A stretch of DNA of 64,000 bases from Thuidium tamariscinum (Eukaryota; Streptophyta; Bryopsida; Hypnales; Thuidiaceae): positions 22,551,489 through 22,615,488 of the forward strand of contig OX344756.2 in the NCBI GenBank assembly GCA_947034885.2, in the 5' to 3' direction. The notes below the pieces were generated by a model. That model was not told the DNA's origin and did not search any database. It saw only the letters and a list, made by a program, of their open reading frames with translations. Each line of letters opens with the position of its first letter. Within the stretch, counting starts at the first letter, position 1. The position numbers and the translations under genes were made by a program. This document shows positions 1-64,000 of the stretch, piece by piece.

Positions 1-440
1 CCAAATCACTTTTTTGACAAATAGTATTTTGGAATTGGTTTTCAAGGTTTGTGTGTGTATATGTGTAAATCTTTGAATCATTCCATTTTGATCAATGAAA
101 CAAAAGTTATAAGGGGTTTTAGTTTGCAAGTAATTATGGATTCTCTACTCTAAAATAAACTTTGAAGTCCTTTGGTAAATTCAATTTTCAATATATTTTG
201 AAAAAATAAAAGCATTGGATGTAGATGTTTATTACAATATTACAGCCTTTGGGATTGGTATTTTTCAATTCTATAAATAAATTCATAACAAATTAATATT
301 TTGACCATTCTCTACTTTTTTGTATTCACTTTTTATTTCTAATATGTTGTGCAACTTCAAATGATGTGAAATTTTGTAAATATGTCACCAACTTGCTTTG
401 AAGAATGAATTCAAAGAGTTACAACCATTCTTAGACACTT
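1..440. repeat. Dispersed unclassified repeat, copy 1
   Basis: AT-rich sequence with no gene. Parts recur diverged at about 23960-24100, in reverse complement at about 40320-40760, and at about 56780-56860; a shared landmark is an 'aggggttttagtttgc' stretch (near 110 here, near 24073 there). The stretch near 400-470 also recurs in reverse near 40330-40410 and directly near 55430-55520. No coding capacity or termini are visible. Probably an old transposon fragment of unknown class. Confidence 0.5.
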
Positions 441-2925
441 TTTCATACAAATGTGAGCTTGTGAAGTGCAATTGCACAGTTTTTTGCAAGGCCAAAAAAA
501 AGATTTTTGTCAATTCAAATACTAATATCTTGCAATTTATATAGTGAAAATTTATGAAATTTTTTCATATCTTCTCCAAAAAAATGTACTACAAGATCCT
601 ATAGATACATGTGTCAAAAAATGTATTTTTTTTCTAAAATTTTGTACTTACACTAGACAATGAAAGTTTTAAAGTGTTTACAGTGAAAATATAGTTAAAA
701 AACTCTAGGGATTAAATAAAGGCGCAACTTGGCAAATTGGGTATAGTATCAATAAGGTTTTCTAATTGACATGGGGGCCATTTCAAATCCACCAACCTTA
801 AATGTGGAGAACCTTTGAATAGGACCTTACTTGAAAACCCAAACATGTGCTACATGTACAAACCCTCGTACAATTGTACGTTCACAAGAACACAACGATC
901 TTCAATACTCCAACAACTAGATGACAAAATGACCAATATTTTATTAGCTATATTCAAAAGATAGAGACTTTGGCATTGACTCTATGGTTTCTTTATTTGA
1001 GTTTCCAAATCCTATCCATATCACATTCATACTGCACAATATGATTAGGGGTTGATTGGAGTTGGCATTGGGGAGTCTACCTACTCAATAAATTAACCTA
1101 CAATAGAGCGTAATGATCAATCATTCTTGTTTCCAAGAACACATATCTTAATGATTTTCATGCTCCGTGTCTTCCACTAGCTCCACCTAACAACTGGGTC
1201 AAATAACATAGTTTTTTTGTGTTGCAAATTGAGAATTAAGCATACAACCTCAACCACACTAGTTCCAAAAGAGTGTGCAAGTAGAACCGACTCTCATTTA
1301 ATCAATGCAAATTAAACTTAATCTGAGTCCTCACGTCACAGACAACTCCATGCAAATGAAGTTGGATTTTTTTGTATAGCTTGATACCCCAACTTACAGC
1401 ACTACAGTACACAAAATTTAATCCCATTATTTTGTCTTTGACAGGGCAGCACATTATTTATTACTGTTAGCTTTTCAAATACCCATACCAGTATACCACT
1501 ATTGACTGCAGGACACTAAATTCTCCATTCAAAGTGGGCCCAGCAAGGTAAGTTTTGGATTCTTTGGGATAAAAGTAAAAAAAGACCCCTGTTTTGGGGC
1601 CATGTTTAGGGTATGTTCTCAACCTCCTCTGGCTAATTTGGGGTTTCTGATTGTAAATATGAATTCAGAATTTGCAAAAGCATTGTTAAATTTATTTTCT
1701 TAAATTCCTATTTTTTCCCTGGAGGAAATATCCACCTTGCAAGGCCCACTTCGAACGCAGGATTTAGTGTCCTCCCTAATGACTTGGTTCTAATGGGATT
1801 TTGGTTGCAACTAAGCCAATGAATTTGCATGAATCCAAGGGTCACTCCAAACACCAAAAATCATATTGGATGAAGCTTATTTTGTTACCCGTAAGTTGGT
1901 TGACTTCAATCAATCAATCAACGAATTGAAGGACGGAATTATGAAATCAAGGAGGAAATTAAAGTAGAAGCATCCATTATTTTCAGTGTATCTATAGTTT
2001 GACATTAGAGTTTCCTTCAAAGTGTCCCCACTAGTACCTTGAAACTTTAGTTGTGGTTAGTCGGCTCTGATTATTTTAGATTTTGGTGTGAGAATCCAAG
2101 CAGATTTAGGTGCTCTACTAAGTCCTTTGAAAATTAACATAAATTAGATGCCTTATCCAAAAATTCTAATTTTTTTTTAAATTCATGATTTTCAATTGCC
2201 AATACTACAAAAATAATTCTTTATAGGAAAAGATGCCTCGAACTATACTGAAATTGTTAACTTTGGCTGTAATGGATGCTTATATCTTATGCTATAGTCG
2301 AAACGACCAAAACCGTCCAAATAAGAAATTCAGTGTAGTTGGAGGCAACGTTTTCTAAAAATGATATTTTTCTAGTATTAGTGAGTGAAAATCATGAATA
2401 TTCAAAAAAAAAGATTTTTCGGGTACAATATGTAATTTCTACAAATTTTCAAAGTGTTGGCTCCCTAGGCCTATGGAACCATCCTGTAGGTGCCCCCAAA
2501 ACTGAACCTTACGAAAATCAGCACTCAACCAACCAAATTTCCCTATGTACCCTTCAGATGTGTCAGCAAATTATAATCATAGATGTGGCGAAGACATTAA
2601 GGGAAGTCTACTGATGCATTTGGGTGAATCTGCAATCCACTGCAAGGAACAGGTGCGGGAATGGGTGTTTTGCCCTTATATGTTGAAAAGTGAAATGAAT
2701 CCAACCATGGAAACGGTTGCTTTATTTTACTAAAAACATCCAGCGGCAGGTCCAGATTGCCAGCTTGAATGTTTGAGAACTTGAAATGATCAGTTGTTTT
2801 CGGGTTGCTTGGGATGGATCCGACCAGATGGAGGACATTGTCAATAGTGTTCATGCTGCACTTGTGAGGCAGAGGACCCCACCACCATTGAACTTATCAA
2901 CAAATCATAACTAATCCATTTTGGA
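441..2925. repeat. Tandem duplication, copy A (~2.4 kb)
   Basis: Aligns in the same orientation with 2935-5200. Matching landmarks are the 'gggattaaataaagg' block (near 710 and 3187), the 'cctcacgtcacag' block (near 1330 and 3833), and the 'accccaccaccattgaac' end (near 2876 and 5160). Copy A carries about 715 bp (roughly 1956-2675) that copy B lacks, and lacks the two MITEs of copy B. No gene was recognised; short ORFs inside are not shared between the copies as open frames. Confidence 0.7.
1511..1772. mobile_element. MITE with ~40 bp TIRs, copy 1
   Basis: The ends are inverted repeats of each other: GGACACTAAATTCTCCATTC at the left and the complement of GGACACTAAATCCTGCGTTC at the right, continuing into a GTGGGCC motif on both sides. 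The interior holds a 'gattgcaaatatgaattcag' block shared with other elements in the window. There is no coding capacity. Related copies lie at 4530-4769 (the duplication partner) and 8889-9142. Confidence 0.6.
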
Positions 2926-3958
2926 CATTTTAATACAAATTTGATCTTGAGAAGTACAAATGTCTGGTTTCTTGTGAGTCCCAAAAAAGGATTTTTGTCA
3001 ATTCAAACACTAATATCTTGCAATATACACAATGAAAATTCAGAAATTTTTTAAACTTTTTCTCAAACCAACATACTACAAGATCTTAGGGTTAAATGTG
3101 TTCAATTTTTTTTCTAAAATTTGGTTGTTGTACTAGAAATTGTAGTTTTGGAGTGTTTTTAGTAAAAGCCTAGTCAAAAAACTTTAGGGATTAAATAAAG
3201 GTACAACATGGCAAATTGGGTATAGTATCAGGAAGGTTTTATATTTGACATGGGGGCCATTTCAAATCCACCAACCTTATAAGTTATGTGAGGAACTTTG
3301 AATAGGACCTTCCTCGAAAATCCAAACATGTGCTACAAGGACAAATCCTCTTGCAACTATACATTCACAAGAACACAACAATCTTCAACACTCCAACAAT
3401 TAGATGACAAAATGACCAATATTTTATTAGCTATATTCAAAAGATGGAAACTTTGGCATTGACTTTATGGTTTCTTTATTTGAGTTTCCAAGTCCTATCC
3501 ATACCACATTCATACTGCACAATATGATTAGGGGTTGATTGGAGTAGATATTAGGGAGTTCCGAGTTCAACTAGTCAATAAATTAACCTACAATAGAACC
3601 TGTCGGTTGCATCGCATCATTCTTGTTTCCGAGAACACATATCTTAACGATTTTCATGGTCCGTCTCTCCCACTAGCTCCAACTAACAACTGGGTCAAAT
3701 AACATAGTTTTTTTTGTTGCAAATTGAGTCTCAGAATAAGTGTAATATACAACTCAACCAAACTAGCTCCAATAGAGTGTGCAAGTAGGACCGACTCTCA
3801 TTTAATCAATGCAGATTAAACTTAATCTGAGTCCTCACGTCACAGGCAACTCCATGCAAATGAAGTTGGGATTTTTTTTGTATAGCTTGATTCCCCAACA
3901 TACAGCACTACAGTACACGGAATTTAATCCCATTTGTCTTTTACAGTGCAGCACATTA

Positions 3959-4160
3959 CAGTAGAACCTCTCTAACTCAATCGGTCCCAGCCCAATTTGA
4001 CATATTGAGTGACATATTGAGTGACATATTGAGTTACAGAAGTTTATTCACTTAGAGAGGGTTAGATTTACTCACATCCTTTGTAATTTGGCTCGGTCTA
4101 ACACATTGAGTTATAGAGGTTTACCTGCCTAGAGAGGGTTTAATAAGAGAGGTTCTATTG
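3959..4160. mobile_element. Emigrant/pogo-like MITE with TA target duplication
   Basis: A 202 bp element with inverted termini CAGTAGAACCTCTCTAA and its near-complement (…AGAGAGGTTCTATTG), flanked by TA at 3957-3958 and 4161-4162. Copy A of the tandem duplication has a single TA at the equivalent position (near 1453), so insertion is directly demonstrated. The terminus resembles the CAGTAAAACCTCTATAAA type of the plant Emigrant/Lemi1 pogo family. The interior has short internal repeats of a 'gacatattgagt' motif. It is non-coding and must be mobilised in trans. Confidence 0.8.
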
Positions 4161-4187
4161 TATTTACTAGCTTTTCATATACCCATA

Positions 4188-4512
4188 AGGGAGGAGGCTC
4201 CAAAACCGCTCAGGCTCCAAAACCACTCACCTTCTGAAATGTATATTTTTGGTACATGATGCTTTTTGATCTTTACAGTAATGTACAGCTAGTGAACATT
4301 TGAGGAGGTGGGCGGTTTTGGAGCCCTATGCCATATTGACTTCAGAAATTCATAACTAATTCTACACAACTCCAAAAAATATGAAATGACTTGGGTTCGA
4401 TGCCTATTCAAGCTGTCTTTCAAGAAAAATTCACTGAAAATATTTCAAAATGTTTGACCTGCCCAAAATTCTGTTCCAGCCCTTAGATGGTCAGTTTATG
4501 GACCTCCTCCCT
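4188..4512. mobile_element. AGG-terminus MITE family 1, TA target site, copy 1
   Basis: A 325 bp element with termini AGGGAGGAGG…CCTCCTCCCT, flanked by TA at 4186-4187 and 4513-4514. Copy A of the tandem duplication lacks it (site near 1488). The interior matches, in reverse orientation, elements at 59914-60227, 60277-60603 and 61552-61877, and a fragment near 31320-31505. The TA duplication suggests a Tc1/mariner-type mobilising transposase (inference). Non-coding. Confidence 0.8.
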
Positions 4513-4529
4513 TACCACTACTAACTGCA

Positions 4530-4769
4530 GGACACTACATCCTCCATTCAAAGTGGATCCAACAGGGGTAATTTTGTGTTTTCTAGGGTAAAAGTGAAAA
4601 AAAAAAAAATCATATTTTGGACCATGTTTAGGGTGTATTCTTATCCTCCTCCAACTAATTTGAGGTCTCTGATTGCAAATATGAATTCAAAATTTGCAAA
4701 AAAATTAGTTCTTACATTTCTCCCAGATAAATCCACGTTACTGGGCCCACTTTGAATGGAGGATTTAGG
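4530..4769. mobile_element. MITE with ~40 bp TIRs, copy 2
   Basis: Partner of 1511-1772 within duplication copy B. The left end GGACACTACATCCTCCATTC is complementary to the right end (…GAATGGAGGATTTAGG). The right-most few bases have decayed. It begins directly after the preceding MITE's flank. No coding capacity. Confidence 0.55.
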
Positions 4770-5266
4770 ATTCCAATGGGATTCTGGTTGCAACTGAGCC
4801 AATGAATTTGCGTGACCCCCAGAGGGCCCTCCAAACACCCAAAATGATATTGGACAAAGCTTCTTTTGTTACCGCAAAGTTGGTTGACTTCAATCAATCA
4901 ATCAACCAATTGAAGGAGGGAATTACGAAATCAAGGAGGGAATTATGCTATATGTTGAAAAGTGAAATGAATCCAACCATGAAAAATGGTTTCTTTATTT
5001 TTACTCAAAACATCCAGCGGCGGGTCCGGATCGCCAGCTTGAATGTTTGGTCGAGGGACTTGAGATGTGTTTTTTTCCTGTCAATGAGGTTGCTTGCGAT
5101 GAATCCGACCAGATGGAGGACATTGTCAATAGTGTTCATGCCACACATGCAAGGCGGAGGACCCCACCACCATTGAACTTATCAACAAACCACGACTAAT
5201 CCACACGGACCTTAAATTATCTTACTTGTGTTCAGGTTTTGCAAGTAGTGGCAGGCATGTTTCATT

Positions 5267-5667
5267 GGTCGGGGTGAACTGGCCCCCTCACTCACGCTCA
5301 GCTACTCCAAGTAAATTTCAAGGGTGCAAGTAAAGCAAAAAGCTCCTTATTTTGTGCTTATCTAATTTATCTCAGACACACTTCCTAGCTACATAACATT
5401 CAGTAGCCCATAGAAGGACTATCTTTCCCTTTGTGAAGTCCCCATCACCTAATTTCATATGACATTTCTTGAAGTTTGCAACTTTAGTTACTGAATGGTG
5501 TGAAATATTTCACACCATTTAATCTGCTGGAAGCAATGTGACAGGCTGCTACTAAATGTTAGGTAATAGGAGGCTCTGATTGCAAATATGAATTCAGAAT
5601 TTGCAAAAAATAAAAAAATTCAGCATTTTCCCAAGTGGCCAAGCAAGGGGTCAGTTCAGCCCCGGCC
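5267..5667. mobile_element. TIR element related to the ~40 bp TIR MITEs
   Basis: The ends are imperfect inverted repeats: GGTCGGGGTGAACTGGCCCC at the left against the complement of GGCCGGGGCTGAACTGACCC at the right. The right part carries the same 'ttgcaaatatgaattcag' block as 1511-1772. A related shorter copy is at about 19605-19845. A 26 bp perfect palindrome sits inside at about 5494-5519. Non-coding. Confidence 0.5.
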
Positions 5668-5669
5668 AT

Positions 5670-6232
5670 TTCATTTGTGTCAATTATAAAAAAAGGGAAA
5701 AAAAGGTAGTGGTGGGTGAAAAGAAACAATATTCAATCAGACCTGGTCTGAGGTATGTGTGTTGTGACAGTTTGACATCATAAAAACATAAATAAAAGAC
5801 AAGGTTGGCATAGTATGAGAAACTTCTGGACTTTTCTACCCAATCACACTGCCTGTGTAGTTGCGAGTCAGCTGCAGCGGTGCATTGAGCATATATAATA
5901 CCCTTATTAAACACTCCCAACTCTATATGGGATTGTGTGGCAGTGACTGCCACTTTTGAGCTCATTGTGTAGGCTTGCCAATTGTTGTGGGCAACAACAA
6001 CTGCCCAAGCCTTGTGCAAACGGCATCCACTAAAAGACAACCTCATCATTCCTACAATCAACTCATCGACGGGTTTTTTTGACATACATGAGATGAGATT
6101 TCATTGCAAAAAAGGTAAAATATAAGCCCACCATCATAAATGCCTCACGGGCAACATCTATGATTTTTTCATTCCATATTTGTTGCAACATACTACTTTA
6201 TCTTACCTTGGTTTGAAAATAGTATATCCATT
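5670..6232. other. No gene recognised; weak reverse-strand ORF
   Basis: A 133-codon reverse-strand frame covers 5684-6085 with somewhat more balanced base composition than its surroundings. Its translation has no motif I recognise and its N-terminal end is not supported by any promoter or splice signal. I treat it as unproven and describe the stretch as intergenic. Confidence 0.3.
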
Positions 6233-6518
6233 TATTAGGGGAGATTTGAGGCCTCTAGAAGACTGCAAAGTTCCCGTAGCCGAGGAATGCAAAAATTGTT
6301 GCGGGAATGTAGAATCTTAGGAATCCTACGTGGTTAAGCAAAAGCCATGTCATTAATTTGAACTTTTTTGAACTTTTTTTGAACTTTTTTTCACATCTTA
6401 AGACTCCTTCCCCCACTAGTTTATTTATTTATTTTGACAATTGCTCACCTGACAATAGTCAACAGTTACATGAATAGTCTTGAAACGGCCCTTCAGAGGC
6501 CTCAAATCCCCCCTAATG
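6233..6518. mobile_element. CATTAG-terminus MITE, copy 1
   Basis: The ends read TATTAGGGGAGATTTGAGGC and the complement of CATTAGGGGGGATTTGAGGC, about 20 bp inverted. The interior 'tcctacgtggt' and 'ttcccg' blocks match, in reverse orientation, copies at 19336-19600 and 36432-36730; 55118-55416 has the same termini. I see no convincing target duplication. Non-coding. Confidence 0.65.
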
Positions 6519-6599
6519 CTTTTGTAGTGACTTGCATTGAAAATGGAGACATCCTCCTATGAAGATAGGCTGTTTGTTTATTTGTTTGTTTGGATGTTT

Positions 6600-6891
6600 G
6601 TTACGTTGAGATCTCCCGGACCGTGAGTCCCTCCGGTGCGTGTTTGGTACCGTTGGAAAGCCCTCGACGAGGAGGGGTGCAAGGGCTTTGATTCATGGTG
6701 TTCCAACCTACGGCATGAAAGTTATTGAATTTTGAAGTTTGTATATGTTACGTTGAGATCTCCCGGACCGTGAGTCCCATGGGTGCATGTTTGGTACCAT
6801 CGGAAAGCCCTCGGCGAGGAGGGGTGCATGGGCTTTGATTCATGGTGTTCCAACCTATGGCATGAAAGTTATTGAATTTTGAAGTTTCTGT
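6600..6891. repeat. 147 bp tandem duplication (2 units)
   Basis: Units 6600-6746 and 6747-6891 both start with gttacgttgagatctcccgg and end with 'tattgaattttgaagttt'. They differ at a handful of positions. Their base composition is richer in GC than the neighbourhood. Short sequence after the second unit ('gcacgggctactctagttg') may be a retroelement tail, which I cannot confirm. Confidence 0.75.
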
Positions 6892-7077
6892 ACATTAAAA
6901 AAATTAAAAAATTATTGATTCTGTTGTTTTTCTGGACCGTGGCAACGGCACGGGCTACTCTAGTTGTTTTTGAAGAGAGGTAGTAAAATAATTACCCCTT
7001 CATAGCACCTTCCACATTTCATAGCACCTTCCACATTACATGACCAAATTGACGTGCCAAAGTAGCTTGGTCATGGT

Positions 7078-7100
7078 CTATATATATATATATATATATT
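7078..7100. repeat. (TA)n microsatellite
   Basis: About eleven uninterrupted TA units. The rest of 6892-7480 is AT-rich without a recognised gene or element. Confidence 0.85.
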
Positions 7101-7579
7101 TAAAATTTTATTTGTGTAATGATTTGGATTGGTCATCCACTCATACCCAGTGTCATAGCCTAGTAAGAGGTAGATTTAATCAAAGGAAACAATGAAATTA
7201 GATTGTTGATTGATTTGAAGGAGTTATTGTTCATTGTCTTGACTTTTAGAGATACTATTTACTACAACTAATTTGGATTCCTAGACAAAAAAAAGTATTG
7301 ACAAGAAAATGTTCCCTTAAATTTAAGAAATAAGTCAAATTGAATAGGTACAATAAGATGGCACTTGGAGCTTGATTTTTGAGAGACTCTCATGTGAGGT
7401 AATAGTATTTTAAAGTTTTTTAAAAATAATTAAATATTTTAAATAAATAAATAAAATAAAATTTGTTTTTCTAAATTAATTATTTTTGAATTATTGCTTA
7501 TTCTAACCAATAATGTTGGGTTCACAACATGGAGAACTAACTTGCAATGGTCCTGTAATGTCCCCCCAAAACATTTAAG

Positions 7580-8015
7580 GCTTCATGGGGTATGTAACAT
7601 AGGATTAGCAATAGGAGTTCAACCGTTCATAGTCAAAAGCAAGAATTGTGTTTTAAGTAGAATTTTAGGCCTCATTACTAAGGCACAGTAAAATAACCTT
7701 TTTTTTAAAACTAAAGAACTAAAAAAAGCTAGGAAATAAAGCTAAATTTCATCTCTCAAAATTCATTTGATATTTCAAGCCTCCAATCAAAAAGTTATGA
7801 ACAAATTTTAAGGGAGGGGTTGGAAGGGACATTTTCTTTTACATTTTCAAACATCTTCTGTGAAATTTATCCATAACCTTTCCTTAGAGGCTTGAAATAT
7901 TAAAAAGAAATTTGGAAGTGAAATCTTGCTATATTCATCAATTATTTTTATCACACTATTTTTTGAAAAAAAATCTACTTTAACTAAATTAGGCACAAAA
8001 TTCTACTTCACACAT
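7580..8015. mobile_element. Old foldback element, family FB, copy 1
   Basis: Diverged copy of the foldback family seen at 24752-25345 and 49370-49976. The left arm holds 'tcatagtcaaaagcaagaattgtgtt' and 'atttcaagcctccaatcaaaaagttatg'; the right arm holds their imperfect complements ('ccataacctttccttagaggcttgaaat'). Arm-to-arm divergence is high, so this is the oldest of the three copies. Non-coding. Confidence 0.5.
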
Positions 8016-8316
8016 AAAAACATCTAAAATCATCAAAATAATGAATTCAACATAGTTGTAAACTATTCTTTTAATAGAGGAATATTTTTCTCTTATTGGC
8101 TAATAGAAGTCTTGAATTTAGAAAAATAAATGATGTATTTTGGCACACCCATATGAGTTCCATAATTCTTCAAAGTTCGAAAATGTTTAGATTATTGAAA
8201 TCCACCCTAGATTTGTCTACTACTAACCTTTTTCAATGCCACTCATTAAGTGTAAAACAACCAATAAAGGGCATGTTGGGGCCCTTAAGCTCTACCAAAA
8301 TTCATTGCAATTTATC

Positions 8317-8695
8317 TCCAAGTAATTTGAGGCAATCCACAATGGCTGTAGATGTTGTCTTAATTACCTTAAGAACTTCATGGCAACTATTTATTTATCC
8401 AAAATATGGTCTTACGGTTATGATCAAATTTTTTCATTAGTCACTTTGACATGTTTCAACTATGGCCCATGCATAGTGTCATATCTCTTCGTTATACTCC
8501 AAGCATAAATGTTTCCAAGTAATTAGAGGCAATTTGCTTTGGCATTGGATATCACCGGAGTTACATGGTATCCACTACTTAGTTGTTTTTTATGTGAGAA
8601 AATCTTCTCATTAATCACTTTGACATGTTCTCATTAAGCCCCATGCATGGCATCAAATACTTTCTCAATCATTGTACTCTAAGTATGAAACAATG
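8317..8695. repeat. ~197 bp tandem duplication
   Basis: Two diverged units, each running from 'ccaagtaatt(t/a)gaggcaat' through 'cattaatcactttgacatgtt' and 'ccatgcat' to 'actc(c/t)aag'. They begin near 8318 and 8515. The 114-codon forward frame at 8096-8440 overlaps only the first unit and is not conserved in the second, so it is not called as a gene. Confidence 0.6.
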
Positions 8696-8888
8696 ATTTC
8701 AATGACAATTCAATGTTAAATGAAAGTTCTTTTAGTAGGTGATACAATTAAATTAAAGTACATACAAGGATGGTTTTAGGTGTTTCCACCTTATAATTGA
8801 AGTTGTAGCTTGTTGTATGCATAGATCAATCACAAAGATAAAACAAATATTCAATTAAATATATTTTACAATTAATTTTGCATGATGT

Positions 8889-9142
8889 TAAATCTTACCA
8901 TCGAAGGTGGGCCTAATAGGGTAAATTTTGGTTTCTTCGGGATAAAAGTTAAAAAATAAATAAAAATTTGTATAGTGTTTGGAATATATCTTACACCTCT
9001 TCTAGCTAATTTGGGGTCTTTAATTGCAAATATGAACTCAAACTTTTTAAAGTAAAAACTATTTCCAAAAAATAAAAAATTCCTACATTTTTCCCTAAGG
9101 TAAATGCACCTTGCTAGGCCCACCTTCAATGGTAGGATTTAA
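8889..9142. mobile_element. MITE with ~40 bp TIRs, copy 3
   Basis: The left end 'aaatcttaccatcgaaggtg' and right end 'caccttcaatggtaggattt' are inverted repeats, followed inward by GGCC. The interior matches 1511-1772 (block 'tctagctaatttggggtct'). A reverse-strand frame of 85 codons spans it but shows no recognisable protein. Confidence 0.6.
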
Positions 9143-9155
9143 ATTCTTGCATTAA

Positions 9156-9802
9156 TTCCTAAATGCCCAAGGCACCAAAGTCTAGTGTTTGTAAAACTTT
9201 GAAGTTAAAGAAAACCTAACCTAGTTGACATTTTCAGTAGTTTGTATTTTTGGAGAATTCTTTTCAAAGTCTACTTTAAGCATCAAACCCCCAATCTTGA
9301 AAATCATCGACTATGATTTTTCTATCTAAGATTTTGTGCAAGGGTACCCATTGCAATCTTGACTTTCTCTAGTGTTGATAGCTTTTGGAAATGAACCTCA
9401 AATACACCAAATCTTAGAGAAAAAATCACATTAGAAATTCATTTAAAAAAATTGTAGAGTAGATTTTGAGAAGCCATAAATTGATTGGGGTTATGCATGT
9501 TAGGCCCTTTCATGTCATATTTTTTTGGTCACCAATTTTTTAGATTTGACATGTGAAAAGAGGATTGAAAGACTTCACATCACTTTTGCAATTTTAACAC
9601 CCTCATGTTCAAACATTATAATCTTTCAATCCATAAGTGATATTGTCATGTTTTCTTTTCCTAAGTGATATCTAAGATGTCTTGTTTGAATTTGTATAGT
9701 TACATTTTTTTAAAATTGATAAAACTCATCATAAAAGTTGACTATTTGTTCCCTTTACAACAAATTCCTAGAAGCTCAAAAAAGGCCTTGAGCATTTAGG
9801 GG
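9156..9802. mobile_element. TTAA-flanked TIR element family P2, copy 1
   Basis: A 647 bp element. The left terminus after TTAA (9152-9155) reads TCCTAAATGCCCAAGGC; the right terminus reads GCCTTGAGCATTTAGGGG and is followed by TCAA, a one-base change from TTAA. The same element lies in reverse complement at 39147-39784 and directly from about 51056. No transposase frame is visible. See the finding on TTAA elements. Confidence 0.6.
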
Positions 9803-9829
9803 TCAATTCCATACAATCAAAACCTTCAA

Positions 9830-10014
9830 AACCTAAACTACCGGACGATGGTCGTGAGGTACCCAAAGCGAATGCCATGGTTGCGGGTTCGATTCTTGGT
9901 GGCAGCAGGTTCTCTACCTAGCGTGAAATCAGCCTCTCCTCTTGACGGACCCCTCGCAGTGTGTTTCCTCAACACGCTTGTGTCAAAAAACAAAAAACAA
10001 AACAACAAAAAACA
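9830..10014 (+). mobile_element. tRNA-derived SINE with target duplication
   Basis: The head carries an internal polymerase III B-box (GGTTCGATTC at about 9885-9894) and an upstream A-box-like stretch, in a tRNA-like 5' region from about 9842. About 70 bp of unrelated body follows, then an A-rich tail of CA-interrupted A runs (9984-10018). The sequence AAAACCTTCAA occurs just before the element (9819-9829) and again at the end of the tail (10015-10025), which fits a target-site duplication from LINE-assisted retroposition. Small frames inside are not genes. Confidence 0.75.
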
Positions 10015-10025
10015 AAAACCTTCAA

Positions 10026-10766
10026 TTTAAATTTGAATTTGAATTACAAAAAATTTAAACCAATGGGGAGACCCCAAATTTTGACCTCCAAGTGAGTTTC
10101 GTGTAAAACAAGCCTAATGCACCCCCTAAAGTCCTTTACCTTCTGTTCAGGGTCAAAGGGAAAGGAAAAAGGTATTGGTGGGGGCATGGTGCATGATCTC
10201 ATGACCATCAAGGTCCACAGTGGCGCTGGCGTCCATCTTTTGCTGCATTGAACCCGCCATAGCCAAACCAGCCAGGCTTTAGGTTTCTCTTCCGCTTGGT
10301 ATCGCAGCTTCTGCACTCCGCCAATTCCGCCGCCTCGCAAATCAGAAACCTCATCACCCCCGAGGTACGCGAAACATTCATTTTCCATTCCCTTATTCAA
10401 TCGAAATATTTCTTTTCGCCATAGCGGAGCCGAGGATAAGTAGGGCAGGCAGGATAGACGATCACACAATACGATCACCAAATGTGGACTGAGCACGGGG
10501 AAAAAGTATTCTGGAATCTCTAGAGTGTTGGAAAGTCAGTCTTGATTTAGATGAATCAAGACGTTTTGACGTTGGCTCCAATGGGGAGGAATCTTTGGGT
10601 TCCGTGCTGGTTTGTGTGGGAGGAAATTGGAAGAACAGCTTTTGAGATTCTTGGCGAGGGTGTCTCACGACCGGTTCCTGGACACGAAAATGAAGAACGG
10701 GAGGAATCTGTATAAGTATAAGAAGAGTGGAACACTTGCTTAGAAAAAAGGGATGTAAGATAAGCT
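10026..10766. other. Distal upstream region of the PRT1-like gene
   Basis: Composition becomes balanced here compared with the AT-rich DNA to the left, which marks the start of the gene island. Reverse-strand frames at 10044-10496 and 10462-10875 overlap each other and encode no recognisable domain. I see no splice-supported gene. The stretch may include a divergent promoter. Confidence 0.35.
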
Positions 10767-11520
10767 TAGATGCTTCGTCTGCTTCTTGGTGAGAGTTTTG
10801 GATTGAACGTTTAGAAAAAGTAACGCAACTTGCAAGTCGCATTGATTGCATGAGTGCGGGCGCATGATTGATCAATATCGGGTAGTTCGGGTAGAGTCTG
10901 CTAGAAGTTGTTTTCGTGTTTCGTCACCGTTTCTTGCCAGAATCTGCTTCTGCCGCATTGTTAACTGGATGCTTCAGTTCTGGAGAACGCGAAGTTGTGT
11001 AGAAGAACGGATCTCGATGCTTCCTTTGCTTCTTTTTGGTGAGAGTTGCTGAACATGTAGAGAAGTAGAGCAACTTGAAAGGCGCGTGCTGCGTGAGATG
11101 TTTAGAGGTGGCAGCCTTATGATTGATTTGGCTTTTGTAGCCGTAGTAGAATCTGCTGTTGATTACTTTCATGCTTCGTTACCGTTTCTTGTTACAATTT
11201 GACTCTACCGCATTGTTAGCTGAATGTGACAATTCTCGAGAATTATACGAATTTGCTCAGAAGACCAGAAACTTGCTGTTAGAAGAGATGAATCCAGACG
11301 ACTCTTCTGATTCTTCTTGCTGAGAGTTCTTGAAGATTTTGAAAAGTATCGCAACTTGCGAGAGAACGGGATGGTAGCCTCTGATGTGATTGATTACTCG
11401 CTGTACAATCTGCTGTAGATTTATTTCATGATTTATTAGCGTTTCTTGTCACACTCTAGCTTTAAAGCTAATTGTTAGCTGGATGTTACAATTCTGGAGA
11501 ATTAAACGAATTGGTTATTA
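10767..11520. repeat. Three-unit decayed tandem repeat upstream of the PRT1-like gene
   Basis: Three units begin near 10768, 11017 and 11297, each with a 'cttct…gcttctt…tgagagtt' start. Shared blocks follow in order: 'gcaacttgc(a/g)ag', 'gaatctgct', 'tcgttaccgtttcttg', 'gcattgttagctggatg' and 'caattctggagaa'. Spacing is about 249 and 280 bp and divergence is high. The array ends about 160 bp before the start codon, so it lies in the promoter or 5' leader. Its function is unknown. Confidence 0.6.
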
Positions 11521-11679
11521 AGTGGAATTTTCCTGTTAGCCTGTGAGCTCATGCTTCCCTCGTGTGACTGCAGATTGACGATGATTACTCACAATTCTGC
11601 AGGCTGATCGCCATAGCCATAGCCTTGAGCCATTGTTTTCGGTGAGATTCTACTCTTGTCGCAGTGGTCTTTCGCCAAG

Positions 11680-12534
11680 ATGACGGAAGCAGGGAAGCCG
11701 TTCAACTGTCCAATTTGCCTCGAGCTAGCGTACAAGCCCGTCGTCCAAGGATGCGGCCACCTGTTTTGCTTCTGGTGCGTGCACAGATCAATGAACACTT
11801 CCACAGTCTCTCACTGTCCTGTCTGCCAAAAATCTTATGTGCACCTCGCCCGGATCTCCCCGCAGCTTCACCAGCTCCTCCAGGTCATCTACCCGCATGA
11901 TTACGAGTCTCGCACGCTGGAAATTTCAGCCGAAGAGAGGGACCAGAATCTCTACTCCCCCGAGATCGCTTCCTCTTCCTCAGGGCGGAGCCCTAGATCG
12001 GCCCTAAATTGCACGGTCTGCAAGAAGCTTCTCTACAAGCCCGTAGCGATGAATTGTGGGCACCTCATGTGCCAGGCTTGTGCAGCCGGCGGCCCAGCCA
12101 ACAGCTGCCGCGACTGCGGAGTCCATCATCCCGGTGCGTTCCCGCTTGTTTGCGTAGAACTGGAGCAGTATATAGAGAAAGAGTTCGGGAAAGATTATAA
12201 GTTGCGAGGCCAGGAAGTGAAGAACGGCGACAAGATGAGAGTTACAGTTGCCAGGTCGTGGAAGTCCCCGCCTGCGGATGACCCTCTCGACGTGGGCGTA
12301 GTGCAAAACCCCATCCACCCCAGCATTGGCTGTGATGGTTGTGGCATGATGCCCATTCTGGGAAGACGGTTCCATTGCCTGGACTGTCCGGAGAGCTGTG
12401 GCTACGACCTTTGCCAGACTTGCCACGATCGCGGGAGTAGCTTGCCCGGGCGGTTCAATCAGCGCCACGGGCCACGGCACCGCATGGAGGAACGTTCCTT
12501 GCGAAGCCCCTGGATCTTCGTGTGGGCTTGGTGA
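11680..12534 (+). CDS. PRT1: PRT1-like E3 ubiquitin ligase (two RING fingers plus ZZ finger)
   Basis: Encodes 284 residues in one uninterrupted frame. Domain order is RING 1 (C10, C13, C25, H27, C30, C33, C46, C49), RING 2 (C111, C114, C126, H128, C131, C134, C143, C146) and a ZZ zinc finger (C218, C221, C233, C236, C245, C248, H263, H267). This architecture is that of plant PROTEOLYSIS 1, the N-degron pathway ligase that in Arabidopsis recognises proteins with aromatic N-terminal residues and ubiquitinates them for proteasomal degradation. The linker after each RING and the 'PGRFNQ' stretch after the ZZ finger fit the family. ATG at 11680 is the first Met after an in-frame TGA at 11626-11628. 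Arabidopsis PRT1 is about 410 residues; this one has a much shorter inter-RING linker and stops about 17 residues after the ZZ finger. GC-rich third positions contrast with the AT-rich flanks. An additional upstream exon cannot be excluded. Confidence 0.85.
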
Positions 12535-13430
12535 ACCTGCTGCTATCACCATGGTGGTCGTTCTTGAGTACCAATTGCTTCTGTCGAATGGCTATGGCGG
12601 AATTGAGCATTGACCATATTTCACAGGCTCATCAAAATTGTGCGCGTCTGTTTTACAGCAATAATTCGCATCATGACACGCTCTGTTTGATAGCTAGTGT
12701 TTGGAACTAGATACTTTTTAGTTGGCGTCGTTGCTGTCTTTGTATCTGTATTGCAAGCTTCAGGAATATCGTTCAAGCTGTATAGGTTTTAGTTCTTTTA
12801 GTTGCTGTAAATAGAACTTTACTGGAGATCCATCATCTGCTGCCTATCGCTTGATCGTTCTGCAAGCAGTATCGTTGTACACAAGCTGGACAGCTCTCAA
12901 CTCTACAAGCTCCTCTTTCAAAAGAAAAATCTTTGAGCGCTCGTAGTCTATATGTTTTTTAATGTTCAGCTTGCAAAACATGCTAACATTGTCCTGCATT
13001 AAATTTTGTCGCCAAGTAACTTCGATGTTGCTTGCATGATCTTCCTTCAGCAGATGTGACTTCGAGTGCGTGGGCACAACTATGGCACACTCTGAAACAG
13101 GTTCATCTAACCTCTCATGCCAACACTAGGATTGGGGTTTTGGCTTGATCGAGTATTCTAGAAGAAGCTTACGTTGTACCACCCATGAAATAGATTTGCC
13201 TACTGCACATTTATTGAGAACCCTCCTCTTAAAGCAGGGCCTGTTCATGTGCTTGTGATTCGCAGGGCAATTCATTTTACAACTTATTGAGCAATTGGTC
13301 CTACTGAATGTTCCAACAATAATATCTCATCCAATTCGTACTCATGTGAAAAAAACTGTCCTTCATTTTATTGCTTCGTCATGTTCATTTCATTACAACG
13401 GTGAAATTTCCTAAGCTTTTTGTCCTCTCC
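12535..13430. other. 3' flank of the PRT1-like gene
   Basis: Contains the probable 3' untranslated region just after the stop codon; no clear polyadenylation signal stands out. A 77-codon reverse-strand frame (12844-13077) has no recognisable domain. No repeat element was identified here. Confidence 0.35.
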
Positions 13431-13431
13431 T

Positions 13432-13728
13432 ATGAATCCTATTCCAGTTTTTAGAGCTCTGTCCAGTGCCCTCCCCGAAATTTTTGCAGCTACTCTCTCA
13501 CCATACGCAAAAATCTCTGGTAGGGCACTGTACGTCTTGACGTCACAGATTAGAAGCTCTAATGACGCCATGGTAATGAGCATTGGCCAATCTTTATCAG
13601 ACAGTATCTTGAATCAGATGCAAGAAAAAGTAGTTGAATCGTACATAGCAAACGTCATGGTTGGAAAGTTCCAGCTTCCAAGCAAATATCAAAGTGCAAC
13701 AGGATCTGTGTGCGAAGACTCAGTTTGA
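13432..13728 (+). CDS. Weak candidate small ORF of 98 codons
   Basis: ATG at 13432 opens a 98-residue frame that ends TGA at 13728. The second half (about residues 50-98) has mixed, protein-like composition; the first half is generated by a DNA hairpin (13467-13537) that repeats an 'LPEIFA'-like segment on the opposite strand. I recognise no family, signal peptide or membrane segment. It could equally be a chance frame or the remains of a gene. Confidence 0.15.
   Translation: MNPIPVFRALSSALPEIFAATLSPYAKISGRALYVLTSQIRSSNDAMVMSIGQSLSDSILNQMQEKVVESYIANVMVGKFQLPSKYQSATGSVCEDSV
13467..13537. other. Short imperfect hairpin
   Basis: Arms of about 27 bp (starting gtccagtgccct and ending agggcactgtac) pair with about four mismatches around a loop of roughly 19 nt. 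The geometry is compatible with a small-RNA precursor or the remains of a small inverted repeat. Nothing else in the sequence favours one reading. Confidence 0.45.
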
Positions 13729-15715
13729 GGAGGCGATTGAACGACCCCACAGTAGGGTCAATTCAAGTTGGTAGAAGATCATATTTCGTGCTACAGGAGC
13801 AGAACATTCGAAAACTTCGAGCTGATCTTCATGGAGATGTATTTGGTTCGCTGAAATTTGACAAAAAAACTTGGTGAGGAAGAGTCTGCTCATGATCTTT
13901 CCTGATAATAAAGTATCACACTGATGAGATTCCATGAGATTGGCATCCATGGTGAGGCGAACGAGGAGGAAATCAAGGAACTGCCTACCGTAGTTTTAAG
14001 TCACACAACTGAAACTGGAGCAATGGAGCAATTTTCCTGAAAATCGCAAATTGGCCAACTAAACATCAGATCTTTACTGGTCCATTTTTTGGTTTGGCTG
14101 AGGTCACGTGGACGGCTTCCTTTTGAACTTGGCTATTTTAACAATTTTGGGCTCAATTATCAGGCCAATTCTAAAATCTTCGAGTTCTGAACTGCACCAA
14201 TTTCATGAACGAGGTTCTGGTCATATTAGTGGACAAAATATTCAAATTTGCAGATACATGCAGGAAGAATGCAGGAAAGATTTAAGAGAATTGGTACTTT
14301 CTGTGACGCCCATCTGAACTTCAGACCTATTCTAATCCTAGTTTTTGAAGTTCTTAACGTCAGTTCGGTTATGAAGGCGTCAATCAGAGCTCCGAAGTTG
14401 TGACACACAACTGCACAAAGCTCAAAAAAACTCCGAGAATTCGCAAAGATTCAAGTTTCTGCACTTTTGTCCAGAAAAGGGTCAATATTTGTTGTGAAAT
14501 TTCTGCCAATTATATAAAGAAACTTAGGTGACATTTTAGCTTAGGTGCCCAATGTGCATGCGGAAGTTGAATTACAAAATACCTCCTGTATGGTGAATGG
14601 CATTGTTTCAAAACCCCAAAATTGTGAGCATCTTCAAGTGCACAAAGCTCAACGAATAATTTCGGACTGATATCCATTTGCGCTTGCCTGGTAATTTTCC
14701 AATTTCTTTGAAGTTTTTCCAATTCAAAAAGTATGATGATGAGAGGCTCTAACATTGATAAGTAATCAAACTTCAATCGGTATACGCTCACCCAATCACA
14801 GTTTCGAAAGCTGAATAACCTTTGGCGAAATATATGCCGTGTGCAGCATGGCACCGCATATAAAACATACTCTTCTTGATGAACAAAGTGACACTGATAG
14901 AATTTGGAGGGTTTAGCAACGTTTGTAGCAAATGTTTTGGAAGATACTTTAGCAAAAATTGGATTTTTTCAGCAATGAAGTTCTGGAATGTATTTCAGCA
15001 AACACGCAACATTTTTCAGCCAACATTTTCAAATACGCTCGAAACAACGTTGAATGTGGAATTGTGGAATCACTGTTTTTGTGTCCAACGTGCGAACTTT
15101 GCAACAAACATCGTTCTGTGGAGTGAGTTCTAGTAGTGTGAGCCACAACCCATGTCGCGCAGAAATTATATGAGCTTCCGAATTAAATTCTTCATCGTCA
15201 ATTTCGTTAAAGTGTTCGTTTAAAATGCATGCCGCCCAACATTAATTGTGATAAACATCTACACAAAGCTCAAAAAACTAGGACGGGTGAAGATTAACAT
15301 TTCAGACCGCCTTTGCAGCTTGATCTCGAAAATTCCAAAGATCATCTCCCTGTGAATCAAAGCTCCACCTTCCAGAAATTCTGAAGCTTGTTGACATCCT
15401 GGAGATTAAGTGAATGTAGCGAACTCTTGCTTAACAATATTTGCAGTAAATGACTTTGCTGAGGCTTCGATTGTCACCTCGTCACCAGCTTTACATGGGA
15501 GGATATTACTTACGTGAGAGTACTTACATACCAAAATGAATTTGTCTCAAGTTATTGGGAAATTAAGATCAGCTGGATTGGTGAAATGGGGTCGATCAAG
15601 AATTCCGGAAGCTTGTGTATGAGCAATGGATATGAAAATTAGACAATATGTGGCAGCTTTGCTCATCGTGGATCTGCTTCGGCTTAACCAAACTTAACCA
15701 GATTTTTTTTTTCCA
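13729..15715. other. Intergenic, no gene recognised
   Basis: Moderately AT-rich with only short frames on both strands. A 'cacaaagctcaa' motif recurs at about 14413, 14641 and 15262, hinting at degenerate dispersed repeats. The 114-codon reverse frame at 14510-14854 has no recognisable domain. Confidence 0.4.
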
Positions 15716-15719
15716 ATTG

Positions 15720-16475
15720 AGTGACTCCAAGAATTTCGGTGACTACCAATTCTAGCAAATGTTGAATAATATTATTGTATTACTAGTTGCTGCCATGCAG
15801 ATCTTAGCGATTTACAACAATTGAAATCGCCAAAACTTCTCTTTCGAAATCTAAATAGATAGTAGCACTTCTGTGTCCTTGAATTCTCAACTGACTTCTT
15901 TAAAAAGCTTGAAGCAAAACCAAAAAATAGTTGAAATCTTAAGCAATGGTGAAGTTGATAGAGCTAGATGAATGCTCCCTACACCCATTTCAATGATCTT
16001 TTCACCGATACTTGGAATTCTGCATATGAATCACTTAAATTAATTGTTTCCTGATTTGGATTGGTGCATGTTTAATGCAAAAGTGGTAGACAATTGAATA
16101 ATTCCAAAAATTTGGGTGACTCTACCAATTCTAGCAAATGTTGAATAATGTTATTGTATTACTAGTTGTTGCCATGCACATCTTAGCGATTTACAACAAT
16201 TGAAATCGCCAAAACTTCTCTTTCGAAATCTAAATAGATAGTAGCAGTTCCGTGTCCTCAAATTCTCAACTGACTTCCTTAAAAGGCTTGAAGCAAAACC
16301 AAAAAATAGTTGAAATCTTAAACAATGGTGAAGTTGATAGAGCTAGACGAATGCTCCCTACACCCATTTCGATGATTTTTTCATCGATGCTTGGAATTCT
16401 GCATATGAATCACCTCAACTGTTTCCCGATTTGGATTAGTGCATGATTAATGCAAGAATGGTAAACAATTGGGGC
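15720..16475. repeat. ~379 bp tandem duplication
   Basis: Units of about 15720-16098 and 16099-16475. Both contain 'gttgaataat(a/g)ttattgta', 'aaatcgccaaaacttctctt', 'agcaaaaccaaaaaatag' and 'gatttggatt(g/a)gtgcatg'. The identity looks above 90 percent, so the duplication is fairly recent. No gene. Confidence 0.8.
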
Positions 16476-16494
16476 CAAGTTGGTTGAAGATTCT

Positions 16495-16547
16495 TCTAAA
16501 CCCTAAACCCTAAATTAAAAAACCCTGAAACCCTAAACCCTAACAAC
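16495..16547. repeat. Interstitial plant-type telomere-like repeat
   Basis: Several CCCTAAA units, partly degenerate, lie in about 50 bp. CCCTAAA is the Arabidopsis-type plant telomere repeat on this strand. It could mark an old double-strand-break repair event or be a short regulatory 'telo box' cluster. Confidence 0.65.
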
Positions 16548-17754
16548 TCAGAACAGGTAGGGTAATTAATTACAGTATCCGTCTCATTAATGGCCGCCCT
16601 CAATTGTGTCGATGACATGTACTGAATCTGCTTTACTTTCAAGCATTTTGTTTACTTTCACCCATCGGACTACCTAATTTATCAAAGCTCTTTCCACCAC
16701 AGAAATCATAGAAGTCCATTGATAGTGCAACTGCGGAATATCAGAGCTTCGAAGCATTGCTTGATAACTGATTGACCAAGGCTGTGGTTATTGTAATCAC
16801 GAACTTGCTGTGAATTGACAATTCTGAATCATGATGGATCTCCCAATTTGCAACTTCCTTTTGAAGGCGTAACTGGTTTGGAAAGGGTTTGATCAAGCAA
16901 TTTGTTAACGCAATTCCGCAGGCGAGCAAGACTGCAATACGTATGAAGACTGCTAATTATTGACAATGCCCACTTAATTTACACCAACTGCATGTTTGAT
17001 TAATTGTTGTGGGGTTGGTGCCCAGATTTCTTCCCCAGTTTAAGCTTAGTTTCTTTGTCTTTGTCCTGGAACTTACAACCTGGACACATGGGGTACATTT
17101 GTTATCTTCAATATATCAATAGTGTACATTTCAAGAGGTGGTTGCTTTTTAGTGACCGCTGCATTTCAACATCAAATGAACTTCATATGTTTGAAAGCAT
17201 ACAAAGAGGACAATGCAAACATTAAGTGTCAAATGGATGACAAAGAATACTTGTATGTAAGATAGAAATATAATTGTTCATCCTTGAAATTTTTTTGTGA
17301 AAAGGGGAGTTCATGAATAATAGTTTGATCTCCAATGAATACTTTTGAATTTTTGTGCTATCGGTTATCTCTTTGGCTCGCTTGCATTGCTTTTTGTCAA
17401 AAAACAAAAACAAAATATGTAGTGAAAATTTCAAAAAATCGTTGCCAGAGCCACATGCCCTTGGTTCAATGTACTCATTCCTTTATCAATGGAATTTGTC
17501 CGTTTGTTTATATATATATATATATATACATTTCTTGAATTTTTTTATAGTAGATGATTTGCATTGTTGCAAAAAGAATGATTTTTATAGACACCAGCCT
17601 GTCCTTCCAGGGTTAAGGATGAATTCAAATTGAATTTTAGGAGTGAATGATGCATTTCATGGGTTAAGGGAGAAACACCCATTCCCATCCATATACCTTG
17701 TAGTGGATTGTAGAGTCACTCAAATATGTCCCTAGAGTGTAGTTAAGGTAGGTA
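16548..17754. other. Intergenic AT-rich DNA with a (TA)n tract
   Basis: No gene recognised. A (TA)n microsatellite lies at about 17509-17528. Part of 17090-17170 weakly matches 31270-31320 ('tttcaagaggtggttgctttt'), probably a shared repeat fragment. Confidence 0.4.
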
Positions 17755-18028
17755 AGGTAGGTACACCCAAAAGCGCCACTTATTCATACTGAGCCTAGTT
17801 CCTGCTATTAATTAGTTCAAATTTTTATGTAGTCTTGTTGGCAAGTGAAAGCATGTTACAACACACCAAAGAACGTAGGATTTTGGATACCGTATGCAAA
17901 AGTTATTAACAGTCAAAGTTTGTTTCTGAAAGCACCACCTACAATTTGTGAACATGACTGATTTCGGAAATGTATGTGCGCTGTAGATGGCGCTTTTAGG
18001 AATAGGGCACTTTTGGGTGTATCCACCT
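17755..18028. mobile_element. AGG-terminus MITE family 2 (AGGTGGGTACACC), copy 1
   Basis: A 274 bp element with termini AGGTAGGTACACCCAAAAG and the complement of AGGTGGATACACCCAAAAG, flanked by TA at 17753-17754 and 18029-18030. Related copies are at 18031-18293, 22272-22548 and 34219-34507. It abuts the next copy directly. Non-coding. Confidence 0.75.
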
Positions 18029-18030
18029 TA

Positions 18031-18293
18031 CACCCAAAAGCGCTAGTTTTCATACTGTGCCTAGTTCTTGTTAATATGTTGTTCAGATTTTCTTACAGTC
18101 ATGTTGGTGAGTGAAAGCATGTTCTCACGCACCAAAGAACAGTGGATTTGGATCCCGTATGCAAAAGTTATTAACAATCAAAGTGTGTTTCTAAAAGCGC
18201 CATCTAGAGTCTGGGTACATGACTAATTTTGAAAATGTATGCACGTTGTACAGGGCGCTTTAAGGTCAGGTGCCATTTTGGGTGTACCTACCT
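18031..18293. mobile_element. AGG-terminus MITE family 2, copy 2 (left end shared or truncated)
   Basis: Same orientation as the preceding copy and starting at its right edge: the interior 'cacccaaaagcgcta' begins immediately after TA 18029-18030, so the outermost TIR bases are missing. The right end 'ggtgtacctacct' is followed by TA (18294-18295). Interior identity with copy 1 is moderate. Confidence 0.7.
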
Positions 18294-18295
18294 TA

Positions 18296-19335
18296 ATATA
18301 TTTGCCACATGTGTGAAAGTAATTTTCTGACACAGTTGAAGGACACATAGGAAAATCTAGTTGACTGAGTGCTGATTTTCACACGGTTCAGTTTTGGGTG
18401 CACCTATTGCACACTTTCAGTGGTTTAGGGAGCCATCACTTAAAAAAAACATAGAAATTACATACAATGTCCAAAAATTCTATTTCTTTTTTTGGATATT
18501 CATGATTTTCACTTGCTAATACTAGAAAAATATCAATTTTACGAAAATTTCCCTCCAACTATGCTGAATTCCTTATTTGGACGGTTTTGGGTGCTTCACT
18601 GTACAATCGTATTTGTTGAAATGGCATGTTTCAATGGCCAATAAAAGAGGGCATTCGAGTGCACAGCTAGAGATATGAAAAATTACCACTGCCGCAGCAG
18701 TGAAAATTGAGTTCTGGATGGGCGTGAATTTCTGGAAGTTATGCCATTTTATTGAATTATTTTATGACTTTTGTGGGACTGTGGGTATATACTGTGACTT
18801 ATATCTTACCTTGTACAGAGTTGGTCTGCATGGCACTGTCTTCTTACGCTGTATAATTGCATGCATGAACACGTGGGCCCTGGAATCCACGTCCCCAGAA
18901 CATTATGCACTCATGACCTGCCTGCTGGGCATGCAGGTTGGAAGGTGAATATCAGGGTGTCTTTTTTTTCATTTCTTGTGAAGTGCCAAAGTGGCGATAT
19001 TTCATTTTATTGTGGAGCTCCAAATCTCAACATTCATCCATATATTGGATAGAAAATATCATTTTAGCACATAATACATATCTATCATTCTATTTTCATT
19101 CATTATTTGGCAATTTCATTCACTATTTTTTTTTAAAAAATTTGAAGTTTATTGGTGATTTCATCTAAACTTTTACTATTTTTTTCCTATAGGCATGGTG
19201 CCAGGCCAAAAAATTTGGTGCAATTTTGCACCAATTCGCTAGAAAAAAAACCCTGGTGAATATCCACCAAATAGTAACTTAATTGTCTACTTCTTAGGAG
19301 GCAAGGGAAATGACCCACAAAGAGTCCACCTGGTT
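18296..19335. other. Intergenic, no gene recognised
   Basis: An 82-codon forward frame (18700-18948) has no recognisable domain and no supporting signals. The region near 19020-19180 resembles 21420-21560 (cues 'acattcatc', 'ggatagaaaat', 'ggcaatttcat'), indicating another dispersed repeat. Confidence 0.35.
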
Positions 19336-19600
19336 CATTAGAAGAAATCTAAGGGCATTACAAGGCCGTTTCGGGTCTGTTCTCGAAACGGCTCCCAATG
19401 CCGCCAGCCGTTGTCAGGTTGGCTTTAATATAAAAAATAAAAAATAAAAAATAAAAATTTGGGTCCTGAAATATGAAAATAAGTCAAAAAAATTTGATTT
19501 TTTTTATTATGTGCCAAGGGCACAACCACGTAGGATTCGAGTTCACAAGGCAGAAACAACGTTCTTGTAGTCTCCTAATGCCCTCAAATTTCATCTAATG
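19336..19600. mobile_element. CATTAG-terminus MITE, copy 2
   Basis: A 265 bp element with ends CATTAGAAGAAATCTAAGGG and the complement of CATTAGATGAAATTTGAGGG. An internal short inverted repeat (gtttcgggtctgttctcgaaac) and a 'gggtcctgaaatatgaaaat' block are shared with 36432-36730. No clear target duplication. Non-coding. Confidence 0.7.
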
Positions 19601-19604
19601 ATAT

Positions 19605-19845
19605 GGGTGGGCCCCCTTGCTTGGCTTCACCAAGTCATTCCAAAGGTACAAGTAAAAATTAAAGCCTTCTATTTTGTGCCTGAGTAATTTACATAGTACA
19701 TTTTTCTTGCCTAATTTGGGGCCTTAGATTGCAAATATGAATTAAGAATTTGCAAATTTTATCACACATGAAAAAAAAATGTCAATGTTTTTTTGAGTGG
19801 CTAAGCAAGGGGGTCAGTTCACTCTAGCCATCATATGGGTGATGG
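19605..19845. mobile_element. TIR element related to 5267-5667
   Basis: Starts 'gggtgggcccccttgcttgg' and ends with the imperfect complement near 'gctaagcaagggggtcag'. It carries the 'gattgcaaatatgaatt' block of the ~40 bp TIR MITEs. It sits directly against the CATTAG MITE. Confidence 0.45.
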
Positions 19846-22271
19846 ATCTTCTAGTGGGTTATTTCCTTGGTCTCCACAAACCATGTTTCCACTATTCTAC
19901 ATCTTAAATTAGGTTGTTTTGTTTGTTTTGTTTTCAATTGTTTGTTATAATGAAAATGAGATTTTGGAAGATATTCATCCCTAGATTGCATTCATGGTAT
20001 TGTTAGAGCAGGCTTACATGCTAGCCCGGTGGACAAGTACAAATGCACAATCGCTATTCAAGCAATAAGACAATAATGGCTTCATTGATTGTCTTGCCGG
20101 GGTGGTAAAAAATTACAATTTCTTAGATGAGAAATTAGAATTTCATCCATAAGAATCAAACAAAGAATATTAAAATCTAGATTAAAGTAGAAATTCAAGG
20201 TGAGAAAAGAAGTAAAATTTGATAGTAAAAATAAAAGACATTGACAAATGAAAGTTTGATGAACTAGTTGCCAATCAAATTTCATCTATAAATTTATTTT
20301 TATAGGAAAGTCAAGAGTGAGAATGTTTTGTCTTCATAGAAAGATAATTTCATAACTTTTCTTTTAAGCATATTCAAACCTAAAAATGGACAATAGGATT
20401 AAAAATCAAAGACTATTGTAAAAGTCCTAGAATAGGAAAAATAATCTTTAGAAATAATATTAGAAACAACTTGAGTTCAAAGTCTCTTAGAATATAAAAT
20501 TTCGTTTCCAAAACTACTTTATACATATGAATTGGATTAATATTGAAGGAATTAGAGTAGGATGAAGTTTTGATTGAAATTGAAGTCAAATTAGATGATA
20601 GTCCACCATTGATAACCAAATCTCATCAAAACTAGAATTTGGAGAGAAGAATTAAAATAAAAAATAATATTCAAAAATTCATTAGATTCCAATTGTTAAA
20701 ATAGAAGTAAACAACATATGAAATTTTAAACCTTGGTTTATAGACCAAAATTTATCCGCAAATATCTTTTAGATATGTAGCTCAATCCTTACAAACTTTG
20801 GTTTTTGAAAAAAGGCATTTAAAGCTCTATAACTTGTTTTGCCTATTTGATTTTCATTGGGTCTAAGTTTGGAGATTGTAGCCAAAACCTACTGTTTCAA
20901 CTAACTTATTTTGATTTGATTTAAGAAATGCAATTAGACACTATAGAAGTAAACATCTAACAATAAAGATCCATTACTTGGAAGGCATATTTGGACCGGT
21001 ATATTAGATACTTATAGGATTACTTTCAACACTAGAATTTGGTTGTGTTTCTATTATTCTAAATGTGGAAATAAAGAGCCTATAGACTCCTTGTGAAGTT
21101 TTGTTGCCCACCAATATGTATGAGGCCTTTACAAAGCTCTCTCTTGAAAAGAGTGCATAGACTTTGTTTTGTGGCATTCTAACTCACAATAGAAAAGATA
21201 TTGAATTTCAATGTTGTATGCATTAGAATAATTCTTAATACTTTTTTGAAACTTTTTAATTTAATTTGAAATTTTTACCATTATGTGTTGGTTTACAATT
21301 TTTTTAACAATAGAGGGAATAGATGTTACAATTGTAGTGCTTTAAACCAAGGTGTTTTTTTTTCATTTTTTATGAAGTGTAAGTATTACTATAAAATCTC
21401 ACATTGGTATTCCAAGTTTTAACATTCATCTACATTTTGGATAGAAAATGTCACATGACCACATCAATATTGCATGCCCAAAATTTGGTTTTCATCCACA
21501 ACTTGGCAATTTCATCCAACAAAATTCTTTAATTCAAAGTCTTTTGGCAAAAAAACTTCATGGATTTTTGCAATATAGTTGTAGCTAATTCTTTTTTGTG
21601 CAATCTAGCACTAGAAAACCCCCCTAAAGATTCCTACTCTAAACATGATTGAATTTCTCAATGTCAGTGAGCTATGATAACCTTAATCTAATTACTTGGT
21701 GGTTAGTTTGTATACTTAGTTCTCTATGTGAGGCAATCCATTCCTAATCGGCCCCCATTCTGGCACTACAAGGTTATGTCCTTCCATACAATAAAAACGA
21801 GTAATGATTAATTACAGTGTAGTTCTCAACATAGTTGTCACACATTATAATTGGCTACAAGTCTCTCAATATTGCAACTAGTCCTTCAATTGGTTGATTT
21901 TGCAACTAGGCTTTAATCACAAATAAGAAAACTTATGTGACCAAAGTAGGATGAACTCAATCTTTAGCTCAAAAATTCATTGTAAGTTTGTTTTCATAAA
22001 TAAAAATATGAAAAAAATATGGAATCTTCTTCCAACCTCGTTGTGTAGATTGAAAATGAGTGTTTTTTGGGAGTGAAATTAGGTGAGTTTCTCACAATTT
22101 TTTGAAGGATGTTATATCCCACTTCCGGCATTCTTCGTCACTCAATTTTGTACACAAAAGTTTGGTGACTCCGTCTGCATCTCAGAATGTGTCAGAAATC
22201 CCACAAATCCAGACTCTGAACAAGATAAGATATTGCACACACAAAAGTCCTGCAACTGAGTGTGCACACTA
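19846..22271. other. AT-rich intergenic DNA, no gene recognised
   Basis: Only short frames are present and none shows a domain. Base composition is very AT-rich. Fragments resemble other parts of the window (for example 21410-21560 with 19010-19160). I see no complete element with termini. Confidence 0.4.
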
Positions 22272-22548
22272 AGGTGGGTACATCTAAAAGCACACCTGAC
22301 CTAAAAGTGCCATCTACATGGGGTGTACATTTCCAAAATCACTCATGTTCAGAGGCTGTAGATGGCACTTTTAGAAACACTCTTTGACCATTAATAACTT
22401 TTGCATATTGTATCCAAATGCTATGTTTTTTGGTGCATTGGAACGTGCTTTCACTTGCCAACAAGACTATATGAAAATTTGAATAGTTTCATAATAGTAA
22501 CTAGGTACACTACGTACCAATACGTGGCACTTTTAGGTGTACCCACCT
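22272..22548. mobile_element. AGG-terminus MITE family 2, copy 3
   Basis: A 277 bp element with termini AGGTGGGTACATCTAAAAG and the complement of AGGTGGGTACACCTAAAAG, flanked by TA at 22270-22271 and 22549-22550. Interior matches copies at 17755 and 34219, in opposite orientation. Non-coding. Confidence 0.8.
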
Positions 22549-22975
22549 TAAGTTCATATTAACCCTGAAGCTCTCCAAAGTCCAATTTTTGGATGATTCA
22601 TAGATTGAAACTCTTGTTTCTATCTCATTCCATCTTGGATGAAAGTCATCCTAATTTCTAGAGATATTTTATGAAGTTGTTGTCCTATTCAAGGGTAGGG
22701 TTTGGGATTTTTAGAGTTCATATTTTTCTAAAATTACAAATGTAGAAGTATGTCAAGTAGTTGACCAAACCAAAATTGCATTGACTCTAGTTCAAACATG
22801 GAATTGCAAAAATGAGGTCATAGATTTTATGAATACAATTTTTTTTAAGCATCATTTGAAGAGATCCTCATTTCAAATCCATTCCAACAAAATTTATAGA
22901 AAAATATTGGTGCTAACATTGGTGAATCTAACCATATGGATAGAATTTAAAAATCTATGACTTTTACTTGCAACC

Positions 22976-23053
22976 CAAATAAATGGAGAGTTTTGATTGA
23001 AAGATTGCGATGATACCAACCCAAGGTTCCAATCAAAACACTCCATTTATTTG
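22976..23053. other. Short near-perfect hairpin
   Basis: Arms of about 24 bp (aaataaatggagagttttga and its complement with one mismatch) surround a loop of roughly 30 nt. It may be a remnant of a small foldback element or a small-RNA precursor. Confidence 0.45.
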
Positions 23054-24751
23054 AGGTCCAATCTAAATTTTTTTTGTGTAAATAGGCCCAAAGAATTTTA
23101 GAAAAGAAACACAACTCCAAACTCCATCAAACTTCAATTTTGGGGCTGCAAGGATTTTGTCAAAAAAAAATTCTCAAACTCTAGCTCTTGTGTGCACATT
23201 GCATGCACTTTACAATTAACTCTAGTGTCTTTCAAATGTCATTGACATAGCATATTAACTGTAGCACCTAAGTTGACTTCATAACATTAGTTAGCATCAT
23301 CTAATGTAGGAAAGTTTCAAAATGAAAAAATGTGTTGAAGATCATTCTTCAAGTACATCATGTTTCAAGGTAGAACCTCCCATTCCAACAAGTGCCCTAT
23401 AGCCAATGTGCAAATTAACTTATTTCCAATCAAGGCTAGAATGTTTTTTTTTGTTTTTTTCTAAGGTTGGGACTAAAAGTTCATGATATATGTTCTAAAG
23501 TAGTGAGCAAAAAAGTTGGAAGTAGTGAGTGAAATAAAATAGATTTTTAAACAATTGAAATTGGAAGAGTTGAAGGATTGGCTATGGGTCGACAATACTT
23601 TTTGCCTTTCAAAATTCATAGTAATTTCAATTCATGCGATAAAATTACCGAAGTTTTTGCAATCCCCATCATTTTTGTCATTATTCTTTTGAAAATATTT
23701 GCTTTGCCTTACACTACAATAGATCATGTCTAAAATACCTTAACCTATGAAGGTCCAAACACCATTTTTTGGCTATATAGTGATTTTTGGTAGCTCACTA
23801 TGGATGGAATTTTTTGAAATTTTTACACAATATGTGCCCAAGAAGTGGCTTTAAGCCCAAAAATTTTCATAACTTTTGACTACATGGATAAAAAGTTATT
23901 GCATGATATGTCATTTTCATCATTTGGCAAGCAACTTGGGCAACTAATAAAACTTCTTCAAAACTTTTCTATTTAAAAAAATAAAAATTTGAAATTGATT
24001 CTTTAGATTTACACATATATGGAAAGCTTTGAATCATTTAATTTTGATTAAGGAGATGAAAGTATTGATTAGGGGTTTTAGTTTGCGGGTAAGTTTGATT
24101 TTTATAGACTTTATTGACATTTTTTCCACAAGTCAATATAACAAATATACCTTCAACTTGGTAAGAGTGCAAGGTGCATTAGATTAAAGGTGTTTAATAA
24201 TGAATTGGACTTCTACGCCTTGAATATTTAGCTAGTGCAAACACTAACAACCATTTGACTTCCCACTATAACATGAGCAACAATAGGAGAAATAATATTT
24301 AAAATACAAGATAAAATGTAAGATTTGGGTCCTATTAGGCCTTTTAGTAGCCTTCTAGTGGTCTGATTTTTTCTAATGCTCTATTTACACGACATAATTG
24401 ACTTTTGAAGCTATGTGCAGTATAAAGATTTCTATGTCCTATTTGACAATAAATTAACAGAAATTTGTCAATTGCTTTGTTAGTGAGAACGTATTGATTT
24501 GGCTAATTATTTGACAAAATACTGTCAATAATTGTCGCTTTGATTGAATTTTTGTCAACTTTAATTCCCTTACAACTTCCTTTGTCAGTAGACCTACTGC
24601 CATACTGCCATGACTCCTAATTAGCAATAACTATATTTACTTTTAATCTTAACTTTCAAATATTAAACAAGAAAGATAAAAAGAACATAGAATTCATTGG
24701 TTATTTTGTTTTACTTTGTGAACCATTTTTTTAAGTGGTAAACAAGGAGAA

Positions 24752-25345
24752 GAGAAGCTCTCTATATACACATGAGGTTGTAGGAGGTAGAACAACCCAT
24801 GTGGGATATGTAATTTAGAAGTTGTAGGAGCTTAACTACTCATAGTTAAGTTTGAAATAAGAATTGTGTTAAGACAAAAATTTCAGACCTCATTTAGGCA
24901 TAGTAAAATGAATTTTTGCAAAAATCTTTGAACTAAGTTTAGTTAGAAAACTAAGTTAAGTTTCATACTCAAAAATCCGTTTGAGATTTTGAGCATCCAA
25001 TAAAAAGTTATGGACAAATTTCAAAGAAAATGTTTGAAAAGATTAAAAAAAATTCCCTTCCAACACCTCTTTGGAATTTGTCAATAACTTTTGATTGGAT
25101 GTTCAAAATCTCAAATGGATTTTTGGACATAAAACCTAACTTGATTTACTAACTTATTTTATACAAATTTTTTTAGCAAAAATTTATTCTTCTATGCCTA
25201 AATGAGGTCTAAAGTTTTTATTTTAACATAATTCTTTTTTCAAACTTAACTATAAGTGGTTGAGCTCCTACAACTTCTATATTACATGTCCCATATCGGT
25301 TGTTCTACCTCTTATTGCCCCATATACAGAGAGAGAGAGAGAGAG
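24752..25345. mobile_element. Foldback element, family FB, copy 2
   Basis: Two long arms of about 270 bp are imperfect inverted repeats: for example 'tgggatatgtaatttagaag' in the left arm pairs with 'cttctatattacatgtccca' in the right. The centre (about 25030-25070) is asymmetric, so this copy has a real spacer. The right terminus runs into a GA tract (25327-25348) where a 3.7 kb insertion begins. Non-coding; transcription would give a long hairpin RNA. Confidence 0.75.
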
Positions 25346-25348
25346 AAG
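25327..25348. repeat. GA microsatellite, junction 1
   Basis: A run of about ten GA units at the left edge of the tandem unit A. The related FB copy at 49370-49976 has only a short 'gaagagctt' in its place, so the tract has expanded at, or come with, the insertion. Confidence 0.8.
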
Positions 25349-27111
25349 ACAGATCTAGTCACCCCATGTCTGGGCTCTTTCTTTCAATTCAACGTCAAGA
25401 CAGTGTTCTTTCTTTATCGACATGGTTAATCTCTTAGTTATGATCTTTTGTAACACCGATCAAGAGACTATCGATTTATCCCTGTTTACTCGAGATCATG
25501 TACACATCTGTGCTTCATCAGACTTTATTTTACAAATCGGGTTATGTCGATTTGAATTCGGGAAGGAGGGTGGGCTCATACATATCCTATTGCTTATTTC
25601 TGTTTTCAGCAAGACCCAGGCATGCATATCGCACTATCATCCTTCGTTTGTTTGTACGAAACCACCGATTCTAGTTTCTCAGCCTTACAGCATCTTACAA
25701 TATCGATATGCTTTCAGGAGTGAACAAACCTCTCACGTTCTTGAATGTACCGGTATCCAGATTACATCTGGTTTATACTAAATGGTATTAAGTATGTTAC
25801 GGTACATACTTTTTCTGACCATAAATCGTGATTACTCGAATAAGATTTCATTTCAATCAACAAGATATCAGTAAGGCATTCTCAGATGGTCGAAGCATAG
25901 TGTATATCTGTTAAAGAATCATACAAGATTTACAAAACGCATATGTTTTAATCACTTTACACGTAGAAGTGTATTCTGACTCCTGTTTGATCGATCGACC
26001 ATGTCGCATTCAGTCATAAGCGTAACAGATGCAAGAGGTAGGAATCATGTTCTCTTTAATATGAGCTGATCTACCTGTTCTCATGGACTCGACTTCAATG
26101 AGTTCCAATTGATCCATCAATCCATTTCATAATCTAACTGATTCATGAATCGATCATTAGCAATGTAGTTCGAATGAACTTGAACCCTGCGGTTTCAGGT
26201 ACGTAAGCACATGGTTTCTCAATCCCTACTGGATATGTATCGATTCTTAACTCTACAGCTAGATCACAGCGACATACTAATGTATTTTCAAACGAATGAT
26301 ATGTTTGAAGGGTAAGAAGACAAACAGCCTTAAGTTTTTAGAGCCTGGCCCCGATCTCAGGATGCCACGCCTCACCTGCGCCCATACATCCCAACATACA
26401 CAAAGTGTGTCAGAACGCGTACGCAAGGTGTCTGCAGCGTGCCATCGGTTGTTATCCCCATCAAAGATAAGTACTATGCAACTAAAAAACCTCAGAGCTG
26501 TCAAGAGAATCAACGTTACAAGAAATCGAAATTGTGATCCTCAATACTCCACAGCAAACAAACCACTCGTTCTCTCCTGATCGCAACACCACCAATATCG
26601 GCACCTGAGTAGACGTTGCTGTCTCCATGTCTGCTGGAGTTGTACGCGAGCACACCACCGTAGCTTGGGTGATCGTCAGCGTGACGCAAGTCTACAGCTC
26701 AACAGAGCTCAACAGCGCAGGTACACAGCACAAGAGGACTTGCAGGTTCTGCCGTGAGAGACAAGGTAGGCTCCAGGAGCCGATCAGTCTTCTTGGTTTA
26801 TATCCGTTGCATGGAAAGTGATAGCCGGGTATAAGCTCATGCCTGGGGATCATTGTCCTTTCTTTGGATGCGTTGTATTGGGGTAAGTGTATTACCTTGT
26901 ACGCATCTGTACCATTTTATCATCATAAATTGTGGCTTGCTAAACTTCTTGTTCTTATTTCAAAGGTGTTTTTAGTCCTTGGGTGGGACTTGCAATAATA
27001 CACTCATTTTTATGCCTTTCATAAAGTATCCAAATTTCAATTTGGAGTCATATGTAAGTATTGTGGTATGTGAATTTTTTTGTGTATCAATGGATTTGTC
27101 CATTGCATATT
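25349..27111. repeat. Purine-bounded tandem unit A (~1.76 kb)
   Basis: Aligns over its length with unit B (27209-28958) in the same orientation. Both start 'gacagatctagtcaccccat' and end '…atttgtccattgcata' next to a purine microsatellite. Overall similarity is around 80 percent, but 26305-26458 is almost identical between units. Forward frames (25422-25781, 119 codons; 26627-26821) and reverse frames (26277-26513) have no recognised domain. Class unknown. Confidence 0.75.
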
Positions 27112-27208
27112 TTGAGAGAGGGAGAGGGAGAGAGAGGGAGGGAGAGAGGGAGGGAGAGAGAGAGGGAGAGGGAGAGAGGGAGAGGGAGAGGGAGAGGGAG
27201 AGGGAGAG
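27112..27208. repeat. GGGAGA-type purine microsatellite, junction 2
   Basis: About 100 bp of uninterrupted purines on this strand (GGGAGA, GAGA and GGGAGGGA variants) between units A and B. Long Arg/Glu frames through it are a product of the repeat and not genes. Confidence 0.9.
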
Positions 27209-28958
27209 AGACAGATCTAGTCACCCCATGTCTGGGCTCTTTCTTTCAATTCATAGTCAAGACAGTACTCTTTTTTCCAACTGGACATTCTCTTAGTTAT
27301 GACCTTATGCAAAGCATATCAAGAGATTATCTACTGGTACTTGTTTACTCGGGATCATGTGCATATTTCATCAGTCTTTAATTTACAAATCGCGTTATGT
27401 CGACTTGAATTCGGGAGGGAGGGTGGGCACCGACATACCCTTTTGTTTATTTCTGTGATGGATCAGATCCAGATTCAAGTATGCATACGGTAAAATTAGC
27501 TTTCGATTGATTATACGAAAGTATCGATCTCGCATCTCACCAGCTTTACAGCGTGTATCGTATAGTCATCCTTTCAGAAGGAATGAGTACGCGAATGTTA
27601 CATTATCAGGATTACAACTAGTTTATGTAAGTGTGTTATAGCATGCACACTTTTTCTGACCATAATCGTGATTCTTGACTGAGACCTCATCTCAACTCAA
27701 AACAGCCAAACCGACAGTCTCAAATGGTTGATGCGTTGTGTATTTCCATTACAGAGCCATACAAGCTTTTAAATAACGCATATATTTCAAGCATGTAACA
27801 CGCAGAAGTGTCTTCTAACGTCTACCTGATCAACCATGTTGCATTTAATCTCAAGTATATCAGATGCAAGTGAGTGGAATCATGTATTTCATAGCACCTG
27901 AACTACTCGCTTACTCATAGTCTCAACCTTTATGAGTACCACCTGATTCATCGTTATTTGAAATCCTTTACATAAACTGACTGATTCATGAATAGTATCA
28001 TCAGCAATGTGTTTGTATAAACTTGAACCGTACTGTCTCAAGTTTGTGGGCACATGGTTTTCCGATCCTAAGAGGAAGCATACCGATTCTTGACTCTACT
28101 GCTAGATCCCTGCGACATACTACCGTAACTTCAAACGATTGAAATTTTTTGAAGGGTAAGAAGACAAACAGCCTCAAGTTTTAGAGCCTGGCCCCGATCT
28201 CAGGATGCCACGCCTCACCTGCGCCCATACATCCCAACATACACAAAGTTTGTCAGAACGCGTACGCAAGGTGTCTGCAGCGTGCCATCGGTTGTTATCC
28301 CTAGCGGAGATAAGTACTATGCAACTAAAAACCTCAGAGCTGTCATGAAAATCAGTGTCACAAGATCTTGCAAATGTGATCCTCAATACTCCACAGCACA
28401 TAAACCACTTGTTCTCTCTTGCTCGAATCAACAGCAATACAGGCACCTGAGTAGATGTTGCTGTCTCCATAACTGCAAGAGTTGTCTGCGAAAAAAACAC
28501 TGTAGCTTGGGTGATCGTCAGCGTGACGCAAGACCACAACAAAGCAGCGCAGGTACTCAGCACAAGAAGTCCGCAGGTTCTGCCGTGAGAGACAAGGTAC
28601 AAACCGCGTTATTTAGCTCCTGGAGCCGGTCAGTCTTCTTGGTTTATACCCGTTGGCATGGAAAGCGAAAGGGAAAGCCGGGTATGTGCTATTGTACTTT
28701 CTTTGTATGTGTCGTGTTAGGGTAAGTGTATTACCTTGTACGCATCTGTACTAATTGTATGATCATTTATCATCACAAATTGTGGCTTGTTTTACTCTTG
28801 TTCTTATTATCACAGCAGTTTTTAGTCCCCGAGTGGGACTTGCACTTATACACTCAATTTTGTGCCATTCATGAATTATCCAAAGATCAATTTGGAGTAA
28901 CATGTTAGTGTCGTTCTATGGGACTCTTTTTTTATGAATGGATTTGTCCATTGCATAG
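27209..28958. repeat. Purine-bounded tandem unit B
   Basis: Partner of 25349-27111. The forward frame 28282-28725 (147 codons) and reverse frame 28174-28602 (142 codons) arise in this copy but are not maintained at the same length in unit A, so neither is called as a gene. It ends directly in the third purine tract. Confidence 0.75.
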
Positions 28959-29090
28959 GGAGGGAGGGAGGGAGGGAGGGAGGGAGGGAGGGAGGGCGAG
29001 GGAGGGCGAGGGAGGGCGAGGGAGGGCGAGGGAGAGCGAGGGAGGGCGAGGGAGGGCAAGGGAGAGCGAGGGAGAGCGAGGGAGAGAGCT
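28959..29090. repeat. GGGA/GGGCGA purine-rich microsatellite, junction 3
   Basis: About 130 bp of GGGA units changing into GGGAGGGCGA and GGGAGAGCGA units. It ends in 'gagagagcttt', which matches the interrupted right terminus of the FB element. Repeat-derived frames on both strands are spurious. Confidence 0.9.
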
Positions 29091-29260
29091 TTCCTTTTCT
29101 GCAAAGAATTCAAGCTAAAATATTGATGGCAAATGGTTCAAAATGACATTGGTTAAATACTCCATGGATTCTTTGGGATTTTGCCAAACCAACCATCTTT
29201 ACAATTGTTTGTTTCTCTTCATATCATCTATGAATAGTTGTTGTCTTGAAAATAGAAGGG
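29091..29260. repeat. Paralogous segment P1, middle part
   Basis: Continues the P1/P2 homology after the 3.7 kb insertion: it aligns with about 49978-50140 (cues 'tggttaaata', 'atggattctttgggatttt', 'gttgtcttgaaaat'). Confidence 0.6.
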
Positions 29261-30003
29261 GGGCATTGCAAGAAAGACCTGTTGAAAAGCGTAGTGTTTT
29301 GTATAGTACTCACTTTTTTCTTTGGGAGTACTATATAAATAGTGAATCAATTTTTTTTTAAAGTAAATTTTTTTTTGATGTATATAACTTTAAGAAGAAG
29401 ATACCCTAGGAAGGAAAAGCATAGAAAATTTCTCTAAGTAGGAGAACTAGAAAAGTGTTGAATTTCATGAAAATTGTAACTTTCACTATAGTTTCACATT
29501 TTAATTTGTAAAATATAGGGAAAGTAATTTTTCTTAAAAATAAAAATTTTTCATTTGGAAAGACTTTATGTTAAATTTATTTCACCAAAATAATGATCCG
29601 AAAACTATCTTGATTGTTCAAAAATGTGCGTGCAAGGGAGGCCTGTTAGTACACATGTAGAGGAAAGAAAATAATGATTTTTTAAATTTCCTTTGGTAGA
29701 AACATGCCTACTTAGTTTAGGAATAGACCCTAGAAATATTATCTCTAAATTATTAATTTAAAGTACTCCCCAGTACTAAAAACCCCTAAATTGCAAAGTG
29801 TGACAAATTAGAGAAATTAGAATTTAAATATAAAATGATTTTTGAAAATTTGTGAAAAATAAGGATTTTGATAACTATCAAGTCAGCTATCTTCAATAAA
29901 AATTTCAAGTTCAAAGAGTTAATTCTTCAAAAGTTATAGCTCATGACAACTCCGTCACTCAAAGTGTGACGCCAAATAGTACAAGTCTTTCTTGCATTCA
30001 CCC
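29261..30003. mobile_element. ~740 bp TIR element (GGTGAATGCAAGAAA termini), copy 1
   Basis: The right end reads 'tagtacaagtctttcttgcattcaccc'; the left end 'gggcattgcaagaaagac' is its shorter inverted match. The interior matches 44973-45701 ('ctctaagtaggagaact', 'tagtactaaaaacc(c/t)ctaaatt'). The P2 paralog at about 50140 lacks it, which shows an insertion. No transposase frame. Non-coding. Confidence 0.65.
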
Positions 30004-30009
30004 AGGGGG

Positions 30010-30180
30010 GATCAAATTTCACTTAAATATTTGACAACAAGTTGACAAAAAATTGACAAGTTCTCACAAATGAACAAGAGAAGGATGTGAAAACATAGAC
30101 CTTGTCATTTTGGACAAATTTATGGCATAACAAACCTTAAATTGGTGTCTTTTTTGCCAAATGTTTCCAACTACCATGAA
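30010..30180. repeat. Paralogous segment P1, right end
   Basis: Aligns with about 50146-50245 (cues 'atcaaat', 'caacaagttctcacaaa', 'ttgtcattttggacaa'). Together with the parts to the left it shows that P1 and P2 derive from one ancestral sequence. Confidence 0.5.
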
Positions 30181-30716
30181 ATTTAGGTTAGGTAATCTAA
30201 GCCATAAATTGATCAAGCTTGCCAATGCTATAAAACTCTAAGCTATTTTTTTACTTTTTCTAAGGCTAGCTAAAACGTAGAACTCTATTGTTAACATTTT
30301 GAATAAATTATTGTATGTGTAAACCAAAAATTACCAAAAATTAAATAAATTTATAATAGTATTTATTTAAAGCTAGCTTCCAATTGGAAAGTTTCCACTT
30401 TTTTTGGTACATATTCCCCAATTTGAGTGTTATAAAGGTTTGAATATACAGAGCACACTCAAGCAAATCTAATGCTCTTGATTGGCGGAGATTTTATTGT
30501 AAGAATGAAAAGTTGGTATTGTTGTGACCATGGTGAAGAATCTTGAGCTTTGTGTGAACTATTCTACATGAAAAATAAAGTGATAAAATGTTGGATGTTG
30601 CCCTTATATAATATATACTAGAGACTACAAAAAAATAGTAAGGATTGTAACAAACAAGTTTCTGTTTCTGTTTTGTTTTTTTAGTTCTCCTAATGGCCTT
30701 ATCTATGGTGCAACCT
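30181..30716. other. AT-rich intergenic, no gene recognised
   Basis: No domain-bearing frame. The 82-codon reverse frame at 30494-30742 is very likely chance. Confidence 0.35.
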
Positions 30717-30720
30717 TTAA

Positions 30721-31158
30721 TGAGACTTGGTAGTGGCCCCATAGGAAATATTCTTATACAACAATAAGGTAGACCAACCTACAATAGGCAAATCACCTAT
30801 TATAGACACCTAAATAATGACCCATTCTAGTCTTGCAACAACCCAAGATTGACTTTTTTCAATACATCATATTTCGGCTACATTAGGTTGAGTGAATGGC
30901 TACAATCAATGTCTTAGATGATGGTGATGGAGTAATTAATGAGACTTGGTAGTGGCCCCATAGGAAATATTCTTATACAACAATAAGGTAGACCAACCTA
31001 CAATAGGCAAATCACCTATTATAAACACCTAAATAATGACCCATTCTAGTCTTGCATCAACCCAAGATCGATTTTTTTCAATACATCATATTTCAGCTAC
31101 ATTAGGTTGAGTGAATGGCTACAATCAATGTCTTAGATGATGGTGATGGAGTAATCAA
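30721..31158. repeat. 219 bp tandem duplication
   Basis: Units 30721-30939 and 30940-31158 start 'tgagacttggtagtggcccc' and differ at only a few positions (for example tatagac/tataaac, gattgac/gatcgat). High identity means a recent event. No gene or known repeat in the unit. Confidence 0.9.
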
Positions 31159-31319
31159 TGATTGCAATTAGAATTGCCACCTTTTGAGTGCAAATTCATT
31201 GCAAAAGTAACATTTTAAAGCCTTCTTGTTGTTGCTATGTTAGGAAATGCAATTTTTCTTTCTTCAATGTTCCAACATTGTATATCTCAAGAGGTGGTTG
31301 CTTTTGATGACCATAGACG

Positions 31320-31505
31320 ACTACTTATTTTCAACTTCAAAAACTTGTAACTAATTCTACAAATCTCCAAAAAATATGAAACAACTTGGGTTAGATGCCT
31401 CTTCCACTTGTCTTTCAAGCAAAATTTGCTGAAAAACATTTCAAGATGTTTCACCACCCCAAAATTCAGTTCCAGACCTTAAACAGTTCCGATTTATGGA
31501 CATGT
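31320..31505. mobile_element. AGG-terminus MITE family 1, fragment
   Basis: Matches the interior and right part of 4188-4512 in the same orientation: 'ccaaaaaatatgaaa(t/c)(g/a)acttgggtt', 'tgcct(a/c)tt', 'gtctttcaag', 'aaaattc(t/a)gttcca'. The AGG termini are absent, so it is a truncated relic. Confidence 0.6.
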
Positions 31506-31639
31506 TGTGACAATTAGGAATTTTTCCACAATCATGCCAACAGGGCAATTAAACCAGTCATTCTGCACGCCCTGTCAACTAGGCTCATGTACCTCCCCAC
31601 CACCTCATTGGGCAGCATCCATCCTGTAAGTCTGTGACC

Positions 31640-34080
31640 TGCTCTATTTTCCCAAGTACGCACATAAGAACGAATCCCCACTCTTCGAGTACACCTGCTG
31701 TCCTTTTGGAATGTTGTTAAATGACAAGGTTTGTAAGTTCAGTTGCTCTCCCCAAAAAACCACGCCGAGTGAATCAGTGCATCTCTGAATCGAAGTCTGA
31801 AGCGAAGCTGAGGCGGTTTGGAAACCCAACCAGCCTTCCGCTCGCTAGCTTCCCTTCGCAGTGCGAGCTAGGGGGCGAGATCGACAGCGCAGGCAGAGGA
31901 TTCAAATCTTGGGCTCCAGACACGCTGCAGTAATCTACCTAAGGTCCTGTCCTGTCCTCTCCTCGATCGATCTGGCAGGTTGCAGAGCTTCGCATGGATC
32001 GAAGTTAGACGACAATGATAAGGCCGTGATCGAGTCCATGCCTAGCTTGGCTTGGCAGACGACCCTTTTCACAAAGTTTCCCCGGCCCTAGCTTAGTTAG
32101 CTAGCCTGGCAAACATATCATGGGTTTCGGCAGATGTCTCCTGCCTCAGATTTGATATAATTTCCCCGAAAAACCGAGAAAATGGCAAGACGCGAGGAAA
32201 GAATCCGTGAAGTCCAGATCTATGTACGTTGAACAACTGCAAGTCCATTGCTGGAGCGATTGAAAAGGCTAAAAAAAGACAGGGAAACGGACAGAACAGA
32301 AGAATATATGAGATCGGGCCAGTGTCAAGAAAAATCGACTGTCCTGTCAATGCGCGCATTCGCCTGCTGCAGGTTAGGTTTATAATTAGGGTTTTCCCTT
32401 AGGCCTGCGCTGCTCGCGTCGATCTGGCTTGTTTTCTGTTGGGTCTGATTTGTGTGCAGAGGTGCACATCCTTTTGGGTTCAGCTGCAGCGGATTCACTG
32501 GATCGATCGATGCTTGCTGGCCGTACCAATATCTTTTGCAAGTCCAAATCAATCTTGATGTCCAAGTTTCATGATCAACAGCCCCTGGATTTCTTATTTG
32601 GAAATCTAGGTGATTCAGTTTCTGCAGCAACTGACGGAAGGCTAGGACTGAGGAGAGGGAGGGAGTGACCTTTCGTGATTTTTGGGGGAAAGGGAGGTCA
32701 ATTTTAACTTATGTGTGAACTTACACTCTGTATTGTAATCAGTATGGAGCTAGTCGTAAGCCATTGCATTGCATTGCAGCACTTCGCTATTGACTCAGAT
32801 TTCAGAGGAATCTGTCTTCTAGAATGTTCGGCTTCTCCGCTGACTGACAACTTGAAGGGTATTCTGTTGCGGGTGCCTAGAGCTGGGGTGACAGGAGACG
32901 ACTCGATCAGACCTTAAGTTAATTAATTAGCAGGCTTCTGATCTCGCCGCCTTCTTGTCAATTGAGCATACAGTATACAAACTGTGAGTTATGGGGTACT
33001 GTAGTTAATCCAATTTAGTATGAGATACTCAAATTGTTTCATATTGCATTTTTCTACTAGAATTTTTTTTCGGGGTGTGTGTGTGCTTTATTTTGGTGGC
33101 ATTACGTGTCTTCTTTGACAAAAAGTCAGTAACTTAATCGTGGGAAGACGTAAGCTTATCAGTGAAGCAGTTGCTGTATTCTCGATCACTTTTACAGTCC
33201 CTCTCGTCAGTTGTATTCCGCAGCACTTCGGTGTTAAGTTTTGGATATAAATTGGGTTTGAGTGCAAAATGACGATTAGAAGTAGGCGGTCTTGCCTTAA
33301 TTGAATTAACTCGAGTGCTGGTAGACTGTTTCTTTGATGACAGCCAGTCCGTGAAACAGTGAAAAGTTACTATTACTATTTAGGACAGGTTGTGTTGCCA
33401 AGCTCCAACTGAAAATTTCCACCAACTTCAGCAGGTTCCTTTATTTGTGTCAAACAAATTGAAAGTTAAAGAGAGAAGCTTGTGCTTAACTTGGGTGCCG
33501 GACCTTTCTGGTGTTCCGAGCCCCAGACAGACAGCTGTTCCCAGAGGTGATTGTGTGGTTTTTGTCCTGAACGAACGCGGCTAATGGACAAGGCAAGCCC
33601 ACCAGAGTGACCAGACAACCAGCCCTATGCCCTCCCAAGCTGGCGATGCTGAGGCTGAGCTGAGCTAATTGAGTTCACTCCGTGCCTGGTATTGTTATTG
33701 AATAGTAACTTCAAATCATTGCCCAAATTAGACCCTCTCCATGGACTGACCGACCGACTGTGGTCCATGTGTTTCGAAAACAAAAACAAAAATACCAAAA
33801 CCAAGACACACACTCTCCCCAATGAAAAATCCTAATGGAGTATCAATGGAAATTGCCCATTTGTTAAAACTTTTAGAAAAACAAACAAAAACAAACAATA
33901 ATTGACTGACGGCTAAACTGATTGACCCGCAGAGCCCACTCCCACCTCACAGCCACGGCAGGGCCAGGGCTGAAATCTCATCCAGGGAACGTAGGATTTG
34001 AATGTAGGGAACCTAGGTTTCACACATTTCCGAAGAGCCCCCACCCACTGTGGCGGCAGGTGGTGGCGAGCCTACAGTGC
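31640..34080. other. Balanced-composition island without a recognised gene
   Basis: About 2.4 kb with more GC and higher complexity than the flanks, similar to the PRT1 gene island. Forward frames at 31721-31933, 32429-32668 and 33390-33584 and reverse frames at 32093-32359 and 32325-32630 carry no domain I recognise. Splice-acceptor-like runs occur ('tgatttgtgtgcag' near 32459, 'tgattcagtttctgcag' near 32625). It may hold 5' exons, a non-coding RNA gene or a gene relic. No function is assigned. Confidence 0.3.
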
Positions 34081-34218
34081 ACTAATTAGGTGGCCTTAAC
34101 AATTAGGTGGCCTTATCCCAAACCAAAAATTTACTTTACAAGCCTTCAAAATTAACAATTACTTCTACATAGATTTTCATTTGCATACATGGAGGTTCAC
34201 AAGCCCCAATTACAACTA

Positions 34219-34507
34219 AGGTGGGTACACCTAAAAGTGCCACTTATTCTTATCGTGCCTAGTTCCTGTTATCAGGATGTTCAGATTTTCATGCAGTCTC
34301 GTTGGCGAGTGAAAGCATGTTCCAACACACCAATTGAAAGAACATTGAAAGAATAGAGGATTCGGATACCGTATGCGAAAGTTATTCATGGTCAAAGTCA
34401 GTTTCTGAAAGCACCATCTACAGTCTGTGTACATGACCAATTTTGAAAATGTATGCACATTGTAGATGACGCTTTAAGGTTAGGTGCCATTTTGGGTGTA
34501 CCTACCT
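34219..34507. mobile_element. AGG-terminus MITE family 2, copy 4
   Basis: A 289 bp element with termini AGGTGGGTACACCTAAAAGT and the complement of AGGTAGGTACACCCAAAATG, flanked by TA at 34217-34218 and 34508-34509. Same orientation and interior as 17755-18028. Non-coding. Confidence 0.8.
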
Positions 34508-34835
34508 TATATCTAAGGTAGAGGTATACATAGGTGATCACTTAAGCAATTTTCATACATATTGTGAGCAGTTTGGGGCAAGTGAAACTTTTTTCAAGTA
34601 GGAAGATAGGAAATATAGAGACTACATGTTTTTTCAGAATTTTATTCCCAAATCTGAAATTACTGTCATTTTTGGAAGCCAAAAAGTTGTCCAAACTAGT
34701 AGCCAATGTCTAGACTCTTCCAATTTCAATCACATGTAAACTAAGTACTTTCCTTCTAAATACTTCCTACAGACTTTCTTGCTCACTACTTTGGGACAGG
34801 GTTGTCATAACGGACGAGTCAGGGTCACCGGACGT

Positions 34836-34912
34836 CCCGGACGGACGGGCGAGGCGGACCGGACGGACGTCCCGGACGGACGGGCGAGGCGGACCGGACG
34901 GACGGACCGGAC
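34836..34912. repeat. Subterminal GC-rich repeats of the hAT-like element
   Basis: Tandem copies of a unit built from 'ggacgtcccggacggacggg' followed by 'cgaggcggacc'. Similar 'cggacgtcccggacggacgg' units lie at the other end (about 38936-38980). In hAT transposons subterminal repeats bind transposase; that role here is inferred from position only. Confidence 0.65.
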
Positions 34913-35140
34913 GGCTCCATTTTTCAAAGTAGTGGGATTTTTTTGCGTTGACACGTCAGCTTCGAAAACGAGATCTAGGGCGCGGACGTCTTCGTCAGGG
35001 CGCGGACTTCATCGTAACAGTGTCCAGGCGTGGACGCGTATAGGAAGGGCGTGGACTTCAATGTCAACTTCAGGGCGGGGACGTGAGACAAGGCGGGGAT
35101 GTGAAAAATGACAGGGCGCGGACGTCAACTTCTTTCTGCT

Positions 35141-35258
35141 TTTGCAATTGGAGTTCTCAGAATTTGGAGGCATGCAATATACCATTGGAAAGGTATTCAA
35201 AATACCTTTCCAATGGTATATTACACGCCTCTAAATTCTCAAAACTCCAATCACAAAT
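35141..35258. repeat. Nested hairpin 1 in the left arm
   Basis: About 55 bp imperfect arms ('aatataccattggaaaggta' and complement) with almost no spacer. A second version with the same arms is at 35399-35515, and mirrored versions lie at 38371-38487 and 38628-38745. Confidence 0.75.
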
Positions 35259-35398
35259 TGGAAAACAAATCTACTACTAAAATCCACTATGCAAAGAGTC
35301 CATGAGCAGGCGCGGACGCAAGGCCGGGCGGGGACGTCACGGCGGGGACGCAAAGACGGGCGCGGACGCTAGGGCGCAGACGTCAACTTTCTTCTGCT

Positions 35399-35515
35399 TT
35401 TGCGATTGGAGTTTTGGGAATCTAGGGGCATGTAATATACCATTGGAAAGATATTTTGAATACCTTTCCAATGGTATATTACACGCCCCCAGATTCTCAA
35501 AACTCCAATCGCAAA
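35399..35515. repeat. Nested hairpin 2 in the left arm
   Basis: Homologous to the hairpin at 35141-35258; arms pair through 'ccattggaaagatattttga' and the 'caaaactccaatcgcaaa' edges. The two hairpins are separated by GC-rich 'cgcggacg' repeats. Confidence 0.75.
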
Positions 35516-36431
35516 TTGAAAAACAAATCTGCTGGCAACATCCAGGGCGTGGACGCGAGGCAGGGCGGGGACGTCACGGCGCGGACGTGAGGCAGGGCGC
35601 GGACTTCAGGGCGCGGACGCGAGGCAAGGCGGGACCACAAACTGCGTGGGTGTTTTCAAATGGCCTTGGCCTTGGGATTCCTCTTCTTCACTAAACCCGC
35701 CCCCCCAAAAGGCCACATTAATTACTGTCAACTCATTTGTGCACGGTTGACTAGATCTCCAAGTACATGGAGGTCAAATGGACACATTAAGAACTCCACC
35801 TACCAACTACAACTTGCACAAGGGTGGAGGCCTTTGAGAGCTAAGTGCATTTCTCTCTCTTGTGGCCTAATTCCTCAAATCTTCTTTCTCACAAGACCAT
35901 GGATTCTTCATTCTTGAATTGAATCTTTGGGAACTTGGAGGGTAAAATAGTTCTTTTGTTTGTATTTGTTTTCCTCAATTTGATTCTTGAAGGCTTTGGA
36001 TGGGGTTATTAGAGGGTGATGTAGCCCTTGCTATTTATTTATACCAAAGCTTGGATATGTAGGTTATTTTTTGACTTTCTCTTATAGTAGTTTTACTTAA
36101 TTATTTATTGTGTAAATTCTAAAGAAGGGATTTAGTGAAGGGCGCGTCTTTTTCCATTGCTTTTTTAAGTAATTTGAATGAATGGTTTTTTTTCCCTTAC
36201 CATTTCTTTATTTTACTTTAGAAAGTGTGAAGAATTAATTAATAATAGTGGAGGCCCTTGTTCTTCATTTATTTTAGGGCGGTGTACAATTGGGTTCCCC
36301 TAGGGATTGTTCATTTAGTTATTGAATGCATGAAGGAGGGATTTGGAAGAGAGGAGGAGGTGACTTTGTTGTATTTCTTAAAATCTTGAAGTAGAGTTTT
36401 TAGTTCTTGAGGAATTTTTGTGTTTTTGGAT

Positions 36432-36730
36432 CATTAGATGAAATCTGAGGGCATTAGGAGACCGTTTCGGGTCTGTTCCCGAAACGGCTCCCAATGCCGC
36501 AGATCCTCGTCAGGCCGACTTTTATGGAAAAAAAAAAAAAAAAAAAATTTTTTTTTGGGTCCTGAAATATGAAAATAAGTCCAAAAAAAAATTTATTTTT
36601 TTGAAAAAAAAAATATATATATTACGTGGCAGTGTCCCGACCACGTAGGATTTGGGTTCACAGGGCAGAAACTGCGTTCCCGCAGTCCGGGAACCCGCAG
36701 TCTCCTAATGCCCTCAAATTTCTTCTAATG
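36432..36730. mobile_element. CATTAG-terminus MITE, copy 3 (nested in the hAT-like element)
   Basis: A 299 bp element with ends CATTAGATGAAATCTGAGGG and the complement of CATTAGAAGAAATTTGAGGG. It shares with 19336-19600 the short inverted repeat around 'gtttcgggtctgttcccgaaac' and the 'gggtcctgaaatatgaaaataag' block. A long A tract followed by a T tract lies near 36527-36557. It lies in the spacer and not in the arms, so its insertion did not disturb the palindrome. Confidence 0.75.
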
Positions 36731-37695
36731 CAATGTCTTAAAAAATGATACAATGGGGACCAAGGGCACTCTCTCCCCATTTTTCTTTCCATGTAGCATT
36801 TATATTGTTGAAGGGAATTTAGAATTTAATTTTTTAATGATTGAATGAAGGATTAATCACACAATTTTAGTATATCTCAATCCTTGAAGGTCACAATGGA
36901 TATATTTTTTTTTCCAAATTTTCAAAGGAAAGTCTTAGATACTCTTAACTTAAATTCAATAGCTCTTTTCTTTCTTTTCAATAAAATTCTATTGAGAGTT
37001 GAGTTTAGCTTGAATAAAAGACAACCTTTCTCCCAATTGCAAGAAGAAAGACAAAAATTAGGTAAAACTAATATTTTCCATTTATCCTATTGACACAATT
37101 AATTGTATAGTTATCTAGAATATGAAATAACATTGATTTCTATGATACAAAGAAATAAATTTAAATGATTAAAATGCCTCCACTTTAGTTTCATCCTTTT
37201 TATATTCACAATTAGATGTTGAACCAAACTTAGGCAACATATAATCTTTCTTTCCATTCAAAGAAAAATTTAATTGAATTCAATCCATTAATAAAATAAT
37301 TCAAGTGCCTCTCGTCTTGTTCCTTCTTTTCTATTCAAACAATAACTTGAATCAAGCAAAGCTAGGTATAAGCTTCAGCATTAATGGATAAAAGTATAGA
37401 AGAAACCTTCACAATCCTTTTCAATGGACTTGGGGCAATGAGATTCTTCTTCTCCCTAAAATCAAAAAATTACTTTCATGTTGCGAGGTAATATTTGTAC
37501 TAGAGACCAAATCTAGAAGTCCATGATGCTGAAATGGCCATATTAAATAATTCGCCTACCTCAATCATTAAAAGGATTGGAAAAGGCATGCATTCTTAAT
37601 TTTGGGGCCTACCTTTCTATGTCTTGTTTCTATCCAAGCACCTTGCTACTTCAATTTTCAACTCAATACCAAAACTTTTAAAGGGACACTTTAAG
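36731..37695. other. AT-rich spacer of the hAT-like inverted repeat
   Basis: No domain-bearing frame; the 69-codon forward frame at 36884-37093 has no recognisable features. This is where a transposase gene would be expected in an autonomous element, and none is visible. Confidence 0.5.
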
Positions 37696-38815
37696 AAAAA
37701 CCATTCATTCAAATTACTTAAAAAAGCAATGGAAAAAGACGCGCCCTTCACTAAATCCCTTCTTTAGAATTTACACAATAAATAATTAAGTAAAACTACT
37801 ATAAGAGAAAGTCAAAAAATAACCTACATATCCAAGCTTTGGTATAAATAAATAGCAAGGGCTACATCACCCTCTAATAACCCCATCCAAAGCCTTCAAG
37901 AATCAAATTGAGGAAAACAAATACAAACAAAAGAACTATTTTACCCTCCAAGTTCCCAAAGATTCAATTCAAGAATGAAGAATCCATGGTCTTGTGAGAA
38001 AGAAGATTTGAGGAATTAGGCCACAAGAGAGAGAAATGCACTTAGCTCTCAAAGGCCTCCACCCTTGTGCAAGTTGTAGTTGGTAGGTGGAGTTCTTAAT
38101 GTGTCCATTTGACCTCCATGTACTTGGAGATCTAGTCAACCGTGCACAAATGAGTTGACAGTAATTAATGTGGCCTTTTGGGGGGGCGGGTTTAGTGAAG
38201 AAGAGGAATCCCAAGGCCAAGGCCATTTGAAAACACCCACGCAGTTTGTGGTCCCGCCTTGCCTCGCGTCCGCGCCCTGAAGTCCGCGCCCTGCCTCACG
38301 TCCGCGCCGTGACGTCCCCGCCCTGCCTCGCGTCCACGCCCTGGATGTTGCCAGCAGATTTGTTTTTCAATTTGCGATTGGAGTTTTGAGAATCTGGGGG
38401 CGTGTAATATACCATTGGAAAGGTATTCAAAATATCTTTCCAATGGTATATTACATGCCCCTAGATTCCCAAAACTCCAATCGCAAAAGCAGAAGAAAGT
38501 TGACGTCTGCGCCCTAGCGTCCGCGCCCGTCTTTGCGTCCCCGCCGTGACGTCCCCGCCCGGCCTTGCGTCCGCGCCTGCTCATGGACTCTTTGCATAGT
38601 GGATTTTAGTAGTAGATTTGTTTTCCAATTTGTGATTGGAGTTTTGAGAATTTAGAGGCGTGTAATATACCATTGGAAAGGTATTTTGAATACCTTTCCA
38701 ATGGTATATTGCATGCCTCCAAATTCTGAGAACTCCAATTGCAAAAGCAGAAAGAAGTTGACGTCCGCGCCCTGTCATTTTTCACGTCCCCGCCCTGTCT
38801 CACGTCCCCGCCTTG
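37696..38815. repeat. Right arm of the ~1.1 kb inverted repeat
   Basis: Reverse complement of 35071-36190. It contains mirrored hairpins at 38371-38487 and 38628-38745. Beyond 38815 the two sides diverge, although both return to GGACG-type subterminal repeats before the TIR. Confidence 0.85.
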
Positions 38816-39146
38816 TTTAGTTGTGTCCGCGCCCGTGGTGTCTAGGTGGCATGAATTTAAATCCACGTGGATTTTTTATTACCTTTTAAAAAAGTCAACT
38901 ATGTGTTGACCCTATCGGACGGGCGAGAGCTCTATCGGACGTCCCGGACGGACGGACGGGCGAACCGGACGTCCGCCCAGTATGACAACCCTGCTTTGGG
39001 ACACGTGTTATGATCTTATTGGGCCCAACCTTGAAATGGAGGAAAAATTACATTCCAAGCTTTGGTTGGAAATATGTTCTAAGAAGTAGTTGCATTCTAC
39101 TTGTTGAATATGGGTCTATAGTTAGGAATGGGTGATCCTACCTTAA

Positions 39147-39784
39147 CCCCTAAATGCCTAAGGCTTGTCTTGAGCTTCTTGGAATTTGCTCTAAATTGAA
39201 CAAAAATCCAACATTTTGATAAGTTGAATCAATTTTTTTAAAAATTGTAACCGTACAAATTCAAAGTAGACATGTTAAAGATGACATAGGAAAAGAAAAG
39301 AAAACAATATCACTTATGGATTGAAAGATTATAATGTTTGATCATGAGGGTGTAAAAACTATGAAAATCTTTGAGCTCTCTATTTGCATATCAAATCTAA
39401 AAAATTGGTCATCAAAAAAATATGAGGTTGAAGGACCTAACCTAAAGCATAACCCCAATCAATTTATGACTTCTTTAAATCTACTCTACAATTTTTTGAA
39501 ATGAATTTTTAATGTGATTTTTTCTCTAAGATTTAGTGTATTTGAGGCTCATTTCCAAGAGTCCTTAACACTACAGAATGTCAAGATTGCAATGGGTACC
39601 CTTGCACTAAATCTTAAATAGAAAAATCGTAATCATTCATTTTCAAAATTGGATTATTGATGCTAAAACTAGACTTCAAAAAGAATCTTTCAAAAATATA
39701 AACTACTAAAAAAAATTCAGTAAGGTTTTATTTAACTTCAAAGTTTTTTCGACACCACATTTGGATGCCTTGGGCATTTAAGGG
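39147..39784. mobile_element. TTAA-flanked TIR element family P2, copy 2
   Basis: A 638 bp element with termini CCCCTAAATGCCTAAGGC and the complement of CCCTTAAATGCCCAAGGC, flanked by TTAA on both sides (39143-39146 and 39785-39788). It is the reverse complement of 9156-9802 over its length (cue 'gcataaccccaatcaattta'). No transposase frame. The terminal CCC…GGG and TTAA pattern resembles piggyBac-type insertion, with a Tc1/mariner TA site as the alternative. Confidence 0.65.
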
Positions 39785-39788
39785 TTAA

Positions 39789-40050
39789 TTAGTGTGGGGC
39801 AACCTAATTTCACTATTTATTGTAGCTAATCATCTCATTTGGTGTCCACAATGTCTAGCCGTGAGCCTCACCAAATAACAAGAAAAAAAGGATGTAAAAC
39901 ATATCTTCCCAAAGTTGCACTTTTGGAGTATTGGGAGCCAAAAACATGGTAATGTCAAAGATGATCTCCACAAAATGGGCTCACTCACAATAACACCAAT
40001 GTTGAAAGCTTTTGAGTTTTGGAGTCAAGTCAAATAAATTTGAAGTCAAG
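39789..40050. other. Intergenic, no gene recognised
   Basis: AT-rich with no domain-bearing frame or element termini. Confidence 0.35.
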
Positions 40051-40059
40051 CCCCTGCTC

Positions 40060-41010
40060 TTCAGTTCATTGCATGTACATGTGTAGCAATACTCTTAACC
40101 TCTGAAGGTTTTTGACTATGATTCCATTGAAAATGTTCCAAAAATATTATTTCTAGGACACTTTTGAACGTATATAACTATAGAGTTATAGTTACCTAGT
40201 TATCTTGTAGTACCCTAGTTTGAGAAGATTTGAAAAAATTTCAAAAACATTCACTCTGAAGATTGCAAGATATTAGTGCTTGAATTGATAAATATCCTTT
40301 ATTTGTGCTTGCAAAAAAATAGACAACTACATTTTACAAGGTCACATTTGTATGAAAGTATGTCTAACATGGTAGTTACTCTTTGGATTCATCCTTCAAG
40401 GCAAGTTGACTATATGATTGACAATTTTCAAATCATTTAGAATTGTACTATATATAGGAAAAAATAGTAATTAGAAAGGATTAAAGAATCATTTAGAATA
40501 CTTAACTATTAACCATTTTATTTATGAAATAGAAAAATTCCAATCCCAATTGTCATAATGTTGTATTAAATAATACACACCTCATTTTTTTAGTTTTTTC
40601 AAAAATATAAAAATTGAATTAAATTTAAAGAACTTCAGAGTTTATCATAAAGTAGAAATTCCTTATAACTACCAACAAACTAAAATTCCCATAACTTTCA
40701 TCTCACTCATCAAAATGGAATGATTCAAAGCCTTCCGTGAATATATAAATTAAAAAAAAACAAATTTTAAGTATTATTATTATTTTTAAAAGCAATTTTT
40801 GAAGAAGTATTTTTAGCTATCTAAATTACCTACCAAGTAATGAAAACTGCATACTATACAATAACTTTCAAACCATGTAGTCAAAAGTTATGAAAAGAAT
40901 TCAAATCAATTTTTTATATTTTAAAATTCTTCTTTCTATACTTTCAACTCAATATTCCACCATAAAGATTTAAACCTTAGAACTTTGTATTCTAAAAATT
41001 TCATATCAAT
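40060..41010. repeat. Dispersed unclassified repeat, reverse copy
   Basis: Reverse complement of parts of the window start and of 23720-24100. Cues: 'gattgcaagatattagtgc' against the 5' blocks near 520 and 3010, and 'aaaatggaatgattcaaag' against 'ctttgaatcattccatttt' near 72. Diverged, without visible termini or coding capacity. Confidence 0.5.
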
Positions 41011-42543
41011 CCCTCAAGGCCTAACAAATTTGTGAAAATGGGATTTTTCAATGAATTGTCCCACTTTGATATTTATTTGCACATGGATGTAATTGTAATT
41101 TTTATTTTAAATTGTGTATTTATAAATTTGCAATACTTTCCAAATACAATGAGTGTTGTGTTTGTAAAATACAAAAGCAAAGACTTATTTGCCTAGTATA
41201 GATGAGATTAATTGGTGGAAATATTGATTGTTGGATTTTCAATTATGATAATTTTAGATGATCAACTTTATAAACAAAAAATGTGATTTTGGAGGAAGAA
41301 AAAACATGAAAACTTAAATAATATTTTTTAACCTTGCAATTACATTGTTTTGGAATCTAAGGCAAATGTAGTCTTTTATTACTTTCAAAAATGAAAAATG
41401 AAAGATGTTCTTGAATTTGTGCACACTTTCAAAAAAATGAATTTCTAAAAATTTGTATTGAGTGATTTTTTTCAAGTTTAATGATTGATTTTATTAGCAC
41501 ATTATTTTGAAACACCTTCAAAAAATTTGGAATCATTCTAGTTCTTTTGTTATCTTAATCACACTATATTCAACCTTGTAATTTTAAAATTGCTTGTAAA
41601 ATTACAAATTTTGATTTTTTTCCTCCAAATCCAATTTGTTTTGGCAGATTGAATGTTAGAAATGTCTAAATCTTTTTCCATCCCTAATTTTCCTTTCGTT
41701 GGAAAAGAACTATGGTCCCTTTTCTATTAGACATTTTCAAAATACTTTTCGCATTGAAATTTTGAAAATCATAAAATGCAATAAGTATATTAACTTGTTA
41801 CTCTATAAGATTCTAGTTTACAAAATATTGAGATTTGTTTTTACCATACCAACAATATGCTATTGGGAATTTGAACAAGACATATTGTGTTTTCTTAGTC
41901 CTTGAGGGTTTAAGACAATTTAAATTCTAACAATTGAATAAATTAAAATAGAAACAATACTAATGAACAATAATTTCTATAAATCTACTTGTTCAAAGTT
42001 TTTGAAGCAAATCCTATATATTTTTTCATACAAGTCTAATGTAAGATGGCATTCTTGCTTAAGCAAAAGAAAGTATTTTTTTCATCCTAGCTCTTTGTAC
42101 TAAAAATAGCAATTTCAGAATGTTTTTTGGTGAAACATTGTCATAAAACCTGCAAGTGTTAAACCAATATCTTCACAAGCAAATGAAATTCTAAATTCAA
42201 AATCATACTTTCTTTGTCTCAAAATAATACCAATGTTTCTTTTATATTTTTCAAAGTAAATATGGGTGTTATTTTGAGAGAGAGAGAGAGTATAAAAGTT
42301 CACTTTAGAAGTTTAACCTATAAACAACACTTTGACTATTTTTTGGTCAATGAATAGCAAAAAATTCTTACACATAGGACAAAAATACAACTATTCATCG
42401 TTGGAATCTTAAGCGGAAAGGGGATGTCTTTTGCAATAGTTTGACTTTCAATTAGTGCTTTTGAAATTTTTTGAATCAACTAAGCTTATTTGCTCAATGG
42501 CAAAAGGGATAATTTCCATAGTCATGAGCCCGTCCTTCACTAG
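41011..42543. other. AT-rich intergenic, no gene recognised
   Basis: Only short frames (for example 68 codons at 41699-41905) without domains. No complete element identified. Confidence 0.4.
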
Positions 42544-42547
42544 TTAA

Positions 42548-42768
42548 CCCTGAAGCGCACCGACATCCATATTCTGGACGATGAATAAAGGGCTTCAAGG
42601 CCCTATTTCATCCAATTAACCTCTCATTTGTCAAATGTAATACTTGAATCTAGAAAAGACAATCTTCTTTAATGATCAAATTCATTAAATTCTGAAAAAT
42701 GATATATTTATATAAAGCTATAAGCAAAAATGTACAAAAATTCAAAAAAGGATTGAGACGCTTAAGGG
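42548..42768. mobile_element. TTAA-flanked MITE family P1, copy 1
   Basis: A 221 bp element with termini CCCTGAAGCGC and the complement of CCCTTAAGCGTC, flanked by TTAA at 42544-42547 and 42769-42772. It aligns in reverse with 57583-57807 across its full length; 22563 onward carries a truncated end of the same family. Non-coding. Confidence 0.7.
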
Positions 42769-42788
42769 TTAATGAATAGTCTCTCCTA

Positions 42789-43073
42789 TTGATTTTACTA
42801 CTTTTAAAATATAATTTCCAACCTATTTATTTATTTTTCCAACTTTCTCTTTGTTTTTGTTTTACCCTTGCTGAATTTTCAAGGGACAAATATGCCAACA
42901 TCTTCCAAGGAAGAAGTCTACATAATTTCAAATTTTATTATAAAAAGAATAAAAAAGGGTGGAAGTCAACCAGTGGGAAGGAGGAGGAAGGTGAAGGGAA
43001 GCAGTCGGGGGACACATTGAAATTTCTACAGAGCTTATCCAGCCGAAATGTTCCCTTGATCCCGGGCAGCTAA
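42789..43073 (+). pseudogene. Possible exon or gene fragment, unidentified
   Basis: An open frame whose last ~40 codons (about 42950-43073) leave the AT-rich background and become purine- and GC-richer, with a charged Lys/Glu/Gly segment then 'LQSLSSRNVPLIPGS' before the stop. The change in composition suggests a terminal exon or decayed gene piece. I recognise no family and see no companion exon. It may also be chance. Confidence 0.15.
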
Positions 43074-43179
43074 TAAACTGAAAAGTTAAAGCTCTTTTCT
43101 TTTTCTTTTACACAAATGAAACGGAATTTCACATTTTTTTTTTTAAACAAATGGAATTCCATCATACTTTCCTTTTGCT

Positions 43180-43415
43180 GTGTGGCATGGATTTTTTTGA
43201 AGTTGAGAAGGCAACTATAGTTGAAGTGTCAAACTTTTTTGCAAGATACTAATGTCATACGATTTCAAAAGTGGGGACCAAACTTTTTTAGGCATCATTT
43301 TGATGGAAAAATAAGTTTCATACCTACTTTTATTTTGACTTTTTTAACTCAACTGGCTTTTTCACAAAACTCATGGGTTAAAACCCCGGTTTAGGGTATT
43401 TTACGAATAACTCAA
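43180..43415. mobile_element. TIR element shared with 63362-63610, fragment
   Basis: Reverse complement of most of 63362-63610 (cues 'gaagttgagaaggcaactatagttgaa' and 'actcatgggttaaaaccc'). The outer TIR is intact only on the right ('attttacgaataactcaatt'). Confidence 0.6.
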
Positions 43416-44972
43416 TTGTTCACAACAATTTTCATTTTTTCCAGTAGAGGTTGTCACAACACTTCTGAAGCCCTCTGTATTCCGTGAAAAAGACCACGTG
43501 CCGTGTGCTGGTGCACTGTGAGCGACAGGTAGATGTGAAATTCTCAAAGAAATTGGAGTGCCATTTCTTCTCCTCTATAGAGGAAGAAACAATGTTTTTG
43601 AAAATTTTCTCACAGAATTTCTTGAAGTGCTTAGTCTAGTGTAAGTATCAAAGCTCCCACCTAGCTTTGTGAGTCAAAATTCCTGGGGAATTGTTGCAAA
43701 TGGCAAAAAGGAGTGTCACAACTCCTCACACAAAACGCCTCATGATTGGCTCTACTTTTGTCTCGTTGATTTCTCTGACTTTGCAAAAATCCGGTTCTCA
43801 CAAGAACTGTGACTACTCCTGGTATGAAATCAAATTTCGTCTACCTATATAAAAGTTATGAGAAATATTTTTTTGTGAAAGTTTGAATTTTGGAAGTAAT
43901 AACCAAGAAAATTCATATCAAATACTCGGAGTACAATATATGCTAAAGTGTTCTAATTTTTTCTTACCATATATATGTATTATAGTTTAGAATGTCACAA
44001 TGTAAATTTGATATATGAGTGATAATATAATTTAAAAAATTGGTGAATTGTGGTAATAAACCGAAAGTTTAAATTACAATAAATAATTCAAATTTAACAA
44101 ACTTTCAAATTGGTATTCTAGATGTACTAGTTGGGTTTATTTTTGGTTTTAGGATGTACAATTAGGTTTGTTTATCTTTTGTTTGGCAAGGCAATTTCAC
44201 TTTTTGTGTTCATATTGGTATTTTGCAATGTAGTCTTAATCAATTTGGAGTGATGTTTGACATGAGTGCCAAGCTAGAGTCTAGCCTTGGATGAATAAGT
44301 TAGGTGAAACCAAATCAATTGTTGAAGTAAATCCAATTAGAATTCAATGTTGAATTGGAGTTTGAGTTCCAAGTTGGTAGTTAGTACGCGGTTGGGTAGT
44401 CTAGCTTAGTTGGTAACTGCCCAAGGTTTGACTTCCTATTAGTTTGTAAAGTTAGATTTTGTTTTCACTCACTATTGAGAGTATCTAGTGCAAGTCTCAA
44501 GCTAAGTTGGTTGTATTTTTGTTTCTAATTGGTGTATGATGTGAAGTGAGATCAATAATTTTAAAGATGTGTGAGTGTCGTCATGAAGAGTTTGAATTAC
44601 AAGTAAGTGATTGTGTGATAATGGAGTGAATGTTAGTCAATCAAAAGTGGTGCAAGAATGTGATAAAACAATTATTGAAAAAAAACATAAAAATTATCAA
44701 ATGGTGATATACTCACCAATTCAATTTAATATGATATATGTTACTACTAATTGGAGTGAAGATTGTGAGATGTCAATGGAAGTTTAATCGGTAGCTAGAA
44801 AGTGTGAAATATGAATTCAAGTTGGTACATATGTGATCGAGTTATGTGAATTTGGAATGATAGATTGCGAATTTAGATTGAAATGTGTGAGTTGGGTATT
44901 ATTTGTGTGTGCTTTCAAAATGGTGGATTATAAGTCCTAGTAGGGTGAATGGGATAAAATCAATATGTTGAT
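43416..44972. other. Intergenic, no gene recognised
   Basis: AT-rich. The stretch 44100-44900 is T/G-rich with many 'gttgg' and 'gtgag' words but has no open frame of note. Confidence 0.4.
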
Positions 44973-45701
44973 GGGTGAATGCAAGAAACACTTGTACTAT
45001 TTGTTGCGTTTGGCTGATTTTTTTAAGAGTACTTTAAAATTAGAAAAATAATTTTTAAATTTAAAAAAAAATATGAATAATGTAAATACCTTTAAGATGA
45101 AGAAAACCACCAAAGGAAATTTGTTAAAAAAATCTCTAAGTAGGAGAACTTAAAAAGTGCCAAACCTCAAGAAAATGCATACTTTGATGTTTTTATTATT
45201 AAAAAAGAGAAAAAAATCTATAAAATAAAATAAAAAATTTCCATGTGCAAGAACTTTATGGAGATGGTTATTAATCACCAAAATCACCAAAATCACTTTT
45301 TACATGTTTCCAAAAAAATGTAGAAGGAGGCTCACTTTGTGGACTTGTACACCACATAGAAATATTTTTTTTGAAATCCCTTTCCTAGAAAGCTACAAGT
45401 CTACTAGAAGACCATTTCCTCCAAATTTGAGCTCAAAATAATTAAAAAAAAGGTATTCAATAGTACTAAAAACCTCTAAATTGGCATTTGTAACATTCAA
45501 TCACTAGTACTTTTTTAATAGTAAATCATTTTTGAAAATTATGAAAAAAATTATGGAAGGTGTATGATAGACATGAGTACCTTGACTACCTTCTCTATAA
45601 ATTTTGAGTCATTTCAAATTAAAATGCAAAAGTTATGGCCAAAAAACAGATCAACACATGTTGTGTGACACAAAATAGTACAAGTGTTTCTTGCATTCAT
45701 C
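44973..45701. mobile_element. ~730 bp TIR element, copy 2
   Basis: Termini GGGTGAATGCAAGAAACACT and the complement of GATGAATGCAAGAAACACTT continue as inverted repeats into 'tgtactattt', about 30 bp in all. A possible short duplication TTGATG lies at both sides. The interior matches 29261-30003. No transposase frame. Confidence 0.7.
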
Positions 45702-48519
45702 TTGATGCCAAAATATAGTTTGCAAGCCTAATTAGACATTTATGAATGTATTATTTTGTGTTTGAAAATTGTATTATCTACTTAAGGAATTAAACCTATT
45801 AGCATAGGAATTAGGAAACACCCTATTTAACTATCTTCCTTAGAATGAACTTACTATACTAAATGGATACTTTCTAAATTGGTCATTATCCTCCCTCAAC
45901 AAATATCAAGAATGAATTCCATAAACTTCATTCTATTAGTTGAGCCTAATCCAAAAAAATATTAAAAATTTCAATGGCTAAAACTAAGATATAAGGAGGT
46001 GCATGTTGCCAAAAATATATAAGAAGGCATCTTCGTGATGTGTTTCTTAAGCATCTTGATGTAGGAAAGCCAATAATACTTCAATGAAATTATCTCTAGC
46101 AACCTTCTTTGCAAAGCACATCAAAAACATGCTCAATTTTGGGAGGATAAAACTCCATTCCATCATCTTGTATTCTTCATTTGAAACTTTTCAAGTATAA
46201 CTTTGTGGCATCATGGGTTGTAGAAAACCATATGTTTGGTTTAGTACTCCATATTTGATTTGCAAAAAGCAAACAATGTACTAAAATATGGCAATGCATA
46301 CTATTAGATTGATAATACAACTACTATAATTTTTTTCATTTCAATGATCCTTTAATGTCTAATTCTTATCATGTTCAAATATGGCAACATGAAAGTAGAA
46401 TATGTGACAAAAATATAGCTTCTCAAACATGCAAAGTGTACATTAGTATAGAAAGTTGGAAGTACAATGTGCCATTGGATCTAATTCAACATGAGTAATA
46501 AACCTATGTCACTATTGTATCCTTCTACTAGTAGAAAAATGGTCCACAAGGACTATGGCAGTGACTACAAGAAAACCCATGGGTAGTGAAATTATTAAGA
46601 AGGTCCTCCCATCAACTATAAATTCTTGACTCTATGTACTATGCCTTCTACTTAACCTTAGTTTACGGGTCTTGCATGTCAAACTCAAACAAGAAAAACA
46701 TATTTCAACCGCAATTGGACTTCCCAAACCTTGGAAGGTTAAAACTATAATGTCCCAAAGGTTTGGACAAAAATCAACATGGTTGATAATATATGACATC
46801 CTCATTCAAATGTTATCAAATTTTCTTTAAATTATAAAAGACATTGCAAGATTTATAGGCATTTTGAAAGTCCAAACTTCTATTTTCAAATAGTTCCTGA
46901 TTTTAAATGTTCTAAAATCTAATTTAGAAAATGTAGCTTCAATGATCTACTTCTTATTCCATTTGAGTATTCCATTGTAGTTTTTGTAATACTTTGAAGG
47001 TAGCATCTTGAAAGCTCAAAATACACCACTTTTTAATTTTTAAAATTTTAATCTCTTGATGTAAGCTCAAGAAGTTCATCAATTAGCATGTAGTGCTTGC
47101 TACTATTCTTTCTATCTTTCTTATGAATTTCATTTGTATTAATCATTTTGTAATTATTATAATTCTTACAAAAATCATATATATTTCTATTTTATTTTAT
47201 TTATGAAAAAATGCAAAAAAAATTTAGACATGCATTACTACATGTGAAAAATATCAAGTTTTTTAAATGATGTAGAAATCTAATGAAGCTTGACCAAGCT
47301 ACAAAATGAAATGCCTTATAAAGGTTAACTTCCAAATGATACTAGCATATTTTTGGTAAAATTACAAAAAAGATCCACTTTCTAAAGCATAGAGTATAAA
47401 ATGAGACAAAAAAAATGAATGATGAGAAAAAAAATGTTAAAATGGATTTCTAAAATGATATTTTCTTTTCACATGGAATTTTTTTAAATTTATAGCTCTT
47501 TGTCATATTAATTTAAAAGCATTTAACTTCAAATTCTTACTAAATATAATGTATTTTTAGCCTTCTAGGATTTGACTTAGTTAGCTAAATGTATGAAGTT
47601 TCAAATCTAGCATAGTATAATCATTAATTTTTTCATTTTTCTTATCTTAAAATTTTAATACAATGGATTGCATACTAAGGGAAAAACTGGGACCTTTCAT
47701 TTAACTTTTATATTGTAATCAAATATAGTATATATCCATACAAGACTATTAACCCCTACAGACAAGTGGTTGTTGACAAACAATTTAATATTTAGGAAAG
47801 TTTCTACAAAATTAATTTTGAATTGATGTTTTTGAAATTTTGAGATAAGATGCTTACACTAACCAACTTTGCAAGAAGAGAAATAGATTCCAATTGGGTC
47901 CCTAGATGAAGAGTTATGTTTTCCATAAAAAGTTCAAGAAATTTCAACTCTAGCATGCTTTGCTACCCCCTCATTGATTTGTTATTGCCCTCAAAACAAG
48001 ATTGTTCAAAACTACACATTACTAATCCAAATGGAATAAATAAAAGCTTTCTAAGAGAAATAAACAAATATTTGGAAAAAAATCATGTTTTTCTTATTTT
48101 AATTTTTTGTGTTTATATCTTATCCACCAAACTATAATTTTGAATTTTCATGCCATAAATTTTGCTCCTAGGCACCAATTGAAATAAAAAATTTATATTC
48201 TTAGAAAACTAATGCATTTTTCTATCTTCATAAATTGTCATTGAACTACAATGAATATTGACATTGTAAGAGCCTACCTAAAATCCATTGTACCTTGTAA
48301 AGAGACAATGGGACTTTTGAGATTGTGTCCAATGAATACAAAAATGTCCAATGAATACAAAAATGTCCAATGATTTCAATTATAAATGAATTTAGAACAA
48401 TTTAACTTCAAAAATCCCAATAACTTTTTGTTCACAATAATGTTGTGACTTAAAATTATTTTTTATGTTTTTAATCCCTTAACATTTCAGCAAGTAGTTT
48501 TCAAACAATAAATACATTA
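45702..48519. other. AT-rich intergenic, no gene recognised
   Basis: Longest frames are about 70 codons and featureless. A 16-21 bp direct repeat ('aatgaatacaaaaatgtcc') occurs twice near 48334-48368. No complete element identified. Confidence 0.4.
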
Positions 48520-50300
48520 CTAGAATGTGATTGTGGCTCTTTCTCATTATTGCTTGGATGAAAGTCATCCTAATTTGTGTAGATACTTTATCAAGTTGTC
48601 CTATCTAATGGTTGGATTTCATATTACTAGAGTATATATATTTTTCTAGAATTACAAATGTGGAAGTATGTCAAGTGGTTGACAAAGCTATGAATGCATT
48701 AACTTTAGTTCAAAACTTGATTTGCTAAAATGAGGTCATAGATATAAAGAAAAAAAACATTTCAAAAAATCATCATATCAAAAGACAAATCCATTCCAAT
48801 AAACTTTACTAAAAAATGCTTATATTTTTCTTGTAATCAAATGTAGAATTTTTTTTTAATTATCTTTTCAAAATTTACTTAAAAAATTATTGGTGATAGC
48901 ATTGGTGAATCTTACTATACAAGTAGAATATAAACTCAAAGTCTATAGTTTTTTACTTGGATGTCAATCCAAAATATTCTTCCAAATAATGCTTTATAAT
49001 GTTTTTCCTCAAATTACTAATTGTACAAAGTACTTTGTGTGTTATGAGGTCACTGCAAAGATTTTTGTGTCCTATTTGTCAATGAATTGACTGAAATTTG
49101 TCAACTGCTTTGTCAATAGGAACATGTTGAGTCAACTTGTCAGCTTCTATTCCTTTATACCTTCCTTTGTCATTGGGCCCATTGCCATGTTGACACGATT
49201 CCTAATTAGCAATAACCAAAGTATACTACTTTTTATTTAAGACAATATGACAAAATTGAGTTCCCTATAAATTTTAAGTTTCAAAAATTGCACATGTGTA
49301 GGAGGAAATGTAGATTTCATCTACTACTTGGCTTGGCTCCAAGACCCTATCAATTATTGTGATTAGAATGGAGAAGAGAGGTTCTCTATATACACATGGG
49401 GTGGTAGGAGGTAGAACAACCCGTGTGGGATATGTAGTTTAGAAGTTGTAAGAGCACAACCGCTCATAGTTAAGTTTGAAATAGGAATTGTGTTAAAACT
49501 ATGATTTCAGAGCTCATTTAGGCATAGTAAAATAATTTTTTGCAAAAATATTTGAACTAAGTAAAGGTGTAAAATCAAACCAAGTTTCATCTCCAAAAAT
49601 CCGTTTGACATTTAGAGCCTCCAATCAAAAGTTATAGGCAAATTTGAGAGAGGAAGTTTTAAGTTGTCAAAAACTTTTTGACAACTTAAAACTTCCTCTC
49701 TCAAATTTGCCTATAACTTTTGATTGGAGGCTCTAAATGTCAAACGGATTTTTGGAGATGAAACTTGGTTTGATTTTACACCTTTACTTAGTTCAAATAT
49801 TTTTGCAAAAAATTATTTTACTATGCCTAAATGAGCTCTGAAATCATAGTTTTAACACAATTCCTATTTCAAACTTAACTATGAGCGGTTGTGCTCTTAC
49901 AACTTCTAAACTACATATCCCATATAAGTTGTTTTACCTCCTACCGCCCCATCTATATATGAAGAGCTTCACCCCTTAATAGAAAACTCAAGTTAAAATA
50001 CTCGTGGTGAATGGATAAAGAAGTCCTTGGTTAAATAGTCAATGGATTCTCTGGGATTTGGGCAAACTTACTATCTTCACAATCATTTGTTATCCTTTAT
50101 GTCATTTGTGGATAGATGTTGCCTTGAAAATGGGAAGAAAATCAAATATCAATTAAGAATTTGGCAACAAGTTCTCACAAATTGAGAAGATGAGGATGAA
50201 AAAATTTGGTTGTTGTCATTTTGGACAATTTTCTATCATAAACTTGTCATCTTGGATTACACTTCCTTGTAGTGGATTAACCCTAATGGTCAAAGGCCAT
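48520..50300. repeat. Paralogous segment P2
   Basis: Partner of P1 (22563-30180). It lacks the ~1.4 kb block, the 3.7 kb purine-bounded pair and the TIR element 29261-30003, so it gives the uninterrupted arrangement at these sites. It contains foldback copy 3. The 78-codon frame at 50190-50426 is at its right edge and is not recognised. Confidence 0.6.
49370..49976. mobile_element. Foldback element, family FB, copy 3 (perfect central palindrome)
   Basis: Two arms of about 300 bp with a single unpaired base at 49674; position i pairs with 99348-i. From about 49435 to 49913 I see no mismatch, whereas the outer ~60 bp of each arm differ at several positions. Copy 2 (24752-25345) has an asymmetric spacer in the centre. 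Non-coding; a transcript would fold into a very long perfect hairpin. Confidence 0.85.
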
Positions 50301-50426
50301 CTTCACATTAGTCAACATTCAAAACTTCTATTTTTTTTTTTTTTGGAAACAAATGACAAAACTTCTATTTCTATTGCAAATTATAAACCTTTTGAATTTT
50401 ATTTATTTATTGTCTTTGTTTTTTAA

Positions 50427-51051
50427 ACATAGACTCTTGCATTAGCTAAATTATGGTAATCCAAGTTTTAGAATCCTATCTACAGCCTCATCAATACTAT
50501 ACAATGCAATTAGGATATGTTTATAGGGAGGCTATAACTAATAGGACCTTCCTTCCTAATTTGATTGATTGGATGGAAGGTCCAAATTTTAATTTCTAAT
50601 TCTTTAATTTAATTTAATTTGCATATCATTGAATTATTTTTTTCTTTGTTTAATTTCCCTACTATTGACTATCAATAATTAAACCACATTGTTTATATAG
50701 GACAAAACTTTACGATAGTACCATTCTTATTTATTTGCATATCTAATCTTGGGGGCTTACACTAAACTAGTACAGAATACATAGAAGAAATTTTAGAAAC
50801 TTTGACCAAAAAGATTATACGAGTTTTTTGTTTAAAATAAAATAAATAATTTCAATCTTGTAGTTTGTAAGACTAGATTAAATCTCCTCAACTTAAAATT
50901 TTGCACTAAATATTTTGAATTAAAAAAGAATTATTTTAGAAAGTTTTGTCTTAAACTTTTGAATTTAAAAATAAAAAGACTTAGTTCTAATTCTTTAAGA
51001 AATTATTTAGTAGGAATAGAATGGTAAAAGATAGAAGGAAAATTAAAATCG
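50427..51051. other. AT-rich intergenic, no gene recognised
   Basis: No frame or element termini identified. Confidence 0.4.
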
Positions 51052-51055
51052 TTAA

Positions 51056-51690
51056 CCTCTAAATGCCTAAAGCACTATATTTTGGTGTTGCCCAAACTTT
51101 GAAATTATATAAATTTTTATCAAAATATTTTTTTATTTTTTAAAAACTTCTTTAATACCCTTTAAAGTGTACTTTAAGCATCAATGATTCTATTTTGAAT
51201 AAATTTGTTTAGGATTTTTCAATTGGAGATTTTGTACAAGGTTGTTCTTTGATCTTTTAGTGTTAACGCCTCTTTGAGGTGAACCTCAAATACAATGGAT
51301 CTTGCTAGGAAATCATATTGGAAAAGCCAAAAACCAGTTATCATAATGAATATTATGTTTTTTACCCCATATTTTTTTACAAACTTAATTTTAGATTGGA
51401 AATGTAAAATAAAAGATTGAAAGACTTCAAATCACTTTTACAATTTTAATACACTCTTGATTAAACATTATAATCTTTGAATTCATAACTAATATTGTTG
51501 TATTTTTTCCTATAGTTAGTCCATATTTGGTACAGTTTGAATGCATCTAGATACAATATTAATAAATAGGTAGAATTTGTAAAAAAGTAGGATTTTTTGT
51601 TAAATTTTGAGCAAACTTCGAGAACCTTGAAAAGAAAACCTTGGATATTCATAAATGAATAGCTCTAGAGGTCAATAAAGGTTAATAAGC
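51056..51690. mobile_element. TTAA-flanked TIR element family P2, copy 3 (decayed)
   Basis: Begins after TTAA (51052-51055) with CCTCTAAATGCCTAAAGC and follows 9156-9802 in the same orientation (cues 'aagcatcaa', 'gaacctcaaatacac/aa', 'ttgaaagacttca(c/a)atcac'). The right terminus is degraded; 'aggttaa' near 51681 may be the flank, so the end is approximate. Confidence 0.45.
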
Positions 51691-51699
51691 ATCAAGAAA

Positions 51700-52540
51700 T
51701 TGTCAATTTGATGAAAGTTGGTGTAATTTTTGGCAATTTTCAACTTTATGATGATATACACAATAATTATTTTATTTTATTTTATTGATCAACTGTATGC
51801 ATCCTAAACTCTAATTTCTATACCAAAATTTGAACCTAAAAATGCAATATATGGCTATAAGATGTGAATTGAACGCAGTATCTTATTAATCAAATATTTC
51901 AAATGCAGGGGCATTGAAATGAATCAATGATTCATGTTGCAATCTATAGTCTCTATACAATGGCTAATGCAATCCCATAGATCTCAATTCCCCCCAAAAT
52001 TCAAATGTTGTAAGAATCAACATCATTTGTAGGTTTGTCAAATTGTTAATATTTTAAATTCTATGGAATGAAAACTTCCTTCGATTTTTGTGTATGATAA
52101 TCTAAAATGATATATTCCAACATGCAAAGGTACAATTTGTTTTAAAGTTCTAAGGTAAAATTGAAAAAAGATATTTAAAGAAATTCCAATTCATGGTAAA
52201 AAATATTTGACTTTTAGACATGGCTAAGTTTAAAATTAATTTTCTTTCAAATCACAACTATTTTTTTCTTCAAATTTTCATAGGAATCTAAAATATATTG
52301 TATACTAAGGCCCTTGTCTATCCACTTTTAGACTTTGTCCATTCATGCTATAGTATGGTTGTTTGAATAAAATGTTTCATTGGGCAAATGGTTAGTTTTA
52401 TTGGTCATTGTATAAGTTTATAATCTTTGTCTTTAGTGTTATAGAAGTGTTTACTATGCATCTCTTAGTAAGGTAAACCAACCTATGATATGCAAATTGA
52501 CTTGGTTGCCAAGTTGCCATTTTATGAAATTTGAATTTTT
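51700..52540. other. AT-rich intergenic, no gene recognised
   Basis: No frame or element of note. Confidence 0.4.
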
Positions 52541-52760
52541 TTTCATGAAAAAACAAACATGAGAAATGGAGAGAGCAATTGAATCTCATTTTCTTGATAA
52601 AGTGTGAATTTGATCAGAATTTTTGAAGTGTGCAAACCAAATGTTTTTTTTTCCATAGAAAAACAAATATGAGAAATGGAGAGAGCAGTTGAAATTTCAT
52701 TTCTTTTGACAAAGTGTGAATTTGATGAGAATTTTTGAAGTGTGAAACCCAAACGTTTCA
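52541..52760. repeat. 110 bp tandem duplication
   Basis: Two units, each with 'gagaaatggagagagca' (52561 and 52671) followed by 'aaagtgtgaatttgat(c/g)agaatttttgaagtgtg'. The reverse-strand frames here repeat themselves for that reason and are not genes. Confidence 0.8.
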
Positions 52761-55117
52761 AAACAATCTCTGGACCACCCAAAAATCATCAAAAAGAGTG
52801 CTTATAATCGTCATTATATCACCTAAAGTAGTCACAATATTTCCTAATATAGTTGCAACATTTTCTAACATGGACATGACATAATGAAATAAAAAAAGTT
52901 AGTTCTTGTACTCGGGGAGATTACTTGCGATTTTTAGAAAACTACGTGAGTTAAAAGATAGGGTCTATTTAATTCAAAGGGGATAAATTTTATATATATG
53001 TAGAACTACTATAGGGTTCTTGAAATGTCACATATCCTATTATATATAAATTAGGCTATGTATAAACATCATTTAGTAGGAATTTTTATTAATAAATTAG
53101 CCTTTACAAATAGGGTTCATATAAAAAGTTTGTAGTACAATGAGTATAGATGTAAACAAACTTTTTTAATTGAATGATAAAACTTACACAATTTAGTTAA
53201 TCTAAGGATGTTTTTCAGGAGATTTGTTGTTATCATCAAATAATTCTAGCCTATATATACAAATCTTTCCTTAAGTATACCAATTATGTAACAACATGTA
53301 AAAAACTATTGTCCCAAGATTAAAAAAATTGAGTTGTAAATTTACAATGAGGTTGTACTATGGAGATTTGTGTTCACACAAAGTACCCATTAAGAAATTG
53401 GTGTAGAGTGTGCAACATTTGCATGGAATATTTTCTATACTTTGACACTACAAACTCTAGATTTGCCTCAACTACTTGAACATATACTTGTAAATGTTTA
53501 GAATCATCTTTTTTTTTAAGTGTTTAATAAACACTCTTTTATTTTTTGATTCTAAATTCAAAACCATTGTAAATGCATATGTAAAAATAAAATATATAGT
53601 CTCTATATTATAGTAGAGGTCATATTCTTGGGATAATCTACAATGTTTTTAGAGTGTCAATTATACATATTGTTCATGTTATATTGCTAGTATTGGCATT
53701 TTTCTTAGTTTTAGTATCATAACTATATTTAATGTTTCTATGATGTTTATTATTCACCATATTAGGTTGTTTAGAATACATGGCATAGAATTTAGAATAT
53801 TTAAAACTATTGTTGCATTTTACATTTTTATTTGTCATTTGAAATTTTACTACAATACAATTAGTGCATATATTAGAAAATAGTGTATATGTAAGACACT
53901 ACTTTTATAGTGTGTTGTAAATGGATATGAAAAAGTTAGACATATAAATTTTGTATATAAGATAGCCTAACTATAAAAACCAAATGATTGAATTTATATG
54001 TAAAAATATGGTCATTTTAATTACTAAAATGAAGGTAAATAGCCCTACATTAAATATCCTCTTACCTCAGGTGTATGCTTAAAATTACAAGGAGTGATCT
54101 CCCCGAGTTCTTGTAATGACTTTATTTTGGAAAGGTGGAAGTTCCTAAATCAATTTATAATAACTCCATGACCATCATACAAAGCATTGATTTTGGGCTT
54201 TGGGCCATAAATGTGCCTAATGAAGACTTGACTTCATTAATTAAGAAAAATTTGCCATGGATTCATAGAAAACTATAATGGGTAGTTTTGTAAATGTTTG
54301 CATTAGAGAATTGGCTTATCATAGGCTAATTTACCTTAGTGTAAGGCAAGCTTATATAGTTGGAGTCCAAAATTTTCTTTTTTTCTTTTCTCATTTTTTC
54401 CATTACAAATAGTAGTTTTTACTTGTACTTGAAATGGTAGATTGAGATTGAAGAATAGTTTACAATAGTTAGGAATTTGTACATGCTACCCCTTTAAAGA
54501 ACATTGTAGAAACAAGAATGTAGATTTGGAATTTTTAGGCAAAATAAACTATGTCTTGAAAACAATATGCACAAAAAATCTTCAATTTCCAAGTTTTCCT
54601 TTTTGCATTTCTTTATGAATTAATTCAAAACCTTGCACAAAAATCATAAAACACCAAGTGACCACAATAGTTTCATTAATGAAGTGTAAACAAAAGATCC
54701 AGTTTTCCACTACATTTGGATGTACTTCATCCATTGAATTTGGATTATTTAAAAAATTCATAATGTGCCTAATAGATGATCATGGCTCTTTTAGAGGTTA
54801 AGATCCCAAATGAAAGCTATGGTGATGAACGAAGTATATAGAGAGCCTAGTAGAGATGGTTTGATTAGAGCATCATTAGCCCTAAAGTTCGTTGATTATA
54901 TTTTAGCGGAATTGCTTCAAAAGTGCCATTTCTAGTACAAATATCAAATTTTAGAAGGAAAACATTATTGAATACATGTAACTATATATAGGATATTATA
55001 GGGCACTTGTTTATGAAGAAGAGGGATAAATTTCAAAAATTTCATTGTGCAATTCATAAGGTACTTGCATTTGCTATTTGAATTAACAAAAAATAGGGAC
55101 CTTATGAAAAATTGGGT
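52761..55117. other. AT-rich intergenic, no gene recognised
   Basis: Very AT-rich with no frame above about 60 codons. No element termini were found. Confidence 0.4.
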
Positions 55118-55416
55118 CATTAGGGGAGATTGAGGCCAAAACAAGACTACGAATTTCCGGACTGTGGGAACTGAGCCACATTAGCAATGTGACTTGGCCA
55201 AGACTGTGCCACATCAGATATAATTAATATAATAATAATAATAATAAATTATTTTAAAATTTAAAATTTAGTTGTTAATACTTCTTTTTTAAAATTCCTA
55301 AAAATTCCAAAAATTTGGTTGTCAATTCACTGGTTCACAATTCCTAGATAACTCAAAGAATTGCAAGAAGAATAACCTTGAAATGATCTTTTTTAGCCCC
55401 CGAATCTCCCCTAATG
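55118..55416. mobile_element. CATTAG-terminus MITE, copy 4
   Basis: A 299 bp element with ends CATTAGGGGAGATTGAGGCC and the complement of CATTAGGGGAGATTCGGGGG. It shares termini with 6233-6518; the interior has diverged. An (ATA)n tract lies at about 55229-55246. No target duplication identified. Confidence 0.65.
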
Positions 55417-57578
55417 CAACTACACTCTACAAGGTTGCATTTGTATGAAAAAGTATCCATATTGGGGGCACTTATTTGGATTCATTCTTCAAAGCAAGTT
55501 GGCTATATGCTTGAAAGTTTTCAAATCATTAGAAATTGTACAATATTTAGCTACAATTATTGCATCAAATAGTTTGTTTGCCTCTTCATATAATGAAAAA
55601 GTCAATGAAGAGGTTTTTGAAGATGAATATATATTTGTCTACTATTTATATTTAAAAAATTTATGAATAAAATAGATTAAATTTTACAACATTTCTTTCA
55701 AGGTAATTAGGTTTTTTGAGAGGTTTGGATTAGGTTTTAGGATTTCAGGATTGTAGGGCATTTAATTTAGTAGGTATTTTTGGTACTTGACTTAAGATCT
55801 ACAATTTTTGTATCTATTTCTTTCAACTTCGTTCTATGATGACTATAGATTGTATACCATCTACAACTTGTTTAATGCTATAAACAAGGTCGTTGCCTCT
55901 TGTGATTGATGATTGATTGATGTCATGCAACAATCCAACAAATCCTCATACAAGTTCTTCATGGTAGTATATACTATAGACATTGCATTTTGTATAACAC
56001 AAAAAACATTGGTTTATGATGTCTCCTTGATGAAGGCATGTATATTGAAGTGGCTTGACATTAAAAGGTTCACTCTTCTTTTCAAGGCCAATAAAGACAA
56101 CAATTCCTTTGAGGCTTTGATATCTATATAAAAATTTATAGAACACTAAAAGAACAACCAAAAAAACACCATTACTTTTAAATATATCTTAGATATTTTC
56201 AAACATCAAATATTGAAACCTTGAATGAATAAGCATTGGTAGTGCAAAGAGAAGCAAGACCCTATTATATTTCTATTTGTTCTTTGGTGTAAACCTAGAA
56301 TTTGTGATTACTATTGTATCATTATAAACTCATCAAAAATATCTTAAATAGATGTAGTAAAACTTTCATTTGGAAATTGGACAACCAAAGTATAGCCCAT
56401 TGAAAGCTAGCTAAAAGACAAAAAATAGAGAGAGTCTATTCAAGTCATTCTTTAGATTTAAAAAAAAATTTGATTGTAAAATCCATTCAAATTGTTGTGC
56501 CATTTGCTTGATTAGCTCAATAAGGGATGCTATCTTAACTTCTAAAGGACCATTGGCCATTTGGCAAACAAATGGACTTCAGCCATGTACTAGCAATCTC
56601 AATTTAAGTCATAATTTTTGAGGATTTTCTTGACAATTGAAAAACTAAATAGCTTCATGGGAATATATTTTTTTTCCAAATTGGTGCCCCAAAACAAAAT
56701 TTATGTCAAAACAAGGGAGATAGAGCAACACCAATTTCTAAATTTTGAATTTTTTTTTTAAATAATTTTTTTTCATGGATTATATATATTTTTTCTACAT
56801 GAAAAGCTTTGATTCATTTTATTTGAATAAGTCATGCAAAAGTTATAGACAATCTTATTTTTCAAGAAATTTAAGCATCTTTATAAGAAAATAACTTGCA
56901 AGAGTAATTTTTGAATGAAATTTTTTCAATTTTTCATAAGCAAATTTTGAAATATTTTATTTTTCTTCTTAGAACAATCTCACTATTGGGATGGTGCATT
57001 TTCAATTCCATCTTATAGATATTAATAATTCAAATTTTCCTTCTATCTCATAACTACTTCTAATTAATAGTTCTTTTAAGGATAAAAATTTAATTCATTG
57101 TTTTCTCTTGGATTCTCAACTCAATTTTCAACCATAAAGATTTTTTGAAACCTACCTAAATTGTCAATTCTATGTTCAATGAACATTTATTCTTTAGGGA
57201 TCAAAGACCGATGTTATTAAGAGTAGTAAGAATAATTGTGATTCTTCTTCTTCCCAATCCAAAACGATCCTTTTTTCTTTTTCTTTTTTTCTCCAAAGAT
57301 ACAAAGAAATAATTAAAAGTCACAAAATAATCAATATTTGATTACCTATTATATTGACTTATGTTAAATGATCTTTATTTTTTCTAAAAAAGCCTCAATA
57401 ATTTTGATGTATCATTTTTTATTCCTCGGTCAAGAATCACATGCCAGACACTTCCGATTGCTCAACAAAGACAACAAAGTAGTGTATTTTCAAAATAGTG
57501 TCTATTCATAAATCGAACCCCATGCTTCGGCCCCCTATGGCAAATTCTTAGTCTTAATTTTCTTTTAACAGAAATACC
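55417..57578. other. AT-rich repeat-derived DNA, no gene recognised
   Basis: About 55430-55520 matches the dispersed repeat near 400-470, and about 56780-56860 matches the window start. Frames of about 70 codons are featureless. Confidence 0.4.
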
Positions 57579-57582
57579 TTAA

Positions 57583-57807
57583 TCCCTTAACACCTCAATC
57601 CTTTTTGATTTTTTGCATATTTTTTTGTTTATATCTTTGCATAAAAACATAGACTACTTGAAGTTCTTGAAATTGAGCATTCAAGAAGTCTGTTGTCTTT
57701 TGACGATTCAAGTATTACATTGGATGAATTAGAAGTTAGTTGGACTAAACAATAGCTACAAGCCCTTTGTTCACTGTCCAAAGTATGGACATTGGAGAGC
57801 TTAAGGG
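57583..57807. mobile_element. TTAA-flanked MITE family P1, copy 2
   Basis: About 225 bp, flanked by TTAA at 57579-57582 and 57808-57811, with TCCCTTAACACC and the complement of CCCTTAAGCTCTCC at its ends. Full-length reverse match to 42548-42768 (cues 'tcaatcctttttga', 'gattcaagtattacattt/g'). Non-coding. Confidence 0.65.
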
Positions 57808-57811
57808 TTAA

Positions 57812-59911
57812 TAGATCTCATCAAGACATCACTCTTTTTAGGCCCAAAACATCTTTCTTATTAAGTTAGTTTATTCTTTCATAAACCCTAAAAGAAAAAA
57901 CCTTTTTATTAATTCTCGGGTTTTTGGATTGGAAATTAGTTTCAAATATTATAGAAACACTCCCAAATTTAATGTCCAATTAAGGTGACAAGCCTACTAA
58001 TGTAACACCCTAGTTAGCAATAAAAACATCTTAGGGCCAACTCCAATAGCGGCACATATTTTTCAAAGGTGTACGCTTGTTTCACATACCAAAAACTCAA
58101 CTCGAATTAAAGTTATTCAATAAAAATTGTAATCTCTATGAATTTTTGGAGTCTACTTTGAGATTACAAAACTATTCATGAATAGGATGGAGTCATAAAC
58201 TTCTTATAAACAACTCATAATTGCCTTTTCTTGTATCTAATGCCACTTAAGCATTCATCAATAAAGGCTTGGCACATTATCCTTTATTAGCATTAATGTA
58301 GTGATTATGTGGAAAAAAAACTGGATGAGTTTTAGGACAAAATTGGGACCATTAGTAAGGCACAATTATCTAGGTGGTAAAACATGGGTTGATCTACCAT
58401 AGTTCTAAGCAAGGACCAAGTGATTGTGGGGAGATGAAGAGTTATAGAATAGCAAAAACATTCATTTTAACCTCCTTGAAATTTCTTGTTTTTGTTATAC
58501 TAGTTGAGTGGAAGTCTTGAGGTACAAATTGCAATACATAGGGTTCATAAACTAGTCTAGATTGTTGATTTTGAGATTGATACCTAATTTGGGATGGAGT
58601 AAAATTTTACTTTGAACTTTATTTAGATTTGGGAATTAATGTTTGAGATATGAGCTATAAAATTGATACATGTTTGAAAGTGCTTTTCTTTACACTATCT
58701 TATTTTCTACCAACTATTTCAATATAAATACATATCTTTGAATAATATATACTCTTTTTTCCTTTCCAAGGAAGGTTATTTTTTACAAGCAAAACGGAAA
58801 AAAAATGAATGTCATCAATGCAAGTAGATTAATCTTTTCATGCTATGATTTGAAATCTTGATTTTAAAATGATGTTTTTTGTATTTAAACCTTGGAAATG
58901 TCTAAGGTAAATTAGTGTAATGACTATTGTATTCTAATCTTAGTATCTCAAAAACGTAGAAATAAAATTCATCCATAAGAAATTAAGAGCATACAAGGTA
59001 AACTACCCCCATTATAGGCAAAATGACTAGTATGATTTGCTATTGCTATTTGAAGAATGTGGAAATAAATTTTAGTTGTAGTTTAGCAATAAAAATAACA
59101 TTATAATTGAAGAAATTTTAAATTTTTGGACTAATTGATTTTTTTAATTCAAGAAAGAGTGTTGCCTTGTGTTCTTCATGAAAGCCCATACACATGCATG
59201 TCAACATTAGAAAAATAGATATTGCAGGGTTTCTACTAATTCATGCCCAACTTAACCCATGCCCAATCTAATCTATAGTGACTTTAATACCAATTGCAAA
59301 CTTCTATTGCCATAGTTAATTCATTTAAATTGATGTGAAGCTAACTCATAGCAAATTGATGACATTGTATAATAAAGGCATAGATTTTGTCCATTCTAAG
59401 CACATGTTATCATCATCTTGTGCAATTAACTCCTTAAAACAAATTTTTTTCTTTATTAGTATTTTTGTTTTCCAATACCAACAACCTGAAATGTTAGACT
59501 TTTCCTAAATGTTTGGAATTGGAGTTTGGATTAGAACAAGGCCTTCTACTTTATATACAATCCTTTTTTTTTTACGACAACATGCTTATAGGATTAGCAT
59601 AATTCTTAAATTGACTCCAAAGAAGTCCTTGTCATAGTTTGAGTGTCCTTAAGGGAACCTTTTCCTGAAATAGCTAATCCATTTCCAATCACTTAAGCAA
59701 TTACACATATTTGGAGAGCAATTTTTTTGAATGCAATATTTTTCCCAAGTGCAAAAATAGAGTTCCAAAGGATTGCAAACTTTTCTAGAATTATATCATA
59801 CAAAATGTAATTATCATGAATTTTTTAAGTGAAAGATTCTATTTGACCTATAATGGTGATGTAGACCTTTTTATTTGTGAGTATAGGCCAATTGCCAAAT
59901 CAACCAAGGGC
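57812..59911. other. AT-rich intergenic, no gene recognised
   Basis: No frame with a recognisable domain; no element termini identified. Confidence 0.4.
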
Positions 59912-59913
59912 TA

Positions 59914-60227
59914 AGGTAGAAGGGTCAATAATTGCCCATCCAAGGGCTGAATCTAAATTTTGGGAGGCAAAACACCTTGAAATATTTTTCAATATATTTA
60001 CATTCAAAGACAAGTGAAATTGACATTTAACCCAAGTCGTTTCATATTTTTTGGAGCTTTGTGAAATTAGTTATCAAATTTTGAAGTTGAAAGGGCATAG
60101 GGCTCTCAAAATGGTGCCCCAATTGAATTGTACAGTACACTGCTATGAAAAAACAACATGTACAAATATGGTACATTTAAGGTAGGGCGCCATTTTAGAA
60201 CCCATTCCATTTAAGAGTCTTCTACCT
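59914..60227. mobile_element. AGG-terminus MITE family 1, copy 2
   Basis: A 314 bp element with termini AGGTAGAAGGG and the complement of AGGTAGAAGAC, flanked by TA at 59912-59913 and 60228-60229. Interior homologous to 4188-4512 in reverse. Non-coding. Confidence 0.8.
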
Positions 60228-60276
60228 TAGTTGCAATATTGAGAGCCTTGCAACTACTCATGATGCACCACAACTA

Positions 60277-60603
60277 AGGTAGAAGGCTTAGTAATCGCCC
60301 ATCTAAGGGCTAAAACTGAATTTTGGGGAAGTTAAATATCTTAAAATATTTTTCAATATATTTTCCTTGAAAGACAAGAGGAATTGGCATCTAACCTAAG
60401 TCATTTCATATTTTTTGGACCTTTGTGGAATTAGTTATCAAATTTTGAAGTTGAAAGGGCATATGGCTCTAAAATGGTGCCCTAGCTATAGTGTACATTC
60501 TTGGTACATTGGTGAAGGCTATGAAAAAACAATATGTACAAATACTATACATTTAAGGTACGGCATCATTTATGAACCCACTCCATTTAAGAGCCTCCTA
60601 CCT
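60277..60603. mobile_element. AGG-terminus MITE family 1, copy 3
   Basis: A 327 bp element with termini AGGTAGAAGGC and the complement of AGGTAGGAGGC, flanked by TA at 60275-60276 and 60604-60605. Lies 49 bp after copy 2 in the same orientation. Confidence 0.8.
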
Positions 60604-60771
60604 TACTTTGAGAATTGAGCCACAATTTCAAGCAAAAGGAGCAAAGTATGGGGTGATCAAAAATGGGTTGGCTGTCTTACATGTCACAACCTCATGAAAT
60701 CTCCAAATCAACCCAAACAATGTCATGCAAAATAGAAGACTATGACTACGATTTAGAAAAAGTTATGTATG

Positions 60772-61034
60772 CATAACTAGTTGTTGACTTTTTAATGTTA
60801 ACGTGGCTCTACGCTATGGGCTACCCATCACCATCACAAGTTATAACTCATAACCTTCTTTCTTTTCAACTTGCTTCCTACACTCTTGAATCATGAAGAT
60901 CAAAGGTTCAACCTTCTCGCCGCTACTGTTATGAAAAGAAAGAAGGTTATGAGTTATAACTTGTGATGGTGATGGTGATGGATAGCCCATAGCGTAGAGC
61001 CACGTTAACATTGAAAAGTCAACAACCAGTTATG
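60772..61034. repeat. Hairpin with ~95 bp arms
   Basis: The left arm (60772-60868) and right arm (60934-61034) are inverted repeats with about three mismatches and one 6 bp (catcac) indel. The loop is about 65 bp. Both arms begin with 'cataact(a/g)gttgttgac' at the outer edge. A smaller hairpin follows at about 61040-61077 ('ataacctt…aaggttat'), and its 'ccttctcgccgctac' core is repeated in the loop. It may be a small foldback element or a small-RNA precursor locus. Confidence 0.7.
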
Positions 61035-61254
61035 AATTACATAACCTTCTCGCCGCTACCGCAAGTCGAAGGTTATCTAATACATATAATTGCGATTTGC
61101 ATTACCAACCGGCTCCCTCACGACATGAATGTATCACCTGAAATTAATGCTTAAGCGGCCTTCTTCACAAGTAATCCATGGGGATGAATGAATGTCCCTC
61201 CCTCAGTCCCTCAAACTCCTCAACAACTGAACCAAATTGCAGCAAGTGAGGCCC

Positions 61255-61461
61255 ATGCTTTTGTTGTTTTCCATTTCCTCCGCCGGCCTCATGTTCGCCT
61301 GCCTCATCACCTCCTCGTCACTCAGAGCTTGTGAGGTGGTTCACACAAACCTGCATTGCTGTCGCACAACTTCGGGCCGCTACAAAACTCATACTTACTC
61401 CAATTTTGCTTACATTGCAGCTCTAGCAGAATTCGGGCTTCAATCTGCAAGTGCTTGGTAG
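61255..61461 (+). CDS. Candidate small secreted peptide, 68 residues
   Basis: From ATG at 61255 the frame encodes 68 residues. Residues 1-25 look like a signal peptide: a hydrophobic stretch starting MLLLFSISSAGLMFACLI, then small residues before a possible cleavage near Ala25. The remaining ~43 residues hold three Cys (26, 35 and 36), basic residues and aromatics. The stretch 61080-61465 is GC-richer than its neighbours. I recognise no family. No promoter or transcript evidence is visible, and the frame could be a first exon of something longer. Treated as tentative. Confidence 0.25.
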   Translation: MLLLFSISSAGLMFACLITSSSLRACEVVHTNLHCCRTTSGRYKTHTYSNFAYIAALAEFGLQSASAW

Positions 61462-61486
61462 GGATTCAGTGTTACTGAACCATTAA

Positions 61487-62043
61487 CCCACAAAGGCCAT
61501 GCGCCTTTTTGAGGTTAAAAACATCATTGCTTTTGAAGTGTTATAGGTCTAAGGGAGGAGGTCCATAAACCGACCATCTAAGGGCTGGAACAAAATTTTG
61601 GGCAGGTCAAACATCTTGAAATATTTTTCAGAGAATTTTCCTTGAAAGACAGCTTGAATAGGCATCTAACCCAAGTCGTTTCATATTTTTTGGAGCTCTC
61701 TAGAATTAGTTATCAAATTCTGAAGTTGAAAGGGCATAGGGCTCTAAAATGATGCCCTAGCTAAAATGTACATTGTCAGTACACTGCTGAAGGCTATGAA
61801 AATGCAACATTTACAAGTACTGTACATTTAAGATAGGGCACCATTTTAGAACCCACTCCATTCAAGAGCCTCCTCCTATAAATGTCATTAAGGTAATGAA
61901 AAAGTCAACTATACAATCATGTGGTGTATGTGTTGTAGATGACATGTATCAAATTTGGAGCCACATTGATTGAGAGATTATAACACTTTGAATTGGACTC
62001 TTAGACTTTGAAGACACTTTGGGGCTCTTGGGGCATTTAAGGG
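61487..62043. mobile_element. TTAA-flanked TIR element with a nested MITE
   Basis: Termini CCCACAAAGGCCATGCGCC and the complement of CCCTTAAATGCCCCAAGAGC, flanked by TTAA at 61483-61486 and 62044-62047. The right terminus is very close to the P2 family (39147-39784). A family 1 MITE is inserted inside (61552-61877). Internal non-MITE sequence is only about 230 bp. Confidence 0.45.
61552..61877. mobile_element. AGG-terminus MITE family 1, copy 4 (nested)
   Basis: Starts AGGGAGGAGGTCC after TA (61550-61551) and ends 'gagcctcctcct' followed by 'ata', so the right flank is slightly altered. Same orientation as copies at 59914 and 60277. Closest in termini to 4188-4512. Confidence 0.75.
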
Positions 62044-62046
62044 TTA

Positions 62047-62330
62047 AGGTGGGTACCCCCCAAATTGCCACTTTTTGCTACTTTGTCTAATTCCTACTAG
62101 TGGATTGGTCAAATTTTCATATTTTCTTGTTGGCAAGTGGAAAAAGATTAGTTCTTATGCTCCTAAAAATTTGACATTTGGATCTTGTATACCAAACGTT
62201 ATGAAGGATTGAAGTTAATCCTTGTTTGGGAGTGCCGTTGATAGCCTAGTTACCATGTTTTGGCTCATTGAATCCACATCTTCAACTCCAAATATGACAC
62301 AATATAAGGTAAGCCCCTCCCCCCCCCCTT
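62047..62330. mobile_element. AGG-terminus MITE family 2, degraded copy
   Basis: Begins AGGTGGGTACCCCCC after TA and follows family 2 through 'tgtctaattcctact', 'ttgttggcaagtgg' and 'atcttgtataccaaacgtt'. The right end is eroded into a run of C followed by TTA (about 62320-62331). Directly adjoins the TTAA element. Confidence 0.55.
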
Positions 62331-62331
62331 A

Positions 62332-63361
62332 TGGGCATCAAATTATAATGGCCATTGTGGGAAAGACCCCATCTTTGCCATGTAAGAAACACAATTGAGC
62401 TTCTTTGTTCTTTGTGTGAATTAAATGAAGTCATGACCATTCATGGGAAGTGATAGTGGCATTATTGGGGTCCCAATGCTTTATTTTTTTTAACACATGT
62501 TTGTGAGTGATTGTCTATATTGGAATCCAATGGAAATTGGATGATGTGGAATTTAGTTCATGTCTTGTGAAGTCATGCACAGATTGAAAAGAAACAAATG
62601 TGAAATACAAGCTTGAACATATATTTACAATGAATAAGTTGTATTGCATTATCATGACTACGAAGTGAACTATAAAATGATTCATACTATCAAATTATTC
62701 ACCACAATAATAAAATCATATAGAATCCAAACCATAGACTATTGAAAAATAATACATTGTGAAATTGGAGGACACATGATAAACTTATAGAAACCAAAAA
62801 TTGAAGATACTAGAGCTTGAAAAAAGGAATTTTACTAATGATTTTTCTAATACAATGCTACATCCGAAATTGGTGTTACATGACATCTTCATATAATTTG
62901 CTCAAAAACTACTAGAAATTGCTAACTTGATTTCATAAATGAATTCATAATTGAAATTACAATGTAGAGCTTGTATTCTCAAAATTGTAATGGAATGACC
63001 ATCCAAAACAATTAATTTGTACACAAAATTGATAAAAAAGATTTATCCTCTCTAACTAATCCAAAAGTTCTAAAACTTAAAATTTGCTTCATCCTTGAAG
63101 GATAGATTAGTGACTATGAAAATCATCCATTTTGATCCTAGGAGAATCATTGGTTTACAAAAATCTAAAAGTATACATTGGAAGTCAAACTATTGTAAAA
63201 AGCCTTCCCTTTCCATACACAATTTTGAAGATTAATAGTTGCACTTTTGTCCCACACTGAAAAATACTTCATCATCTATCAGACACTAAACATTTGTATC
63301 AACATTTATTGGTTAAAAAAATTTACGGGATACTCACCTTGTGCAAATACATTTGAATTAT
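62332..63361. other. AT-rich intergenic, no gene recognised
   Basis: No frame or element termini of note. Confidence 0.4.
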
Positions 63362-63615
63362 TCGCAAAGTACCCTAAACCAGGGTTTTAACCCATGAGTT
63401 TTGTGAAAAAGCCGGTTGAGTTAAAAAAGTCGAAATAAAAGTGGGTATGAAACTTATTTTTCTATCAAAATGGTGCCTAAAAAATTTTGGTCTCCACTTT
63501 TGAAGTCGTGTGACATAAGTATCTTGCAAAAAAGTTTGACGCTTCAACTATAGTTGCCTTCTCAACTTCAAAAAAAAGTCATGCCCAAAGTGGGGGACTT
63601 TACAAATAACTCAAT
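63362..63615. mobile_element. ~255 bp TIR element, complete copy
   Basis: The left end reads 'attattcgcaaagtaccc' and the right end 'gggggactttacaaataact', an imperfect ~20 bp inverted repeat. The interior is the reverse complement of 43180-43415. Non-coding. Confidence 0.55.
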
Positions 63616-63639
63616 TAAGGGTTGAAGTTTCTCCCTCTT

Positions 63640-64000
63640 TATCCTCTTCATTTTCATCGCCACATGAAGTGAGCGCTCAAGAAAGTTAAAAAAAACCCTC
63701 ATGACTTACGCTTCTTCACCTTCTCGGGTTCATGGGGTGTAACTTCCCCCTCTCACCGTTGCGCAGTCACTGTTCCGGGACGGAGCCAATAAAACCACCA
63801 CATTCTCTGTGTCGAGATCCCCTTCCGTCTGTCCAGATCACCCCCCTGCAAATCTAAATCCAGCTTCCCGAAACCCAAGTCCGCACTAGCGTCCAAGCCC
63901 CCGCTTCCGTCCAATCGATGGAAAACCACCACATCAGACCACATTTCACCAAAACCCTCGGAAATCATCCACTCCGCAGCCTTTTCACCCCCAAATCCTC
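63640..64000. other. Probable edge of a further gene (strand uncertain)
   Basis: Base composition rises sharply in C and G after about 63690. On the forward strand a pyrimidine-rich stretch (63740-63915) precedes ATG at 63918, which opens a frame reading MENHHIRPHFTKTLGNHPLR… to the window end; this looks like a 5' leader and start. On the reverse strand a frame is open from the window edge to a stop before 63753 (about 82 codons), rich in Gly, Asp and Leu. Only one can be right and neither is identified. Confidence 0.3.

What the first reader, a model, noticed from the sequence alone, without database searches (positions are those of the whole stretch)
34797..38993. Complete 4.2 kb hAT-like element that is almost entirely a giant foldback
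Seen: 13 bp perfect TIRs (CAGGGTTGTCATA), an 8 bp target duplication (CTTTGGGA), GGACG-type subterminal repeats, and two ~1.1 kb arms that pair without an indel around a 1.5 kb spacer. Known: CA-G-G termini plus 8 bp duplications define hAT transposons. Unusual: a hAT element with kilobase arms and no transposase is not the usual internal-deletion derivative. Identity of the arms implies a recent origin or continuing homogenisation. Transcription across it would give a long double-stranded RNA.
Basis: partly seen in the sequence, partly recalled or inferred. Interest (0 to 1): 0.75.

Follow-up and report, generated by a model that had tools for sequence, protein, structure and literature searches.

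The report
Foldback-like transposon with a flipping core
This is one of at least 25 copies of a jumping DNA element, probably in a plant, that seems to make no protein of its own and whose two long mirror-image arms appear to exchange sequence, so that the piece between them faces either way in different copies; it matters as a case of a transposon apparently reshaped by recombination inside itself.

Summary
Window 34797-38993 is a complete 4,197-bp insertion with perfect 13-bp TIRs and an 8-bp duplication. The arms are 1,123 bp without an indel but differ at 4 sites, fill about half of the element, and lie 274 and 178 bp in from the ends.

It is a family. Of 25 copies read, 21 have perfect 8-bp duplications, 2 have one mismatch, 2 none. 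Ten ORFs of one copy gave no convincing Pfam match.

New here: (1) the core lies one way in 10 copies and the other way in 15, with matching junctions, and orientation is unlinked to core phylogeny (9 changes, shuffled mean 8.1). (2) 51 of 65 arms have an arm of their own element as a nearest tip (shuffled mean 4.3). (3) Thirteen copies carry a second core module in several arrangements. (4) One copy with two right ends joins flanks of two others.

Best reading: a non-autonomous hAT-like element moved in trans, whose arms recombine; crossover flips the core, conversion homogenises the arms. The transposase was not found. Closest analogue: Galileo.

The parts
34789..34796 (.). left 8-bp target site duplication CTTTGGGA
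34797..34809 (+). left 13-bp terminal inverted repeat CAGGGTTGTCATA
34797..35070 (+). left end module (274 bp), GGACG-rich subterminal repeats; length varies among copies
35071..36193 (+). left arm, 1,123 bp; outer half with GCGNGGACG repeats and two hairpin units, inner 559 bp used for the arm comparisons
35141..35257 (+). 117-nt near-palindromic hairpin unit inside the left arm
35399..35515 (+). second 117-nt near-palindromic hairpin unit inside the left arm
36194..37692 (+). spacer = core module A (1,199 bp without the nested insertion); this orientation in 10 of 25 copies, the other in 15
36432..36731 (.). nested MITE-like insertion with about 31-bp inverted ends, absent from the other 24 copies read; not part of the family structure
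37693..38815 (-). right arm, inverted copy of the left arm, 4 mismatches, no indel
38371..38487 (-). hairpin unit in the right arm
38629..38745 (-). hairpin unit in the right arm
38816..38993 (+). right end module (178 bp), GGACG-type subterminal repeats
38981..38993 (-). right 13-bp terminal inverted repeat
38994..39001 (.). right 8-bp target site duplication CTTTGGGA

Best explanation
It is a non-autonomous cut-and-paste DNA transposon of hAT-like type, mobilised in trans by a hAT transposase made elsewhere in the genome (inferred). Its kilobase inverted arms are homologous-recombination substrates lying inside the functional ends. Pairing of the two arms of one element gives two outcomes: crossover inverts the core between them without touching the ends or the target duplication; non-crossover conversion copies mutations from arm to arm and keeps them alike. 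Recombination between directly repeated arms in the longer copies, or exchange with sister chromatids or other copies, would add or remove the second core module B and make tandem, mirrored and two-right-ended forms. Shown: copies, duplications, both core orientations with matching junctions, orientation unlinked to core phylogeny, private mutations shared by arms of one element, several modular forms, one copy lying between flanks of two other insertions. Inferred: the hAT transposase, intra-element crossover as the flipping event, and whether it happens in place or around transposition.
For: 8-bp duplications perfect in 21 of 25 copies, one mismatch in 2, none in 2. Core A orientation 10 versus 15 (24 copies with one left and one right end: 10 versus 14); junctions match in all 25 apart from small differences in the adjoining T/A run. 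Orientation needs 9 changes on the core tree, bootstrap range 7-9, at least 4 forced by well-supported branches, shuffled mean 8.1. Presence of module B needs 8 changes, bootstrap 7-9, at least 3 forced, shuffled mean 8.6. Whole arms of 15 copies: mean difference 0.46% within, 1.31% between copies (two copies with part of an arm only). Inner arms, 65 of 25 copies: 0.36% within and 1.04% between, 0 of 500 shuffles as low; 30 private alleles shared by two or more arms of one element, 24 in a single arm; without five more diverged copies 0.33 and 0.65%, and left-left, right-right and left-right distances between elements 0.665, 0.657 and 0.664%. 51 of 65 arms have an arm of the same element as a nearest tip, ties allowed, shuffled mean 4.3, largest 14 of 200 shuffles. 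Two-right-ended copy J027 shares its left flank with J011 (1 mismatch in 561) and its right flank with J028 (8 mismatches, 1 gap in 7,843). The genome has at least 150 hAT dimerisation-domain matches (150 of 714 candidates scored), all but one without a stop inside.
Against: No autonomous element with these ends was found. None of the 150 listed hAT-domain matches falls inside a copy read here (compared by eye), and the genome-wide search for the TIR pattern did not complete. The 21 perfect duplications show only a weak T at position 2 / A at position 7 (19 of 42, p 0.10 against an assumed 32.5%), so an Ac-type target preference is not shown. The core tree is shallow (4 of 22 inner branches well supported, bootstrap not settled), and conversion of cores between copies could mimic repeated flips. 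No locus was seen in both orientations. For J027 the wider left flank is only 97.3% like that of J011 and partly repetitive, and its inside is less like J011 and J028 than the near flanks are (96.4 to 99.6% in the main matches), so one recent exchange does not explain it fully. One assembly only, no reads.
Confidence: 0.75

Rival explanations
1. Two or more old source elements with opposite core orientation, each amplified by ordinary transposition; arms look alike only because the family is young.
For: The family is fairly young (mean core difference 0.80% among 20 of 25 copies) and many core-tree branches are weak.
Against: Orientation is scattered on the core tree no better than shuffled labels, with at least 4 changes forced by well-supported branches. 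Private arm mutations are shared by arms of one element in 30 of 54 cases, and left and right arms form no separate lineages.
Confidence: 0.1
2. Flips and arm likeness arise by template switching during gap repair after excision (SDSA) rather than by crossover in place. This overlaps with the best explanation, which leaves the timing open.
For: Mirrored and tandem core forms, and arms truncated at arm position 291 next to B in the longer copies, look like copied segments. The Galileo authors propose repair by ectopic copying for the same kind of arm extension (PMC3573991, passages).
Against: By my inference it does not predict both orientations with matching junctions in similar numbers as naturally as crossover does. 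Not separable from crossover with one assembly.
Confidence: 0.35
3. Assembly artefact: inverted arms mis-joined so that cores are placed at random.
For: Only the assembly was available, and one region (C6: 24.93, 25.56, 25.76 Mb) has near-identical flanks.
Against: No N in the ten long loci checked (six stitched, four single; the other loci were not counted). 21 of 25 copies have their own perfect duplication. Several copies have private mutations shared by their arms.
Confidence: 0.06
4. A Mutator-type element, the usual kind of plant transposon with long inverted repeats.
For: Long arms and multiple arms recall MULEs with multiple long TIRs (PMC3310237, abstract and section list).
Against: Duplications are 8 bp, not the 9 bp typical of MULEs (recalled); the terminal repeat is 13 bp with a CAGGG start.
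Confidence: 0.06

Closest known systems
Galileo (Drosophila foldback-like element, P superfamily)
   Same: Long arms very alike within a copy; recruitment of internal sequence into the arms; tandem repeats; chimeric copies with non-matching target duplications; ectopic recombination between copies (PMC3573991 and PMC4168063, passages; PMC2775673, abstract).
   Different: Galileo has 7-bp duplications and P-type transposase copies. Here 8 bp, a probable plant host, no transposase recognised, arms inside distinct end modules, and two core orientations, which the Galileo passages that I saw do not mention.
hAT superfamily non-autonomous elements (Ds-like elements, hAT MITEs; recalled)
   Same: 8-bp duplications, short TIR with CAGGG start, subterminal repeats.
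   Different: Kilobase inverted arms and core modules with no recognised transposase remnant.
Insertion-sequence inversions by TIR-TIR recombination in Wolbachia (PMC3004938, abstract)
   Same: Recombination between inverted repeats of one transposon flips its inside while the flanks stay put.
   Different: Bacterial, in 9% of the loci that they investigated; here 10 against 15 copies in the two orientations.
MULEs with multiple long TIRs in plants (PMC3310237, abstract)
   Same: Plant elements with extra tandem copies of a long repeat.
   Different: Other superfamily; there the extra copies are terminal repeats, here internal arms.
Chloroplast genome inverted-repeat isomers (PMC7145664, search listing only)
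   Same: Works alike: inverted repeats go with single-copy regions in both orientations.
   Different: Organelle genome, not a transposon.

Membership tests
hAT superfamily | 8-bp target site duplication | tested here: met
   21 of 25 perfect, 2 of 25 with one mismatch, 2 of 25 none
hAT superfamily | short TIR of the form YARNG, here CAGGG (consensus recalled) | tested here: met
   ends of all 25 copies printed; a few vary (e.g. CAGGATT at the left end of L014, CAAGGTT at the right end of L035)
hAT superfamily | subterminal repeats near both ends | tested here: met
   GGACG clusters at both ends of the window copy
hAT superfamily | moved by a transposase with a hAT dimerisation domain | tested here: inconclusive
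   10 ORFs of copy L014 had no convincing Pfam match; at least 150 hAT-domain matches in the genome, none inside a copy read; TIR pattern search did not complete; 901 bp 3' of four hAT domains held no such TIR, but the coding frame may run on there
Foldback elements (structural class) | long, internally repetitive inverted arms making up much of the element | tested here: met
   2,246 of 4,197 bp in arms, tandem subrepeats
Foldback elements (structural class) | arms reach the element ends (recalled) | tested here: not met
   arms start 274 and 178 bp inside; hence 'foldback-like' only
Galileo / P superfamily | 7-bp target duplication (PMC3573991, passage) | tested here: not met
   8 bp here
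Galileo / P superfamily | P-type transposase | not tested
   no transposase found in the family to compare
Mutator-like elements | about 9-bp target duplication (recalled) | tested here: not met
   8 bp

The most novel reading that the evidence does not exclude
The inverted arms are a maintained part of the element's life cycle rather than an accident: each round of transposition-linked repair re-copies arm onto arm and re-draws core orientation and module content, so the family evolves as a self-rearranging system whose palindromy is kept by selection (for example for transposase binding over repeat arrays reaching about 0.8 kb in from each end, or for hairpin RNA).
Probability: 0.15. Interest if true: 0.75.

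Novelty: new variant of a known kind. Interest (0 to 1): 0.5.

Why it matters
One assembly gives three signs of recombination inside a transposon, probably in a plant: cores in both orientations, private mutations shared by the arms of one element, and shuffled modules, while 21 of 25 copies keep perfect target duplications. If this holds in reads, each copy is a natural assay for inverted-repeat recombination and conversion, and copies can also sit at larger rearrangements, as J027 suggests.

Tried and rejected
Coding capacity: one search listed 33 ORFs of 60 aa or more in locus L014 (flanks included); 10 from A, B, arms and left end were scanned with Pfam, best E 0.016 (Helicase_C_3, below cut-off) and 0.25. 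B of other copies was not scanned. No Rfam family at gathering score and no tRNA in the window. Ac-like target motif: weak only. A second TIR-like word in L026 (2 mismatches allowed) lies in its flank, inside an unrelated-looking ORF, and was taken as chance. The TIR word in papers: 3 papers, none on transposons by title and abstract opening. Paper searches listed, by titles and abstract openings, no plant hAT foldback family with two core orientations; the library is open-access PMC only and these papers were not read through, so this is not proof of absence. Dating by arm divergence was dropped because the arms are homogenised. One search (module B query, 40 of 224 candidates scored) gave further loci, e.g. 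on C9, C10, C11, and by coordinates further tandem (C6:25.14 Mb) and mirrored (C2:39.85 Mb) pairs, not read as sequence.
Full report
Check of the observation. The window holds a complete insertion at 34797-38993: 13-bp terminal inverted repeats, an 8-bp duplication CTTTGGGA on both sides, and two 1,123-nt arms that pair without an indel around a 1,499-nt spacer. The arms differ at 4 positions, all transitions. They begin 274 bp and 178 bp inside the ends. The spacer contains a 300-bp nested MITE-like insertion (36432-36731) that the other 24 copies read lack; the empty site was printed for two of them, L009 and L017. A 74% alike relative of that insertion lies at 19331-19600.

The family. The left 1.2 kb finds 130 matches in the window's own genome, 363 Mb in 19 contigs (only 40 of 708 first-look candidates were scored, so this is a lower bound). 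I fetched 20 loci and ten more stretches. With the window this gives 25 copies with both ends. Duplications are perfect in 21, have one mismatch in 2 (L036, L038), and do not match in 2 (J011, J027). J names are stretches stitched from two neighbouring loci (J011 = L011+L029, J016 = L016+L030, J022 = L022+L031, J025 = L025+L032, J027 = L027+L033, J028 = L028+L034). A plant host is inferred from a protein with two RING fingers and a ZZ finger at 11629-12531 (likeness to plant PRT1 is recalled) and a CTAAACC tract at 16496-16543 (plant telomere type is recalled).

Anatomy. Module names are mine: left end, arm a, core A (1,199 bp), core B (2,152 bp), truncated arm a' (arm 291 to 1123), right end. 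Twelve copies are simple (left, a, A, inverted a, right). Thirteen also carry B with a': five as left-a-B-a'-A(inverted)-a(inverted)-right (L014, J016, L024, L037, L038); four with that inside reversed (L013, L026, J011, J025); one with A alone turned (L023); one with B in direct tandem (J022, 10.0 kb); one mirrored (J028, 9.9 kb); and one mirrored with two right ends (J027). In J025 and L038, B is itself rearranged. A later search with 1,741 bp of B gave 24 matches over the whole query, many in copies already read, and by coordinates a further tandem pair (C6:25.14 Mb) and a further mirrored pair (C2:39.85 Mb) (40 of 224 candidates scored). B has inverted ends of its own, mostly 84-86% alike, and some more diverged copies have a further inverted stretch about 81% alike, so inverted duplication may have happened more than once.

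Two core orientations. Core A has the window's orientation in 10 copies and the other in 15 (J027 has two right ends, so 10 against 14 where orientation is defined). The arm/core junctions match in both states in all 25, apart from small differences in the adjoining T/A run. On a tree of the 25 cores orientation needs 9 changes (bootstrap 7-9; at least 4 forced by well-supported branches; shuffled mean 8.1), and presence of B needs 8 (bootstrap 7-9; at least 3 forced; shuffled mean 8.6). The tree is shallow, with 4 of 22 inner branches well supported and the bootstrap not settled, and conversion of cores between copies could add apparent changes. The plain reading is repeated inversion by exchange between the arms.

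Homogenised arms. On whole arms of 15 copies the mean difference is 0.46% within and 1.31% between copies (two copies gave part of an arm only). In the inner 559 nt, 65 arms of 25 copies differ by 0.36% within and 1.04% between copies (0 of 500 shuffles as low). Leaving out five more diverged copies the figures are 0.33 and 0.65%, and left-left, right-right and left-right distances between copies are 0.665, 0.657 and 0.664%. Thirty private alleles are shared by two or more arms of one copy and 24 are in a single arm. On a tree, 51 of 65 arms have an arm of the same copy as a nearest tip, ties allowed (200 shuffles: mean 4.3, largest 14). If arms had descended separately since one duplication, left arms should group with left arms; they do not.

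Exchange between copies. J027 has two right ends and no matching duplication. Its near left flank matches J011 (1 mismatch in 561 bp) and its right flank matches J028 (8 mismatches and 1 gap in 7,843 bp); all three lie on contig C6 between 24.9 and 25.8 Mb. Against a simple story: further out the J011 match falls to 97.3% and runs into repeats, J027 is less like J011 and J028 inside the element than in the near flanks (main matches 96.4 to 99.6%), and J011 itself has no matching duplication. I claim only that J027 lies between flanks of two other insertions. Its core differs from that of J028 at 4 and from that of J011 at 7 of 1,201 positions.

Mechanism. Shown: a mobile family with 8-bp duplications, both core orientations, shared arm mutations, shuffled modules, one chimeric setting. 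Inferred: a hAT transposase in trans, and crossover or conversion between arms, in place or during repair around transposition. The genome has at least 150 hAT dimerisation-domain matches (150 of 714 candidates scored), many in open frames of 1,061 or 1,118 aa, so a source of transposase is plausible, but none lies in a copy read here. By eye the nearest are about 8 kb outside copy L017 and about 13 kb from a B match at C6:25.37 Mb whose copy I have not read. The ends downstream of four hAT domains showed no such TIR within 901 bp, which settles nothing because the coding frame may run on there.

Comparison. It works like Galileo of Drosophila, which shows recruited internal sequence, tandem repeats and chimeric copies without matching duplications (PMC3573991, passages; PMC4168063, passages; PMC2775673, abstract), and like the TIR-TIR inversions of bacterial insertion sequences (PMC3004938, abstract). 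It is not Galileo: duplications are 8 bp, not 7. Filing it as hAT-like rests on duplication length, terminus and subterminal repeats; the transposase test is open. Arms that do not reach the ends make it foldback-like rather than a foldback element in the strict sense. I rate it a new variant of a known kind.

Noticed in passing
window 36432-36731 and 19331-19600: MITE-like repeat with about 31-bp inverted ends, nested in the element's spacer; a second, 74% alike copy elsewhere in the window.
   Followed up: partly
genome G000: At least 150 hAT dimerisation-domain matches, many with open frames of exactly 1,061 or 1,118 aa, which would fit recently active hAT families.
   Followed up: partly
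C6 24.93-25.76 Mb (L027, L028, L011 and neighbours): Cluster of large copies with shared flanks, one with two right ends: a rearrangement hotspot or recent segmental duplication.
   Followed up: partly
L014:2030-4181 (module B): B carries inverted ends of its own (mostly 84-86% alike), and some more diverged copies a further 81% inverted stretch: possible traces of earlier foldback formation.
   Followed up: no
window 35141-35257 and 35399-35515: Two 117-nt near-palindromic hairpins per arm (predicted -65.9 and -82.8 kcal/mol as RNA).
   Followed up: partly
window 16496-16543: Short CTAAACC tract, like a plant-type telomere repeat (type recalled).
   Followed up: no
window 11629-12531: Open frame with two RING fingers and a ZZ finger, perhaps a PRT1-like ubiquitin ligase (likeness recalled).
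   Followed up: partly
window 25329-29054: Direct duplication of about 1.9 kb, 76% alike.
   Followed up: no
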